Assembly: GCA_021296135.1 (NCBI GenBank)
Contig: JAGWAZ010000004.1
Coordinates: 1 to 55,323, forward strand
DNA: 55,323 nucleotides
DNA from: Chlorobiota bacterium
Lineage (GTDB): Bacteria > Bacteroidota > Ignavibacteria > OLB7
Direction of reading: 5' to 3'
Shown piece after piece: positions 1 through 55,323 of this stretch. Both the position numbers and the translations under genes were made by a program. The stretch's first letter is position 1. Every line of letters begins with the position of its first letter. The notes under the pieces are model-generated. The model was not told where the DNA came from. It saw only the letters and a list, made by a program, of their open reading frames with translations, and ran no database searches.

Positions 1-1
1 T

Positions 2-2959
2 GCCCTCCGAAACTGGATTATTGATATTGATCCGGCGACTCCTCAAGAACGATATCAGTTCATGGCAGACCTGAAGCGAGATGGAGACACTGGACCAGGT
101 GATAAACGATTCTTGCAATCAACCGGGCCGTTCAACATGCGTCCTGGGGATACAGCACGTGTTGTTGTTGGTATCCTGATTGCTCCGGCAAAGGGTGACA
201 CTCCAGATGGAATGTGGGAAGATATGGATAGCCTGATTACACTTGATCTGTTTGCTCAGAGGGTATACGACGAAAACTTCCTTGCTCCTCGCCCGCCGGA
301 TCCAGCTAACGTTGATTGGCGCCCACTCGATAATGGCGTGGAGTTGCTTTGGGATGAGAAGTCAGAGCGTAGCCTCGACGTTGTAGAAAGAGGACTGGAC
401 TTTGCTGGATACATTATTCAGCGTGCTCGCAAGTCGGCCGGCCCCGATTTCGTTCAGTACGATTCGGTTGTCGGCTTTAACGTTGGTTATAAGACTATAG
501 GTACAATCAGGCTTCCTGCATTGCCAACCGACTCTGCTCGTGTGATCGCAGCAGGCAATCAAAACCTGAGTGCTATGGGGCCGTGGTGGCGACTGCCGAT
601 GCTTGCGGATATTACCGCCAATGGTCGTCTAACCTTTAATCCGTTTGACGACGAGAATAATGATTCTACACTTTTTAACGATCTTTCTGGAAAGTGGTGG
701 AATGATGGATCGTGGGGGGATCGTTTCAGCAATAAAGCAATTCGCGACATCGTTCGTGATGCTATAACCGAGATCATGGATAGTGTTACCGATGGTCGGA
801 CGTTTATTGATGTTGGCGATGATAATGGGGACGGTCGGGTTGACGCGAGTTCAGTTGATTTGCCCGCAAACGAGAAGTTGATTAACAGCATTGACTATTT
901 TTACCGTGTGTTGGCATTCGATGCTGGAAGTACTGAGGGGAATACTCCACCTAAGACCAACTCAGGTATTGCAGGTATTAATGAGGTACGGGCAACACCT
1001 GAAGCTCCGTCTGCCGGGTTGCCCGTAACTCCCGAGATTATTTCGCAGTATGGGTTAGGAGGGATCAGTAATTTTAACATTCTTGTCCTTGATCAAGAGC
1101 GTCTTGGTCAGCTCTTTGGTAATGACACTCTTGAGTTTGAGTTCCGTCCATACAGGCTCTGGGATTACGACCCGAACCGGGATACTGCTAACAATCGATT
1201 CTTTGGTCCTAACTGGTACACAAATGAGGTTATTGTTCGGAGTAGAAGCTTGGGTGAATTGAATCGCTTTGCCATTCCGTTGCTGCGTGGTGACATTGCC
1301 CGTCCCGTCTTTTCTGACAGGGCCTTTGTTGAGAGTAGGGCTAATAATAGACAATCCTTCAATCTGGATTCTACATTTACATCGCGTTTTGTCTACTTTT
1401 CGCGTGATACCGTTATTAAAAGACCTGGTGAGCCAGATAAGGATACAACTGTAGTTGATTCCATTTATGTGGATCGTCGGCATATAATGGCAACCTACCG
1501 GAATACGTTTGTGACAGAGCCTGGGCGATTATTATTCGGCACAAATGGCGTCACAAAGTCAACGCTTGGCATTTCCTTTGATTGGGCCGGGCAGCAGTTC
1601 GGAGATTCTTTGCGCTTCGGTCGTTACATCTCAGACCCTGTCCTTCTGCCGCATCGTGATTCCTCAATTCTCGGACACATTATTCAAATCCCATCGATTG
1701 ATGGGGCGGACACGACGTATAGACCAGAATACCGAGACGACTTTAATCCATTTGAGTTGATAGATGGACCAGGTGAAGGCACACCAAACCCGACGCTTAT
1801 TGATGGAGCTGTTGCCTATGGTAACGATCAGAACAGTCTGGTTCTGAACCGTTCGATACCGAGTATTGGCCAGCCATTATTGGAGGTCGAGTTCCTTCCT
1901 GGCGGTACAGAAACTCTTGTCTGGACGCAAGATAATAAGGAGTATCGTGTTGAGAATGTTCCATATTTGATACCTGTAGTTCGCAATCTGAATTCATATT
2001 CATACGAGGTTTTCAGTGGGGACGGATCAAGTACTGATCAGGATGTCAACTACGACTACGAGTTTCCTGCGGATGGGGATATTGCGTTACGTCTCAACAC
2101 CGCAGGCACTCCAATCCTTGACAATGATGATGCCTTCATTCGATTAGTTGATCTTGGCGAGTTTGCATTAGCAACATATGCTTGGGGTAACATAGCGAAT
2201 ATGACAGTAAAAGAGCGTCGTACGGTAATAAACTTCCGCGGGCGAGATCGGTCTCAACTTCCGACAATATCTCCAGCATCAAAACCGATTGGCACTCCCA
2301 ATCGCTACTATGTAGGTGAGCATATCGTTTCAATCGATGATACCGAATCTGTAGATGTCCGCTTCACTCATCGTCTTGTCTGTAACGGAGCAATTACGCT
2401 GATTGACTTTGCTGGAATGGGTGCTGTTACCGCTTCCATAACAAGCGATACAGGACGACGTAAGCAGATTGTACCTGATTCTCGACCTTCGGTTGACTTC
2501 CAGGCGGGTGATAAGTTCAGGGTGCATTTCGCCGGTGGTGCTTTAGGACTGCCACAACCTGATGCTAAGGTCGTTGTTGCAATTCCTGATCCGACTCCTG
2601 GCCCTGGAGAGTTTACCGATGATCTGCTTGATGCTGTTCGCGTTGTTCCAAACCCATATTTGGTCGATCATTTGGGACAGTCGACAACCAGCGAAAAAGT
2701 AATCTACATTACGCGCCTTCCAGAAAAGTGCACAATCGAAATCTATACTGCTGGAGGTGAATTGGTTCAGACAATCGAGCATGATGCTTCAAAGAATGTA
2801 GATGGACGGATCGCGGTCAATGCGTGGGATTTGGTTTCGAGGGGCAATCGTCAAGTGCAGACACAGTTGTTTGTTGCCCGCATTGTCACACCTGATGGAG
2901 CAGAGACGGTGAAGAAGTTCTCAGTTGTTGTGGGTGGCTTCAGATTCCTCACCCGGTGA
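2..2959 (+). CDS. Large secreted protein with type IX-like C-terminal domain (5' partial)
   Basis: The reading frame is open from base 2 with no stop before the first ATG at 62, so the gene begins outside the window; at least 985 residues are present. I do not recognise a catalytic domain. The visible part is rich in Asp, Asn and aromatic residues, as in extracellular beta-sandwich proteins. Near its start it carries an MRPGDTARVVVGI-type segment that I associate with large secreted proteins of the Chlorobi/Ignavibacteria group. The last ~90 residues contain the VRVVPNPYLVD motif followed by EIYTAGGELVQTIEHD, the FlgD-like or type IX sorting-like C-terminal fold. It lies 122 bp upstream of a PorV-type barrel, which fits secretion across the outer membrane. 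The substrate or role is unknown. Secretion is inferred from the C-terminal domain, because the N-terminus is not visible. Confidence 0.8.
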   Translation, partial: ALRNWIIDIDPATPQERYQFMADLKRDGDTGPGDKRFLQSTGPFNMRPGDTARVVVGILIAPAKGDTPDGMWEDMDSLITLDLFAQRVYDENFLAPRPPDPANVDWRPLDNGVELLWDEKSERSLDVVERGLDFAGYIIQRARKSAGPDFVQYDSVVGFNVGYKTIGTIRLPALPTDSARVIAAGNQNLSAMGPWWRLPMLADITANGRLTFNPFDDENNDSTLFNDLSGKWWNDGSWGDRFSNKAIRDIVRDAITEIMDSVTDGRTFIDVGDDNGDGRVDASSVDLPANEKLINSIDYFYRVLAFDAGSTEGNTPPKTNSGIAGINEVRATPEAPSAGLPVTPEIISQYGLGGISNFNILVLDQERLGQLFGNDTLEFEFRPYRLWDYDPNRDTANNRFFGPNWYTNEVIVRSRSLGELNRFAIPLLRGDIARPVFSDRAFVESRANNRQSFNLDSTFTSRFVYFSRDTVIKRPGEPDKDTTVVDSIYVDRRHIMATYRNTFVTEPGRLLFGTNGVTKSTLGISFDWAGQQFGDSLRFGRYISDPVLLPHRDSSILGHIIQIPSIDGADTTYRPEYRDDFNPFELIDGPGEGTPNPTLIDGAVAYGNDQNSLVLNRSIPSIGQPLLEVEFLPGGTETLVWTQDNKEYRVENVPYLIPVVRNLNSYSYEVFSGDGSSTDQDVNYDYEFPADGDIALRLNTAGTPILDNDDAFIRLVDLGEFALATYAWGNIANMTVKERRTVINFRGRDRSQLPTISPASKPIGTPNRYYVGEHIVSIDDTESVDVRFTHRLVCNGAITLIDFAGMGAVTASITSDTGRRKQIVPDSRPSVDFQAGDKFRVHFAGGALGLPQPDAKVVVAIPDPTPGPGEFTDDLLDAVRVVPNPYLVDHLGQSTTSEKVIYITRLPEKCTIEIYTAGGELVQTIEHDASKNVDGRIAVNAWDLVSRGNRQVQTQLFVARIVTPDGAETVKKFSVVVGGFRFLTR

Positions 2960-2972
2960 TAATGCTTTGTGA

Positions 2973-3009
2973 ATAGGTGGGGGCCGGATAGTTTCCGGCT
3001 TCCCACTAT
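2973..3009 (+). terminator. Terminator-like hairpin between two secretion-related genes
   Basis: ATAGGTGGG pairs with CCCACTAT (one bulged G), and an inner GCCGGA pairs with TCCGGC around a TAGTT loop. There is no run of T after it, so it may be a weak terminator or an RNA-stability hairpin rather than a classical intrinsic terminator. Confidence 0.4.
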
Positions 3010-3081
3010 TTGAACGGCAAAGAGCAGGCCTCAAAACAAATGACAAGTAAAGACATAATACATAATCAGGAGTATAGAGTA

Positions 3082-4134
3082 ATGAAACACATATACCTGT
3101 ATGGTCTCTCCCTGCTGATTGCGGCGGTTGTGGGGCAAGACCTATTTGCACAGAGTGAAACCGAGTTCCGTGAAATATTGGAGAGTAAAGAATTCTCCAA
3201 AGTCGGCGTTGGAACTGGTACATTCCTCAATATTCCGGTTGGAGCGCGAGCAACTGCATTAGGATCGAGTTTTTCCGCCGTTGCGGACGATCCATCAGCG
3301 CTCTACTGGAATCCGGCCGGTATTACGCAGATGCCCGGCACCAGTATCTCCGGAAGCTACACTGCGTTGTTTGCTGGTATTAACCACAGTTTTTCCGGAT
3401 TTACATTCGACATAAGTGACTCCTATAAAGTAGGGATCAGCGCTGTAGCGCTAAGCTCTGGAGATATTGAAGTGACAACGCTCTTTGAGGATCAGGGAAC
3501 GGGTGGGTTCTACAGTGCTACGGATCTTGCTATTGAAGCTGCAATAGCAGGAGAGTTAACAGATCAATTCTCATTTGGAGCTACTGGCAAGGTTGTCAGT
3601 ATGTCGGTAGCGGATGTCTCCGCCTCAGGCGTTGCATTCGATTTTGGCACGTTGTACGATCCGGGCTTTCTGGGGTTGAAAATTGCTTTTGTGATACAGA
3701 ATCTTTCTGCACCGTTAAAGTATTCAGGACCTGGTCTTCTCAAGAAAGGGCGGACTGATCAAGAAACCGGCAATCGCGGAGCTGATGTTGAACTTGAAAC
3801 CAATACAGTATCGTTGCCCTTAATATTCCGGGCTGGATTCTCTACAGATCTGATTCGTGGTAATGAAGATCATGCGTTGAAGGGAATGACGCAGTTTACA
3901 ACAACATCCAACCAACCCGAACATGTCGGACTTGGTGTCGAGTATCTTTGGAAAGATTTGCTTGCTCTCCGTGTGGGATATCAAGCTGGGTCACCCAAGG
4001 CATATAGCTTGACTGGAGGTGTCGGAGTTGTCTATGAATCGGGGGCCTTCAATGCTAATCTCGATTACGCAATCCGACCTCATCAAAATCTTGGACTCTT
4101 AAACACGATCACAGCCTCAATCAGGTTGCGATAG
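3082..4134 (+). CDS. PorV/PorQ-family outer-membrane beta-barrel protein
   Basis: A 350-residue protein of the PorV/PorQ (UPF0164) family: outer-membrane barrels related to FadL that in Bacteroidota assist type IX secretion. I chose the ATG at 3082 because it opens an obvious signal peptide (MKHIYLYGLSLLIAAVVG, ending at LFAQ) and follows CAGGAG about 11 bases upstream. An upstream in-frame ATG at 3010 would bury the signal peptide. The diagnostic N-terminal pattern is present: GTGTFLNIPVGARATALG, then DDPSALYWNPAGI. The C-terminus is a series of amphipathic strands. It directly follows a gene whose product has a type IX-like C-terminal domain, and a second family member lies at 31577-32620 on the other strand. 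Whether it works with a true type IX system cannot be told from this window. Confidence 0.85.
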   Translation: MKHIYLYGLSLLIAAVVGQDLFAQSETEFREILESKEFSKVGVGTGTFLNIPVGARATALGSSFSAVADDPSALYWNPAGITQMPGTSISGSYTALFAGINHSFSGFTFDISDSYKVGISAVALSSGDIEVTTLFEDQGTGGFYSATDLAIEAAIAGELTDQFSFGATGKVVSMSVADVSASGVAFDFGTLYDPGFLGLKIAFVIQNLSAPLKYSGPGLLKKGRTDQETGNRGADVELETNTVSLPLIFRAGFSTDLIRGNEDHALKGMTQFTTTSNQPEHVGLGVEYLWKDLLALRVGYQAGSPKAYSLTGGVGVVYESGAFNANLDYAIRPHQNLGLLNTITASIRLR

Positions 4135-4168
4135 TCGATTATCGTTTATAGAATCCAGGTAGACTGCC

Positions 4169-4223
4169 AAGCGGGTTTCCCGGTATAGCACGACTTCGTT
4201 CGTAGTAGCCGAGAAACCCGCTT
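4169..4223 (+). terminator. Inverted repeat after the PorV-like gene
   Basis: AAGCGGGTTTC (4169-4179) is a perfect 11-bp inverted repeat of GAAACCCGCTT (4213-4223), with a 33-base loop. It lies 35 bp after the stop codon and is followed by CGTATTT rather than a clean T run. It may be a terminator or a 3' stabilising hairpin. Confidence 0.5.
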
Positions 4224-4284
4224 CGTATTTATGGATGACACGATAATCTGTCGATAAACCAAACGTCACAGGTCTTGTACCTAC

Positions 4285-5757
4285 ATGTCGTCACATACTA
4301 TGGTCAGAAAGGTAAGCAGTCTTTCTATCGGAATCATGTCTCTGGTGAGCTTCTATATATTCTCCATACAAGGAGGATATGCCCAGTCTTCACCGGGATC
4401 ATTGAACTTTGCCTACTCCTATTGTTGCTTTGCCGGAGCAGAGGGTGTTCCATCGGTTGAGTTCTCCTATCGATTTTCCGAGAATGGTCTTACCTACCGT
4501 AATGGTTTCGGTCGATTGATGATTGAGTTGCAGATGTACGATACCTCAGGATTGTTGCGTGAAAGCTTTCTTTGGACCGTTGACCATGTAACAGGTGAAG
4601 ATGGACCAAGCGGCAGAGTTTTTGTAGGGCTTGAGCGTTTTGAGGCGACTTCGGACAGGTATGATGTCACCATGAAGTTGACAGACGCACTTAATATCTC
4701 TCGTTCAGACTCGATTACATTCCCTCTTGAGTTACGGTACTTTACTGCAGACAGGATTGGCCTGAGCGATATCGAGCTGATAACGGAGATGGCCCCTGCG
4801 GGAGATTCCGATCATCCGTTTGTTCGGGGAGACTATATCCTGATGCGCAACGTAGATGGCATTGTCGGCCCTCCGGATCACAGATTGAATTCCTATGTTG
4901 AAATTTATCATGCCGATAAAATCGCTGCCTCGGAGTGTCATCTCGTATGGCTGATCGCCGATACAAACGGACGTGGCGTATACATGCGCGATACGTTGTT
5001 ATCCCGACCCGATACGTCAGTGATTTTTGATGTGAACTCGGTTGTCCTCAATGGGTTGAAGAGTGGGCGCTACATTCTTGCGGCTCGTTTGTTTAATGCG
5101 CGTCGTGGCCTTGCAAGCGATTCGGTGCAAATCGTTCGGGGGTTTGAAGTCTGGAATCCGAAAATGGATTCATTGACGGACCGACGTCAGGAGATATTGG
5201 CTGAAAGAGAAGATTTAATCGATCCGACCTATGGGGGGATGAAAGAGAAAGAATTGGATGCAGAGTATACTGTGACCGAGTACATCATGAACCAGACCAA
5301 ACGCAATGTTTGGAAAGAGTTAAGTGGAGTTGAACCTAAGGCTCGGTTCCTTACCAAGTTCTGGCTTGCTCTCGACGATGATCCATCAACTCCAGAAAAT
5401 CCGTTTCGGGAAGATTACTTCAGAAGAGTTGATATAGCCAAAAAACTTTATTATTCATCGTTGACTCCTAAGGGCTGGGATAGTGATCGGGGACGGATTT
5501 TACTGACGTATGGTCAGCCGGATGTGGTAGATCGTCATCCAAGCGATCATAACCGTAAGCCTTATGAGATTTGGACATATACCTCCAATCGTATAGACTT
5601 TGTCTTTGTTGATCTTTCTCAAAACGGAACCTACTCACTTGTCCATTCAACAGCACAAAATGAAATCCGTTATCCGGAATGGGAACGTGATTATGCCGCA
5701 CTGCATGAGCAGATGTATGAGGGAGAATTTGACAGAAACAACCGGTCCGGATTCTAA
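4285..5757 (+). CDS. GWxTD-domain secreted protein
   Basis: A 490-residue protein with an N-terminal signal peptide ending near GGYAQ. The C-terminal third carries the GWxTD-domain signature in the variant form PKGWDSDRGRILLTYGQPD (around residues 395-413), followed by a YEIWTYTS segment. GWxTD domains are found in the Chlorobi/Bacteroidota/Fibrobacteres group and have no settled function. The middle part looks like beta-sandwich repeats. The ATG at 4285 was kept as start; another ATG at 4300 would also leave a full signal peptide, and neither has a clear ribosome binding site. The Thr-to-Ser change in the signature is minor. An extracytoplasmic location is inferred from the signal peptide. 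Confidence 0.8.
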   Translation: MSSHTMVRKVSSLSIGIMSLVSFYIFSIQGGYAQSSPGSLNFAYSYCCFAGAEGVPSVEFSYRFSENGLTYRNGFGRLMIELQMYDTSGLLRESFLWTVDHVTGEDGPSGRVFVGLERFEATSDRYDVTMKLTDALNISRSDSITFPLELRYFTADRIGLSDIELITEMAPAGDSDHPFVRGDYILMRNVDGIVGPPDHRLNSYVEIYHADKIAASECHLVWLIADTNGRGVYMRDTLLSRPDTSVIFDVNSVVLNGLKSGRYILAARLFNARRGLASDSVQIVRGFEVWNPKMDSLTDRRQEILAEREDLIDPTYGGMKEKELDAEYTVTEYIMNQTKRNVWKELSGVEPKARFLTKFWLALDDDPSTPENPFREDYFRRVDIAKKLYYSSLTPKGWDSDRGRILLTYGQPDVVDRHPSDHNRKPYEIWTYTSNRIDFVFVDLSQNGTYSLVHSTAQNEIRYPEWERDYAALHEQMYEGEFDRNNRSGF

Positions 5758-5778
5758 CACTAGAGGAAGGAATGTTTG

Positions 5779-6654
5779 ATGCGCCGTGGCATCAGATTGA
5801 TTTGGCGTTTTGCCTTTCGTATATATGGTAGATATGTTCCTTTGCGGTTCGTGCACCACTTTTCTCCTCTTCTTTCCTGGCCCTTAAAACTGGCAGGGAT
5901 ACGTGGGTCGGTCGCTCTATCTAATGTTTCTCTTGCTTTCCCGGAAAAAGAAGAACGAGTGCGTTGTAGAATTGCACGACGTTCCCTTGAAAATCTCGTG
6001 ACGGTCTACCTTGAAATGCCTCGTTTGGGGCACATGCCTGATAACGAATTGCGCCGGCATTTCGAGATTGATAATCTTGAAGTCCTAACCGATCGCACTA
6101 TAGATGAGCGCGGAGCACTCTTGCTTTCGGGCCATATTGGAAATTGGGAGTTACTTGCATTAGGATCTGCAAGGTTAGCTCAACGACCTTTTTCGATCAT
6201 CGTTAAAGGTCAGGATGATTTTGGTGAACTTGATCGTATGCGTAGCACTTTCGGAAACAAGATGATCCCACTTCACAAAGCCGCTCTCTCAGCCAGTAGA
6301 ATTCTGTCGAAAGGAGGAGTTGTTGCCATGTTGGCAGATCAGTCTCCTCCATCAACAGAATTGCCGGTTACTCTTTTTGGTGTTGAGACTACTGCTTTTT
6401 CAACTCCTGCGCGGCTTGCTCTAAGGTATAGACCCAAAGTGATTCTTGGATTTGCGATTCGCTTGGCTGATGGGAGATATCGAACCACCTTGAGTGAACT
6501 TCCACACAATGACCTGGATGATACCCATGAAGGAATAGAACTCTTTACCAGGCGCTATCTTGATGCACTCGAAAAGGCTATACGTGAGTATCCCGAGCAA
6601 TGGGTCTGGCAACATCGTCGTTGGAAACGCTCACCCGGGATTAAGTATGATTGA
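5779..6654 (+). CDS. LpxL/HtrB-family lipid A acyltransferase
   Basis: A 291-residue member of the lysophospholipid/lauroyl acyltransferase family, which adds secondary acyl chains to lipid A at the inner membrane. The catalytic HX4(D/E) motif is visible as GHIGNWE (His119-Glu124). The conserved middle region MLADQSPP and the C-terminal EQWVWQHRRWK typical of the family are present. A hydrophobic/basic N-terminus (RRGIRLIWRFAFRIYGRY) fits membrane anchoring. The ATG at 5779 sits 8 bases after GAGGAAGG, which decides the start over the TTG three bases earlier. The end overlaps the start of the next gene (a GT9 glycosyltransferase) by 8 bp, suggesting a lipid A/core assembly operon. Confidence 0.85.
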   Translation: MRRGIRLIWRFAFRIYGRYVPLRFVHHFSPLLSWPLKLAGIRGSVALSNVSLAFPEKEERVRCRIARRSLENLVTVYLEMPRLGHMPDNELRRHFEIDNLEVLTDRTIDERGALLLSGHIGNWELLALGSARLAQRPFSIIVKGQDDFGELDRMRSTFGNKMIPLHKAALSASRILSKGGVVAMLADQSPPSTELPVTLFGVETTAFSTPARLALRYRPKVILGFAIRLADGRYRTTLSELPHNDLDDTHEGIELFTRRYLDALEKAIREYPEQWVWQHRRWKRSPGIKYD

Positions 6655-7663
6655 TTCGGTGTTGATAGTACAATCCGGTTTTCTTGGCGATGCGGTTTTG
6701 GCAACGGGACTTGTAAGAGCTATCAGTGGAGTCTCCTCAGCAACCAGGATTGGTATGCTTGTCCGTTCCTTTTATGTCGATCTTTTGCATGGACATCCCG
6801 GTATCACTCAGGTCTATGGTATGAATAAGCAAGATCATAAAGACATTACGCAGATTATCGAGCAGATCCGTCTCGCTGATTATCAGTTAGCTCTCATCCC
6901 GCACAGATCGCTTCGTTCGCAGATGATTCCCTATCGGGCAGGAATCCCCAAACGGGTTGGTTTTCGCCAGAGTACATTTTCATTTCTCTGTACGGATACA
7001 GTTGAGTATGCTATTTCGTCTCATGAACTACAACGGAATGCCTCGTTGTTGGTTCCAGTTGGATTGGATAGTGCGAGGTTGGATTATCATTCGTGGCTAA
7101 GTCCTGATCCGGAGACCCTTCTCTTGATTCAAGAGAAGTATAACGGTGAGAAGCCAACAATAGTTGTCGCTCCCGGTTCAGTCTGGCCAACAAAGTGCTG
7201 GCCTGAAGAGGGCTACGCTCAACTCTGTCAGTTGTTCATAGAAAGAGAATGGGCAGTCTATCTGGTGGGAAGCAAACAAGAACGAGAGCTCTGTATACGA
7301 ATTGCTGAAAGAGCAAGATTGGAAAGGAGGTACGTGCTGGCAGGTACACTTTCTTTGGCAGAACTCGTTGCAGTAATGAAATGCGCCGATCGTGTTGTGA
7401 CAAACGACAGCGCACCACTACATATTGCTGAGGGGGTAGCGACACCTGTTACTGCTATATTCGGACCAACAGCGCCAGAATTCGGCTTCTCTCCCTATCT
7501 TCCACAATCGGCACTCCTTGAACGGCCGCTTCCATGTCGACCATGTGGCATCCATGGCCACAGAACCTGTCCTCTCGGAACTCATCGATGTATGGAGGAA
7601 ATTTCTGTCCAGGCTGTCTTTGAGGCTGCGATCAATGTTGAGAATCATGAAGGGATACCTTGA
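6647..7663 (+). CDS. Glycosyltransferase family 9 (LPS heptosyltransferase-type)
   Basis: A 338-residue ADP-heptose:LPS heptosyltransferase-like protein, GT-B fold. It starts with the typical MIDSVLIVQSGFLGDAVLAT strand-loop-helix, carries APGSVWPTKCWPEEGY at the domain junction, and ends with TNDSAPLHIAEG...TAIFGPTAPEFGF and PCRPCG, all hallmarks of WaaF/WaaC relatives. The ATG at 6647 overlaps the stop region of the upstream acyltransferase, so the two are probably translationally coupled. A longer in-frame extension to 6560 lies inside the acyltransferase gene and adds no domain. The sugar donor cannot be decided from sequence; ADP-heptose is the family default. Confidence 0.87.
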   Translation: MIDSVLIVQSGFLGDAVLATGLVRAISGVSSATRIGMLVRSFYVDLLHGHPGITQVYGMNKQDHKDITQIIEQIRLADYQLALIPHRSLRSQMIPYRAGIPKRVGFRQSTFSFLCTDTVEYAISSHELQRNASLLVPVGLDSARLDYHSWLSPDPETLLLIQEKYNGEKPTIVVAPGSVWPTKCWPEEGYAQLCQLFIEREWAVYLVGSKQERELCIRIAERARLERRYVLAGTLSLAELVAVMKCADRVVTNDSAPLHIAEGVATPVTAIFGPTAPEFGFSPYLPQSALLERPLPCRPCGIHGHRTCPLGTHRCMEEISVQAVFEAAINVENHEGIP

Positions 7664-7664
7664 T

Positions 7665-7826
7665 ATGGTGAAGCGATTCTTCTGCACAATACTGATTGCG
7701 TTTGCTCTATCTGCGCTCCACGTTAGTGGCAAGCCACTGGTTCGCCGTCGTGAAGCGATTGTATTGACTTCTCCACCTGATCCATACTATCCGCCCAGGG
7801 CAATCCTATTGCGTAGACGTTTTTAA
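7665..7826 (+). CDS. Small secreted Pro/Arg-rich protein (hypothetical)
   Basis: A 53-residue frame beginning one base after the stop of the glycosyltransferase. It has a short signal peptide (VKRFFCTILIAFALSALHVS) followed by a basic and proline-rich tail with PDPYYPPRA. A possible ribosome binding site AAGGG lies about 11 bases upstream. I recognise no family. The clear signal-peptide pattern and the tight spacing argue for a real gene; the small size argues for caution. Confidence 0.45.
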   Translation: MVKRFFCTILIAFALSALHVSGKPLVRRREAIVLTSPPDPYYPPRAILLRRRF

Positions 7827-7881
7827 GGGCTTGTTTGTACGAGGTCTTCTGTGCAGCTCACCAACGACCTATGCCTAAGCA

Positions 7882-7912
7882 TTGGTAATCGATTACGGGC
7901 TTAGTACCTTTG
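7882..7912 (+). promoter_or_regulatory. Bacteroidota-type promoter upstream of the GH2-like gene
   Basis: TTG (7882-7884), 20 bases, then TACCTTTG (7905-7912) matches the Bacteroidota sigma-factor form TTG-N19-21-TAnnTTTG. Transcription would start near 7920, leaving a leader of about 45 bases before the ATG at 7964. Confidence 0.5.
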
Positions 7913-7963
7913 TAGATTAGTGACAATCGGCCTTACAACAGGTTTTAATAGTTTTAAGATTCT

Positions 7964-10630
7964 ATGACAGGTCGATATCCGACAACAGCCTTTCGTTTTT
8001 TGGATAGTTTCGTGCGACAAGCAATTCTTAGTCTTATCTTGATTGCCGTTTCAGGCATCTCCCTCTACGCGCAGCAGCCCCGGAACTTCCTCTCCGTTCG
8101 GCCAGAACCCCAAGCTTCCGTTTTTGAATCTCTGACATCATCATCTGCCCGATCAGTGATCTCTCTTAATGGATCATGGGAATACTCTGATGATGATGGT
8201 GACACCTGGAGCCCTGTCGCTATCCCTTCATGCTACATGAGTTCAGAACGAATCAGGCTGCGAAGGAGTTTCAGAGTTCCCAAGGGGATGTTGATCAAGT
8301 ATCGCTGGGAATTGATTGGTTATGGGATACAATACAGTGGCAGCATTACGATCAACGGTGCGTTCATCGTTCAGCGAGAAGGTCTGATTCCCTTCAGGGC
8401 AAGCCTTCCGGAAGAAGTAGAGTTAAAAGAGAACAATGTTATTGAAGTGGAAGTCGATAATCGATTGGGTTATTCTGGAACCGTTCCCGGACGAAGACTT
8501 CCACTTGATGTTCGTACCTATGGAGGAATAATTCGGGATATTTTTCTTGTTGGAGTTCCAATAGTTCATATTGATGACGTAAAGATCCTTAGACAGAAGA
8601 ATGCGCAGGTCGTCTTTGATGTCAATGTCGTTTCAGGGTCTATGAGTGACCTTCGATACAGTGGAGGAGAGAGCCTTGGAGGTGGGTCAGGGAGGATTGG
8701 GGCAAATCAGGCAGAGTTTGACGTTGTCGTTGCTATCAAGTCAGTACCTCAAAATGATTCGGCTATAGCATCCGAAGCAGGACGTTCCGAGGGGAAGATA
8801 GTTCTACAGAGCAAGCGAAGCGAATCAATCAGGCTGACTCCAGCAATTCCCGGACCTTCGTTCTGGCAGCCAGGCTCTCCAAAGCTTTATACCGCTGTAA
8901 TTCAGGTTCGATATAAGGGGGCACTAATCGATGAGAAGGTGGTTCGCTTTGGGTATCGCAACATCAAGGCTCAGGGATCATGGATTTTGTTGAACGATTC
9001 TGCTGTTCGACTTAATGGCGTAGTCTATATCGAAGATTCAGAGAAGTATGGTGCTTCATTATCCTATAAGCAGATGCGTGAGGATGTTGAAGTAATTCGA
9101 GACCTCGGAATCAATATCGTTCGATTTATCGGCAGTGTACCCCATCCTTATTTGCTTGAATTATGTGATCGCTATGGTATAATGGCAATGATTGATATAC
9201 CATGCGGTGCTCCACCACCATTCCTTTTCGATAATGCCCAATACTTGAATCGCGCTCTTGAGCAAGCACGATATACGGTTGAGGCAACTCAGAAGTATAC
9301 ATCTGTTGTTGGTTATGGTGTCGGATTACCAATCGGAATTGATGCCGGAGATGGCAAGTCGTTTCTTGCTGCCATGAGAGAGATGCTCGATTCCCTGACT
9401 ACCGGGACACTCTTTTATGCTGTAGCGAGTAACTGGACAGACCCTGAACTTCGAGCCCTTGTTGACTTTGCCGGTGTTGCACAGTTGGATGGCAGTGTTG
9501 ACGAAGTGAAGATGCTGTTAAAGCAAGCCGTCGCTGCTACTGACGGACGCATGCCCGTTATGCTTATGGCCTTCGGCAAAATCGTTCGCATAGGAAACCA
9601 GAATGGATATTCAGATTCGATATCGACGCAGGCACAGGCAAAGTTCATCGGGGATGTCTATAGGCTGAGAGATGAAATTAGTATCGCCGGTCTCTGCTAT
9701 TGGTCGTTTGCAGACTACCGAACAGATCGCCCACTCCTGACCGTGAACAACGATGACCAGTATCTAATATCATCGGGGCTAACAACTCTCGATCGCCAGA
9801 TGCGAATTTCAGGTACTACACTTGGAGCTTTGTATACCGATCAGAAGGTGCCAGATTTGGCCATCGGAGAGTATACACCGCCATCAACCGTTCTGTTTAT
9901 TGTTCTTGGAATTGGTTGTGTAATTCTCTTCCTTTTCCTTATCAATAACTCACGCAGATTTCGGGAGAATGTCTTCCGTGCTTTGCTTCGTCCCTATAAT
10001 TTTTTTGCAGACATCAGAGATCAGCGAATCCTTTCTACAATCCAGACGACAATTCTTGCCCTTATCGTTGCTCTGACCTTTGCCGTCATTTTTACATCGC
10101 TCAGTTATTTCTACAGAATGAATGAGGCGTTCGACTTTGTGCTGAGCGCAGTAATTGTCTCCGACAGCATCAAGCAGACTATCGACTACATGATATGGAG
10201 ACCAGCGTTGGCGGTTATCGGGTTTACCGGGACATTTTTCCTTCTTCTGTTGTTTACTGCGGTGTGTATCAGGACAGGATCGATATTTATCCGCAATCGG
10301 ATTTTCTTTAATGATGCCTACGCTATTGCCGTTTGGGGAGCTTTGCCTGTACTATTATTAATACCGATTGCGATGATTCTTTATCGGTTGCTTGAACTCC
10401 CCAGCGTCGGTACCATTGCATTTCTCCTTGTGCTTGGAGTTATAGCCTGGATGATCTATCGGGTACTTCGAGGGACCTCGGTTGTTTATGACGTCCGTTC
10501 GTCAAAAATTTATGTCTATTCGATAGGTTCTCTCTTGGTCCTCGTAATGATTCTTATAGTGACTTCAGATAATATCTACGCAATGCTTAGCTATCTGAGA
10601 ATGGGGATTACTTCTTTGTATGGATTCTGA
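7964..10630 (+). CDS. GH2-fold protein lacking both catalytic acids, fused to a C-terminal membrane domain
   Basis: An 888-residue protein. Residues ~15-37 form a signal peptide or anchor. Residues ~65-185 match the GH2 sugar-binding (jelly-roll) domain: LNGSWEYSDDDG, RSFRVP, VEVDNR, TYGGIIRDI. An immunoglobulin-like segment runs to ~325, then a TIM-barrel-like part with the GH2 landmark GVVYIEDSEKYG and LGINIVRFIGSVPHPYLLELCDRYG. At the acid/base position, where active enzymes have NE, this protein reads VVGYGVGLPIG (~446-456). At the nucleophile position, where active enzymes have TE(F/Y)G, it reads LMAFGK (Ala536). The following IAGLCYWSFADYR aligns well, so this is loss of residues rather than misalignment. 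The last ~250 residues contain about six membrane segments resembling a Yip1-type domain. It may bind glycans at the envelope rather than cleave them; that is inference. Confidence 0.75.
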   Translation: MTGRYPTTAFRFLDSFVRQAILSLILIAVSGISLYAQQPRNFLSVRPEPQASVFESLTSSSARSVISLNGSWEYSDDDGDTWSPVAIPSCYMSSERIRLRRSFRVPKGMLIKYRWELIGYGIQYSGSITINGAFIVQREGLIPFRASLPEEVELKENNVIEVEVDNRLGYSGTVPGRRLPLDVRTYGGIIRDIFLVGVPIVHIDDVKILRQKNAQVVFDVNVVSGSMSDLRYSGGESLGGGSGRIGANQAEFDVVVAIKSVPQNDSAIASEAGRSEGKIVLQSKRSESIRLTPAIPGPSFWQPGSPKLYTAVIQVRYKGALIDEKVVRFGYRNIKAQGSWILLNDSAVRLNGVVYIEDSEKYGASLSYKQMREDVEVIRDLGINIVRFIGSVPHPYLLELCDRYGIMAMIDIPCGAPPPFLFDNAQYLNRALEQARYTVEATQKYTSVVGYGVGLPIGIDAGDGKSFLAAMREMLDSLTTGTLFYAVASNWTDPELRALVDFAGVAQLDGSVDEVKMLLKQAVAATDGRMPVMLMAFGKIVRIGNQNGYSDSISTQAQAKFIGDVYRLRDEISIAGLCYWSFADYRTDRPLLTVNNDDQYLISSGLTTLDRQMRISGTTLGALYTDQKVPDLAIGEYTPPSTVLFIVLGIGCVILFLFLINNSRRFRENVFRALLRPYNFFADIRDQRILSTIQTTILALIVALTFAVIFTSLSYFYRMNEAFDFVLSAVIVSDSIKQTIDYMIWRPALAVIGFTGTFFLLLLFTAVCIRTGSIFIRNRIFFNDAYAIAVWGALPVLLLIPIAMILYRLLELPSVGTIAFLLVLGVIAWMIYRVLRGTSVVYDVRSSKIYVYSIGSLLVLVMILIVTSDNIYAMLSYLRMGITSLYGF

Positions 10631-10654
10631 TAATGTTTGCCCCTTAGTCTTTCC

Positions 10655-10909
10655 CTAAAGATGGGAGAGAGAATCCGAGTCCCAAACATCTGTGGAATTA
10701 TGAAGGGATTGAGTATAGCGACGTCGAGCTATCAAGTATCTGATGCCAACTGTTCGAAGACCAATTATTGCGATACCAATACCTAACCCTATCAAGCGGA
10801 GCAATAGAACAACCAACAGGATCAGAACAAGCACGACAATTGTAGTGATAATCTATCGAATGAAAGGATTTCTGACTTCTTTACCGTTTACAATAATGCG
10901 GGATTTCAT
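10655..10909 (-). pseudogene. Small one-TM membrane-protein gene interrupted by an in-frame TAG
   Basis: Read from ATG at 10909 on the minus strand, the frame gives MKSRIIVNGKEVRNPFIR, a TAG (10853-10855), then IITTIVVLVLILLVVLLLRL, continuing GIGIAIIGLRTVGIRYLIARRR and a polar tail, with a stop at 10655. Both parts look like one protein: a short polar N-terminus, a strong transmembrane segment, then a glycine-bearing hydrophobic stretch and a basic stop-transfer sequence. A single TGG-to-TAG change would explain the break. Other genes here stop at TAG, so read-through by a changed code is unlikely. No clear ribosome binding site is visible. Alternatives are a sequencing error or two chance frames. 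The same interval fills the gap between the GH2-like gene and smc, where I see no + strand gene. Confidence 0.4.
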
Positions 10910-10966
10910 AACGATTGAACAACAGCATTGAGCATAGAGTTAACGCTCTTCTGAAGAATATCAGCT

Positions 10967-13900
10967 ATGTATTTATCCAAACTTGAACTTGTTGGCTTCA
11001 AGTCATTTCCAAAAAAAACTGTCCTCCGATTTGATGAAGGAGTCACAGCGATTGTGGGCCCAAACGGGTGTGGGAAATCAAATATCATCGATGCTATCCG
11101 CTGGGCAATCGGAGAACAACGTGCATCTGTTCTTCGCTCAGATAAGATGGAGAACGTGATTTTCAATGGTACCGGACAACGCAAGCCTCTGGGTATGGCA
11201 GAGGTCTCGCTAACAATTCAAAATACAAAGGGGATTCTACCAACCGAGTATAGTGAAGTGACTGTTGCGCGCAGGCTCTTCCGCAATGGTGACTCTGAGT
11301 ATCTGTTGAACAAGGCGCAGTGTCGGCTGAAAGACATTGTAGAACTGTTTATGGATACCGGTATGGGAGCCAATGCCTATTCGGTAATAGAGCTGAAGAT
11401 GATCGAGACAATTCTCTCAGATCGTACCGGTGATCGACGCCAACTCTTTGAAGAGGCTGCAGGCGTAACCCGCTACAAGCAACGGAGAAAGGAGGCATTG
11501 CGAAAGCTTGAGGCGACTCAAGGTGATCTTGAGCGTGTCAACGATATTCTCCGTGAAGTACGGAAAAAAGTAAACTCGCTTGAGCGGCAGGCTGGCAAGG
11601 CTGAGGAGTATAAAAAGCTTGATGAAGAGCGAAAGACTCTCGATATCGAGTTACTCGAACGTGAGTATAGTGCTACGCTTGATAGAGTAGTTCCACTCGA
11701 AGAGAAGCTCAAGGAAGCGCGTACCACACGATCCCATCTTGATGAGCAGCTTGCAAAGGAAGAGTTAATGCTACGTGAGCTCGAACAAGAGCAGACCGAG
11801 ATCGAGACTGCTTTAGCTGAAGCAAACAAGAACCTTGCTGCAATTACCGATCGTATTGCACAAATTGAACGAGAACGTGCTGTTGCCAGAGAACGCCGTA
11901 ATGCCTTGCACAATGCTACTGAGCGTGCACAACGGGATACTGAAGAGGCGCAAGGTGCAATTAAAGCCTTGCGGCAAGATCAAACCGAGATAGAACAGTC
12001 GTTGTTGGAAATTCGGGAGCAGCTTCGCGAAGCAGGGTATGGGTTTGATGAACTTGAGGAACGTTTGGCTCGTGAGGCTGAAGAATTGCAGAAACGCAAG
12101 CAACGAGTCCGTGGGTCGCAGGAGGAGGTTGTCGGTGTGATGAATCGCACCGGGGAGCTTCGAGGTGAAGAGGAGCGCACCCTCTCCCGTAAAGAGGCTA
12201 TCGAGACGCAGTTGGAACGCTATGATGCTGACGATGTTGAAACACGACATGAGCGAGATCGTGCAACAAATACTATCAATGAGCTCAACGCTGAGGTTGC
12301 CGAAGCTCATAGGGCATTACAAACTGCACGTGAGACTTTTACCGAAGCTCAACACCGGAAAACTCAGCTTCGCAAGACAATAGATGAACGAGCTGGTCAC
12401 ATTGCTGACCTTAGAGATGAGATTACCTCACGCCAATCGCGGGTTGAGTTTCTTACCAGCCTGGTCGATCAGGATGAGGCTGTCCGCTTTCTCGTCTCGG
12501 CAGAAGATTGGAGTGAATCGGAACGCCGTACTGTCTCCGATCTGCTTGCAACCGATGCAGAATATGTGGCTGCAGTTACGGCTGCTTTGGGAGAGGCAGG
12601 AGGATATCTTGTTGTTCCCTCCTTTCATCATGCTGCTCGGGGTATGCAACTCCTTGCAAACGGCATGAAAGGAAAAGCCACGTTCGTGTGTCTTGATCGA
12701 CTTCCGATTGCCAGCAGCAATGATGTTCCCGTATCTGGTCTCGGCATCGTCGGACGGGCCGCTGACCTCTGTCGTTCGGATGCGAGCTACGATAATCTAC
12801 GTCACTATCTACTGGGCAACACGATTATCGTGCAGTCAGTTGAAGATGCAATCCGTGTTACTGAGCAGAGGCGTGCAGAACAGGCTGTATCGCTGGATGG
12901 TGTTCTTGTCCGCTCAGGTGGGGTGGTTCGTGGAGGAGGAAGTGACGATAAGGAGGCAAGCATAATTGGTCGTAAGGATCAGATTGAACTGCTGACAAGG
13001 GAAATCAATGAACTGAATGAGAAACTTCGTCAGCTGCGTGAAGAAGTCAATCAGTTAACGGAGCAGCATGATCGCATCGACCTCGGCCGGCTCTCGGACG
13101 GAACTCAGCAGGCTCAACATACCGTTGGGCTGCTGGAGAAACGCCTTGCTCAGGCCGAATACGAACGTGACCATGCTGATGAAATCCTGATTCAGCATCA
13201 AGAGGAGCGTGAGCAAGGCTTAAACGAATTGAAGGATCTGGAGCTGAAGTTGGCCGGAATTACTCCTCGACGCGAGGCTTTGCTCCAGGAGAAGTCGGAA
13301 TTGGAGCAAAAGGTGGTGGCATTGGGGGAAGAGCTTGAGGCCTACGAGGCTTCCTATGCGGAGTTGAACGCAGAGTTGAACTCTCGAAAAATCGTGCTGG
13401 TCGAGTTACAAGGGGAAGAGAGAAATGCTCGTCAGGAGATTGAGCGTATCCAACGGGATCGGGAGACTGCCGAAGCGACAATAAAACGGGCTGAGAACGA
13501 GGTTCGAGATGCTTACGAGAGTATCGAGCAGCTTACAACCGCATTGAAAGAGTTCGATGAGCGGATTGTCGAGTTTACCGGTCAATTAGCGGAAGCACGT
13601 GAAACCCATCAGAAAATATCCGAAGCACAAAAAACTAAGAGAGCGGAGGTTTCCCGCCATGCCGATACTCTTCGCGAGGAACGAAAGGGATATGAAGATT
13701 CCGTTGAATTGGCTCATAAACTGGAAATTAAGATCGGCGAGTTAAAAGCAAGGGCTGAGAGTCTGGTGGTACGAGCGCTGGAAGAGCTTGAACTGCAGTT
13801 GGAACGGAAGGTATACGATGAAGAGGCGTTGGTTTCACTTAGCGAGTTGCGCGAGCGCTTCCGAGAGATCAAGGGGAGGGTCAAGATGCTGGGGAATGTC

Positions 13901-14542
13901 AACTTGCTGGCATATGAGGAGTGGCAAACCGAAAAAGAACGATTCGAGTTCTTGCAAGGACAGGTTTCCGATCTGACAAAGGCGGAGAATGATCTTGTGA
14001 AGATGATAAACGAGATCAACGAGACTGCGCAGAGGCAGTTTCTGGAGACTTTTGAGAATATCCGAACAAATTTCCGCGATCTTTTCCAGAGTCTCTTCCA
14101 TGAAGGGGATGAAGCGGATTTGATAATCGAGGATGGCACGGACGATCTCCTGGAGGCTCGCATTGAAATTATAGCCAAGCCCAAGGGTAAGCGACCGCAT
14201 TCGATCGATCTACTTTCTGGTGGAGAGAAGACGTTGACGGCAATTGCCCTTCTCTTCTCAATTTATCTCGTCAAGCCTTCACCCTTCTGCATCCTCGATG
14301 AGGTTGACGCACCGTTGGATGATGCTAATATCGAGCGTTTTATCCGGCTTATCCGCAAGTTCGATCAGGACACACAATTCATTATTGTCACACATAACAA
14401 GAAAACGATGGTTGCTGCTGATGCATTCTTTGGTGTTACACAGCAAGAAGATGGTGTTTCACGAATACTACGTAACACATTCCTGAAACATACTGACGAA
14501 GAGATGAGGGTTGAAGAGAATGCGTCGGTGGCTTCTTTATGA
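10967..14542 (+). CDS. smc: Chromosome segregation protein SMC
   Basis: A 1191-residue SMC ATPase, the normal family length. It organises and compacts the chromosome as a dimer with the ScpAB subunits (not in this window). The N-terminal head has FKSF and Walker A GPNGCGKSN (residues 31-39). Long coiled coils flank a hinge around residues 500-660. The C-terminal head carries the signature LLSGGEKTL (~1082) and Walker B FCILDEVDAPLDDANIERF (~1106). The ATG at 10967 begins the conserved MYLSKLELVGFKSFPKKT. No strong ribosome binding site is visible. It is followed after 125 bp by tRNA-Tyr. Confidence 0.97.
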   Translation: MYLSKLELVGFKSFPKKTVLRFDEGVTAIVGPNGCGKSNIIDAIRWAIGEQRASVLRSDKMENVIFNGTGQRKPLGMAEVSLTIQNTKGILPTEYSEVTVARRLFRNGDSEYLLNKAQCRLKDIVELFMDTGMGANAYSVIELKMIETILSDRTGDRRQLFEEAAGVTRYKQRRKEALRKLEATQGDLERVNDILREVRKKVNSLERQAGKAEEYKKLDEERKTLDIELLEREYSATLDRVVPLEEKLKEARTTRSHLDEQLAKEELMLRELEQEQTEIETALAEANKNLAAITDRIAQIERERAVARERRNALHNATERAQRDTEEAQGAIKALRQDQTEIEQSLLEIREQLREAGYGFDELEERLAREAEELQKRKQRVRGSQEEVVGVMNRTGELRGEEERTLSRKEAIETQLERYDADDVETRHERDRATNTINELNAEVAEAHRALQTARETFTEAQHRKTQLRKTIDERAGHIADLRDEITSRQSRVEFLTSLVDQDEAVRFLVSAEDWSESERRTVSDLLATDAEYVAAVTAALGEAGGYLVVPSFHHAARGMQLLANGMKGKATFVCLDRLPIASSNDVPVSGLGIVGRAADLCRSDASYDNLRHYLLGNTIIVQSVEDAIRVTEQRRAEQAVSLDGVLVRSGGVVRGGGSDDKEASIIGRKDQIELLTREINELNEKLRQLREEVNQLTEQHDRIDLGRLSDGTQQAQHTVGLLEKRLAQAEYERDHADEILIQHQEEREQGLNELKDLELKLAGITPRREALLQEKSELEQKVVALGEELEAYEASYAELNAELNSRKIVLVELQGEERNARQEIERIQRDRETAEATIKRAENEVRDAYESIEQLTTALKEFDERIVEFTGQLAEARETHQKISEAQKTKRAEVSRHADTLREERKGYEDSVELAHKLEIKIGELKARAESLVVRALEELELQLERKVYDEEALVSLSELRERFREIKGRVKMLGNVNLLAYEEWQTEKERFEFLQGQVSDLTKAENDLVKMINEINETAQRQFLETFENIRTNFRDLFQSLFHEGDEADLIIEDGTDDLLEARIEIIAKPKGKRPHSIDLLSGGEKTLTAIALLFSIYLVKPSPFCILDEVDAPLDDANIERFIRLIRKFDQDTQFIIVTHNKKTMVAADAFFGVTQQEDGVSRILRNTFLKHTDEEMRVEENASVASL

Positions 14543-14667
14543 TGTACCGGAAAAGTCCAATTCCATCTTTTCGTAAAAATCTTTGACTGATGTACATTTC
14601 TCTCCAAAGAATAGCTATATTTTCAAGCTATGTTGTTGAGCGCATCTCATATGTGCTCATTGCAACC

Positions 14668-14750
14668 GGGCAGGTACCGAAGTGGTTAAACGGGGCAGAC
14701 TGTAAATCTGCTGGCTTGGGCCTACGGAGGTTCGAATCCTTCCCTGCCCA
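14668..14750 (+). tRNA. tRNA-Tyr (GTA)
   Basis: An 83-base class II tRNA. The acceptor arm GGGCAGG pairs with CCTGCCC with discriminator A. The anticodon loop CTGTAAA gives GTA. A long variable arm and the GGTTCGAATCC T-arm are present. CCA is not encoded. Confidence 0.95.
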
Positions 14751-14968
14751 CGTCGGACAATAGTTCTGCAATACTTGTTCTTTCGCATACGGTTTTGGAG
14801 TCGAGCCACGTTATCTATGACTTCATCATTTAACAGGATGGAGTCACTGCTACCGTTCGTCCAACATAGATTTCCCTAAGAAAGTTACTGGTACACGCGG
14901 GAGTCGCTCGTCATCATGCAGGCATAGTTCTCTATGACATAGCCACTACAATGATCTCTTTGCGGCCT

Positions 14969-15041
<73 letters not shown>

Positions 15042-15077
15042 CTCAGGAGCATTTGAGATGACCTGCAGGTCATTCAA

Positions 15078-15150
15078 GCGGGGGTAACTCAATTGGTAGA
15101 GTCACAGCCTTCCAAGCTGTTGGTTGCGGGTTCGAGTCCCGTCTCCCGCT
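15078..15150 (+). tRNA. tRNA-Gly (TCC)
   Basis: A 73-base tRNA. The acceptor GCGGGGG pairs with CTCCCGC (one G-T pair). The anticodon loop CTTCCAA gives TCC. It lies 36 bp after tRNA-Thr, probably co-transcribed. Confidence 0.95.
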
Positions 15151-15315
15151 CTTTGATTGCCGATCGACTGGCAATTTGGGGTTGTTAGAGATCACACTGA
15201 TTCCCGCTCAACGGATCGCTTTGTCTTCAAACCTTTTTACAATCCATACAATGATTGAACCATGTCAGTTATCCTCTACAGGCTCTGTAGAATGGCATGA
15301 CTCATCTTGTGTGAT

Positions 15316-15388
<73 letters not shown>

Positions 15389-15482
15389 CTTTTGACACCA
15401 TGGTATTGAGGTCAAAGCGTTTCGAGCTTTTGGTTCTGGCAAAACGTCTGATTGTTTAATTCTTCAGTTACGGAAGATTGAT

Positions 15483-15674
15483 ATGAGTAACAATATAGCC
15501 GGATTTATCAAGGAAGTTGGCAATGAGATGAAGAAGGTCTCCTGGCCGAATAAGGAGCAGCTTCAAGAAGCAACCATTGTTACGCTCTTGGTCTGTGCGA
15601 TCATCACAATCTTCGTTTTTCTCATAGACAGAGCCTTCTCGTTGATCGTTGATACCATTTTCAGCCTTGTATAG
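15483..15674 (+). CDS. secE: Preprotein translocase subunit SecE
   Basis: A 63-residue, single-membrane-span SecE of the short type that clamps SecY in the inner-membrane translocon. The family motif EVGNEMKKVSWPNKEQLQEAT precedes one transmembrane helix (residues ~32-55). Position between tRNA-Trp and nusG is the classic arrangement. Confidence 0.95.
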   Translation: MSNNIAGFIKEVGNEMKKVSWPNKEQLQEATIVTLLVCAIITIFVFLIDRAFSLIVDTIFSLV

Positions 15675-15744
15675 AGGGTATCGGTTCTAAGACGGAATTG
15701 AGCTGGAACCCCGTAGAGAACAGAATTGTCATTATTGATACTCA

Positions 15745-16299
15745 ATGAAGGATCACGATAACAACATAGAGAAACGGTGGTATGCACTGAGAATTTTTTC
15801 CGGCCATGAGACTCGTGTGCTTCAGCTTCTTGAGAATGAACTCGAACGCCTTGGACTCCTTGAGTTTGTGCCACAGATCATTATACCTCAGGAAAAGGTG
15901 TTTGAGGTTCGTGATGGCAAAAAGCGGACCCGGATGAAGAATTTTCTGCCAGGATACTTGTTGATTGAGGCTATCCTGACGAAGAAAGTGATTGATGTTA
16001 TACAGAATACTCCTTCAGTGATGAGTTTTCTTGGCAGGAAGAATGAACCGGAACCGCTGCAAGGTCATGAGGTCAGACGGATACTCGATCGAATGGAAGA
16101 ACGGAAACATGTTGAGATGATAGTTGAGGCGTTCGAGGTAGGTGATCCGGTGAAAGTTATAGATGGGCCGTTTAACAACTTTTCTGGTGTTGTTCGTGAG
16201 GTCAATAACCAGAAACAAAAGCTTAAGGTGGAAGTCTCGATCTTTGGACGGAAGACGCCTGTTCTTCTTGATTACACGCAGATAGAGATAGAGCGGTAA
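15745..16299 (+). CDS. nusG: Transcription termination/antitermination protein NusG
   Basis: A 184-residue NusG that binds RNA polymerase and couples it to Rho or the ribosome. The N-terminal NGN domain begins RWYALRIFSGHETRV and contains MKNFLPGYLLIE. The C-terminal KOW domain is GDPVKVIDGPFNNFSGVVREV (from ~131). It lies 70 bp after secE. The start ATG at 15745 lacks a clear ribosome binding site. Confidence 0.96.
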   Translation: MKDHDNNIEKRWYALRIFSGHETRVLQLLENELERLGLLEFVPQIIIPQEKVFEVRDGKKRTRMKNFLPGYLLIEAILTKKVIDVIQNTPSVMSFLGRKNEPEPLQGHEVRRILDRMEERKHVEMIVEAFEVGDPVKVIDGPFNNFSGVVREVNNQKQKLKVEVSIFGRKTPVLLDYTQIEIER

Positions 16300-16385
16300 C
16301 AAAAATGAAGTTCATGTAGATCATCGGGAAGGATCACGCGTGGCGTCGACCCGAAACCAGACCACAAACGACTAATTCTATATTT

Positions 16386-16811
16386 ATGGCAAAGAAATTA
16401 CTCGGATCGTTCAAGCTACAGATTCCTGCCGGCCAAGCCTCAATGGCTCCGCCGGTCGGCCCTGCCTTTGGTCAGCGTGGTTTGAATGGTATGGAATTTG
16501 TCAAGCAGTTCAATGCCAAGACGCAAAAAGATGGTGGTATACTGATACCTGTGATTGTCAGTTTTTACTCCGATAAAAGCTTCTCTTTTATTGTGAAGAG
16601 TCCTCCGGCTTCAGTATTGATTCTCAAGGCTGCCAATCTTCAAAAAGGTTCCCTTGAATCGAATCGAACTAAAGTCGGAAAGGTCAAAAAGGCACAGCTG
16701 GCAGAGATTGCTGAAATCAAGAAAGACGATTTGAACTGCGATTCTGTCGAGAGTGCTGTTTCGATGTTAGCGGGAACAGCCAGGTCAATGGGAGTGAACG
16801 TCGAGGACTGA
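16386..16811 (+). CDS. rplK: 50S ribosomal protein L11
   Basis: 141 residues, the standard length of L11, which binds the GTPase-centre region of 23S rRNA. It has the conserved [22 protein letters not shown] at residues ~13-34 and the C-terminal rRNA-binding domain ending in [10 protein letters not shown]. It lies 86 bp after nusG in the usual order. Confidence 0.97.
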
Positions 16812-16917
16812 ACAAGGCGACAAGCGTAAACCTTAGCGATGAACAAACAGAGATCATAGCTGAGGATCAGAGACAACAGATCCTGGTCTTCATCAAAGAT
16901 GTAGGGATTCAATACAG

Positions 16918-17631
16918 ATGTCAAAGCACAGTAAACGATACCATACTATGGCGAAACGGGTCGAGCGTAACCACGCATATCCTCTGAGAGACGCGATCCA
17001 ACTTATCAAGGAGAATGCAACGGCGAAGTTCGATGAATCTGTCGATATCGCTGTTCGTCTCGGCGTCGATCCACGCAAGGCAGATCAAAACATCCGTGGT
17101 ACAGTCTCTTTGCCGCACGGAAGCGGAAAGAGCGTCCGGGTTCTTGTTGTCACAAAAGAGGCTGCCCATGTCGAAGCAACCGACGCAGGGGCAGACTTTG
17201 TTGGGTACAAGGATATGCTTGAGAAAATCCAAGGGGGATGGACCGATTTTGATGTTCTCGTCGCTTCGCCCGATGTGATGGGCGATCTCGGCAAACTGGG
17301 GCGTATTCTTGGGCCAAGAGGATTGATGCCGAACCCGAAAGCCGGCACCGTCACGAGTGACATTGCTATCGCTGTTAAGGAGGTAAAGGCCGGAAAGATT
17401 GAATTCCGTGTTGACAAGACAGGTGTTGTTCACGCTTCAATCGGCAAGGCCTCTTTTGATCAGCAAAAGATTGCCGAGAATGTTCGCGCTTTCATGAACA
17501 CGATTGTTCAAGCGCGCCCTCAGCGGGCTAAAGGTCGCTATATCAAAGGAGTGACCATCAGTTCTACGATGGGGCCTGGTGTTACAATCGACGCCTCGCA
17601 CATTTCGGATCCTGATGAAGTCGCTGCCTGA
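16918..17631 (+). CDS. rplA: 50S ribosomal protein L1
   Basis: 237 residues. The start MSKHSKRY is the typical L1 opening and fixes the ATG at 16918. Conserved segments include LGVDPRKADQNIRGTVSLPH and GRILGPRGLMPNPKAGTVT. L1 forms the stalk at the ribosome E site and in many bacteria represses its own operon. The 106 bp before it contain no gene. Confidence 0.97.
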   Translation: MSKHSKRYHTMAKRVERNHAYPLRDAIQLIKENATAKFDESVDIAVRLGVDPRKADQNIRGTVSLPHGSGKSVRVLVVTKEAAHVEATDAGADFVGYKDMLEKIQGGWTDFDVLVASPDVMGDLGKLGRILGPRGLMPNPKAGTVTSDIAIAVKEVKAGKIEFRVDKTGVVHASIGKASFDQQKIAENVRAFMNTIVQARPQRAKGRYIKGVTISSTMGPGVTIDASHISDPDEVAA

Positions 17632-17740
17632 ATGGTAGCCAGCTAGAGTTGTTATTGATATTACGCACTCATTCTATAGATCAACTGAGACATCCTGACG
17701 ACTTGCTTCTCATTGTGTCGTCATAGGTCAACGGTGAGAT

Positions 17741-17770
17741 AGTTGCCGCCTGAAAGACAGGCGGGATCAA
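17741..17770 (+). promoter_or_regulatory. Possible L10-type leader hairpin upstream of rplJ
   Basis: CCGCCTG (17746-17752) pairs perfectly with CAGGCGG (17758-17764) around an AAAGA loop, within the 160-base untranslated stretch before rplJ. L10(L12)4 binding leaders occur at this position in many bacteria. I cannot match the full consensus, so the functional call is tentative. Confidence 0.4.
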
Positions 17771-17791
17771 GGAACAACAATAACCAGTTCC

Positions 17792-18328
17792 ATGACCAAA
17801 GAGCAGAAACAAGAAGTAGTTCGGGAACTGACCGAAATGTTCAACGGCGTTGCCGGCTTCTACTCGATTGATTTCACAGGGCTGACTGTTTCCGATACTA
17901 TTGACTTGCGTCGGGAATTCAGGAATGCCGGTGTGAACTATCGTGTTGCCAAAAACACGCTTATCAAGCGGGCACTTGGTGAGACTGGCCGGTTTGATGA
18001 GATCATCGACAGGCTGGTCGGGCAGACGGGGATAGCAATTGGCTATGATGACCCTGCTGCACCGGCTCGTATCTTGAAAAAGTTTATCGATGATAAGAAG
18101 TTAGAGACGCCAAAGCTGAACTTTGCTGTTATTGAAGGAGTTGTCTACAAAGGGGATCAACTCAAAAAGGTAGCTGCAATGCCATCGCGTCAGGATATCA
18201 TGGCCTCGATCGTCGGTTCGTTGCATGCATCAGTATCCGGCATAGTTGGCTCGATCAACGCTGTCATGCGTGATCTTGCCTCCGTAATCAAGGAAGTTGC
18301 CAAAAAGCAATCCGAGGAAGCTGAGTGA
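17792..18328 (+). CDS. rplJ: 50S ribosomal protein L10
   Basis: 178 residues. L10 anchors L7/L12 dimers on the ribosomal stalk. Conserved features include the N-terminal MTKEQKQEVVRELTEMF, the central YRVAKNTLIKRAL, and a C-terminal helix for L7/L12 binding ending in EVAKKQSEE. It is followed by rplL after 86 bp. Confidence 0.97.
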   Translation: MTKEQKQEVVRELTEMFNGVAGFYSIDFTGLTVSDTIDLRREFRNAGVNYRVAKNTLIKRALGETGRFDEIIDRLVGQTGIAIGYDDPAAPARILKKFIDDKKLETPKLNFAVIEGVVYKGDQLKKVAAMPSRQDIMASIVGSLHASVSGIVGSINAVMRDLASVIKEVAKKQSEEAE

Positions 18329-18414
18329 GCGTTGATTGACAACGTCAATCCCGATTTCTGAACGAAGAAACAAAAAGAAATTCATTATTCAATTTTATCC
18401 AAGAGGAAAAGATC

Positions 18415-18795
18415 ATGGCGAACATTGAAGAGATGGTAGAACAAATCAGCAATCTTACGCTTGGCGAGGCTGCCGAGTTGAAGACCGCTCTTGAGGATAA
18501 ATTCGGTGTTTCGGCTGCGGCTCCTGTAATGATGGGAGGACCGATGCCTAGTGCTGATGGTGGAGCAGGTGCTGGTGAGGAGCAGACCGAGTTTACGGTC
18601 GAACTGACAAGCGCTGGTTCACAGAAAATCAACGTTATCAAGGCGGTTCGTGAGATTACAGGACTTGGACTGAAAGAGGCAAAAGATCTGGTTGAAGGAG
18701 CGCCAGGACCTGTTAAGGAAGATGTTTCTAAGGAAGAGGCTGAAGAGGTCAAGAAGAAGCTGGAAGAGGCTGGTGCCCAGATTACACTCAAGTAA
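18415..18795 (+). CDS. rplL: 50S ribosomal protein L7/L12
   Basis: 126 residues. The N-terminal dimerisation domain ([22 protein letters not shown]) is followed by a Gly/Ala-rich hinge and the factor-binding C-terminal domain, which contains [20 protein letters not shown] and ends in ITLK. AAGAGG lies 8 bases before the ATG, a good ribosome binding site. Confidence 0.97.
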
Positions 18796-19123
18796 TCAGG
18801 TCTCTTTTCAAGAAATTTACTGTTGTATCATGGCTCCCTGTCCTTTATTCCGGGCGGGGGGACTGATTGCGTTCAGTAAGTCTTCGGCAGAGAGGCTTTT
18901 CAGAGGCCCCTTTCTTCGGAAAAGTGGAAATGCAATATCAATGAAAACGACACGTCGCGATTGACGCGTATGCTCCTGAATCGTAACGTCAGCCCGGCTA
19001 TTCTATCAACAGGGTTGGCAAAAACAGAGGGGGGCAGAGTCAATACTGGCGTATCAGTCCGAGTGAATGCCGAAATCTACCTGCAAAGGCAGTCATACAC
19101 ACCATATTAACACACGATTGTAA
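18796..19123 (+). other. Untranslated spacer between rplL and the rplL-rpoB signal
   Basis: About 330 bp with no convincing gene on either strand. It precedes a terminator-like hairpin and belongs to the long rplL-rpoB spacer, which in other bacteria carries processing or attenuation signals. Confidence 0.5.
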
Positions 19124-19169
19124 GGATTCTCAGACCATCTATGATGATGGCCTGATGAGTCCGTTTTTT
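19124..19169 (+). terminator. Attenuator/terminator between rplL and rpoB
   Basis: GGATTCTCAG (19124-19133) pairs with CTGATGAGTCC (to 19162) with one bulged base and one G-T pair. An inner CCATC/GATGG stem caps it, and GTTTTTT follows at once. This is a well-formed intrinsic terminator inside the ribosomal protein-polymerase operon, 110 bp before rpoB. Partial termination at this place is known in E. coli; here the same role is inferred. Confidence 0.65.
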
Positions 19170-19186
19170 GTTTGAATGAAACTATA

Positions 19187-19214
19187 GCTTCCGTCTTTTT
19201 TAGTAATCGGAAGC
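19187..19214 (+). promoter_or_regulatory. Second hairpin upstream of rpoB
   Basis: GCTTCCG (19187-19193) pairs with CGGAAGC (19208-19214) around a T-rich 14-base loop, just downstream of the terminator-like structure. It could be a processing site or help set read-through into rpoB. No proof from sequence. Confidence 0.35.
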
Positions 19215-19278
19215 CTTGAAACAGCCTAAAACGAAACATCTTACCCCAAACAGAATATAATTGACCGGAGGAATCAGA

Positions 19279-22200
19279 GTGAGCACTATGGGAACTAACG
19301 GCTATCAAAAGAAAGAACGTCTATCGTTTGCCCGAGTTGACAAGATTCTCGATATGCCGGACCTGCTCAATGTGCAGGTTGGGGTATATCATGATTTTCT
19401 TCAGGCAGATGATCTATCTGAAGAACGGAATCCAACGGGATTGCAGCAGGCTTTCCTGGCGAATTTTCCGATTCTTGACGCACGTGAAATTTTTACCCTG
19501 GAATTCCTGGACTATCGTATTGAACGATCGAAGTACACTGTTGAGGAGTGCCGTGATCGCGAACTGACGTACGCCGCCTCTTTGAAGGCGCGGCTCCGTC
19601 TCAGCTCAAAGGCCGACGAGGATTCGGATGATTACATCGAGACAATTGAGCAGGAAGTCTATATGGGAAATATCCCGATGATGACCAATCGGGGTACGTT
19701 TGTTATCAACGGTGCTGAGCGTGTGGTTGTATCGCAGTTACACCGTTCGCCCGGTGTCTTTTTCTCCGATGCAATTCACCCGAACGGGACGCGCATCTTC
19801 TCAGCGCGTATTATTCCCTTCCGAGGATCATGGGTGGAGTTCACAACTGACATCCAGAATGTGATGTATGCCTACATCGATCGGAAGAAAAAATTCCCTG
19901 TGACAATGCTCCTGCGTGCTCTCGGATTCTCCTCGGACGATGAGCTTCTGGAACTCTTCTCACTAACTGAGGAGGTCAAGCTCTCTGAGTTGACTGCCGA
20001 TGAAGAGCAGGTGATTGCCGGCGATACTATCGACATGAACACTGGTGAAATTGTTGCCAGCAAAGATGATCCGGTTACCGAAGAGTTGGTGGAGAGGCTA
20101 CAGGAGGCAGGTGTCAAGACCGTGAAGGTCTATACCGAAGATGCTTCGGAAAATGACTCGGTTGTTATCCTCAAGACAATTGACAAAGATATCTCGCGAA
20201 GCGAAGAAGACGCTCTGGAGGCAATCTATCGACAACTCCGTTCAGGCGAGGCCCCCGATCTGGAGACGGCCCGTGCTCTTATTGAAAAGCTCTTCTTCAA
20301 TCCGAAGCGATACGATCTTGGCGAAGTTGGGCGTCATCGAATCAACGATCGATTGAAGCTTGATATCCCAACCGACCAGACAACGCTAACACGCGACGAC
20401 ATTGTTGCGATCATTCAGTATTTGATAGAGCTTCATGCCGGTAAGCGTCAGGTTGATGATATTGACCATCTTGGTAATCGTCGTGTGCGGACGGTTGGCG
20501 AGCAGCTTACGCAGCAGGTCAACATCGGTATGTCCCGTATGGCTCGCACGATCAAGGAGCGGATGAACATCCATGACATGGATAACTTCGCCCCTTCAGA
20601 GCTGGTGAATGCCAGAACGGTGACCTCAGTGATCAACACGTTCTTCGGAACGAACCAGTTGTCGCAGTTTATGGATCAGACAAATCCGCTTTCAGAGATG
20701 ACACACAAGCGGAGAATGTCAGCACTTGGTCCGGGTGGTCTCACACGTGAACGAGCCGGATTCGAGGTCCGTGACGTTCACTATACACACTACGGACGGC
20801 TCTGTCCGATTGAGACACCCGAAGGTCCGAACATTGGTCTGATCTCCTCGCTCTGTATTCATGCTCGAATTAATGATTTCGGGTTTATCGAAACGCCATA
20901 TCGTGTTGTCAAGAATGGCAAAGTAACTGATCAGATCGCCTATCTCTCTGCTGAAGAAGAGGAGGGGGCACTGATCGCTACGGCAACCGTGAAAATCGAT
21001 AAGAATGGAAAGATAGATCAGGAGCGTGTTCGTGCCCGCCGGTCAGGTGACTTTGTGATGGCCGATCCGAAGGATATCGAGTTCATGGACGTTGCTCCTA
21101 ACCAGATTGTCTCGGCTGCTGCTGCTATGATTCCGTTCCTTGAGCACGATGACGCTAACCGAGCTCTCATGGGATCAAACATGCAACGCCAGGCTGTTCC
21201 ATTGCTTCGACCCGAAGAGCCGGTTGTTGGCACGGGCATGGAGTCGAAAATTGCTATCGACTCGCGTGCAATTATCACAGCCGAGCGGGATGGCGAGGTG
21301 CAGTATGTCGATTCAACGAAGGTCGTTGTCAAGTACTATAATGATCTGTCGCGCGACGAGGAACGTGTCACATTCGTTGATGATAGCAGACGCGAGTATA
21401 ACTTGACAAAGTTCTTCCGCACGAACCAGGATACTTGTGTTAACCAGCGACCTGTTGCTAAAGTAGGAGAGCGATTCAAGAAGGGGGATGTTCTTGTTGA
21501 TAGCAGTTCCACCCGAAATGGTGAGCTGGCTCTCGGACGGAACCTCCTTGTCGCCTTTATGCCGTGGCGTGGTTACAACTTTGAGGATGCGATTGTTGTT
21601 TCCGAACGGCTTGTGAATGAGGATACTTACACCTCGGTTCATATCGACGTCCACTCAGTTCATGTGCGTGATACCAAGCGGGGTGAGGAGGAACTGACGC
21701 GGGAGATCCCGAACGTCAGCGATGAAGCGGTGCGTAATCTCGACGAACATGGCATTATCCGTGTCGGCTCCGAGGTTACTGAAGGGGATATTCTGGTTGG
21801 CAAGATTACGCCGAAAGGGGAGACCGACCCGACACCTGAAGAGAAACTTCTCAGGGCGATTTTCGGCGAGAAGGCTGGAGACGTAAAAGATGCTTCTATG
21901 AAACTTCCTCCGGGCAGCAAGGGAGTTGTTATCAATTCTCAGTTGTTCAGTCGTCGCATTATCACAAAGGATACCGATGTGCGCAAGGAGGAGAAGAGGC
22001 GCCAGGAGATGTTGGATCGGCAGATACAGGAGTCGATTGAGACCTACACGAGAATGCTTGCTGAAAAGCTCGGTCATTTGCTCGATGGAGAGATCTCTCT
22101 CGGCATCAAGGATCTTGATGGCTCAACGATAATTCGCGCAGGAACTGCTCTGAAGGATGACACCTTTATCGAAAAGCTGGCCGACGGTGCTGATCTTGCA

Positions 22201-23082
22201 ACCCTTGACGCAGACAAGGACTGGGTCGATAACAAGAAGAAAAACAAGCTGGTTGCCGGCTGCTATCGTAACTATCGTACTGTGATTGGCCGGGTCGTTG
22301 AGGATACAGAGATTGAGAAGAACAAGGTGATTCAGGGGGATGAATTGCAGCCGGGCATTATGCAGATGGCAAAAGTCTATGTTGCCAAGAAGCGCAAGTT
22401 GCAAGTTGGTGATAAGATGGCCGGTCGTCACGGAAACAAGGGTGTGGTTGCGAAGATTGTTCGGGCTGAGGACATGCCATTCCTTCCCGATGGTACGCCT
22501 ATTGACATTGTCCTGAATCCTCTTGGTGTTCCGTCGCGAATGAATCTTGGACAGTTATACGAGACAGCTCTTGGATGGGCAGGGCAGAAGCTCGGCCTCA
22601 ACTTTGCTACGCCGATCTTTGATGGTGCACGTTGGGAAGATGTTGAGGAGTGGCTTGAGAAAGCAGGACTTGATCCGAGTGGAAAGACCGATCTCTATGA
22701 CGGTCGAACCGGTGAGAAATTCGATCAGCAGGTGACCGTTGGCGTTATCTACATGCTGAAGCTTTCTCACCTTGTTGAGGACAAGATTCATGCTCGTTCA
22801 ATTGGCCCATACTCTCTTATCACGCAGCAACCACTCGGTGGTAAGGCACAGTTCGGTGGACAGCGTTTTGGAGAGATGGAGGTCTGGGCGCTCGAAGCCT
22901 ATGGAGCTGCAAACGTCTTGCAGGAGATTCTGACGGTCAAGTCGGACGACGTGCATGGACGTGCCAAGGCATATGAGACAATCGTCAAGGGAGAGAATCT
23001 TCCTGAACCGAATATCCCGGAATCATTCAACGTGCTTGTGCGTGAGCTTCAGGGCCTTGGCCTTGAGGTCAAGATTGACTGA
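19279..23082 (+). CDS. rpoB: DNA-directed RNA polymerase subunit beta
   Basis: 1267 residues from GTG at 19279, chosen because GGAGG lies 7 bases before it; an ATG at 19288 and a TTG at 19261 are alternatives. The rifampicin-binding region SQFMDQTNPLSEMTHKRRMSALGPGG carries the usual sensitive residues (Asp, His and Ser at the E. coli 516, 526 and 531 equivalents). GDKMAGRHGNKGV and the C-terminal GGKAQFGGQRFGEMEVWALEAYGA are also conserved. It forms the catalytic core with the next gene, rpoC, 77 bp downstream. Confidence 0.97.
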   Translation: MSTMGTNGYQKKERLSFARVDKILDMPDLLNVQVGVYHDFLQADDLSEERNPTGLQQAFLANFPILDAREIFTLEFLDYRIERSKYTVEECRDRELTYAASLKARLRLSSKADEDSDDYIETIEQEVYMGNIPMMTNRGTFVINGAERVVVSQLHRSPGVFFSDAIHPNGTRIFSARIIPFRGSWVEFTTDIQNVMYAYIDRKKKFPVTMLLRALGFSSDDELLELFSLTEEVKLSELTADEEQVIAGDTIDMNTGEIVASKDDPVTEELVERLQEAGVKTVKVYTEDASENDSVVILKTIDKDISRSEEDALEAIYRQLRSGEAPDLETARALIEKLFFNPKRYDLGEVGRHRINDRLKLDIPTDQTTLTRDDIVAIIQYLIELHAGKRQVDDIDHLGNRRVRTVGEQLTQQVNIGMSRMARTIKERMNIHDMDNFAPSELVNARTVTSVINTFFGTNQLSQFMDQTNPLSEMTHKRRMSALGPGGLTRERAGFEVRDVHYTHYGRLCPIETPEGPNIGLISSLCIHARINDFGFIETPYRVVKNGKVTDQIAYLSAEEEEGALIATATVKIDKNGKIDQERVRARRSGDFVMADPKDIEFMDVAPNQIVSAAAAMIPFLEHDDANRALMGSNMQRQAVPLLRPEEPVVGTGMESKIAIDSRAIITAERDGEVQYVDSTKVVVKYYNDLSRDEERVTFVDDSRREYNLTKFFRTNQDTCVNQRPVAKVGERFKKGDVLVDSSSTRNGELALGRNLLVAFMPWRGYNFEDAIVVSERLVNEDTYTSVHIDVHSVHVRDTKRGEEELTREIPNVSDEAVRNLDEHGIIRVGSEVTEGDILVGKITPKGETDPTPEEKLLRAIFGEKAGDVKDASMKLPPGSKGVVINSQLFSRRIITKDTDVRKEEKRRQEMLDRQIQESIETYTRMLAEKLGHLLDGEISLGIKDLDGSTIIRAGTALKDDTFIEKLADGADLATLDADKDWVDNKKKNKLVAGCYRNYRTVIGRVVEDTEIEKNKVIQGDELQPGIMQMAKVYVAKKRKLQVGDKMAGRHGNKGVVAKIVRAEDMPFLPDGTPIDIVLNPLGVPSRMNLGQLYETALGWAGQKLGLNFATPIFDGARWEDVEEWLEKAGLDPSGKTDLYDGRTGEKFDQQVTVGVIYMLKLSHLVEDKIHARSIGPYSLITQQPLGGKAQFGGQRFGEMEVWALEAYGAANVLQEILTVKSDDVHGRAKAYETIVKGENLPEPNIPESFNVLVRELQGLGLEVKID

Positions 23083-23159
23083 TCGAGTGATGACAGAGAG
23101 TCATCGGACAGGAAGTTGTCGTTAGTAACTATTCAGAACATCAACATAGAGGGATCGCC

Positions 23160-26100
23160 GTGTACACACAACCCAACCAGATTGTCGGGCAGAACTTTCG
23201 GCGGATCATGATTAAGCTCGCATCGTCGGACGATATTCTCAATCGTTCGCATGGCGAGGTAACCAAGCCGGAGACGATCAACTATCGGTCTTTCCGTCCG
23301 GAAAAGGACGGCCTTTTCTGCGAAAAGATCTTTGGACCGGTACGCGATTGGGAATGCCATTGCGGCAAGTACAAACGCATCCGATACAAAGGCATCATCT
23401 GCGATCGATGTGGCGTAGAGGTCACACAGAAAGCCGTCCGTCGCGAGCGGATGGGGCATATAGCATTGGCTGTACCAGTTGTGCATATCTGGTACCTGAA
23501 GTCATTACCGTCGAAGATCGGTGCTGTTCTTGGTCTGCCGACCAAAGATGTTGAGCGTATCGTCTATTACGAGTCATACGTCGTAGTGCAGCCGGGTGAA
23601 ACAGGACTGCAGGTGATGGACTTGTTGACCGAGGAGCAGTACCTCGACATCATGGCATCGTTGCCCCCGACCAACGATGAGTTAGATAATAATGACCCAA
23701 AGAAATTTATCGCGTTGATAGGTGCGGAGGCAATCAAGGAGATCCTCAAACGGGTTGACCCTGAGAGCCTTGCAATAGAATTGCGTGAAAGATCTAAGAC
23801 TGAAACTTCACAGCAGAAGCGGCAGGAAGCGCTGAAGCGACTTCGTGTTGTCAATGCGTTCCGGAAGAAGATGGACTCCAATATCGAGCCGAACCTTCCG
23901 GAATGGATGGTACTTGATGTAATTCCGGTCATTCCACCTGAGTTGCGTCCGTTGGTTCCGCTTGAGGGAGGACGTTTTGCTACGTCCGACCTGAATGATC
24001 TCTACCGTCGCGTCATTATCCGTAATAACCGTTTGAAGCGGTTGATGGATATTGAAGCACCCGAGGTTATTCTTCGGAACGAGAAACGCATGTTGCAAGA
24101 GGCGGTTGATGCACTCTTCGATAATTCGCGAAGGGGATCGTCAGCTCGTGCCGATTCTTCTCGTGCTCTGAAGTCTCTCTCGGATATCCTGAAAGGGAAA
24201 CAGGGACGTTTTCGTCAAAACCTTCTCGGTAAACGTGTTGACTATTCAGGCCGTTCGGTAATCGTCGTCGGCCCGGAGATGCGTTTGCATGAGTGCGGTC
24301 TCCCAAAAGATATGGCCGTTGAGTTGTTCAAACCGTTTATCATTAAGAAGCTGATTGAACGGGGTCACGTAAAAACTGTAAAGTCGGCTAAGAAGGTTGT
24401 AGAGCGGAAGACAAACGAAGTATGGGACATCCTGGAAACAGTAATTGATGGGCATCCTGTTCTACTGAACCGTGCACCAACGCTTCACAGACTCGGTATC
24501 CAGGCCTTCCAGCCACGACTCGTTGAAGGTAAGGCAATCCATCTTCATCCGTTGGTCTGTACAGCGTTCAACGCTGACTTCGATGGTGACCAGATGGCGG
24601 TACACGTTCCACTCAGCTACGATGCGCAGCTTGAGGCAATGCTTCTGATGCTCTCATCGCACAACATTATCTCAGCGCAGAGCGGTGATCCGATTGCCGT
24701 CCCATCGCAGGATATGGTTCTGGGCTGTTATTACATCACAAAAATCTACCCAGGTTCGAAAGGTGAAGGGAAGCTCTTCTCCTCACCGGATGAGGTGATT
24801 GTTGCCTATAACACGAAGCGCGTCGATCTGCACGCCAGGATCAAGGTTCGCATCAATGGTGAATTGATCGAGACCTCAGTTGGTCGTGTCATTTTCAATG
24901 ATATTGTGCCGGAGGAGCTTGGCTATCTCGATACGCTTCTTACAAAGAAAGAGCTAACCCGGCTGATTTCGGAGTGCTTCCGCAAGGCGAAATCGCTGAA
25001 GACTGTTCGCTTCCTTGATCACTTGAAGGATATGGGCTTCGGCTACGCAACTGCGGGTGGATTGTCGGTGTCAATTTCAGATGTGATTGTCCCGGAGGAA
25101 AAGGACGATATCATCACACGTGCTCAGGGCGAGGTGGACAGACTTCAGAACTTCTATCTCGAGGGCGTTATCACAAACGGCGAACGATATAACAAAGTAA
25201 TCGACGTTTGGTCGAATGCCACAAATCGTATTTCACAACATCTCCAAGCCGATCTTAAAGAGGACAAGCATGGATTCAACACGTTCTGGATGATGCTTGA
25301 CTCAAAAGCTCGTGGTTCCACCGAGCAGATCAAGCAGCTTGGTGGCATTCGTGGTCTGATGGCGAAACCACAGAAATCGTTGTCCGGTGGTGTTGGTGAG
25401 TTGATCGAAAACCCGATCACTTCCAACTTCAAGGAAGGCCTGACGATTCTTGAATACTTCATCTCGACACACGGTGCTCGCAAGGGTCTGGCCGATACAG
25501 CCTTGAAGACTGCGGATGCAGGGTATCTGACGCGCCGTCTGATCGATGTGGCTCAGGATTCGATTATCACCGAGCATGATTGTGGTACAATCCGTGGCCT
25601 TGAGATGAAGGCGTTGAAGGATGGAGAGAATGTAAAGGAACATCTGCACGAGCGCGTTCTCGGTCGTGTTGCCCTGGAAGATGTCATCAATCCTCTGACA
25701 GATGAAATCAGTGTCAAGACTGGAGAGTTGGTTAGCCAGGATGAGGCGCAGGAGATTTCCGAGACACCGATCGAGATGGTTAAGATCCGGTCGGTCCTGA
25801 CGTGTGAGACTGCTCGCGGTATCTGTGCGAAGTGTTATGGCACGAACATGACAACCGGCAACCTCTCGAACGTTGGCGAAGCTGTCGGCATTATTGCTGC
25901 ACAGTCGATCGGTGAGCCGGGAACACAGCTTACGCTTCGTACATTCCACACCGGTGGTACGGCATCTCTTGTAGCATCGCAGAGTACAGTTCAGGCAAAG
26001 AGCGAAGGCAAGGTCCATTACGGGGGCATTCGTGATATTGAACGTATCGATGTTGATCCGGATACGGGTATGGAATCTACCGCTCGTGTTGTTATAGGAC

Positions 26101-27458
26101 GCGCCGGCGTACTGGAAATTCGCGACGAGGATAATCGTACTGTCAGCAAGTATGATGTTGCATACGGTTCGATCCTTCATGTAACTGACGGCGACGTAGT
26201 AAAACGTGGAACGGTCCTGTATGAATGGGATCCGTACAACAACGTAATCATTACCGACAAGGAAGGAACTGTCCGGTATAAGGATCTGATTCCCAACCAG
26301 ACATATCGGGATGAGCCTGACGAGCAGACCGGATATATAACGAAAGTCACAATCGAGACAAAGGATCGCACAAAGCAACCTGCGATTGAGATTCTGAACG
26401 AGGATGGTGGACTGATCCAGCAATACATTATTCCGACTCGTGCCCACATCAATGTGGACGAAGGAGAATATGTGCGGCCTGGTACACCTATGGCAAAGAT
26501 TCCACGAGAGGTTGGAAAGACGAGCGATATTACCGGTGGTCTACCACGTGTAGTCGAGTTGTTTGAGACCCGCTCACCGCAACAGCCGGCAGTAGTCTCC
26601 GATATTGAGGGGACGGTCTCCTTCGACAAGCCGAAGCGTGGCAACCGTATTCTCGTCGTCACATCGCTTGATGAGAAGACCCGTATGGAATACTCAATCA
26701 GCTTCGGTAAACACCTCCTTGTGCAGGAGGGTGACTTTGTTCGCTCTGGCGAGCGCCTTTCCGACGGTCCGATCGATCCGCATGATATTTTGCGGATCAA
26801 GGGTGTCAGTACTGTTCAGGAGTACATCGTAAACGAGATTCAGGAGGTTTATCGCTTACAAGGCGTGAAGATCAATGACAAACATATTGAGGTAATCGTC
26901 CGCCAGATGCTTCAGAAGGTGCGTATCATCGATTCAGGCGACACACGTTTCCTCGAGGGAGACCAGGTTGATCGCTTTGAGTTCGAAGATGAAAACAGTA
27001 CCATGAAGTCTCAGGTCGTGATTACTGATAAAGGTGGAAGTCGCTTTAAGGTTGGCCAACTTGTTGCCAAGCGGAAGCTCCGCGAAACAAATGCCGAATT
27101 GAAGAAGAAAGGGAAAGATTCGGCAAAGTCACGAGCGGCTGAACCGGCCACGAGTGAACCGTTGCTCCTCGGAATTACGCAGGCATCCCTAACAACAAAG
27201 TCGTTTATCTCGGCTGCCTCATTCCAGGAGACCACAAAGGTGCTGACCGATGCAGCGATTGCAGCAAAGGTCGATAACCTGCATGGTCTGAAGGAGAATG
27301 TGATAATGGGGCGCTTGATTCCAGCCGGTACCGGATTGCGCAAGTACAAGGAGCTTCTTGTGTCAAGCACGAACGACAACATCATTGAAGCGCATGAGAC
27401 AAAGGAAGGGACAGAAAAGATGTCTCCATCCAAAGCTGCGAAGGTTCTGATCGACTAA
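23160..27458 (+). CDS. rpoC: DNA-directed RNA polymerase subunit beta'
   Basis: 1432 residues, GTG start at 23160 preceded by GAGGG. The N-terminal zinc ribbon reads [20 protein letters not shown]. The catalytic metal-binding motif [12 protein letters not shown] is present near residue 465. A second zinc site lies around [13 protein letters not shown], and the trigger-loop region around [20 protein letters not shown] follows. The length and domain order match Bacteroidota beta' subunits. It ends the operon; a strong terminator follows 30 bp later. Confidence 0.97.
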
Positions 27459-27488
27459 GTCAGAGCTTCCATTCATTCTCTATCTCAT

Positions 27489-27524
27489 CGCTCTCGGTGC
27501 TTTTGCGCCGAGAGCGGTTTTTTT
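27489..27524 (+). terminator. Intrinsic terminator of the rpoBC operon
   Basis: CGCTCTCGG (27489-27497) pairs perfectly with CCGAGAGCG (27508-27516), a 10-base loop lies between, and seven T follow (27518-27524). Confidence 0.92.
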
Positions 27525-27783
27525 AGCGATGAAGTAGGAGGGATGAGAAAGAGTTTATAGAGTTGAGCGTTAACCACAGAGCCTGCCCACCGAAGGAGGG
27601 TCTTTAGCCTGCGCCGGGAGTCGAGAGTCAAAGAGTTGAGGGTCGGGATAGGTTGGAGCCCCGGCATCCTTGCGGGCCTTGTTTTCCTGCTGTCTGCTAA
27701 CAAACAGTTCATAAATTTGAATTGAGGAATACCAGAAAGCACATCTCTGACGTCTGAAATCTGATGTCTGTCAATTATTCGGT
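27525..27783 (+). repeat. Intergenic repeat-bearing spacer (GAGTC-type plus AGCCCCGGC element)
   Basis: No gene is visible. 27615-27647 holds degenerate copies of GAGTC/GAGTT (GGGAGTCGAGAGTC, AAGAGTTGAGGGTC). About 6 bases later comes GGAGCCCCGGCATCCTTGC (27655-27673). A matching pair of elements occurs at 44205-44280. Confidence 0.5.
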
Positions 27784-28602
27784 ATGGATGTTTTCAATGA
27801 TATCAGTAGTGAGTTGTCTTCCCGGCTTAAGGGGAGAACTTCGGATGCTTTTCTGGTCATTCTCGGATCTGGGATGAGCCGGTCGTTTGCTGAGGAGGAG
27901 TATGAGGTCATTGGCGTGCTTTCCAACAGGGATCTGGATGGACATCCGGGAAAGGTAGGGCTGTGGTGGCATAAGGAGATACCGGTGATTCTTTCCCTTG
28001 GCCGAGACCATCTCTATGAGGGTAGCTCTACAGAGCAAGTTGTCTCCTTGATCGACTGCGTTGCTCTGCTTGGCCTTCGCAGGCTCATATTGACAAACGC
28101 GGCTGGGGGACTTCATCCTTTATTGCAGACCGGTGATTTGATGATGCAGACCGGATATCTTACAACGCTCGCCGGATCAAAGAGACTCCGTAGAGGGAAT
28201 CTCTCCTATCGCCATCCGGAGGGTACTTTTGTTTTCTCAGATCGATCTTCTTCTCTCATGCCACATCTGATAATATCAGTACAGGCTGAGGCTCTCAAAC
28301 GAGGAGTTGTTCTGAAAGAAGGAACGTATGCCGGTGTTCTGGGACCGAGCTACGAAACATCAGCTGAGATTCGAATGTTACGATACATGGGAGGAAATGC
28401 GGTCGGTATGTCTACAATAACTGAAGTTGAGGCTGCTTTCAGTAATGGAATGGACGTTATGGGTTTTTCGTTGATAACAAATGTGCTGAGCGACACGAAT
28501 CAGAAAGTGGTTACGCATGATGAGGTGACTGAGGCAGCGAGCAGAGCGGGGAAGAGCGTGAGAGTTGCCATTGAAACAGCAGTGGAGGTGATGGGACAGT
28601 AG
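27784..28602 (+). CDS. punA: Purine nucleoside phosphorylase (trimeric type)
   Basis: 272 residues, the length of the trimeric PNP class that splits inosine or guanosine with phosphate. Visible family landmarks are VILGSGMS at residues ~25-32, GHPGK (phosphate loop region), LTNAAGGLHP, GPSYETSAEIR, and VGMSTITEVEAA followed by FSLITNVLS (base-binding region, where many family members have N). The ATG at 27784 has no clear ribosome binding site. It stands alone between the rpoC terminator and a minus-strand gene, so it is probably its own unit in purine salvage. Confidence 0.9.
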   Translation: MDVFNDISSELSSRLKGRTSDAFLVILGSGMSRSFAEEEYEVIGVLSNRDLDGHPGKVGLWWHKEIPVILSLGRDHLYEGSSTEQVVSLIDCVALLGLRRLILTNAAGGLHPLLQTGDLMMQTGYLTTLAGSKRLRRGNLSYRHPEGTFVFSDRSSSLMPHLIISVQAEALKRGVVLKEGTYAGVLGPSYETSAEIRMLRYMGGNAVGMSTITEVEAAFSNGMDVMGFSLITNVLSDTNQKVVTHDEVTEAASRAGKSVRVAIETAVEVMGQ

Positions 28603-28629
28603 TATGAGTTTGGGACAGTAGTATAAGTT
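28592..28629 (+). repeat. 19-bp tandem duplication across the punA stop codon
   Basis: TGGGACAGTAGTATGAGTT (28592-28610) is followed immediately by the same 19 bases with one change (28611-28629). The first copy contains the punA stop TAG. Confidence 0.7.
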
Positions 28630-28652
28630 ATTGAGGGCCCAGGCACTTTTTC

Positions 28653-28742
28653 GGATCATCCCCGCGCATTTAGGGAGCAGGGTCGAGACAAGGAGAGGGA
28701 TCATCCCCGCGCATGCAAGGAGTAGAGGCCAGAAGCATCTGC
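28653..28742 (+). repeat. Two 45-bp degenerate tandem units
   Basis: Both units begin with the identical 17 bases GGATCATCCCCGCGCAT (28653 and 28698) and stay partly similar for some 25 more bases (AGGGAGCAGG versus AAGGAGTAGA). Two units only. Confidence 0.6.
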
Positions 28743-28832
28743 TGATCCTTCCGGCTTATACTATCTATGAAGCGTAGATTTATCAAGAGAGTCTGTTCTC
28801 AATAACTCCATAAACTCTACGAACATAAACTC

Positions 28833-31325
28833 TTACTTCACCACTACCAATGGTATTTGCGTTGTTCCTTCGCTTGTTGTGATCTCAATGATGTATCGTC
28901 CACTTGTCAGGTCAAAAAGGTTCAAGTGGAGGTGGTGTTTTCCGATGCCACGGAGGCCTGCATCTTCGGTTGAGAGGTGTCGTCCTATCATATCGTAAAG
29001 ACTAATGCTCAGACTGGTTGGCCCTCGGAGTTCAACACCAAGCGTTGCCTCGCCGTTGTGAACCGGATTCGATGTGAGCCAGGCTGAACTCACCGCTGGA
29101 TCGGAATCGTATGGCACGCTTACCGGAGGTTTACGGTGCATGTAATAGCGTCCCGCCCCGTTGCCCGGAGCTATCAGATAAAGATAGTCCCGATCCTGTC
29201 CTGCATCGACAAATCCGGCAAGACTTTTGAAGGTTGGCACCGAATCGTTTCTAAGAACAAACGTACGTCCTTTATCATCCGAATGAAGAATGACACCTGC
29301 CCGTCCGACTGTGTGGATATTTGATGTGTCGCCCCAATACGCCCCGATATCCATTGGACGTACCGCGCCGGTCCCGTTGTATTGATTCCAGGTCTGACCT
29401 CCTGCTTGGCTCTCTTCAAGCGACCAGTTTCTGTAGCCACTTGCCCTATCGGAGAAAAAGGCAACATAATCGTTCGGAGAGGTTGGAATCATTCCAATGG
29501 GGTCGGTCTGTTGCGGATTCCGGTCTTCCTGTTTTGTCCAGGAACGTCCGCCATCTCCGGTCACGTAGATGCCATCGGATGTGACCGCGGCTCCTACGTC
29601 GATGTTCAGCATAGCTATACGTTCGAAGCTGTGCGTATCGTTACGCATTGTCCATGAAATGCCGGCATTTTCACTTACCATCAGGCCATTTGACCCGTAA
29701 AGGAAGCCGATAGGGGGGCCAAGTTCAGACGTGGAATCACCAACAAAAAGGAGCTGAACCGTACCAACCGATCCGATCAGTTCAGGAAGCTGCTGTCCCA
29801 CGCTCCAGACCTTGCCACCATCAGTGCTTTCAAGAACGGAAACCCCAAATGTAGCATCATGTTCAATAAATGTGCCAATTGCAATGACACGATCAGCATT
29901 GAAGCGAGGATCAGGAAGCCCAATAGCAATAACGCGGCTAAGAGGTGCGGGAAGACTCCCCTCGGCACCGAGATCGCGCCAGGTTTCTCCCGAGTCCTGG
30001 CTGATTAACAGACTCTGATAGTTCCTTCCTACAATCACTCTGCCATCGATTGCATTGATCGCCAATGGAATCCCGCCTGCCTCATTATGCTGCCAGTTAT
30101 GTCCTCCATCACTGGATGAAGCAAAGAGGGAGAAGCGATTAGCAAGTTTATAGTGAGCAGAGTCAATTGAATAGAACAAGGGGTCGTTCCCGAAAGGATG
30201 CCTCCATTCAGTCCAGGTCTTACCACCATCATTTGTGAAGGCGTTAGAAGCAACTCCATGAGTCTCTCCATGGAACCTCAACGAATTGTAGTCGATCCAG
30301 GGAGGAGTGTTGATCTCTTCCCATGTCTCCATACCATTGTCGGATCTCCAGACTGTCCACTTCAGGTCTTCGGAGTTGTTGGAGACGTCAACAAACTCGG
30401 TCTGAACAATATAGGCTATCGTGTCGTTAACGAGCTGAAAGTCAAGTGCTGCGGCCGGTGGAGGGGATAGAGCCTCAACTATCGGAATCTTAAACCATTG
30501 AGCTGCGAAGTTATTCAGGTTCAATTTTCCAAGATAATAATGATTCTCTAGCTGACCGTCGACCACGCCAAAGGCCCGCGTACCTACAACGGCAACCGAA
30601 TCGTTTGACATCCTGAAGAGTTTCCACCAACCGGTCAGCGTTGTATCGGTCATCTCCTTAGGTGCCTGGAAGAACCCGAAGTCTGTCCTCGCATCCAGTT
30701 GCTGAAGGACCAGGCCGAAGTACTTCAGCGAGTCAACAAATCTCCAGCTTTCGCCACGGTCGCGACTGAACGCAAGCCGAAACGGACCGAATGGAACGGA
30801 ATCGGCTGTAGGAGAATCTGTGTCGTGAAGTTGATAGAAAACAACAATGTTGTTCGGCGTACCAGCCATTGACTCGGTAATGACGTACCGAAGATTCTGG
30901 TCAGGGAAGTAATTTGTGTCGGTGTACTCGGCGGTCAGTCTTTGCCAGGATTGACCACCATCCTTTGTAATGAAGGCGTCCGGACTATAGCCGAATTGAT
31001 CGTCGATAAATGTGTGTGGAATCGGATCGGATGAATCCTGCAACGTCCAGGTCGTTCCACCATTGCTTGTATAGTAGAAGTTGAGCCCGGCATCAGGATC
31101 GGTTTCGGTAAATGTATGATAGTACCCGATCAGTGTATCACGCCAGAACATTTGTGCTCCGGGGCCTGGCCATTCAACATCCGTCTCAAAGCCACTATCG
31201 AGGTTGACGTCAAGAAGCTTCCAGCGATCCTGGGAGAAGAGAATGCCGGGAAGGGGCAACAGAAAGGCAACTGCCGTAACTGCTGTCATTAGCATGAAAC
31301 GTGAGGGCGTACCGTTGCTCATCAT
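28833..31325 (-). CDS. Secreted BNR/Asp-box repeat protein with type IX sorting domain
   Basis: 830 residues from ATG at 31325, preceded by GAGG; a longer frame to 31403 would hide the signal peptide. After the signal peptide (FMLMTAVTAVAFLLPLPGILF) come many Asp-box/BNR-like repeats of the sialidase or photosystem-assembly propeller type: SNGGTTWTLQD, SDNGMETWEEI, SQDSGETWRDL, STDGGKVWSV, TGDGGRSWTKQ, SDDKGRTFVLRN. The last ~75 residues (VHNGEATLGVELRG...LYDMIGRHLS...GRYIIEI) form a type IX C-terminal sorting domain. The sialidase catalytic residues were not identified, so an enzymatic role is not claimed. It is likely surface-exposed or released. Confidence 0.82.
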   Translation of the reverse strand: MMSNGTPSRFMLMTAVTAVAFLLPLPGILFSQDRWKLLDVNLDSGFETDVEWPGPGAQMFWRDTLIGYYHTFTETDPDAGLNFYYTSNGGTTWTLQDSSDPIPHTFIDDQFGYSPDAFITKDGGQSWQRLTAEYTDTNYFPDQNLRYVITESMAGTPNNIVVFYQLHDTDSPTADSVPFGPFRLAFSRDRGESWRFVDSLKYFGLVLQQLDARTDFGFFQAPKEMTDTTLTGWWKLFRMSNDSVAVVGTRAFGVVDGQLENHYYLGKLNLNNFAAQWFKIPIVEALSPPPAAALDFQLVNDTIAYIVQTEFVDVSNNSEDLKWTVWRSDNGMETWEEINTPPWIDYNSLRFHGETHGVASNAFTNDGGKTWTEWRHPFGNDPLFYSIDSAHYKLANRFSLFASSSDGGHNWQHNEAGGIPLAINAIDGRVIVGRNYQSLLISQDSGETWRDLGAEGSLPAPLSRVIAIGLPDPRFNADRVIAIGTFIEHDATFGVSVLESTDGGKVWSVGQQLPELIGSVGTVQLLFVGDSTSELGPPIGFLYGSNGLMVSENAGISWTMRNDTHSFERIAMLNIDVGAAVTSDGIYVTGDGGRSWTKQEDRNPQQTDPIGMIPTSPNDYVAFFSDRASGYRNWSLEESQAGGQTWNQYNGTGAVRPMDIGAYWGDTSNIHTVGRAGVILHSDDKGRTFVLRNDSVPTFKSLAGFVDAGQDRDYLYLIAPGNGAGRYYMHRKPPVSVPYDSDPAVSSAWLTSNPVHNGEATLGVELRGPTSLSISLYDMIGRHLSTEDAGLRGIGKHHLHLNLFDLTSGRYIIEITTSEGTTQIPLVVVK

Positions 31326-31509
31326 TAAAACCTCAACAATCGTGAATAATGAATAAAAAAAGAAAGATAAAAAAACAGCTGATAGCGGCGAAAATCTTAG
31401 CAAAACCTAAAACTATGCAGCAGTGACAGTGGAAAATTCAAAAAAAGTTGTTGATAGCGCCATAGGTTCTTAGAGCTTAGTGAGACATTGTCCATTTTTT
31501 TGAGTATGT

Positions 31510-31588
31510 CCAGCTCCAACCTCTCTCGACCCTCGACTCATTGACTCCCGACTCTACGACTCTTGACTCTCTGACTCTACGACCCTCG
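31510..31588 (-). repeat. GACTC-type degenerate repeat cluster
   Basis: Between and just into two minus-strand genes lie about nine spaced copies of GACTC or GACCC (for example CGACTCATTGACTCCCGACT). Read on the minus strand these are GAGTC repeats following the stop of the upstream gene; the last copies overlap the gene's 3' end. Confidence 0.6.
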
Positions 31589-32620
31589 AAGAAACTTATC
31601 CTCTTCAAGCGTAAGCATCAATGAGACCCGATGCGTTACGCCGATATTGTCAAGGTTACCGTTTTCCTGCGTAAACGAGTAGTCGATATTCAGTTTGGGC
31701 AACTTGACTCCAGCTCCGAGTGAAAGCTGTCCAAGCTCGGAATAACCTCCTCTCGCAAAGACCTTATTCTTGTAGCCATACTCGATTCCGGCTGCGATGT
31801 CAAGACTGAACAGACCTGCATCAACTGTAGTTGCCTCTTCACGTCCTTCAAATCGATAGATGCCGTCAAGGGTCGGACGGACTGAATGATCATCCGTAAT
31901 GTCGAGATTATATGCAGCGCCGAGTCGTAGCGACGGAACGATAAACTCCTGATGTCCTGTTTCCCAGGCAAGGAGCGACTTCGTTGCATCATAGAGTGTT
32001 ACCCCAAGTGTGAGATGGTCCCGTGCTTTATAGCTCGCTCCGATGTCTATCCCGAATCCCCATGCCGAGGTAGCGAGAATAGCTCTGTAGAGGAGTTTTA
32101 CGTTGCCACCAACTGAGAGCTTTTTATTGATGGCGCGAGCATAGGAGCCAACGAAAGCCCAATCAGCGGCACTACCGATGCGGATTCTGTTCGGATCGAC
32201 TCTGTCCTCCTCATCAATGATCCCATTCCCGTTGCGGTCTATCAGTGCATTCCGGGTATCCTTGATTTCGCCATATCCGAAACGAAGTATGGTTAGTCCG
32301 GCAGTCTGCTTTTCATCAATTGGCAGTGCACCGGCTGCATAGTCATAATTAAAAAGTCCGGCAAAGCGGGGTTCGTGGAAGACAGAAATTTGTGGAAATT
32401 TGAGAGTTGACAAATTCGAAGGATTGAAGTAACCAGCCGTCACGTCATTGCTGATTGCCACGCCGGCTCCTCCAAGTCCCGAGTATCTGGCACCAACACC
32501 AAGAGAGAGAAATTCGCCGGCATACTTTGCATTCCGTTGTGCCTGGAGTGATGTTACCACAAGCAAGAGCAGAGGGATGATAAGCCATCTATAGGCTTTA
32601 AATGAAATTCGTTTCACCAT
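31577..32620 (-). CDS. PorV/PorQ-family outer-membrane barrel protein
   Basis: 347 residues from ATG at 32620 (MVKRISFKAYRWLIIPLLLL signal peptide, cut near LQAQ). Carries the family N-terminal pattern: AGEFLSLGVGARYSGLGG, then NDVTAGYFNPSNLS. A calcium-loop-like DRNGNGIIDEEDRVD lies around residues 130-145 (probably between barrel strands). The C-terminus contains long amphipathic strands, as expected for a barrel. It lies on the opposite strand from, and only distantly resembles, the family member at 3082-4134. It may serve the adjacent BNR-repeat secreted protein, which has a type IX sorting domain; this is inference from proximity. Confidence 0.8.
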   Translation of the reverse strand: MVKRISFKAYRWLIIPLLLLVVTSLQAQRNAKYAGEFLSLGVGARYSGLGGAGVAISNDVTAGYFNPSNLSTLKFPQISVFHEPRFAGLFNYDYAAGALPIDEKQTAGLTILRFGYGEIKDTRNALIDRNGNGIIDEEDRVDPNRIRIGSAADWAFVGSYARAINKKLSVGGNVKLLYRAILATSAWGFGIDIGASYKARDHLTLGVTLYDATKSLLAWETGHQEFIVPSLRLGAAYNLDITDDHSVRPTLDGIYRFEGREEATTVDAGLFSLDIAAGIEYGYKNKVFARGGYSELGQLSLGAGVKLPKLNIDYSFTQENGNLDNIGVTHRVSLMLTLEEDKFLRGS

Positions 32621-32697
32621 AATAGATTGAGAATATTGTGATCTGTGCAACTATCCTACGAAATTATCTCTACGAATAAAATTGAAAAACTTGAATC

Positions 32698-32728
32698 TTG
32701 CAAGGGAAAATTTTCTGCATTACTTTTG
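32698..32728 (+). promoter_or_regulatory. Promoter of tRNA-Gly (GCC)
   Basis: TTG (32698-32700), 20 bases, TACTTTTG (32721-32728): a full match to the Bacteroidota TTG-N19-21-TAnnTTTG form. It lies 20 bp before the tRNA. Confidence 0.65.
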
Positions 32729-32748
32729 CCGACGCTTAAGGGAACGTT

Positions 32749-32821
32749 GCGGGAATAGCTCAGTTGGTAGAGCATCTGCTTGCCATGCAGAAGGTCGCGA
32801 GTTCGAACCTCGTTTCCCGCT
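32749..32821 (+). tRNA. tRNA-Gly (GCC)
   Basis: A 73-base tRNA with acceptor GCGGGAA/TTCCCGC, anticodon loop TTGCCAT (GCC), T-arm GAGTTCGAACCTC. It is a single-gene transcript with its own promoter and terminator. Confidence 0.96.
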
Positions 32822-32839
32822 CAGGTCTTGACGAACAAT

Positions 32840-32869
32840 CCCGCTTTCAATTTGAAGCGGGTTTTTTTT
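32840..32869 (+). terminator. Terminator of tRNA-Gly
   Basis: CCCGCTT (32840-32846) pairs with AAGCGGG (32855-32861), followed by eight T. Confidence 0.9.
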
Positions 32870-33016
32870 GCCGGAGATTATCGTCAATAGCTCGGTTTTC
32901 TCAAGATAATCTGTTGTGATGCCTGAGGGATAATCCCCATCATCGCGGGATGCTCTGATACGTGCTTGGGTCATGGCCTTCATATCAATCGGAAACTATC
33001 ATTCAAGAGCAAAACT

Positions 33017-34024
33017 ATGAGCAGGGTAGTCTGCATACCTGGTGACGGTATCGGGCCTGGCGTTACACATGCTGTTCGCCGCGTTATTGACGCATCCGGG
33101 GCCGGAATCGAATGGATTGAGGCCTCGGCCGGTTTGGCAACGTTCGAGTTGCAAGGAGACCCCTTGCCTCAAGAGACAATTGAAGCCATTGGCAAACATC
33201 GGGTTGCCCTTAAAGGCCCGCTTACTACTCCGGTCGGTTCAGGCTTCCGAAGTATCAACGTTAGTCTTCGCAAGGAGTTCGATCTCTATGTAAACCTTAG
33301 ACCAGTTAAATGGTTCGAAGGGGTCAAAAGTCTGTTTACCCATCTCGATCTGGTTATTTTCCGTGAGAACACCGAAGGCCTCTACTCCGGTGTTGAGCAT
33401 TATATTGATTCTCGCAAGTCGGCTGCCGAATCGGTTGCGATTGTCACACGATACGGCTCCGAACGGATTATACGGGCTGCCTTTGAGTATGCTCGCAAAC
33501 ATGCTCGCAAGAAGGTCACGATCGTTCATAAGGCAAACATCCTGAAGTTTACTTCGGGTATGTTTCTTGGGATCGGTCAGGCATTGGCAAAGGAGTATCC
33601 GGATATCGAATGCGATGACAAGATCGTTGACAACATGGTGATGCAGCTTGTCATGAATCCTGAAAGGTTCGATGTGATTGTTACAACGAATCTGTTCGGC
33701 GATATTCTTTCTGATCTTGCCTGCGGTTTGATTGGTGGATTGGGACTTGCTCCCGGAGCGAACATCGGTGATGATACTGCAATTTTTGAAGCTGTACACG
33801 GCTCAGCCACTGATATTGCCGGGAAAAACATTGCCAATCCGTCTGCCCTCTTGTTGGCCGGTGTGCTAATGTTGCGTCATCTTGGTAAGACCGAACATGC
33901 CGAAAAAATCGAAGGCGCTTTGGTGAAAGTACTGAAAGATGGTACCTCAGTGACTCCTGATCTGAATCGAGAGCAAGGAGTTCATACAGATAATATGGCC
34001 GACGCAATTATTGCAAACCTATGA
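33017..34024 (+). CDS. icd: Isocitrate dehydrogenase, NAD-type (IDH/IPMDH family)
   Basis: 335 residues, oxidatively decarboxylating isocitrate to 2-oxoglutarate. The start at 33017 (MSRVVCIPGDGIGPGV) is the family opening. Substrate residues are in GFRSINVSLRKEFDLYVNLRP (Ser, Asn and two Arg as in IDH), which argues for isocitrate rather than isopropylmalate. RENTEGLYSG, the Lys region VHKANILK and TTNLFGDILSDL (metal-binding Asp) are intact. After HGSAT the sequence reads Asp-Ile, where NADP enzymes have Lys-Tyr; this indicates NAD as cofactor. The length is that of the short, IDH3-like class. No adjacent TCA-cycle genes. Confidence 0.9.
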   Translation: MSRVVCIPGDGIGPGVTHAVRRVIDASGAGIEWIEASAGLATFELQGDPLPQETIEAIGKHRVALKGPLTTPVGSGFRSINVSLRKEFDLYVNLRPVKWFEGVKSLFTHLDLVIFRENTEGLYSGVEHYIDSRKSAAESVAIVTRYGSERIIRAAFEYARKHARKKVTIVHKANILKFTSGMFLGIGQALAKEYPDIECDDKIVDNMVMQLVMNPERFDVIVTTNLFGDILSDLACGLIGGLGLAPGANIGDDTAIFEAVHGSATDIAGKNIANPSALLLAGVLMLRHLGKTEHAEKIEGALVKVLKDGTSVTPDLNREQGVHTDNMADAIIANL

Positions 34025-34063
34025 GCAGGTTTCTACCCCCTTCGGCAGTGAACAAATAGGTCG

Positions 34064-34699
34064 ATGTATAGATCGGTACTCCATATCATTGCCATCGTAG
34101 GGTTGGCAGTAATGATTGGAAGCCTTTTCTTCTTCGGAGTTGGTGTTGCAGGAGTTATTTTTCAGGAAGGGGTGCTTCCCAGTCGCACGTTGGCTGGCAA
34201 CCTCAACGTGGTGATACTCCACCGACTTGCTGTGATGCAGGGGGTCATGGCAACAATAGTAGTATGTATTCTCGGGTATCTGGCATATACGTCCCCGCGA
34301 GGAACAAACCGCAGCGCTTTCTGGTTGGCATTATTCGCATTTCTCTGCGCAATCTATTCCGGATTGATTCTCTTGCCTGAGATAGGGAGCTTGCAGCTTG
34401 AGATTGGCAATTTCGATCATCTGCTTGAAGCAAAGAAGGAGGCACATCAACGCTTTACTTCGCTTCATTCCCGAAATACGGTTGTCGTGATGGTACAACT
34501 TCTTGCCGCCGCGGCAAGTCTTGTTCTTCATGCCCTCAGGCTATGGAAGAAGGGTGCCGGGAGAGAGGTTCAGCCAGAGAGGCAAAAAAAGGTGAAGAAG
34601 ACGGTTGAAGTAACTGTTGTCGGGAACGTTGGGGAGAATGAAGCCAAAAATGAGAAGGAAAATCGGCCTGAGGAACCTGAAAGGGTGATTGAGAGTTGA
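34064..34699 (+). CDS. Small membrane protein (DUF4149/TMEM205-like), four predicted TM segments
   Basis: 211 residues with about four hydrophobic segments (residues ~5-30, 60-78, 88-105 and 142-160). The N-terminal pattern, a glycine-rich first helix followed by GVIFQEG and later ILPEI, resembles DUF4149/TMEM205-like proteins; this is a memory-based match and tentative. The last ~45 residues are a highly charged Lys/Glu-rich tail. It starts 39 bp after the isocitrate dehydrogenase stop and might be co-transcribed. Confidence 0.6.
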   Translation: MYRSVLHIIAIVGLAVMIGSLFFFGVGVAGVIFQEGVLPSRTLAGNLNVVILHRLAVMQGVMATIVVCILGYLAYTSPRGTNRSAFWLALFAFLCAIYSGLILLPEIGSLQLEIGNFDHLLEAKKEAHQRFTSLHSRNTVVVMVQLLAAAASLVLHALRLWKKGAGREVQPERQKKVKKTVEVTVVGNVGENEAKNEKENRPEEPERVIES

Positions 34700-34750
34700 C
34701 CGAACCCTTTCTCCTTCATAGATTCGTAGCATTGTAAAGGTGTAAAGCAC

Positions 34751-34840
34751 GGAAAGGTGCAGGAGTGGTTTAACTGGAACGCCTGGAAAGCGTTTGTACG
34801 GGCACAACTCGTACCGAGGGTTCGAATCCCTCCCTTTCCG
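34751..34840 (+). tRNA. tRNA-Ser (GGA)
   Basis: A 90-base class II tRNA. The acceptor GGAAAGG pairs with CCTTTCC, discriminator G. The anticodon loop CTGGAAA gives GGA; a long variable arm is present. CCA is not encoded. Confidence 0.95.
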
Positions 34841-34849
34841 CACAAAGAG

Positions 34850-34881
34850 ACGCGGTGTCGGATTTATTGACGCCGCGTTTT
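34850..34881 (+). terminator. Terminator of tRNA-Ser
   Basis: ACGCGGTGTC (34850-34859) pairs with GACGCCGCGT (34869-34878, one G-T pair), followed by TTTT. Confidence 0.75.
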
Positions 34882-34926
34882 CTCGTATACCATTAATTTA
34901 ATTGTTCTTTTGATCTCGTCATATCA

Positions 34927-36138
34927 ATGATTTGTCTGTTTGAGGATCGACTGGTCGAGGATCTTTATCCGTTAACTGAGACGCGTTTTGCTGCTGACCT
35001 CCTCATTGGTGGGATGACGATGAGAGAACGTGTTACTGCCATGGTCGCTTCTGAGCCGGTTTTGCTTCATGGTAGAGGCTATCTTTGGTCGGTTTATCCC
35101 GATCAATTCCTTCCTGCGCAGCCGACTGAACCGGTTTTGTTCCTTAACGCACGCGGGAGATTTCAACCCTCGTTTTTCCAATCCCTTTCAAAGGAGACCG
35201 GGTGGATTCTTCGTGACGGTCAGAACGTGGTTGCGGCTCGACTTGCCCCCGAGGAAGTTGCCTCTCTTGATTTGACACAGGACTATATCTCGTTCGGGAA
35301 TAATCTCAAGGCGTTCAATCTCAAGACCACTACCTGGAAGTTCTATCGCTATCTCTGGGAGATGATTGTCGATAATGGGGATGCGATATATGATGACAGC
35401 AAGCTAATTGGAGAGGGAACGAAACGGCTTTTGCCAGATGGGGTTTACCGATGTGGCGATCATGATCTTATTGCTGACGATAATGTCACTCTGCAGCCCG
35501 GAGTCGTGCTCGATTGTACAGACGGGCCGGTTATTCTGGGAGCGAACATAACCGTCATGGCGAACAGTGTGATTCAGGGGCCTTGCATGGTTGGAGCGAA
35601 CTCGACGGTCAAGATCGGTGCGAAAATCTATCACGGAACGACAATCGGTCCCTGGTGCAAGGTCGGGGGGGAGGTTGAAAATTCTATCATCATTGGTTGC
35701 TCGAACAAGCAGCATGATGGTTTTCTTGGACACAGCTATCTGGGAGCATGGGTGAACCTTGGCGCCGACACCAACACATCCGATTTGAAGAACACCTATG
35801 GTCAGATTCGTGTGAACTTGAGCGGAAGAGAAGTCGATACAGACCAGATGTTTATCGGCTCTCTCATTGGCGATCACAGCAAGACCGGGATCAACACGAT
35901 GCTGAACACTGGATCGGTGATCGGTGTCTTTGCCAACATTTTCGGGTCCGGATTTTCTCCAAAGAATATCCCTTCCTTTTCCTGGTGTGATGGATCGACT
36001 ATCACTCCCTATCGACTTGACAAAGCACTTGAACTTGCCAAGCGGGTCATGGTACGACGAAAGATCGTTTTTTCGGAGGCAGATCAGGGGGTGCTGAAGT
36101 ATCTCTACCGGTGTGTGCATCCGGAATCCAACGTGTGA
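34927..36138 (+). CDS. Alternative GlmU-type sugar-1-phosphate nucleotidylyl/acetyltransferase
   Basis: 403 residues of the Bacteroidota 'alternative GlmU' type, thought to make UDP-GlcNAc from glucosamine-1-phosphate. The N-terminal opening ICLFEDRLVEDLYPLTETRFAADLLIGG is characteristic. The C-terminal half is a left-handed beta-helix of hexapeptide repeats (LQPGVVLDCTDGPVILGANI, VGANSTVKIGAKIYHGTTIG), followed by GCSNKQHDGFLGHSYLGAWVN and a long acetyltransferase end. No other glmU is in the window. The start ATG at 34927 has no obvious ribosome binding site. Confidence 0.85.
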   Translation: MICLFEDRLVEDLYPLTETRFAADLLIGGMTMRERVTAMVASEPVLLHGRGYLWSVYPDQFLPAQPTEPVLFLNARGRFQPSFFQSLSKETGWILRDGQNVVAARLAPEEVASLDLTQDYISFGNNLKAFNLKTTTWKFYRYLWEMIVDNGDAIYDDSKLIGEGTKRLLPDGVYRCGDHDLIADDNVTLQPGVVLDCTDGPVILGANITVMANSVIQGPCMVGANSTVKIGAKIYHGTTIGPWCKVGGEVENSIIIGCSNKQHDGFLGHSYLGAWVNLGADTNTSDLKNTYGQIRVNLSGREVDTDQMFIGSLIGDHSKTGINTMLNTGSVIGVFANIFGSGFSPKNIPSFSWCDGSTITPYRLDKALELAKRVMVRRKIVFSEADQGVLKYLYRCVHPESNV

Positions 36139-36349
36139 CGGGTGAGGAAAAGAATGCGTCCACCAAACGTCGAATCTTCCGGCTTTTCCACTTCCAGCGA
36201 TGCTGCTCGTTCTTCCATAGACGGTTTTTCTCGGAGGCTTTGAAATACCTATCTCTCCCCAGGGCATATCCTTATATTATATAGATTGGCTCACATTCAT
36301 AGAATGTTCACAAACGATCGAAGATTAACCGAGCTTTTCATCAATCTCA

Positions 36350-37012
36350 ATGGTATCTACAACGTTATTAAGGTTCTCTGGTATTATTACCAGTCTTATT
36401 CTTGGCTCATTGTTTCTGTCCGGTTGTGGCTCAAGTCGCATTACCCTCGAAGGATATGATGATGCCCTTTTGAATGGCAAAAGAGTTTTTCTTTTGACCC
36501 CTTCGGAGGGGGATTACATCTTTACGAGTATTGACGGATTCACCTATTCAAGAGGGATTGCCTCTATAACCGCTCAAACCAGAATTGACAACGAATTCCA
36601 GTCTCGCCTCCGCGATCGTCTCAATGTGACATTCGATTCTAACCTGGTTGTCAATTATCGGACGCAGCCGGTTGGGGTAATCCATCCGCTGAATGCTGTT
36701 ACAGACTTCTTCGCTCATCCTTCTTCGTGGGACTGGACAAAGTTGGAAGCGGCTGGGAAAGAGGGAGTAATCGACTACTTAATTGTCCTCCGTTCCGTTA
36801 CGATGAAGAATTATAAACCGAAAGGTGATGGTGCCATGGGGAAGGAGGAAGTCGATGCCGATTTCGTTCTGATAGATCTAACCAGGAGGTCAGTCATGAC
36901 TCAGAATAACGTTGCGATTTCGGTTGATGATCCACGGCGCATTGCGGATACTTACATCAAACTGTCCGAAAAGCTGGCCTCGAAAATGCCGTTTCATGTA
37001 AAGGAAGACTGA
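36350..37012 (+). CDS. Outer-envelope lipoprotein of unknown function
   Basis: 220 residues with a lipoprotein signal; the lipobox LSGC places the acylated Cys at 26. The mature part starts GSSRITLEGYDDALLNGKRVFLL and has mixed alpha/beta character. I do not recognise the family. The next gene, a membrane glycosyltransferase-like protein, starts 22 bp after the stop, so the two may be one transcript. Confidence 0.75.
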   Translation: MVSTTLLRFSGIITSLILGSLFLSGCGSSRITLEGYDDALLNGKRVFLLTPSEGDYIFTSIDGFTYSRGIASITAQTRIDNEFQSRLRDRLNVTFDSNLVVNYRTQPVGVIHPLNAVTDFFAHPSSWDWTKLEAAGKEGVIDYLIVLRSVTMKNYKPKGDGAMGKEEVDADFVLIDLTRRSVMTQNNVAISVDDPRRIADTYIKLSEKLASKMPFHVKED

Positions 37013-37034
37013 GCTGACCGTTTTGGGAACTGGT

Positions 37035-38669
37035 ATGTCAGAATTGCGATCAGGTCGTTCAGGACGGTACGTTCTCCTGTTGAAGGGATTCATTCTCGTG
37101 ATGTTGCTTCTTCAGGTTGGTCTGCTTTTTCGATCGGATCGAGCGTTTCTCTCCCAACCGTACTTTGAGGATACGTTTTACGCCATGACCGTTGCTCGTT
37201 GGCTGGCCGAAGGTCAGGGATTCACGGTCGACGGAGTTCATCCTACAAATGGTGTGCAGCCATTGATCTGTCTGCTTTACGCTCCATCCTTCATGCTTAG
37301 TGGCGGGGACCTCTACCTGGGGCTTCGTTTTACCATGCTGTTGCAGATCGTTCTCTACACCCTTGTTGCCTGGCTTGCCACCCGATTTTTGGTATCGATG
37401 TTCAGGGGGGAGGCTGATCGTCAACTGCTGTTCTGGCTGGCCTTTGCTTTGATCTTTGTGAACTATGCGCTCTCCGTGCAGTTCCTTAACGGCCTTGAGA
37501 CCAGCCTTGTTGTGGGGCTCACCTTCCTTTCATTACTGCAGTTCAATCGACTTGAAGAGAGGAAGGAAGGGGGACTTGCCGGATATCTCGGTCTCGGAGC
37601 ATTGCTCGGATTAACAATCCTTGCCCGTGTTGATGCGATCATCCTCCTGATTGCCCTTGTTCTCTGGAAGCTCTACGTCGGTCATAAACAGTATGGGGAT
37701 CTCAAGCCTAAGGAAAGGCTCCAAGGAGGACTGCGTACACTTGGTGCACTTTTCATGATGGGAACAGGAGCGCTTATTGTAAGCGGTCCCTGGTGGCTGT
37801 ATAACGTGATAATGTTCGGCAATCCTGTGCCGATCAGTGGTCTGTCGCAGCAAGGGTTGAATCCTGATCAGTTCTTGCAAGTCATCGAGACCATCAACGT
37901 TGCACTTGAAGCGATTATTCCCGGAGTAGTTACTCCATCTCCCTGGCGTTTGCTGGGTATTGCATGGGTAGGTCTTGCCCTGTTGTTGCTCATCAGTGCT
38001 ATTCTTCTCTTCTCCGAGTCTGCCCAATCGGTTGCCCGGTTAACCTATACCAAGGTTAAACATGACTGGAATCTTCGAAAGCCGGCCCCGCTTGCGATTA
38101 CCATGCTCGGATTGGCTCTCTTCTATACATTCTTTTTCAGAGCACCTCATTTTCAGGCCCGGTACCTTATCCTCATGACTCTGACAATTCTTTTGGTAGT
38201 GGTTATGGTGGTGGTGTCGGCTAACCGTGTCCCATCAATGAGCACTCTTTTCAAGAAAGGGAGCCGGCTTGTGGTTGTTCTAATCCTCTCCTTTAGTCTG
38301 TTCTTCTTCCTGCGGCATTACGTAAACGCTTATGGAAACATGATGATGTCGACTGTTGACTGGATCGACGAGAACGCGGGTCAGGATGAGCGAATCGGAA
38401 TTTTTCAGTCGGGAACTATCGGCTTTCTCTATCCTGAAAAGGCTATTAATCTTGACGGGAAGGTGAACCCGGAAGCTTTTCACGCATACAAGAATCAACG
38501 CCTTCCTCGCTACGTCGACTCAATGGATTTCGACTACATCATCGACTGGAAGTTTTATACAGACCGGATTTTCTATGATAGTACACTCAGTACTCAATAT
38601 AGGTTGGTCGATACGCTGACAAACCATATGGGCGTCTGGAAGAAAATCGATGGGAGAGGGGGGGAATGA
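37035..38669 (+). CDS. GT-C-like polytopic membrane glycosyltransferase (putative)
   Basis: 544 residues with ten or more hydrophobic segments. After the first membrane helix comes YFEDTFYAMTVARWLAEGQG, an acidic first-loop segment with Glu-Asp, followed by HPTNGVQPL; this layout resembles GT39/PMT-like GT-C enzymes that use polyprenyl-linked sugars. A C-terminal soluble part (~residues 440-540) has MSTVDWIDENAGQDERIGIF. The ATG at 37035 was preferred over TTG at 37023. The sugar and acceptor are unknown; the GT-C assignment is by layout, not by a firm family match. Confidence 0.65.
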   Translation: MSELRSGRSGRYVLLLKGFILVMLLLQVGLLFRSDRAFLSQPYFEDTFYAMTVARWLAEGQGFTVDGVHPTNGVQPLICLLYAPSFMLSGGDLYLGLRFTMLLQIVLYTLVAWLATRFLVSMFRGEADRQLLFWLAFALIFVNYALSVQFLNGLETSLVVGLTFLSLLQFNRLEERKEGGLAGYLGLGALLGLTILARVDAIILLIALVLWKLYVGHKQYGDLKPKERLQGGLRTLGALFMMGTGALIVSGPWWLYNVIMFGNPVPISGLSQQGLNPDQFLQVIETINVALEAIIPGVVTPSPWRLLGIAWVGLALLLLISAILLFSESAQSVARLTYTKVKHDWNLRKPAPLAITMLGLALFYTFFFRAPHFQARYLILMTLTILLVVVMVVVSANRVPSMSTLFKKGSRLVVVLILSFSLFFFLRHYVNAYGNMMMSTVDWIDENAGQDERIGIFQSGTIGFLYPEKAINLDGKVNPEAFHAYKNQRLPRYVDSMDFDYIIDWKFYTDRIFYDSTLSTQYRLVDTLTNHMGVWKKIDGRGGE

Positions 38670-38904
38670 TGAACGCAACTCTCTCCCTTGTGCTTCGTAC
38701 CTTTTACTCTTTCAGGTAGTGGATAATAGTTAGTAGGTAGCAGCTAAGATCAATGGTGAGTTATCAGAAGTTGCTTCTGTTGTTATCGAGGTTCTCAACC
38801 ATAAAATGGTCTTCTGACAACCATTCAACTATTGAACCAATAGAACCAACACCTAAATTAGTGAGTAGGATGTAGGGTTTGATCATTATGAATAGTGAGA
38901 GGCC

Positions 38905-38940
38905 CCCGACTCTTTAACTCTCGACTCTAAGGACTCTCAT
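38905..38940 (+). repeat. GACTC-type degenerate repeats upstream of nfeD
   Basis: CCGACTCTTTAACTCTCGACTCTAAGGACTC in pieces: four GACTC/AACTC copies at 7-10-bp spacing, ending about 13 bp before the nfeD start. Confidence 0.5.
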
Positions 38941-38952
38941 CACGAGGACAAT

Positions 38953-40317
38953 ATGATGAAGATTCAGTATATAAAAGAGCAGTTTGTTTTTCTGCTACTC
39001 CTGTTTTCCCTTACCGGTGCCTCCCAGGTTCATGGGCAGACCAACGTCTATGTGATCGAAGTTTCAGGCGATGTTGATCTGGGACTTGGCCCCTATGTTG
39101 AGCGTGTGGTTGCTGATGCAAACAATGATCCCTCAGCCGTTGTATTGCTCCATGTCAACACGTTTGGAGGTCGTGTAGATGTTGCCACGAAGATCAAGGA
39201 TGCTGTGATTAACTCTGTCTCTCCAACAATTGCCTTTGTCGACAAGCGGGCAATCTCTGCCGGAGCCTTGATTACGCTTTCAGCCGAGAAGATTACAATG
39301 GCTCCCGGTGGCAGTATCGGTGCGGCTACGCCCGTCTACCAGACGGGCGAGAAAGCTTCTGAGAAAGTTGTCAGCTATATGCGTGGAGAAATGCGCGCAA
39401 CGGCTGAGAAGAATGGACGTGATCCTGCAATCGCTGAGGCGATGGTAGATGAAGAGGTCGTGCTTAGCGATACTACTCTCAAAAGAGCCGGCAAGCTTCT
39501 TACTTTGACAACAGAGGAGGCTGTAGACGTTGGATATTGCGATACCGTTGTTAATTCTGTCGAAGAGGCATTGTCTGCCTTCGGATATCATGATGTCGTT
39601 ATCCAGAATGCCGGAATGAACTGGGCAGAGTCTCTCGTCCGTGTTCTTACGTCACCCTTTCTGAGCTCACTCCTGATAATGCTTGGTCTGGGTGGACTCT
39701 TCTACGCGGTCAAGACCGGACATTTCGGAGCGGTCTCAATTGTCGGTATCTCAGCAATTGTTCTCTTCTTCGGAGCGCAGTACCTGGTCAATCTTGCGAA
39801 TGCTCTTGAGATTATTATGTTTGCTGCCGGCGTTCTCTTGTTAGGTGTTGAACTCTTTGTTATCCCAGGATTCGGTGTTGCTGGAGTGTCGGGCATCATA
39901 CTAATGGTACTTGCTCTCTTCCTCGCGCTGATCGGAAGTTTCGATGCGATATCTATGGACTCATTGTCAACTCCTCTTTATACGTTAGCAGGTGCGTTGG
40001 TCGGCTTTGGAGTCATCGCATGGTTAATGATAAAGTTCCTGCCGAACTCCTCTGCCTTCAGAAGGTTTGCACTCTTTGAAGAGTCGGTTGGTGGAGCGGA
40101 GTTGCCGGAAGCCGCTCTTGAGAAAAGACTGCGGGGTGCCACCGGATCGGCAATCACAACGCTCCGACCTGCCGGTGTTGCATTCTTAAACGGTGACCAG
40201 TACGATGTCGTCTCCGATGGCGAGTTCATCCCGGCTGGTCAAGAGATCTATGTGGTTCACGTAGAAGGGAGGAAGATTGTTGTGCGTCGGTTGCCGGAGA
40301 TGATGAGAGGTGAGTAG
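38953..40317 (+). CDS. nfeD: NfeD-family membrane serine protease (long form)
   Basis: 454 residues of the long NfeD type. A signal peptide ends near HGQ (~29). A ClpP-like protease domain follows: HVNTFGGRVDVATKI, then DKRAISAGALITLSAEKI with the nucleophile Ser102, and a Lys near 138 is the likely base, as in archaeal 1510-N proteases. Four or five membrane helices (~210-350) are followed by the C-terminal OB-fold NfeD domain with GATGSAITTLRPAGVAFLNG. CGAGGA precedes the ATG at 38953. These proteins are tied to membrane quality control together with stomatin-like partners; no stomatin gene lies in this window. The adjacent next gene is an Omp85-like barrel. Confidence 0.88.
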   Translation: MMKIQYIKEQFVFLLLLFSLTGASQVHGQTNVYVIEVSGDVDLGLGPYVERVVADANNDPSAVVLLHVNTFGGRVDVATKIKDAVINSVSPTIAFVDKRAISAGALITLSAEKITMAPGGSIGAATPVYQTGEKASEKVVSYMRGEMRATAEKNGRDPAIAEAMVDEEVVLSDTTLKRAGKLLTLTTEEAVDVGYCDTVVNSVEEALSAFGYHDVVIQNAGMNWAESLVRVLTSPFLSSLLIMLGLGGLFYAVKTGHFGAVSIVGISAIVLFFGAQYLVNLANALEIIMFAAGVLLLGVELFVIPGFGVAGVSGIILMVLALFLALIGSFDAISMDSLSTPLYTLAGALVGFGVIAWLMIKFLPNSSAFRRFALFEESVGGAELPEAALEKRLRGATGSAITTLRPAGVAFLNGDQYDVVSDGEFIPAGQEIYVVHVEGRKIVVRRLPEMMRGE

Positions 40318-40329
40318 TAGGGAAGCGAT

Positions 40330-40385
40330 CCCTCACTGCTTATCGACTCCTGACTCTTCAACTCTACAAACTTTATGAACTCTAT
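40330..40385 (+). repeat. GACTC-type degenerate repeats upstream of the barrel gene
   Basis: Copies TCGACTCCTGACTCTTC, CAACTCTAC and GAACTCTAT spaced at 7-13 bp, overlapping the start of the Omp85-like gene. Confidence 0.45.
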
Positions 40386-42069
40386 AAGAATCAACTCAAC
40401 GAATTCTCACACTCGATTTGTTTACCTTCTACCACTCCTCTGTGTGCTGATATTTCTATTGTTCATCTCTTCGGACCTTCTGAGGGCACAAGAGCAAATT
40501 CGTGAGCCTTTCATTCTCGATTCACTCTACTTTAACCGAATAAACATTGCCGACACAACGTCACCCTATAGCCTGTTCGAGCAATTGACCAATCTTCCTC
40601 ATGCACTCACAAAGGAGTCTGTTCTTCGTCGGGGTGCGGGGCTTGTTCTGGGCAGGCTTGATACCATCCAACTCCATAACGTCGATGAGTACGAACGATA
40701 CCTGCGTGAGCTTGGAGTCTTCTCGACGATTGTATTCGAGCTTGACTTCGGTGATACGGCCACATCCCGTCCCTTAAATCGCATTCTGAAAACACGAACT
40801 GAAGATGGTTGGTCCCTTGTTATTGAGCCATATCGCGAACCGGGTGAGGATCGGACAGCCTGGGTGCTTGTTGAGGCGAACCTTCTCGGCTATGCAAAGC
40901 GACTCGGACTTGGTGCTGACTTAATCTCCCCTTTGGATTCTACCTGGCGGAGCCTTCTACAATATCGTGATCCCGCACTGTTCGGTACATCATACCTCTT
41001 TGATGGCTTTGCCCTTTGGTCGAGAGGGTTGAAGCGATTGGAGGTCGATCTGAGAAGACCATTCTATTCAGACCTAACTCCTCATTCCTGGGGTGGGGAG
41101 GCCCGGTTTGCCGACGGTTATGAGCTGTTCTTTCGGGATCGAACTCCCGATCCGGAGCAGTTCTGGGTTGCTGATACCAACTACTCATTCCGTTATGGCC
41201 TCAGTGCCTGGTATGGAAACTCCAATCGGGATGAAGATCTGTTTCATGCTGCGTTGGCGGTTTCCTACAATCGGCATGATCTTGAATCGGGGAACGCATA
41301 TCCACGCGCGTTTGATAACAGTGTGAGCATTTTCGGCGGCATAGGTTCGCTGCGTCGGGAGTATGTTCACCTCGATGGCTACGATTTTTCCGGCTCACGT
41401 CTTGTTCCGATAGGTGCACAAGGTCGCGTCTCGATTGGGAAGTTCTTTGCACATCATGATGGTCTTGATGATGTAGTCTACGTTGGAGGTGATATACGGA
41501 AGTCGATGATAAGCAGAAGTTTTTATTCGTTTCTCAAGGCCGAAGCTGGAACTGGGTTCAGTGGCAAGGAGACCCTCCTGACGATGTTTCGTGGCACGGC
41601 CTCCGGTGGCGTAAAGCTTGGTCCGGGAATCCTGGCGGTCATGGGACAACTCTCCGTTGCCTGGCGATGGCCTCGATATCTCTGGGTATCTGGCGCGAGA
41701 GGAGATATTGGACTGCGCGGATATGATGATCGTGAGGTCTTCGGGGACAACCGACTCGGATTTAACGTTGACTACCGGCTGTTCCCAATGATTGACCTTG
41801 GATTATGGGAGGTTGGACTTGCAGGCTTCTGGGATGTTGCCGGTCTGTGGAATCAGGCGGAGTTGTTCGGAAAAACCCGGTTTCATAACGGTGCTGGGGT
41901 TGGGATCAGAATTGGGAATAGCAAAAAGGTAGACGGAGGCGTTCTTCGTGTTGATATTGGATGGAATTTCGATCGTGGGGAGATCGGGGAGATCGACTTC
42001 GGGATCCATGAGGCCTTCGATCTCTTCGGCACGCTCGATTTTGAGCCTCCTGCCCCTTATACACCTTGA
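40375..42069 (+). CDS. Omp85-like outer-membrane beta-barrel protein
   Basis: 564 residues with an N-terminal signal peptide (LLCVLIFLLFISSDLLRAQ). After a short POTRA-like segment (~residues 80-125, with LDTIQLHNVDEYERYLRELG) comes a long barrel region. The motif DIGLRGYDDREVFGDNRLGFNVDYRLF near residues 440-470 resembles the conserved RGY/RGF loop-and-strand of BamA/TamA-type proteins; the C-terminal strands (RVDIGWNFDRGE) also fit. Only one POTRA-like domain is apparent, fewer than in BamA. It starts 57 bp after nfeD; GACTC repeats fill part of the gap. The exact substrate is unknown. Confidence 0.75.
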   Translation: MNSIRINSTNSHTRFVYLLPLLCVLIFLLFISSDLLRAQEQIREPFILDSLYFNRINIADTTSPYSLFEQLTNLPHALTKESVLRRGAGLVLGRLDTIQLHNVDEYERYLRELGVFSTIVFELDFGDTATSRPLNRILKTRTEDGWSLVIEPYREPGEDRTAWVLVEANLLGYAKRLGLGADLISPLDSTWRSLLQYRDPALFGTSYLFDGFALWSRGLKRLEVDLRRPFYSDLTPHSWGGEARFADGYELFFRDRTPDPEQFWVADTNYSFRYGLSAWYGNSNRDEDLFHAALAVSYNRHDLESGNAYPRAFDNSVSIFGGIGSLRREYVHLDGYDFSGSRLVPIGAQGRVSIGKFFAHHDGLDDVVYVGGDIRKSMISRSFYSFLKAEAGTGFSGKETLLTMFRGTASGGVKLGPGILAVMGQLSVAWRWPRYLWVSGARGDIGLRGYDDREVFGDNRLGFNVDYRLFPMIDLGLWEVGLAGFWDVAGLWNQAELFGKTRFHNGAGVGIRIGNSKKVDGGVLRVDIGWNFDRGEIGEIDFGIHEAFDLFGTLDFEPPAPYTP

Positions 42070-42138
42070 TCCATCTCTTCCTCCTTTTTCGTATTTTTAC
42101 AAATCTATAGCAATAGCAAAAAAATAGACTGAGAACCG

Positions 42139-43261
42139 ATGTTTGATTCACAGAAAGAGAGGCTGCAAGAACTTGACGTCAAGCTCAGTGAGCTGAGGAG
42201 GTATCTTTGACCTTGGTGGTAAAGAGAATGAGATAGCTGAGTTGGAAAAACAAACGCAGGAGCCTGATTTCTGGAACGATAATGAGGCTGCTCGCAAAGT
42301 GATGGGCGAGATTACCGCTCGCAAAGAGTGGGTGGAGAGTTGGAATGATGCCCAAGGAAAAATTCAGGATGCCTCAGCATTGATTGAGTTGGCTGAAGAA
42401 GCCGAAGAAGAGTCGATGACCGACGAAATCGACCGTGAACTGAACGAGGCTTCCCGGATGATCGACAATCTGGAGTTTCGTCGGATGTTATCCGATCCCG
42501 ACGATACCCGTGACGCAATTCTGAAAATTCAGGCGGGAGCAGGTGGAACGGAGGCGCAGGACTGGACACAGATGCTCCTCAGGATGTACATGCGATGGGC
42601 TGAGCGGAGTGGATTCTCAATTTCCCTTCTTGATGAGCAAGAGGGGGAAGTAGTCGGTCTGAAGTCGGTGATAATTGAGATACAAGGTCCCTATGCCTTT
42701 GGTAATCTGAAAAGTGAAAACGGTGTCCATCGCTTGGTCCGTATCTCTCCATTCGATTCAAACGCACGTCGCCATACCTCGTTCGCATCAGTCTTTGTCT
42801 ATCCTTCAGTTGATGATGATGTTCAAGTGAAAATCAATCCATCCGAGGTAGTGATGGAAACCTTCCGTTCGGGAGGGAAGGGGGGACAGAACGTCAACAA
42901 GGTTGAGACTGCAGTTCGACTCCGGTATGAGTTTATCTCTCCACGAGGAGATCGTTACCCGGTTATCGTCAGTTGTCAGGAGCAGAGATCTCAGCTTCAG
43001 AATCGTGAACGGGCCATGCGAATGCTCCGTTCGGAGATTTACGAGATCATGCGGCGGGAGGAGGAGGAGAAAAAGGTGCAGATTGAGGGGAGCAAGAAGC
43101 GTATAGAGTGGGGAAGTCAGGTTCGCAACTATGTGTTCCAACCGTATACACTTGTGAAAGATCTGCGTACAGGCTCGGAAACGGGAGATGTTCAGGCGGT
43201 GATGGATGGAGAGATTGATCAGTTTATTCGAGCATTCCTATTACAATATGCCGAAGCCTGA
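42139..43261 (+). CDS. prfB: Peptide chain release factor 2 (programmed +1 frameshift)
   Basis: 373 residues made from two frames. The ATG at 42139 gives MFDSQKERLQELDVKLSELRRYL, ending at TGA (42208-42210) in CTTTGAC, the standard RF2 slippery site. An internal AGGAGG lies just upstream of the slip, as expected for the stimulating pairing. The +1 frame continues DLGGKENEIAELEKQT from 42209. The SPF tripeptide (recognising UAA/UGA) occurs in RISPFDSNARRH, and the GGQ motif (GGKGGQNVNKVETAVRL) is near residue 248. Full RF2 length. RF2 ends translation at UAA and UGA; low RF2 levels raise frameshifting, giving autoregulation. Confidence 0.96.
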
Positions 43262-43862
43262 TCGCATATCCGATATCCTCCTGAACAAGATTAGGATTGA
43301 GCGTCGCTTCCTTCTCATGCCCTACTATACCTGGTGGTTTGAGTATAACCGGCTTGAGATTATCGAGCCGTTGACCGGAAGTATCCCTCATGTACATTGG
43401 AGTGAGTGGGAGTCATTCGTTCGCCATGCTTCGGAAGATCTCCTCAAAGAGATCGACCGGCATGATAAATTGGCTGAAGAATTGCGAAGGGCGTGCGAGG
43501 GACTTCAACGAGCGATTGAGGTGAGCAGTGAGCTTCGGGGCCTTTATCAACGTGTTGTGACTCCCGAATTCCTTGCCGAGCTTGGAACCGCCGAATCAGA
43601 ATTATTTGGAGCACGTTGGCCCAATTCAGTCTTTCCCTATCTTGCCCAACTCATAGTGAACCAGACCCCACCCGATTGCTCGCCACTCTATACAATCCGT
43701 CCATTATGGATACGAGTTGGAACCGAGTTTCTTCGATTGCGACAGCATCCTGCATTTGCTGAAAAAACTCAGTGGTGTCAGAAAATTGTCGAGGGGCTGT
43801 TGATTTCCATTGAAAGGCTTGAAGCGACATTGACTCAGAAAACCGAAGCTGAACTCTCATGA
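43248..43862 (+). CDS. Conserved-looking hypothetical protein coupled to prfB
   Basis: 204 residues from ATG at 43248, overlapping the prfB end by 14 bp. The next gene overlaps its own stop (ATGA), so three genes appear translationally coupled. No domain is recognised; the protein is mainly helical, with aromatic-rich segments (MPYYTWWFEYNRLE) and no signal peptide or membrane span. The arrangement suggests a cytoplasmic role linked to its neighbours, but nothing in the sequence says what. Confidence 0.7.
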   Translation: MPKPDRISDILLNKIRIERRFLLMPYYTWWFEYNRLEIIEPLTGSIPHVHWSEWESFVRHASEDLLKEIDRHDKLAEELRRACEGLQRAIEVSSELRGLYQRVVTPEFLAELGTAESELFGARWPNSVFPYLAQLIVNQTPPDCSPLYTIRPLWIRVGTEFLRLRQHPAFAEKTQWCQKIVEGLLISIERLEATLTQKTEAELS

Positions 43863-44203
43863 AAACTGTTCAACTCATAAAGCTTGCACATGCTCGCTCC
43901 GGAGATAAGGGTGATGCGGGAAATGTTGGTGTGATTGCCCGAAAGAAAGAGTGGTACCCGATTATTGCCCAGGCCTTAACGGTTGATCGCGTAAAAGAGC
44001 ATTTTAAGGATATCTCTGACGGTCCTGTAGAACGATTCGAGTTGCCTAATCTCTGGGCATTGAACTTTCTGCTTCACAATACCCTTGGAGGAGGTGGTAC
44101 AGTATCGCTCAAATTCGATGCACAAGGAAAGACGCTCTCCTCAGCAATGCTCCGTATGGAGATTGAGGTGCCGGATGAAGTTGAAGAGGAAGTGAGAGCT
44201 TAG
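43859..44203 (+). CDS. AtuA-related ferredoxin-fold protein
   Basis: 114 residues with the opening LIKLAHARSGDKGDAGNVGVIARKK and ending in the LWALNFLLHNTLGGGGTVSLKFD pattern of the C-terminal ferredoxin-fold domain of AtuA/DUF1446 proteins. Here it is a separate gene without the DUF1446 partner. Its ATG overlaps the stop of the upstream gene. The role of the stand-alone domain is unknown. Confidence 0.75.
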   Translation: MKTVQLIKLAHARSGDKGDAGNVGVIARKKEWYPIIAQALTVDRVKEHFKDISDGPVERFELPNLWALNFLLHNTLGGGGTVSLKFDAQGKTLSSAMLRMEIEVPDEVEEEVRA

Positions 44204-44204
44204 A

Positions 44205-44280
44205 AGTATGGAGAGCAGGGAGTCATGAGTCAGAAAGTCGAGGGGCGGAACAGATTGTAGCCCCGGCGTCCTTGCCGAAT
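44205..44280 (+). repeat. GAGTC cluster plus AGCCCCGGC element
   Basis: AGCAGGGAGTCATGAGTCAG and AAAGTCGAGGGG are followed by TTGTAGCCCCGGCGTCCTTG (44255-44274). Same layout as 27615-27673: GAGTC copies, then the GC-rich element. Confidence 0.5.
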
Positions 44281-44395
44281 ATCGTCTCATAGCAAGGCGG
44301 AGAGATGACAAAAGTTGGAAGTGAGTTAAGAAAGGTGTCTGGGCTTGACAAGAATCAGTTAACATTCATCGTATAAGCTCAAAGCCCAAATAACT

Positions 44396-45049
44396 ATGGA
44401 TCTGATAACAGACCTAAACGAATTACGCAGAACGGCGCTTGACTTTTTCATGAATGAAGGCGTTCTGCGGTTTGGTGATTTTACTCTGAAGAGTGGGAGA
44501 AAATCTCCCTACTTCTTCAATACCGGTCTCCTTTGTTCCGGACGGCAACTCGCTACGATTGGACATCTCTATGCGAGCATGATCTCCATGACCGAAGAGT
44601 TCAATCAGGCCGATGTTCTCTTTGGTTCTGCGTATAAAGGGATTCCCATCTCTGTTGCAGCCGCTGTCGCATTCGCCGGAACTGGTAATGAAGACTTTCG
44701 CGCAGTTAGTGATCGGAAAGAGACGAAAACACACGGAGATAAGGGTGCTTTTCTGGGACGCATTGAGTCGGGCGATAAAGCCATTATTGTCGACGATGTT
44801 ATCACAGATGGCGCTACGAAGATGGAGGCGTTGGGGAGGCTCTGCGAAGCCGATGTAGTCCCTCTGGCACTTGTGATTGCCTTTGATCGTCAGGAGCCGG
44901 CCGATGATTCAGGCCTATCGGCAGTCAAACGATTCGAAGAGCGTAGCGGGGTAAAGGTCTATTCTTTGTTGAGTGTAGAGGATGTTATGCAGAAACAACC
45001 CGATGTGGCGGAAACCCTGAAAGCCCATCTTGAAAGTTTTACCCTATGA
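44396..45049 (+). CDS. pyrE: Orotate phosphoribosyltransferase
   Basis: 217 residues, making OMP from orotate and PRPP in pyrimidine synthesis. Shows the family opening FTLKSGRKSPYFFNTGLLCSG, SAYKGIPISVA, the RKETKTHGDKG loop (KxxK segment) and the PRPP motif AIIVDDVITDGATK at ~122-135. The ATG at 44396 has no strong ribosome binding site. No other pyr genes are present. Confidence 0.95.
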   Translation: MDLITDLNELRRTALDFFMNEGVLRFGDFTLKSGRKSPYFFNTGLLCSGRQLATIGHLYASMISMTEEFNQADVLFGSAYKGIPISVAAAVAFAGTGNEDFRAVSDRKETKTHGDKGAFLGRIESGDKAIIVDDVITDGATKMEALGRLCEADVVPLALVIAFDRQEPADDSGLSAVKRFEERSGVKVYSLLSVEDVMQKQPDVAETLKAHLESFTL

Positions 45050-45459
45050 GAGGGGTGGGGTTATTCACAAGATGGCACGATCCCTTCCGATTCACTCGAG
45101 CTTGAAGAGTTTGTGCTGAGGAACAGTTCGAGTGATTTCCACACAAGCGCCCATATTCTTCTTCTAAGGACAATTGCAGGGTATCAGTGTGATTTAGGAA
45201 AACGACTGCTTCGGTTTAGGAGCAGAGAAAGGGGAGTGCAGGCTGGATAACCGCTATATCCGACTAAAGGGCTTGAAAAGGAGAGTGCGTCTCGCTTATT
45301 ACGTTCAGAAAGTCGTAAGAAACGGGAAGCAGATCGAATCCAGTTTTGTACGACGGTTAAAACAGGCAAAATTTGTGTGTTTCCCCTACAATTTTATGAC
45401 AGGCTGTTCCGTCCTCTGTAAAGGAATTGTTCAGCAAAAATAAAATTCTGTACGAAAAC
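45050..45459 (+). other. Gene-poor spacer downstream of pyrE
   Basis: About 410 bp with only short frames on either strand, none with signal peptide, family motif or ribosome binding site. I see no clear gene or repeat. Confidence 0.5.
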
Positions 45460-45489
45460 TTGACTTGCAAAAGAAAAGCATTATATTTG
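45460..45489 (+). promoter_or_regulatory. Promoter of the structured RNA
   Basis: TTG (45460-45462), exactly 19 bases, then TATATTTG (45482-45489): a full match to the Bacteroidota promoter form. Transcription would start near 45496. Confidence 0.7.
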
Positions 45490-45495
45490 TACTCT

Positions 45496-45661
45496 ATGTG
45501 ACAGCAATGCTGTTGCTTCTTTGAAAAGTGTTTATAGACTATCAAGTCTACGCATGATGGGTCTGGGGTGAGCCCATCATGCGGGCCGCCGGAGGTGCAC
45601 ATCTGGTGGCCCACCTCCTTTGAAAGGTCTCCGGGATTTCCTGGAGACCTTTCGCGTTTTT
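45496..45661 (+). ncRNA. Candidate structured non-coding RNA (multi-hairpin)
   Basis: About 165 bases starting just after the promoter and ending at a strong terminator. Successive perfect or near-perfect stems are visible: AGCAA/TTGCT (45503-45517), TAGACT/AGTCTA with an ATCA loop (45535-45550), an 11-bp CGCATGATGGG/CCCATCATGCG (45551-45583), GGCCGCC/GGTGGCC (45584-45611), and the terminator (45623-45652). GGAGGTG (45591-45597) could instead pair with CACCTCC (45612-45618), and CCGGAG with CTCCGG in the terminator, so alternative folds exist. It does not resemble SRP RNA, 6S RNA, tmRNA or RNase P RNA as I know them. The following gene is on the opposite strand, so this is not a leader. Confidence 0.65.
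45623..45661 (+). terminator. Intrinsic terminator of the structured RNA
   Basis: AAAGGTCTCC (45623-45632) pairs perfectly with GGAGACCTTT (45643-45652); three more pairs can extend it inward to an ATTT loop. CGCG then TTTTT follows. Confidence 0.92.
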
Positions 45662-45907
45662 GTCGATGTGGGTCTCAATAGAGGCGGTTTGTTACTCTGA
45701 TCCCCCAAACTGGATGAAGAGTCTCTCGGTCAAGAAGAGAGTTGCGAGAAATAGACTTGGATTGACATACAGGCCTTTCGATCCGCCTTCGGCCGATTCT
45801 CCGAAAACCTCTGTACGCAACGGCCTTCGATGGATCAGCACGAGTTTGCATCGATAAGTCCCACTATCCAACCAACTGAACCAATTCACTAATTAACCTC
45901 TAACCAA
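45662..45907 (+). other. Spacer between the RNA and the TonB receptor gene
   Basis: About 245 bp with short overlapping frames on both strands that show no motif. No feature that I can support. Confidence 0.4.
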
Positions 45908-47965
45908 TTACAACACTACCTTAAATCCACCCCGAATCTCCCGACCTGGTCCAGGCAGTCCAAGCTGGTAGAGCGTTACGGCGTCGGTGATGTTATCCAT
46001 CCTGATAAATAGTTCAAGCAGGTCAATCCCTGAGACCGGTTGGATTACCTTCCACGACAGACGTGCATTGAATTCTACGGATGGATCAAGCTTCTCGAAC
46101 TGGTTATCATCGTTCAATGAGTAGGCCGTGCCAGTATAGATCGTCTCGCCATCAAGTTGAAGATGAAGGGGGGTCTTCCATGCCAGGTTCAACGTTCCAA
46201 GCTGCTCAGGCTTTTCCGAAAGAAAGGTCAATGAATCGCTTCCTTCAACCTCAGCGCGTACATGCGAAAGCGTGAGATGCCCGCTCGCACGAAGATTGTC
46301 AACGATACGCCAGGAAGCCAGCAGTTCAACACCAAAGGCTCGGCTGCCGGGAAGGTTGATGCGCTGGCGAAGAGTAGGGCCGGGCGTATCGACCGAACGT
46401 TGATCGATTGTGTTTGATGTAAGCTGAGCAAAGAACGTCCCTTCAACCCGAATGCGATCTGCAAGAGTGCCCTTATAACCGAGATCAATACTCAGTCCCG
46501 TTTCCGGTTTCAAGTTTGGATTGATGAGAAATCGGCGCAGCGCCTCGCCATAGAGTTCCCGCATTGAAGGGAAACGACTCTTCCTGCCAAGCGAAAACCG
46601 GCCCCGATCTTGAGGGGAGAATTGATAGGTGATCCCACCGGAAAATCCCGGCTCGATGAACGGATCCTGCTTCGGTTTGTCCGCAGATTCAAGGGTCACC
46701 ATTCCGTCGAGGCTCGCTCCGAGCAGCATCGTAATGTTTCGACCAATCTTGTTGTTATACTCGGATCCAAGACTGAAGGTATATTGGCTATAGCTTTGTG
46801 CAGGGTCTTCTTGTTCAACGCCAAGGCTATCAAACTCCGAGTCGACTTGGTCGTGTCGGGCATAGAGTTGATTGGCAGAAAAACTGATCTTTCCCTCCTC
46901 GAGCTCACGAGCTACTATCGTTCGCAGTCCAAAGGCTGCGTCATCATCTTTCTGCGCTTCGGTCACTTGCCGATACTCTGCCGAAGCATACTGATCGATG
47001 CGTTGGCGAAAGAGCGTTGCCCAGCCAGCACCACGAACTTTCCAAAGATTGTACTGACCAAGCTTGAAGCTATATGTCGCTGTTCCGTTGAAGAGCAACC
47101 ACTCGGGATAACGCCAGAATCTGACGCGGTCAACATCGGGATCTTTATGCCCTTCGGGTGCAATCCCTTTTTCAGAATCGATAAGATTGACAGATAGGCC
47201 GATAGCACTGTTTTCTGAGAAATGATATTCACCTCGACCATAAATGCTGATAGAGCGGTTGTCGGTGTTTGTGCGTTGATCCGAACCGATCTGGTTAAAG
47301 GGTAGGTCTGCGTCAGTAGCAAGTGGTATGCCATCACGCTCTGAGAACGATAGCGCCCCAATGTAATTAAAGTCACCTCGGCGTCCGAGATGTGTAAGAG
47401 ATGTCCTGAGCAGTCCGTTTTCACCGGTTCCTCCTTTGAACTCCGTCAAATATCCGTCCGAGCCAAGCTCTTGTGTAAGAATGTTGACTGCTCCTCCCAT
47501 CACGTTAGCTCCATAGAGAACGCTCGGGGCACCTTTCTCGGCAACGAGGCCACCCACAGCATTTAGAGGAACAAGGCTGAGGTCGATTCTGTTATCCCAG
47601 GGGATGTTCAGTAGCGCACCATCAAAGAAGATTGAAACCTGGCGTTCACCGGCATTACGCAGATAGAGATTTGCTTCACCACGTGAGTTTATCTGGACGC
47701 GGGCTGAAGGAACTTCATATAGAACTGCGCTGACCTCGGAGGCATCTGTCTTGTTCAGTTCGGATGTCCTGACAAGATCACGAGATACAGGGGTGATGCG
47801 CTCGCGACGGGTTTCGGTTATGGTGACCTCACCCATCACATAGATCTGCGTTGAATCTTCTTCGTCGAAGTAAATGGAGTCCACTTGAGAGGTGGTCTGA
47901 GCTTGAACTGATGTGATAGCGAAGGCAAGTGTGATAAAAAAACTGCTCAAACGGACGATGCGCAT
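45908..47965 (-). CDS. TonB-dependent outer-membrane receptor
   Basis: 685 residues with signal peptide (FFITLAFAITSVQAQ) and GGAGA 7 bases before the ATG at 47965. The plug domain (~45-165) shows VMGEVTITETRRERI, SAVLYEVPSARVQI, LRNAGERQVSIFFDGALLN and YGANVMGGAVNI. The C-terminal barrel ends LPGPGREIRGGFKVVL. It takes up a ligand driven by TonB-ExbBD (not in the window). It is the last gene of a likely four-gene minus-strand cluster and starts 47 bp after the previous receptor gene. Ligand unknown from its own sequence; metal or metal complex is suggested by the neighbours. Confidence 0.88.
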   Translation of the reverse strand: MRIVRLSSFFITLAFAITSVQAQTTSQVDSIYFDEEDSTQIYVMGEVTITETRRERITPVSRDLVRTSELNKTDASEVSAVLYEVPSARVQINSRGEANLYLRNAGERQVSIFFDGALLNIPWDNRIDLSLVPLNAVGGLVAEKGAPSVLYGANVMGGAVNILTQELGSDGYLTEFKGGTGENGLLRTSLTHLGRRGDFNYIGALSFSERDGIPLATDADLPFNQIGSDQRTNTDNRSISIYGRGEYHFSENSAIGLSVNLIDSEKGIAPEGHKDPDVDRVRFWRYPEWLLFNGTATYSFKLGQYNLWKVRGAGWATLFRQRIDQYASAEYRQVTEAQKDDDAAFGLRTIVARELEEGKISFSANQLYARHDQVDSEFDSLGVEQEDPAQSYSQYTFSLGSEYNNKIGRNITMLLGASLDGMVTLESADKPKQDPFIEPGFSGGITYQFSPQDRGRFSLGRKSRFPSMRELYGEALRRFLINPNLKPETGLSIDLGYKGTLADRIRVEGTFFAQLTSNTIDQRSVDTPGPTLRQRINLPGSRAFGVELLASWRIVDNLRASGHLTLSHVRAEVEGSDSLTFLSEKPEQLGTLNLAWKTPLHLQLDGETIYTGTAYSLNDDNQFEKLDPSVEFNARLSWKVIQPVSGIDLLELFIRMDNITDAVTLYQLGLPGPGREIRGGFKVVL

Positions 47966-48012
47966 ATATTCTCCAGAATGTGAGAGTCAACCTATGTTTT
48001 TTATGTTCAGTG

Positions 48013-50247
48013 CTAGAAGTAGAGTCGATACAGCAGTCGTAGGTTACGTCCCGGCTCCGGATAGACTGCCTTTATACGGGAGAGGTGATTTCGATACTCC
48101 ATATTAAAGATATTATCGATGCTGATCACAATTGTGTGAAGTGTTGATTCGGTGTTGAATCGTAATTGTCCGAACAGATCAAACACAACATATCCTGATG
48201 TTGGTTCCTCAAACTCCCCAACCCGATCCTGCGAGCTTGCCCATCGTAGAGTGATACCCGACAGTATCGGGTCAAATTGATGTCGTAGTCCCACTCTACC
48301 GTTCAACGGGGGAATCCAGGGAAGTGGGGAATCGGTTTCCTGATCAGCTCCAATCACCCATCCCAGAGTGCCGATTCCGGTCAATCCACCGATGAGACTC
48401 CACTCAAGCTCAACTTCGGCTCCTGTAAGGAGAGCATCCTTACCAAGATGCTGATAAAGAGGTAAAAACGTTCTGAAGTTTGTATCGCCTGTGGCTTGCG
48501 GTATAATATAGTTTGTTATGCTGTTTCGGAAGAGAGAAGCTGCGAGAAAACCTTGCTCGCTGGTGATTTGAGATGAAAGCTCAATTCCAAGGCCTGTTTC
48601 CGGTTCGAGATTGACATTACCAACTTCGTAACTGTAGGCAGCGAGATGTGGTCCGTCCGAGAAGAGTTCCTGGACATTTGGCTTACGCCATGTTCGAGAG
48701 AGCGTAAGGCCAAGCGAGAAAGCCCGATCCGGTGCATATGAGAGGGTGATACCACCGGAGAGGCCGATAAACTGGCGATTTCGGACTACTCCTGCGTCGG
48801 TGGTATCAGTGCCGGAGGGGAGCACCCGATGATAGTCGAACCGAATTGCTCCGGAAAGAACCAGGTCATGTAAACGTTTCTCCTCAAAGAGAGAAAGGGC
48901 GACATGGCCTTCATCGGTTTGAGGTATCTGTACGCCGTTCGCAGCAAAGTCAACGAATGATCCTTGAAGACCGATAACACCTTGATCGAAAATTCCCGCG
49001 AGCCGATCATGGTAGAGTTTGAGGGCACCAGAAGATGTCAGAATGCCATACTCAGTTCCGATCACACCGCCCGACTCAATCTCGCGGTGATGATATCGGA
49101 TGTAATTGCCATCAAGCTTGATTGATCGGATAAACCGTGAGTCGAGATAGAACTCGGCGCTTCCAGTGTACTGCCATCGATTCATTTCTACACTGACTCC
49201 GTTCGGATGTGCACCGATAAAACCGCCCGGAAGGCCGTAATGATTCTGATAATAGCTTGCTTCAACTCCAATTGATCCATCACGAAACGGATAACGTCCT
49301 CCGGCCGAAAGGTCAATGGTTTCAAGGTTCGTGTTCTCCAGCTTTTCGGCCGGTGTATAGACATCGTTTGCAGTCCGGTAACTCCCTTGAAGGAAGAGGG
49401 CAAAAGGACCAACCGGTATCCGCAGAGATGTTCCGCCTGCAATACCTCTCGATACTGATTCGCCTTGCAATGTGGCCCAACCATGAATCTGGTCGGGCAA
49501 GTTCGCGATTCTACTCTCACGGCTGATATTAATAACACCACCCAGAGCATTAGAGCTATACAGGTACGAGGCCGGCCCACGGACGATTTCTATCCGTTCA
49601 GTCGCAAGAGGATCTGCGGTTACCGCATGATCAGCCGAAAGGGCTGAAGCATCTCCGGTCTCTATTCCATCTTCAAGAATTGCGAGCCGATTACCACTCA
49701 TACCACGTAGGACAGGACGGGCTGTCACCGGTCCCATCGACTGCTGTGAAACCCCAGGTTCCGAGGCAATCGTTGCAGCCAACGTTCCGCCGAGCTGTTG
49801 CTGTAAACGAGAGCCGGAGAGGACTCGCGATGGATACAGGCCTGTGAACCTGTTATCATTGCGAGCGACTATCACAACTTCCTGCGTCTGCAGTAAGGTC
49901 TCTTCAAGCTCAAACGTCCTCTTAACCGTATCGGTTTCTGAAACGATCCGGATACTAAACTGTTCCGAACGATAACCGAGAGCGTTAATCACAAGAGTAT
50001 AGGTGCCGGGACGGAGGTTGCAGAACTGAAATCTCCCCCCGTCGTGAGAGGGTTCTGCCCGATTAATCTCTAAAACTCTGACTGTAGCCCAGTTGACAGG
50101 CTGAGCGATTGCAGTATCAATTACTTGTCCGACAATACAACTGGCTCGAAGAGAATTGTTTGCAAACAGAATAAGACCGAGGAGGAGAATCAAACCGACT
50201 CTCCTCCTTCTGTCTTTAATGGTCATATGCCTTCGAGCCAGGTTCAT
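48013..50247 (-). CDS. TonB-dependent receptor with N-terminal carboxypeptidase-like domain
   Basis: 744 residues. After the signal peptide (LILLLGLILFANNSLRA) a carboxypeptidase-regulatory-like domain reads CIVGQVIDTAIAQPVNWATV...CNLRPGTYTLVINALGYRS. The plug domain (~130-245) contains LSGSRLQQQLGGTLAATIAS, PVLRGMSGNRLAILEDGIE and YSSNALGGVINI. The barrel ends in a typical terminal aromatic (RLLYRLYF). Its ATG overlaps the stop of the upstream lipoprotein gene (ATGA), so the two are coupled. The plug wording GMSGNRLAILEDGIETGDAS resembles zinc- and metal-type receptors, a family memory rather than proof. Confidence 0.9.
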   Translation of the reverse strand: MNLARRHMTIKDRRRRVGLILLLGLILFANNSLRASCIVGQVIDTAIAQPVNWATVRVLEINRAEPSHDGGRFQFCNLRPGTYTLVINALGYRSEQFSIRIVSETDTVKRTFELEETLLQTQEVVIVARNDNRFTGLYPSRVLSGSRLQQQLGGTLAATIASEPGVSQQSMGPVTARPVLRGMSGNRLAILEDGIETGDASALSADHAVTADPLATERIEIVRGPASYLYSSNALGGVINISRESRIANLPDQIHGWATLQGESVSRGIAGGTSLRIPVGPFALFLQGSYRTANDVYTPAEKLENTNLETIDLSAGGRYPFRDGSIGVEASYYQNHYGLPGGFIGAHPNGVSVEMNRWQYTGSAEFYLDSRFIRSIKLDGNYIRYHHREIESGGVIGTEYGILTSSGALKLYHDRLAGIFDQGVIGLQGSFVDFAANGVQIPQTDEGHVALSLFEEKRLHDLVLSGAIRFDYHRVLPSGTDTTDAGVVRNRQFIGLSGGITLSYAPDRAFSLGLTLSRTWRKPNVQELFSDGPHLAAYSYEVGNVNLEPETGLGIELSSQITSEQGFLAASLFRNSITNYIIPQATGDTNFRTFLPLYQHLGKDALLTGAEVELEWSLIGGLTGIGTLGWVIGADQETDSPLPWIPPLNGRVGLRHQFDPILSGITLRWASSQDRVGEFEEPTSGYVVFDLFGQLRFNTESTLHTIVISIDNIFNMEYRNHLSRIKAVYPEPGRNLRLLYRLYF

Positions 50248-51080
50248 GGTGTTACCTGTACAGGAATACCGGATGCACCGAACTCTACATCGTCATAATG
50301 TTTCAGAGTGACTGTGAGCGTAGTCGATCCAGGCGCTTTACCATGGACTTCAAACTCCCATTTCTCGCCTTCATGCTGCTCTATCTCTGCTATAGCATCG
50401 TTTTCAAGATCAAACTCAACAATCATATGTTCTTCGTCGGGCTGAAACTCATTTTCATCGTCGGTGAGGAACCAGATTGTGATATGATCGGTCTCGTTCC
50501 CCTGAGCCACGGAAATGCCATTTCCTTCTTGAAGCAGGCCACCGTATATCTTCGCTAAAACGGTTCCATCTTCGCTCTTCAGCACAAGTCCCTGTGCCTC
50601 TTCATTTCCGTGATTATCATCTTCATGCTTAATAACTACGGTAATCTCCGGGGACTCATAATCGTTATGGTCTCCATGCTTGATCGCAAGTTTGATTGTT
50701 GTTGTTCCCTCTTTCAGTCCGCGTAAATGGAAATCCCAATCTCCCGGTTCATCACGAACAACTTCGAGAACAGTAGGATCGCCAACAATCGCTTCAGGGC
50801 TGGAATCAGCATCAGTTGGGACAAAAAGATCTCCATCTTTATCTATGAACTGAAGCTTGAAATGTGGTGACAGAACTCCCTCTGTGACTTCAAACTCTCC
50901 GGTTACATTCGCTCCCTCGATTCGTACAAGTTCAACACCACCGGAGCTGACGACAAGCCCGACCGGATCAGCATGCTCTTCCTCTACTACCGGGTTCTCT
51001 TCGCACGAATGGAAAAGAAATGAGACAAGTACGGGGATAAGCACAAGTTTAATTCGAGAACGTAGAATTGATGTATTCAT
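50244..51080 (-). CDS. Acidic lipoprotein with two internal repeats
   Basis: 278 residues. The lipobox FHSC puts the lipid on Cys26. Two similar halves follow: one from DPVGLVVSSGGVELVRIEG and a second from AQGLVLKSEDGTVLAKIYGG, each ~110 residues and each ending in a beta strand after GLKEGTTTIKLAIKHGDH or GKAPGSTTLTVTLKHYDD. Asp, Glu and His are common between (KHGDHNDYES, KHEDDNHGNEE). The composition suggests divalent-cation binding outside the membrane; this is inference. It is translationally coupled to a TonB receptor. No known family recognised. Confidence 0.8.
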   Translation of the reverse strand: MNTSILRSRIKLVLIPVLVSFLFHSCEENPVVEEEHADPVGLVVSSGGVELVRIEGANVTGEFEVTEGVLSPHFKLQFIDKDGDLFVPTDADSSPEAIVGDPTVLEVVRDEPGDWDFHLRGLKEGTTTIKLAIKHGDHNDYESPEITVVIKHEDDNHGNEEAQGLVLKSEDGTVLAKIYGGLLQEGNGISVAQGNETDHITIWFLTDDENEFQPDEEHMIVEFDLENDAIAEIEQHEGEKWEFEVHGKAPGSTTLTVTLKHYDDVEFGASGIPVQVTP

Positions 51081-51140
51081 AATAAATAATGTTTATGTCT
51101 TGATGTTATGTTGATCGGTGTTTTCAGGGTGAGTGCCAAG

Positions 51141-51293
51141 AGTCGCAGAGCGACGCTCCGTTGATAGCCCCATGCAAGAGCATGGGGAAGAGGAAATCCT
51201 CTCCGATAGAAAAGAACCAGCGGTGCGACCCAAATTGCTCTCCACAGTCGCAAAGCGACGTGCCATCGGTAGTCCCAATGTGAAAGCATGTAG
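51141..51293 (+). repeat. REP-like hairpin element, two copies
   Basis: Copy 1 (51141-51187) begins AGTCGCAGAGCGACG and ends in CCCATGC/GCATGGG. Copy 2 (51246-51293) begins AGTCGCAAAGCGACG and carries the degraded counterpart. Both lie in the gap between the lipoprotein gene and the small His/Cys protein gene. Confidence 0.55.
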
Positions 51294-51348
51294 CCGTACC
51301 CACTCACATCTTGGTCAGAGATAGGAGATAAGCACTAAGGAGAACAGC

Positions 51349-51723
51349 TCAGGCAGATGGAGGGGCACGTAAAAAAGGAAGAGAGGGAGTCTTGGAGACT
51401 CTGAGTTCGGGAAGAATAGTTGGGAATAAACCTCTTCTCGAGATTAACTCTAAAGAGTGAGATTGATCAAATACTGTTGAGTATGTCTTGCCTTGCAGAC
51501 AGAGGTAACAGTCGGTGGTTTCCTTGCTACTATTCTCCGGGGAATCTGTACCACTCTTATCGGTTTCACCGAGATCAGCGAGGTCGAGAACCGCCCCGGT
51601 CGATTGTGGAGCCCCATGGTGATGCGTGATCGAATGTATCGATCCGGCTACCACAAACCCGCAGTAGGCGAATATCACCAAAACTGCCGTTGCTGAGGAT
51701 ATTATCGAATAAAGGCTTAACAT
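51349..51723 (-). CDS. Small His/Cys-containing secreted or anchored protein (metal-linked)
   Basis: 124 residues. A hydrophobic N-terminus (SIISSATAVLVIFAYCGFVV) serves as signal or anchor, followed by the His cluster HSITHHH and later TDCYLCLQG with a CxxC pair. This layout resembles DUF2946-type proteins that accompany TonB-dependent copper or zinc receptors. It is the first gene of the minus-strand cluster. The start ATG lies at 51723; a promoter-like TATCTTTG lies upstream. Confidence 0.7.
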   Translation of the reverse strand: MLSLYSIISSATAVLVIFAYCGFVVAGSIHSITHHHGAPQSTGAVLDLADLGETDKSGTDSPENSSKETTDCYLCLQGKTYSTVFDQSHSLELISRRGLFPTILPELRVSKTPSLPFLRAPPSA

Positions 51724-51752
51724 AAGCAGAAGAAGACGGTACTTCTACGACA

Positions 51753-51760
51753 CAAAGATA
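51753..51760 (-). promoter_or_regulatory. Possible -7 element of the metal-linked cluster
   Basis: Read on the minus strand, TATCTTTG (51760-51753) matches TAnnTTTG. A clear TTG about 20 bases upstream is not present. A start near 51746 would give a short leader before the ATG at 51723. Confidence 0.35.
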
Positions 51761-51836
51761 ACGAACAATACATAAAGAACGTGTAACTTCGCACTGTGCA
51801 ACGGGTAGTTACAGGAGTCGGTGCAGGGGCTTCTTA

Positions 51837-51865
51837 GGAGGATGGTTTTTGGAGGATGGTTTTTT
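51837..51865 (+). repeat. 14-bp tandem repeat
   Basis: GGAGGATGGTTTTT (51837-51850) is repeated at 51851-51864 in the gap between divergent genes. Confidence 0.6.
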
Positions 51866-51938
51866 CTTACAATTGCCCGGCCTGATGAGCGTCGCTTTTG
51901 TGTGTATAGAATCCTAATGCAATTTTGAGATCGTGAGT

Positions 51939-54900
51939 ATGATTCCCATCCGACCGAAGAGGTTTTCCAGCTCCATATTTCGTAGAAGCGTATCCCTCTT
52001 TACGATACTTCTCTTTTTGGGCGCAACTTCCTCGATCCAGTCTCAGGATTTCGGCAAGAACAAGGTGCAGTACCGTGCCTTTGATTGGAAGTTCATTCAG
52101 AGCGCTCACTTTGATGTCTATTTCTATAACGATGCGGGCCTGAATCTCGCAACGTTTACTGCCGAAGTTGCCGAGGATGCGCTCTCGTCTCTGCAGGAGC
52201 ATCTCCGGTTCAGTATTTCAGAACGAATATCCCTTGTCGTCTATAACTCTAAGAATGACTTCCAGCAGACGAACGTTGTCAGCGCCTACATGCCTGAAGG
52301 GGTTGGTGGCGTCACTGAGTTGTTCAAGAATCGTGTGGTAGTGCCATTTGAGGGAGACTGGGAGAAATTCCGGCACGTGATTCATCATGAGCTTGTTCAC
52401 GCGGTCTTGAACGACAAGTTTTATGGGGGATCGATTCAGTCGATTATCCAGAACAATATTCGGGTTGAGTTGCCCATATGGATGAACGAGGGGTTGGCCG
52501 AGTTTGAAGCATACGATGGCTACAATGCCGAGACCGACATGTTTATCAGGGATGCAGTGATTGGTGAGTACATGCCGGAACTCTATCAGATGGACGGATA
52601 CTTCGCCTATCGCGGAGGGCAGTCATTCTACTGGTACGTTGCTGAAAACTATGGTCGCGACAAGATTGGCGAGTTGCTCAATCGTGTCAAGAGGTCGGCT
52701 TCTCTCGACGCTGCATTTCAAGGAGCGTTTGGCAAGGGCTTGGAAGATTTTTCAGAGCAATTTCTTTATGATCTGAAGAAAACATATTGGCCTGATATTA
52801 CGGACAGAAAGCGACCCCGCGACTTTGCACGAGAGTTGACTGATCACGAGGGGGAGGGGTCGTTCATGAATGCCTCTCCGTCAATTTCACCCGATGGACT
52901 CTCAGTTGCCTTTATCTCGGATCGTGACGGCCCACGCTCGGTCTACGTGATGAGCGTCGATGATCGAGGTAGCGCGCGTAAGCTGATTGAAGGGGAGCGG
53001 AACGTCGAGTTTGAAGAGCTGCATCTTCTGAGTCCTGCAATTGCCTGGGCACCCGACAGCCGCCGCGTGGCGATGGCAGTAAAGTCGAAAGGGAAGGATG
53101 TCATCTTCTTAATAGATGTCAAGTCAGGTGATCGCAAGAAGCTCAGTTTCGATCTCGATGCTATCTACTCTGTCGACTGGTCACCTGATGGTTCCCATCT
53201 TGCTTTTCAGGGGATCAAGGGAGATATGTCCGATATCTATACCTATGATCTGAAAAAATCGGAGTTGAGAAATCTGACCAACGATCTCTTCAGCGATTAC
53301 GATCCGAAATGGGCCGAGGATAACCAGACGATTTACTTCCTTTCTGACCGCAAGGATAATCCGATCCGGAGTGCCAGGGGGTTGGGTTACAAGATCTGGA
53401 ATTATGATTACCAGCAGACGGACATCTATAGTCTGAACACAACCTCGCTCGATTTACAGCGTATTACCTCTGACCTGGCCATGGAAAAGACACCGACGCC
53501 CAGCCCGGACGGCTCTCTCTTTTATGTGTCGGACGTGAACGGCATTTATAATATCTATGTGTTCAATAAACCTGGAGAGGAGCCACGCCCCGTCACAAAC
53601 TCCATTACCGCTATTGAACAGCTTACGATCACACCTGATGCCAGCAAAATGGTCTTTTCGGCCTGGAACGGGAGAGGATATGACATCTTTCTGCTGCTTG
53701 CCCCTCTTGAATTAAATCTGGCCGAGGATAAACTCGAAAAGACAACGTATGTAACGCAAGCCGAGAATTCGGTCGATACGACCGAAGCGTTCGTTGAGCC
53801 GGAGAACGTAACGGTAGTGACCGATGTCGTCGGCTATGATGATGTAGCAATTGATCTGGACGAGTCGCTCATTGCCGAATCACCTGATGATCGCCTCAAG
53901 CATACAACGTATACCAAGTCCGCTAATCCACCGCTGGGGGCTGTTGATAAAGATGGAAATTACGTTCTACAGGACTACAAGGTGAAGCTATCAATGGATG
54001 TTTTCCAGGCAACCGGCGTCTATGATAATTTCTATGGTTTCCAGAGTCTGGTGCAAGCCCTGTTCAGCGATGAGCTCGGAGATCATAACATCTATCTTGC
54101 GGGCAACCTGCAGTTCGATCTCATCAACAGCGACTTCTACGCCTACTACGATTATCTGGAAAAGCGAATCGACTATCAGTTCGGTCTCTTTCAGAATTCT
54201 CTTCTGTTCAGGGTAGGAGCCTTAGGTGATATCGCTCGTTTCCGACAGCTTGGAGGGAGCGTGACGGCATCAAATCCGTTTGACCGGTTCCGGCGCGTAG
54301 AGGTTGGGGCAACATTGATGAACGTCTCCCGGGAGACACTCGAAGGCGAATCGTTTCTCAACGATCAATCGAAGTTCCTTGCAATGCCGAATATTCGCTA
54401 TGTCTTTGACAACACCGAAACCCTGATTTTCAGTCCAGTCTCCGGTTCACGCTATTACATCAATCTGCTTGGCAGTCCAAGAATAGGTGATGATGGCGTC
54501 GGCTTCTGGTCTGCAACAACAGACTTCCGACATTACATACCTCTCGACAAGCTCGGCCTCTACGATATTGCTTTCCGTCTCTCAGGGGGAGCAAGTTTTG
54601 GTCCTGATCCACAACAATTCTTTATCGGTGGAATGGATGGGTTCTGGATCAACTCCGATTTCACGAGTCAAGGGATCCCGATTTCTGATGCAGAGGATTA
54701 CTCGCTGGTCACTCCCGGATTCCCCTTGCGTGGATATGATTGGGGCGAGTCGATCGGTTCAAAGTATGGATTAGTCAACCTTGAGCTTCGTTATCCTCTC
54801 CTTCTCTTCGGCAGTGGTGGGGTCCTGTCTTCAATCCTCCAACTTCTGACCGGAACGGTCTTCCTGGATGTCGGTGCTGCCTGGGATGAAGGACTGAACC

Positions 54901-55076
54901 TGACAACCACTGACCTTCAGGGAAGGAGAGTTGCTGACGATTTGCGCATGGGATCGGGAATTGGACTCCGCTCCTTTGTGCTTGGCTTCCCGCTCCGTCT
55001 TGATGTGGCATGGAGTTATAATTTGAACTCCTGGGGCAAGCCGAAGTATTATCTCTCGATAGGGCAAGATTTTTAA
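51939..55076 (+). CDS. Zincin-TolB propeller-Omp85-like barrel fusion protein
   Basis: 1045 residues. A signal peptide (FRRSVSLFTILLFLGATSS) leads to a metallopeptidase-like domain with HHELVHAV: His150, Glu151 and His154 form an HExxH site, and MNEGLAEFEA (Glu184) supplies the likely third ligand, as in the peptidase MA-like clan. Residues ~300-620 are PD40/TolB-type propeller repeats (SPSISPDGLSVAFISDRDG, WSPDGSHLAFQG, PTPSPDGSLFYVSD). The last ~365 residues form a barrel with FPLRGYDWGESIGSKYG, resembling the Omp85 RGY motif, and end in a terminal Phe. The start is GTG at 51933 or ATG at 51939; the ATG was preferred. Its substrate is unknown. Confidence 0.85.
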   Translation: MIPIRPKRFSSSIFRRSVSLFTILLFLGATSSIQSQDFGKNKVQYRAFDWKFIQSAHFDVYFYNDAGLNLATFTAEVAEDALSSLQEHLRFSISERISLVVYNSKNDFQQTNVVSAYMPEGVGGVTELFKNRVVVPFEGDWEKFRHVIHHELVHAVLNDKFYGGSIQSIIQNNIRVELPIWMNEGLAEFEAYDGYNAETDMFIRDAVIGEYMPELYQMDGYFAYRGGQSFYWYVAENYGRDKIGELLNRVKRSASLDAAFQGAFGKGLEDFSEQFLYDLKKTYWPDITDRKRPRDFARELTDHEGEGSFMNASPSISPDGLSVAFISDRDGPRSVYVMSVDDRGSARKLIEGERNVEFEELHLLSPAIAWAPDSRRVAMAVKSKGKDVIFLIDVKSGDRKKLSFDLDAIYSVDWSPDGSHLAFQGIKGDMSDIYTYDLKKSELRNLTNDLFSDYDPKWAEDNQTIYFLSDRKDNPIRSARGLGYKIWNYDYQQTDIYSLNTTSLDLQRITSDLAMEKTPTPSPDGSLFYVSDVNGIYNIYVFNKPGEEPRPVTNSITAIEQLTITPDASKMVFSAWNGRGYDIFLLLAPLELNLAEDKLEKTTYVTQAENSVDTTEAFVEPENVTVVTDVVGYDDVAIDLDESLIAESPDDRLKHTTYTKSANPPLGAVDKDGNYVLQDYKVKLSMDVFQATGVYDNFYGFQSLVQALFSDELGDHNIYLAGNLQFDLINSDFYAYYDYLEKRIDYQFGLFQNSLLFRVGALGDIARFRQLGGSVTASNPFDRFRRVEVGATLMNVSRETLEGESFLNDQSKFLAMPNIRYVFDNTETLIFSPVSGSRYYINLLGSPRIGDDGVGFWSATTDFRHYIPLDKLGLYDIAFRLSGGASFGPDPQQFFIGGMDGFWINSDFTSQGIPISDAEDYSLVTPGFPLRGYDWGESIGSKYGLVNLELRYPLLLFGSGGVLSSILQLLTGTVFLDVGAAWDEGLNLTTTDLQGRRVADDLRMGSGIGLRSFVLGFPLRLDVAWSYNLNSWGKPKYYLSIGQDF

Positions 55077-55115
55077 GGGTCAAGAGTTTAAGAGTCTGGA
55101 GTCGAGGAGTCAAGC
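55077..55115 (+). repeat. GAGTC-type degenerate repeats after the last gene
   Basis: GGGTCAAGAGTTTAAGAGTC then GGAGTCGAGGAGTCAAG directly follow the stop codon. Same class as at 27615 and 44205. Confidence 0.5.
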
Positions 55116-55158
55116 AGACGGGGGAGAAGGGGACAGGGAGAAAGGAACGGTTGTGTGG

Positions 55159-55323
55159 TTGTGTTCAATTAACTGTGTGATTTAATAGTGATAGTTCCTT
55201 TTTATTCGCTCTTGGTTATTGGGTTGTGTTCAATTAACTGTGTCATTTAATAGTGATAGTACCTTTTTATTCGCTCTTCGTAATTGGGTTGTGTTCAATT
55301 AACTGTGTCATTTAATAGTGATA
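55159..55323 (+). repeat. 65-bp tandem repeat reaching the window edge
   Basis: Units begin TTGTGTTCAATTAACTGTGT at 55159, 55224 and 55289. The first two full units differ at four positions; the third, cut by the window edge, matches unit 2 for all 35 visible bases. No coding frame runs through it. Confidence 0.9.

Follow-up and report, generated by a model that had tools for sequence, protein, structure and literature searches.

In Streptococcus, the cia-dependent small RNAs (csRNAs), which are 51 to 202 nt long, carry an unpaired anti-Shine-Dalgarno (anti-SD) stretch between stem-loops that is the proposed blocking element (PMC3091779). The intergenic small RNAs (sRNAs) of B. thetaiotaomicron, GibS among them, are stand-alone genes with an intrinsic terminator and a promoter of the Bacteroidota consensus, TAnnTTTG at -7; many are strain specific, including 27 of the 49 high-confidence ones (PMC7366714). 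Autoregulation of bS21 (rpsU) via an extended Shine-Dalgarno (SD) sequence has been described in Bacteroidia and Chlorobia, in a setting of weak SD use where the reader of that SD is the 16S rRNA tail of bS21-less ribosomes (PMC9976891).

Here, we describe a candidate sRNA gene in a 2.86-Mb draft genome of 132 contigs that resembles each of these systems in part. Like the csRNA genes, it is intergenic, has a promoter and a terminator of its own, and would produce a short RNA whose hairpins are split by an unpaired anti-SD stretch; unlike them, it resides in a genome with very little use of SD sequences, and the two share no sequence relation. It has the TAnnTTTG promoter, intrinsic terminator, and stand-alone arrangement of the B. 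thetaiotaomicron sRNAs, but we saw no sequence relation to these either, and its hairpins are GC rich and compact, with a GC content of 52% for the RNA versus an average of 35% for theirs (PMC7366714). The setting recalls bS21 autoregulation in its weak SD use and in an rpsU gene with an extended SD; the difference is that the reader proposed here is a separate RNA bearing the tail sequence.

Promoter, terminator, and fold

The window, by which we mean the whole stretch of 55,323 nucleotides (55 kb) that was analyzed, contains rpoB (19261 to 23082), an SMC gene, and six tRNAs. Near the RNA, the plus strand carries prfB, an unannotated gene, an AtuA-like gene, and a pyrE-like phosphoribosyltransferase gene, which are followed on the minus strand by genes for two TonB-dependent receptors with CarboxypepD_reg domains. 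The RNA lies in the 860-bp convergent space between the end of pyrE (45049) and the stop codon of the first receptor gene (45908). The first-pass annotation had stated that no protein gene follows on the same strand and that the RNA is not a leader. This held, as no plus-strand gene occurs 3' of the RNA before 51933 (an open reading frame at 46610 on this strand is internal to the opposite-strand TonB receptor gene), and there is no regulated same-strand gene downstream of the kind that a riboswitch or attenuator leader precedes. Directly 3' of pyrE, positions 45092 to 45135 hold an inverted repeat of 11 nt, with 91% complementarity and a loop of 22 nt, which is possibly the end of the pyrE operon transcript.

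A motif scan identified a promoter on the plus strand at 45460 to 45489, with TTG at -33 (45460 to 45462), TATATTTG at -7 (45482 to 45489), and a 19-nt spacer, from which we infer a transcription start near 45496. The combination TTG-N19-TATATTTG fits the Bacteroidota consensus and had been recognized as a full-consensus promoter on first reading. When the 446-bp intergenic stretch was shuffled, 0.35% of the shuffles had such a promoter site within the final 150 bases. On the plus strand of the whole window there are four TTG-N19 promoter sites (1.4 expected), three of which lie directly upstream of a gene (7964), a tRNA-Gly (site at 32698, tRNA at 32749), and the RNA itself. At the other end, a terminator scan and folding identified an intrinsic terminator (45622 to 45661, plus strand), composed of a 14-bp stem (45622 to 45653) in which 11 pairs are contiguous Watson-Crick pairs, the trinucleotide GCG, and five T residues (45657 to 45661). 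This is the terminator hairpin that had been noted earlier; it passed the terminator scan and is slightly imperfect in that the T-run begins 3 nt past the last stem pair. The structured region is thereby bracketed by the elements of an intergenic sRNA gene, an upstream intergenic promoter and a Rho-independent terminator at the 3' end.

Folding also recovered all five of the successive stems that had been read from these 165 bases. The minimum free energy (MFE) is -85.3 kcal/mol, compared with -51.0 ± 4.2 kcal/mol for dinucleotide shuffles (z = -8.1), and among 5,518 window-strand positions scanned over the 55 kb with a correction for base composition, the RNA had the strongest fold (-6.1 standard deviations; runner-up, -3.95). 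In order along the plus strand, the predicted parts are hairpin 1 (8 bp; 45498 to 45516), a first unpaired linker, UUCUUUGAAAAGUGUUUA (45517 to 45534), hairpin 2 (6 bp; 45535 to 45550), hairpin 3 (10 + 2 bp, 12 bp in all; 45552 to 45582), hairpin 4 (11 bp with G-U pairs and the loop GGUGCACA; 45583 to 45612), a second linker, ACCUCCUUU (45613 to 45621), which is unpaired and has the anti-SD sequence, and the terminator hairpin. The perfect 11-bp stem of the first-pass annotation belongs to hairpin 3, with the arms CGCATGATGGG (45551 to 45561) and CCCATCATGCG (45573 to 45583). Taken together, these features indicate that a stand-alone small RNA of about 165 nt is probably transcribed from 45496 to 45661. 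The two linkers are alike, with CTTCTTTGAAAAGT (45516 to 45529) and CTCCTTTGAAAGGT (45615 to 45628) agreeing at 12 of 14 bases, a likeness reached by 0 of 60 shuffles; this is perhaps a duplicated seed.

The second linker and the 16S rRNA tail

The stretch CACCUCCUUU (45612 to 45621), which consists of C45612 and the second linker, is identical to 10 nt at the 3' end of 16S rRNA, the anti-SD tail. The reference for this comparison came from a genome of the same family, where the 16S gene ends in ...GGATCACCTCCTTT (in full, CTGGATCACCTCCTTTCAAGG); the source genome's own 16S gene was not among the pattern matches. Nine of the 10 bases lie free of pairing between the hairpin 4 stem and the terminator hairpin, and the first is paired. 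The linker is unpaired in both the MFE and the centroid structure, and it thus presents an unpaired anti-SD between stem-loops, as csRNAs do. Exact matches to the anti-SD arose by chance in 0.06% of shuffles for 10 nt and in 1.6% for 8 nt, figures that apply to a match noticed post hoc. The stretches GGAGGTG and CACCTCC, singled out on first reading as able to pair, are an SD/anti-SD pair, an identity that had been missed, as had the likeness of the linker to the 16S tail. Other csRNA features are lacking: the TTTAAG of CiaR-type promoters does not occur in 45430 to 45496, and no anti-start-codon CAU lies within or next to the linker; the closest one (45600 to 45602) is partly in the loop and partly in the stem of hairpin 4. 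The absence of a neighboring anti-start-codon element counts against action through the linker. The RNA plausibly works like csRNAs, but with neither a CiaR promoter nor an anti-AUG element it is not a member of that group.

The RNA exposes a copy of the 16S tail, so it may block the translation of the few messages whose SD site is strong. We tentatively favor, at somewhat less than even chance, a lineage-specific, trans-acting sRNA that masks such sites through its anti-SD linker. A housekeeping-type promoter of its own would make the RNA, and the intrinsic terminator would end it. Its four stable hairpins, together with that of the terminator, would protect it and display the linker, ACCUCCUUU(G), identical to the anti-SD tail. 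This linker would pair in trans with the start regions of the few mRNAs with an extended SD, for which rpsU and a VOC/glyoxalase-like gene are candidates, and the pairing would block initiation.

The genome itself uses SD sequences weakly, as sampled on 446 kb. The strong SD site AAAGGAGGT occurs 29 times, versus 31 times for the reversed control. Across 334 sampled genes, the median pairing of start regions with the anti-SD is -3.9 kcal/mol, versus -3.8 kcal/mol for shuffled queries, with strong start-region sites in small excess (13% versus 7% when shuffled). The rpsU gene (contig C122, about 16,110 to 16,301) has an extended SD, CAAAGGGGGUGA, whose pairing energy of -16.8 kcal/mol is stronger than that of all 334 sampled genes (best, -13.3 kcal/mol). 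An extended rpsU SD is also found in four family relatives (-15.2 to -17.7 kcal/mol), and these sequences suggest that this lineage shares the bS21 autoregulation of Bacteroidia and Chlorobia. Together with the promoter type, the weak SD use, and the CarboxypepD_reg domains of the TonB receptors, the extended rpsU SD would place the genome in the Bacteroidota or a close neighbor of that phylum. Two similar short open reading frame starts, AAAGGAGGTTAGCRATGAAACGCAAC, with a strong SD occur at C71:4360 and C80:6447 and are apparently remnants of a repeated element.

Duplex energy favored rpsU as a unique target of the RNA, as the linker and rpsU form 11 bp at -18.0 kcal/mol. In full RNA-RNA cofolding, however, rpsU came no higher than 9th among the 331 start regions (-14.0 kcal/mol; mean, -7.5; standard deviation, 2.8), so no single target stands out; rpsU is a good candidate, but a unique role for it was not retained. 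The VOC/glyoxalase-like gene, which has AAAGGAGGT five bases before its ATG, ranked slightly above rpsU. We consider it doubtful that rpsU is the main target. Equally doubtful is the more specific proposal that the mimic of the 16S tail is a competitor for the extended SD of rpsU, and perhaps of a few other genes, and would in this way set how much bS21 is supplied or what fraction of the ribosomes lacks it.

The promoter, terminator, and fold would fit equally well with a genuine intergenic sRNA whose seed is not the anti-SD linker and which would act through a loop, a bound protein, or its 5' linker (UUCUUUGAAAAGUG), with the 16S likeness a coincidence. The best cofolding scores are spread over many start regions with no clear winner, as this account would have it, and strain-specific intergenic sRNAs are ordinary in Bacteroidota (PMC7366714). 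Coincidence sits less easily with the rarity of an exact 10-nt match in shuffles and with the position of the 16S-like stretch, which, its first base excepted, falls in an unpaired linker. We regard this account as possible.

Relatives and remaining explanations

The RNA is an orphan, found in one genome only among those searched. BLAST and a single-sequence covariance model (R1) revealed no homologue in 4 same-family, 294 class, and 396 phylum genomes; the model was run on the class, the phylum, and the 38 closest relatives, and BLAST of relatives, same-family genomes, plasmids, and phages returned nothing convincing. The best outside covariance match (genome G016; 23 bits, E = 0.0026) was the sole one below an E value of 0.01 and was rejected, as it looks like the 3' end of a tmRNA followed by a terminator; the remaining matches were partial or gapped. 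In nine relatives, the genes next to pyrE differ and the 900 bases downstream of it hold nothing comparable to the RNA. The strong hairpin that follows pyrE in one relative (G022) is an unrelated repeat-like palindrome. A pyrE scan found no same-genus genomes, and the closest relatives are distant (pyrE identity of 59% or less); therefore, absence there says little about the genus. A 17-mer spanning the linker, sought in about 85,000 species, matched 22 stretches, approximately the chance number, none with the hairpin-linker-terminator layout, and it had no match in viral contigs. Rfam returned only chance matches at the gathering threshold and at E values of up to 10, the best being flavi_FSE on the opposite strand (28.9 bits versus a gathering score of 43). 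This agrees with the earlier impression that the RNA is no familiar housekeeping RNA. We also dropped attC sites, REP elements, CRISPR, and retron parts as candidates, since the element is single copy and has no adjoining partner gene. The lack of a homologue, and so of any conservation of the linker, counts against anti-SD action, as does the post hoc nature of the match.

The same lack of a homologue, together with the 860 bp of intergenic space, would be in keeping with chance inverted repeats or the decayed ends of a mobile element and no expressed, functional RNA. We judge this unlikely in view of the fold (z = -8.1), the correct placement of promoter and terminator, and the presence of just one copy of the element in the genome, with no family of repeats.

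The first-pass annotation had further proposed a switch or regulated RNA based on mutually exclusive pairings. The complementary stretches are present as described, but forcing GGAGGUG to pair with CACCUCC gives a structure 7.1 kcal/mol above the main fold, and forcing CCGGAG to pair with CUCCGG gives one 27.7 kcal/mol above it. Moreover, in shortened transcripts hairpin 4 is already the MFE structure before its competitor CACCUCC is made. Because the alternative pairings are energetically poor, the switch is not supported, and with no same-strand gene downstream to control, a switch or conditional attenuator is very improbable. Pairing of the loop 4 GGU with the linker ACC as an H-type pseudoknot was rejected on geometric grounds, since the 11-bp stem would have to be spanned without any free nucleotide. 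Descent from a housekeeping RNA, 6S RNA for example, would accord with the size and the separate promoter, and the 6S model (RF00013) has no match in the RNA or anywhere else in the genome, but such an origin is hardly credible for an RNA that matches no such Rfam family even at an E value of 10, folds into five local hairpins rather than one long rod with a central bubble, and is not conserved even within its family.

Our tentative preference thus stays with action through the anti-SD linker, for which accessibility in the cell, targets, and direction of effect are as we infer them. For a Bacteroidota-like lineage that has received little study, the RNA is an additional, well-delimited sRNA. 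Should the linker work as proposed, it would show how an anti-SD seed can be specific in an SD-poor genome, where in most bacteria such a seed would be promiscuous, and the RNA would form a second layer on top of the known control of bS21.
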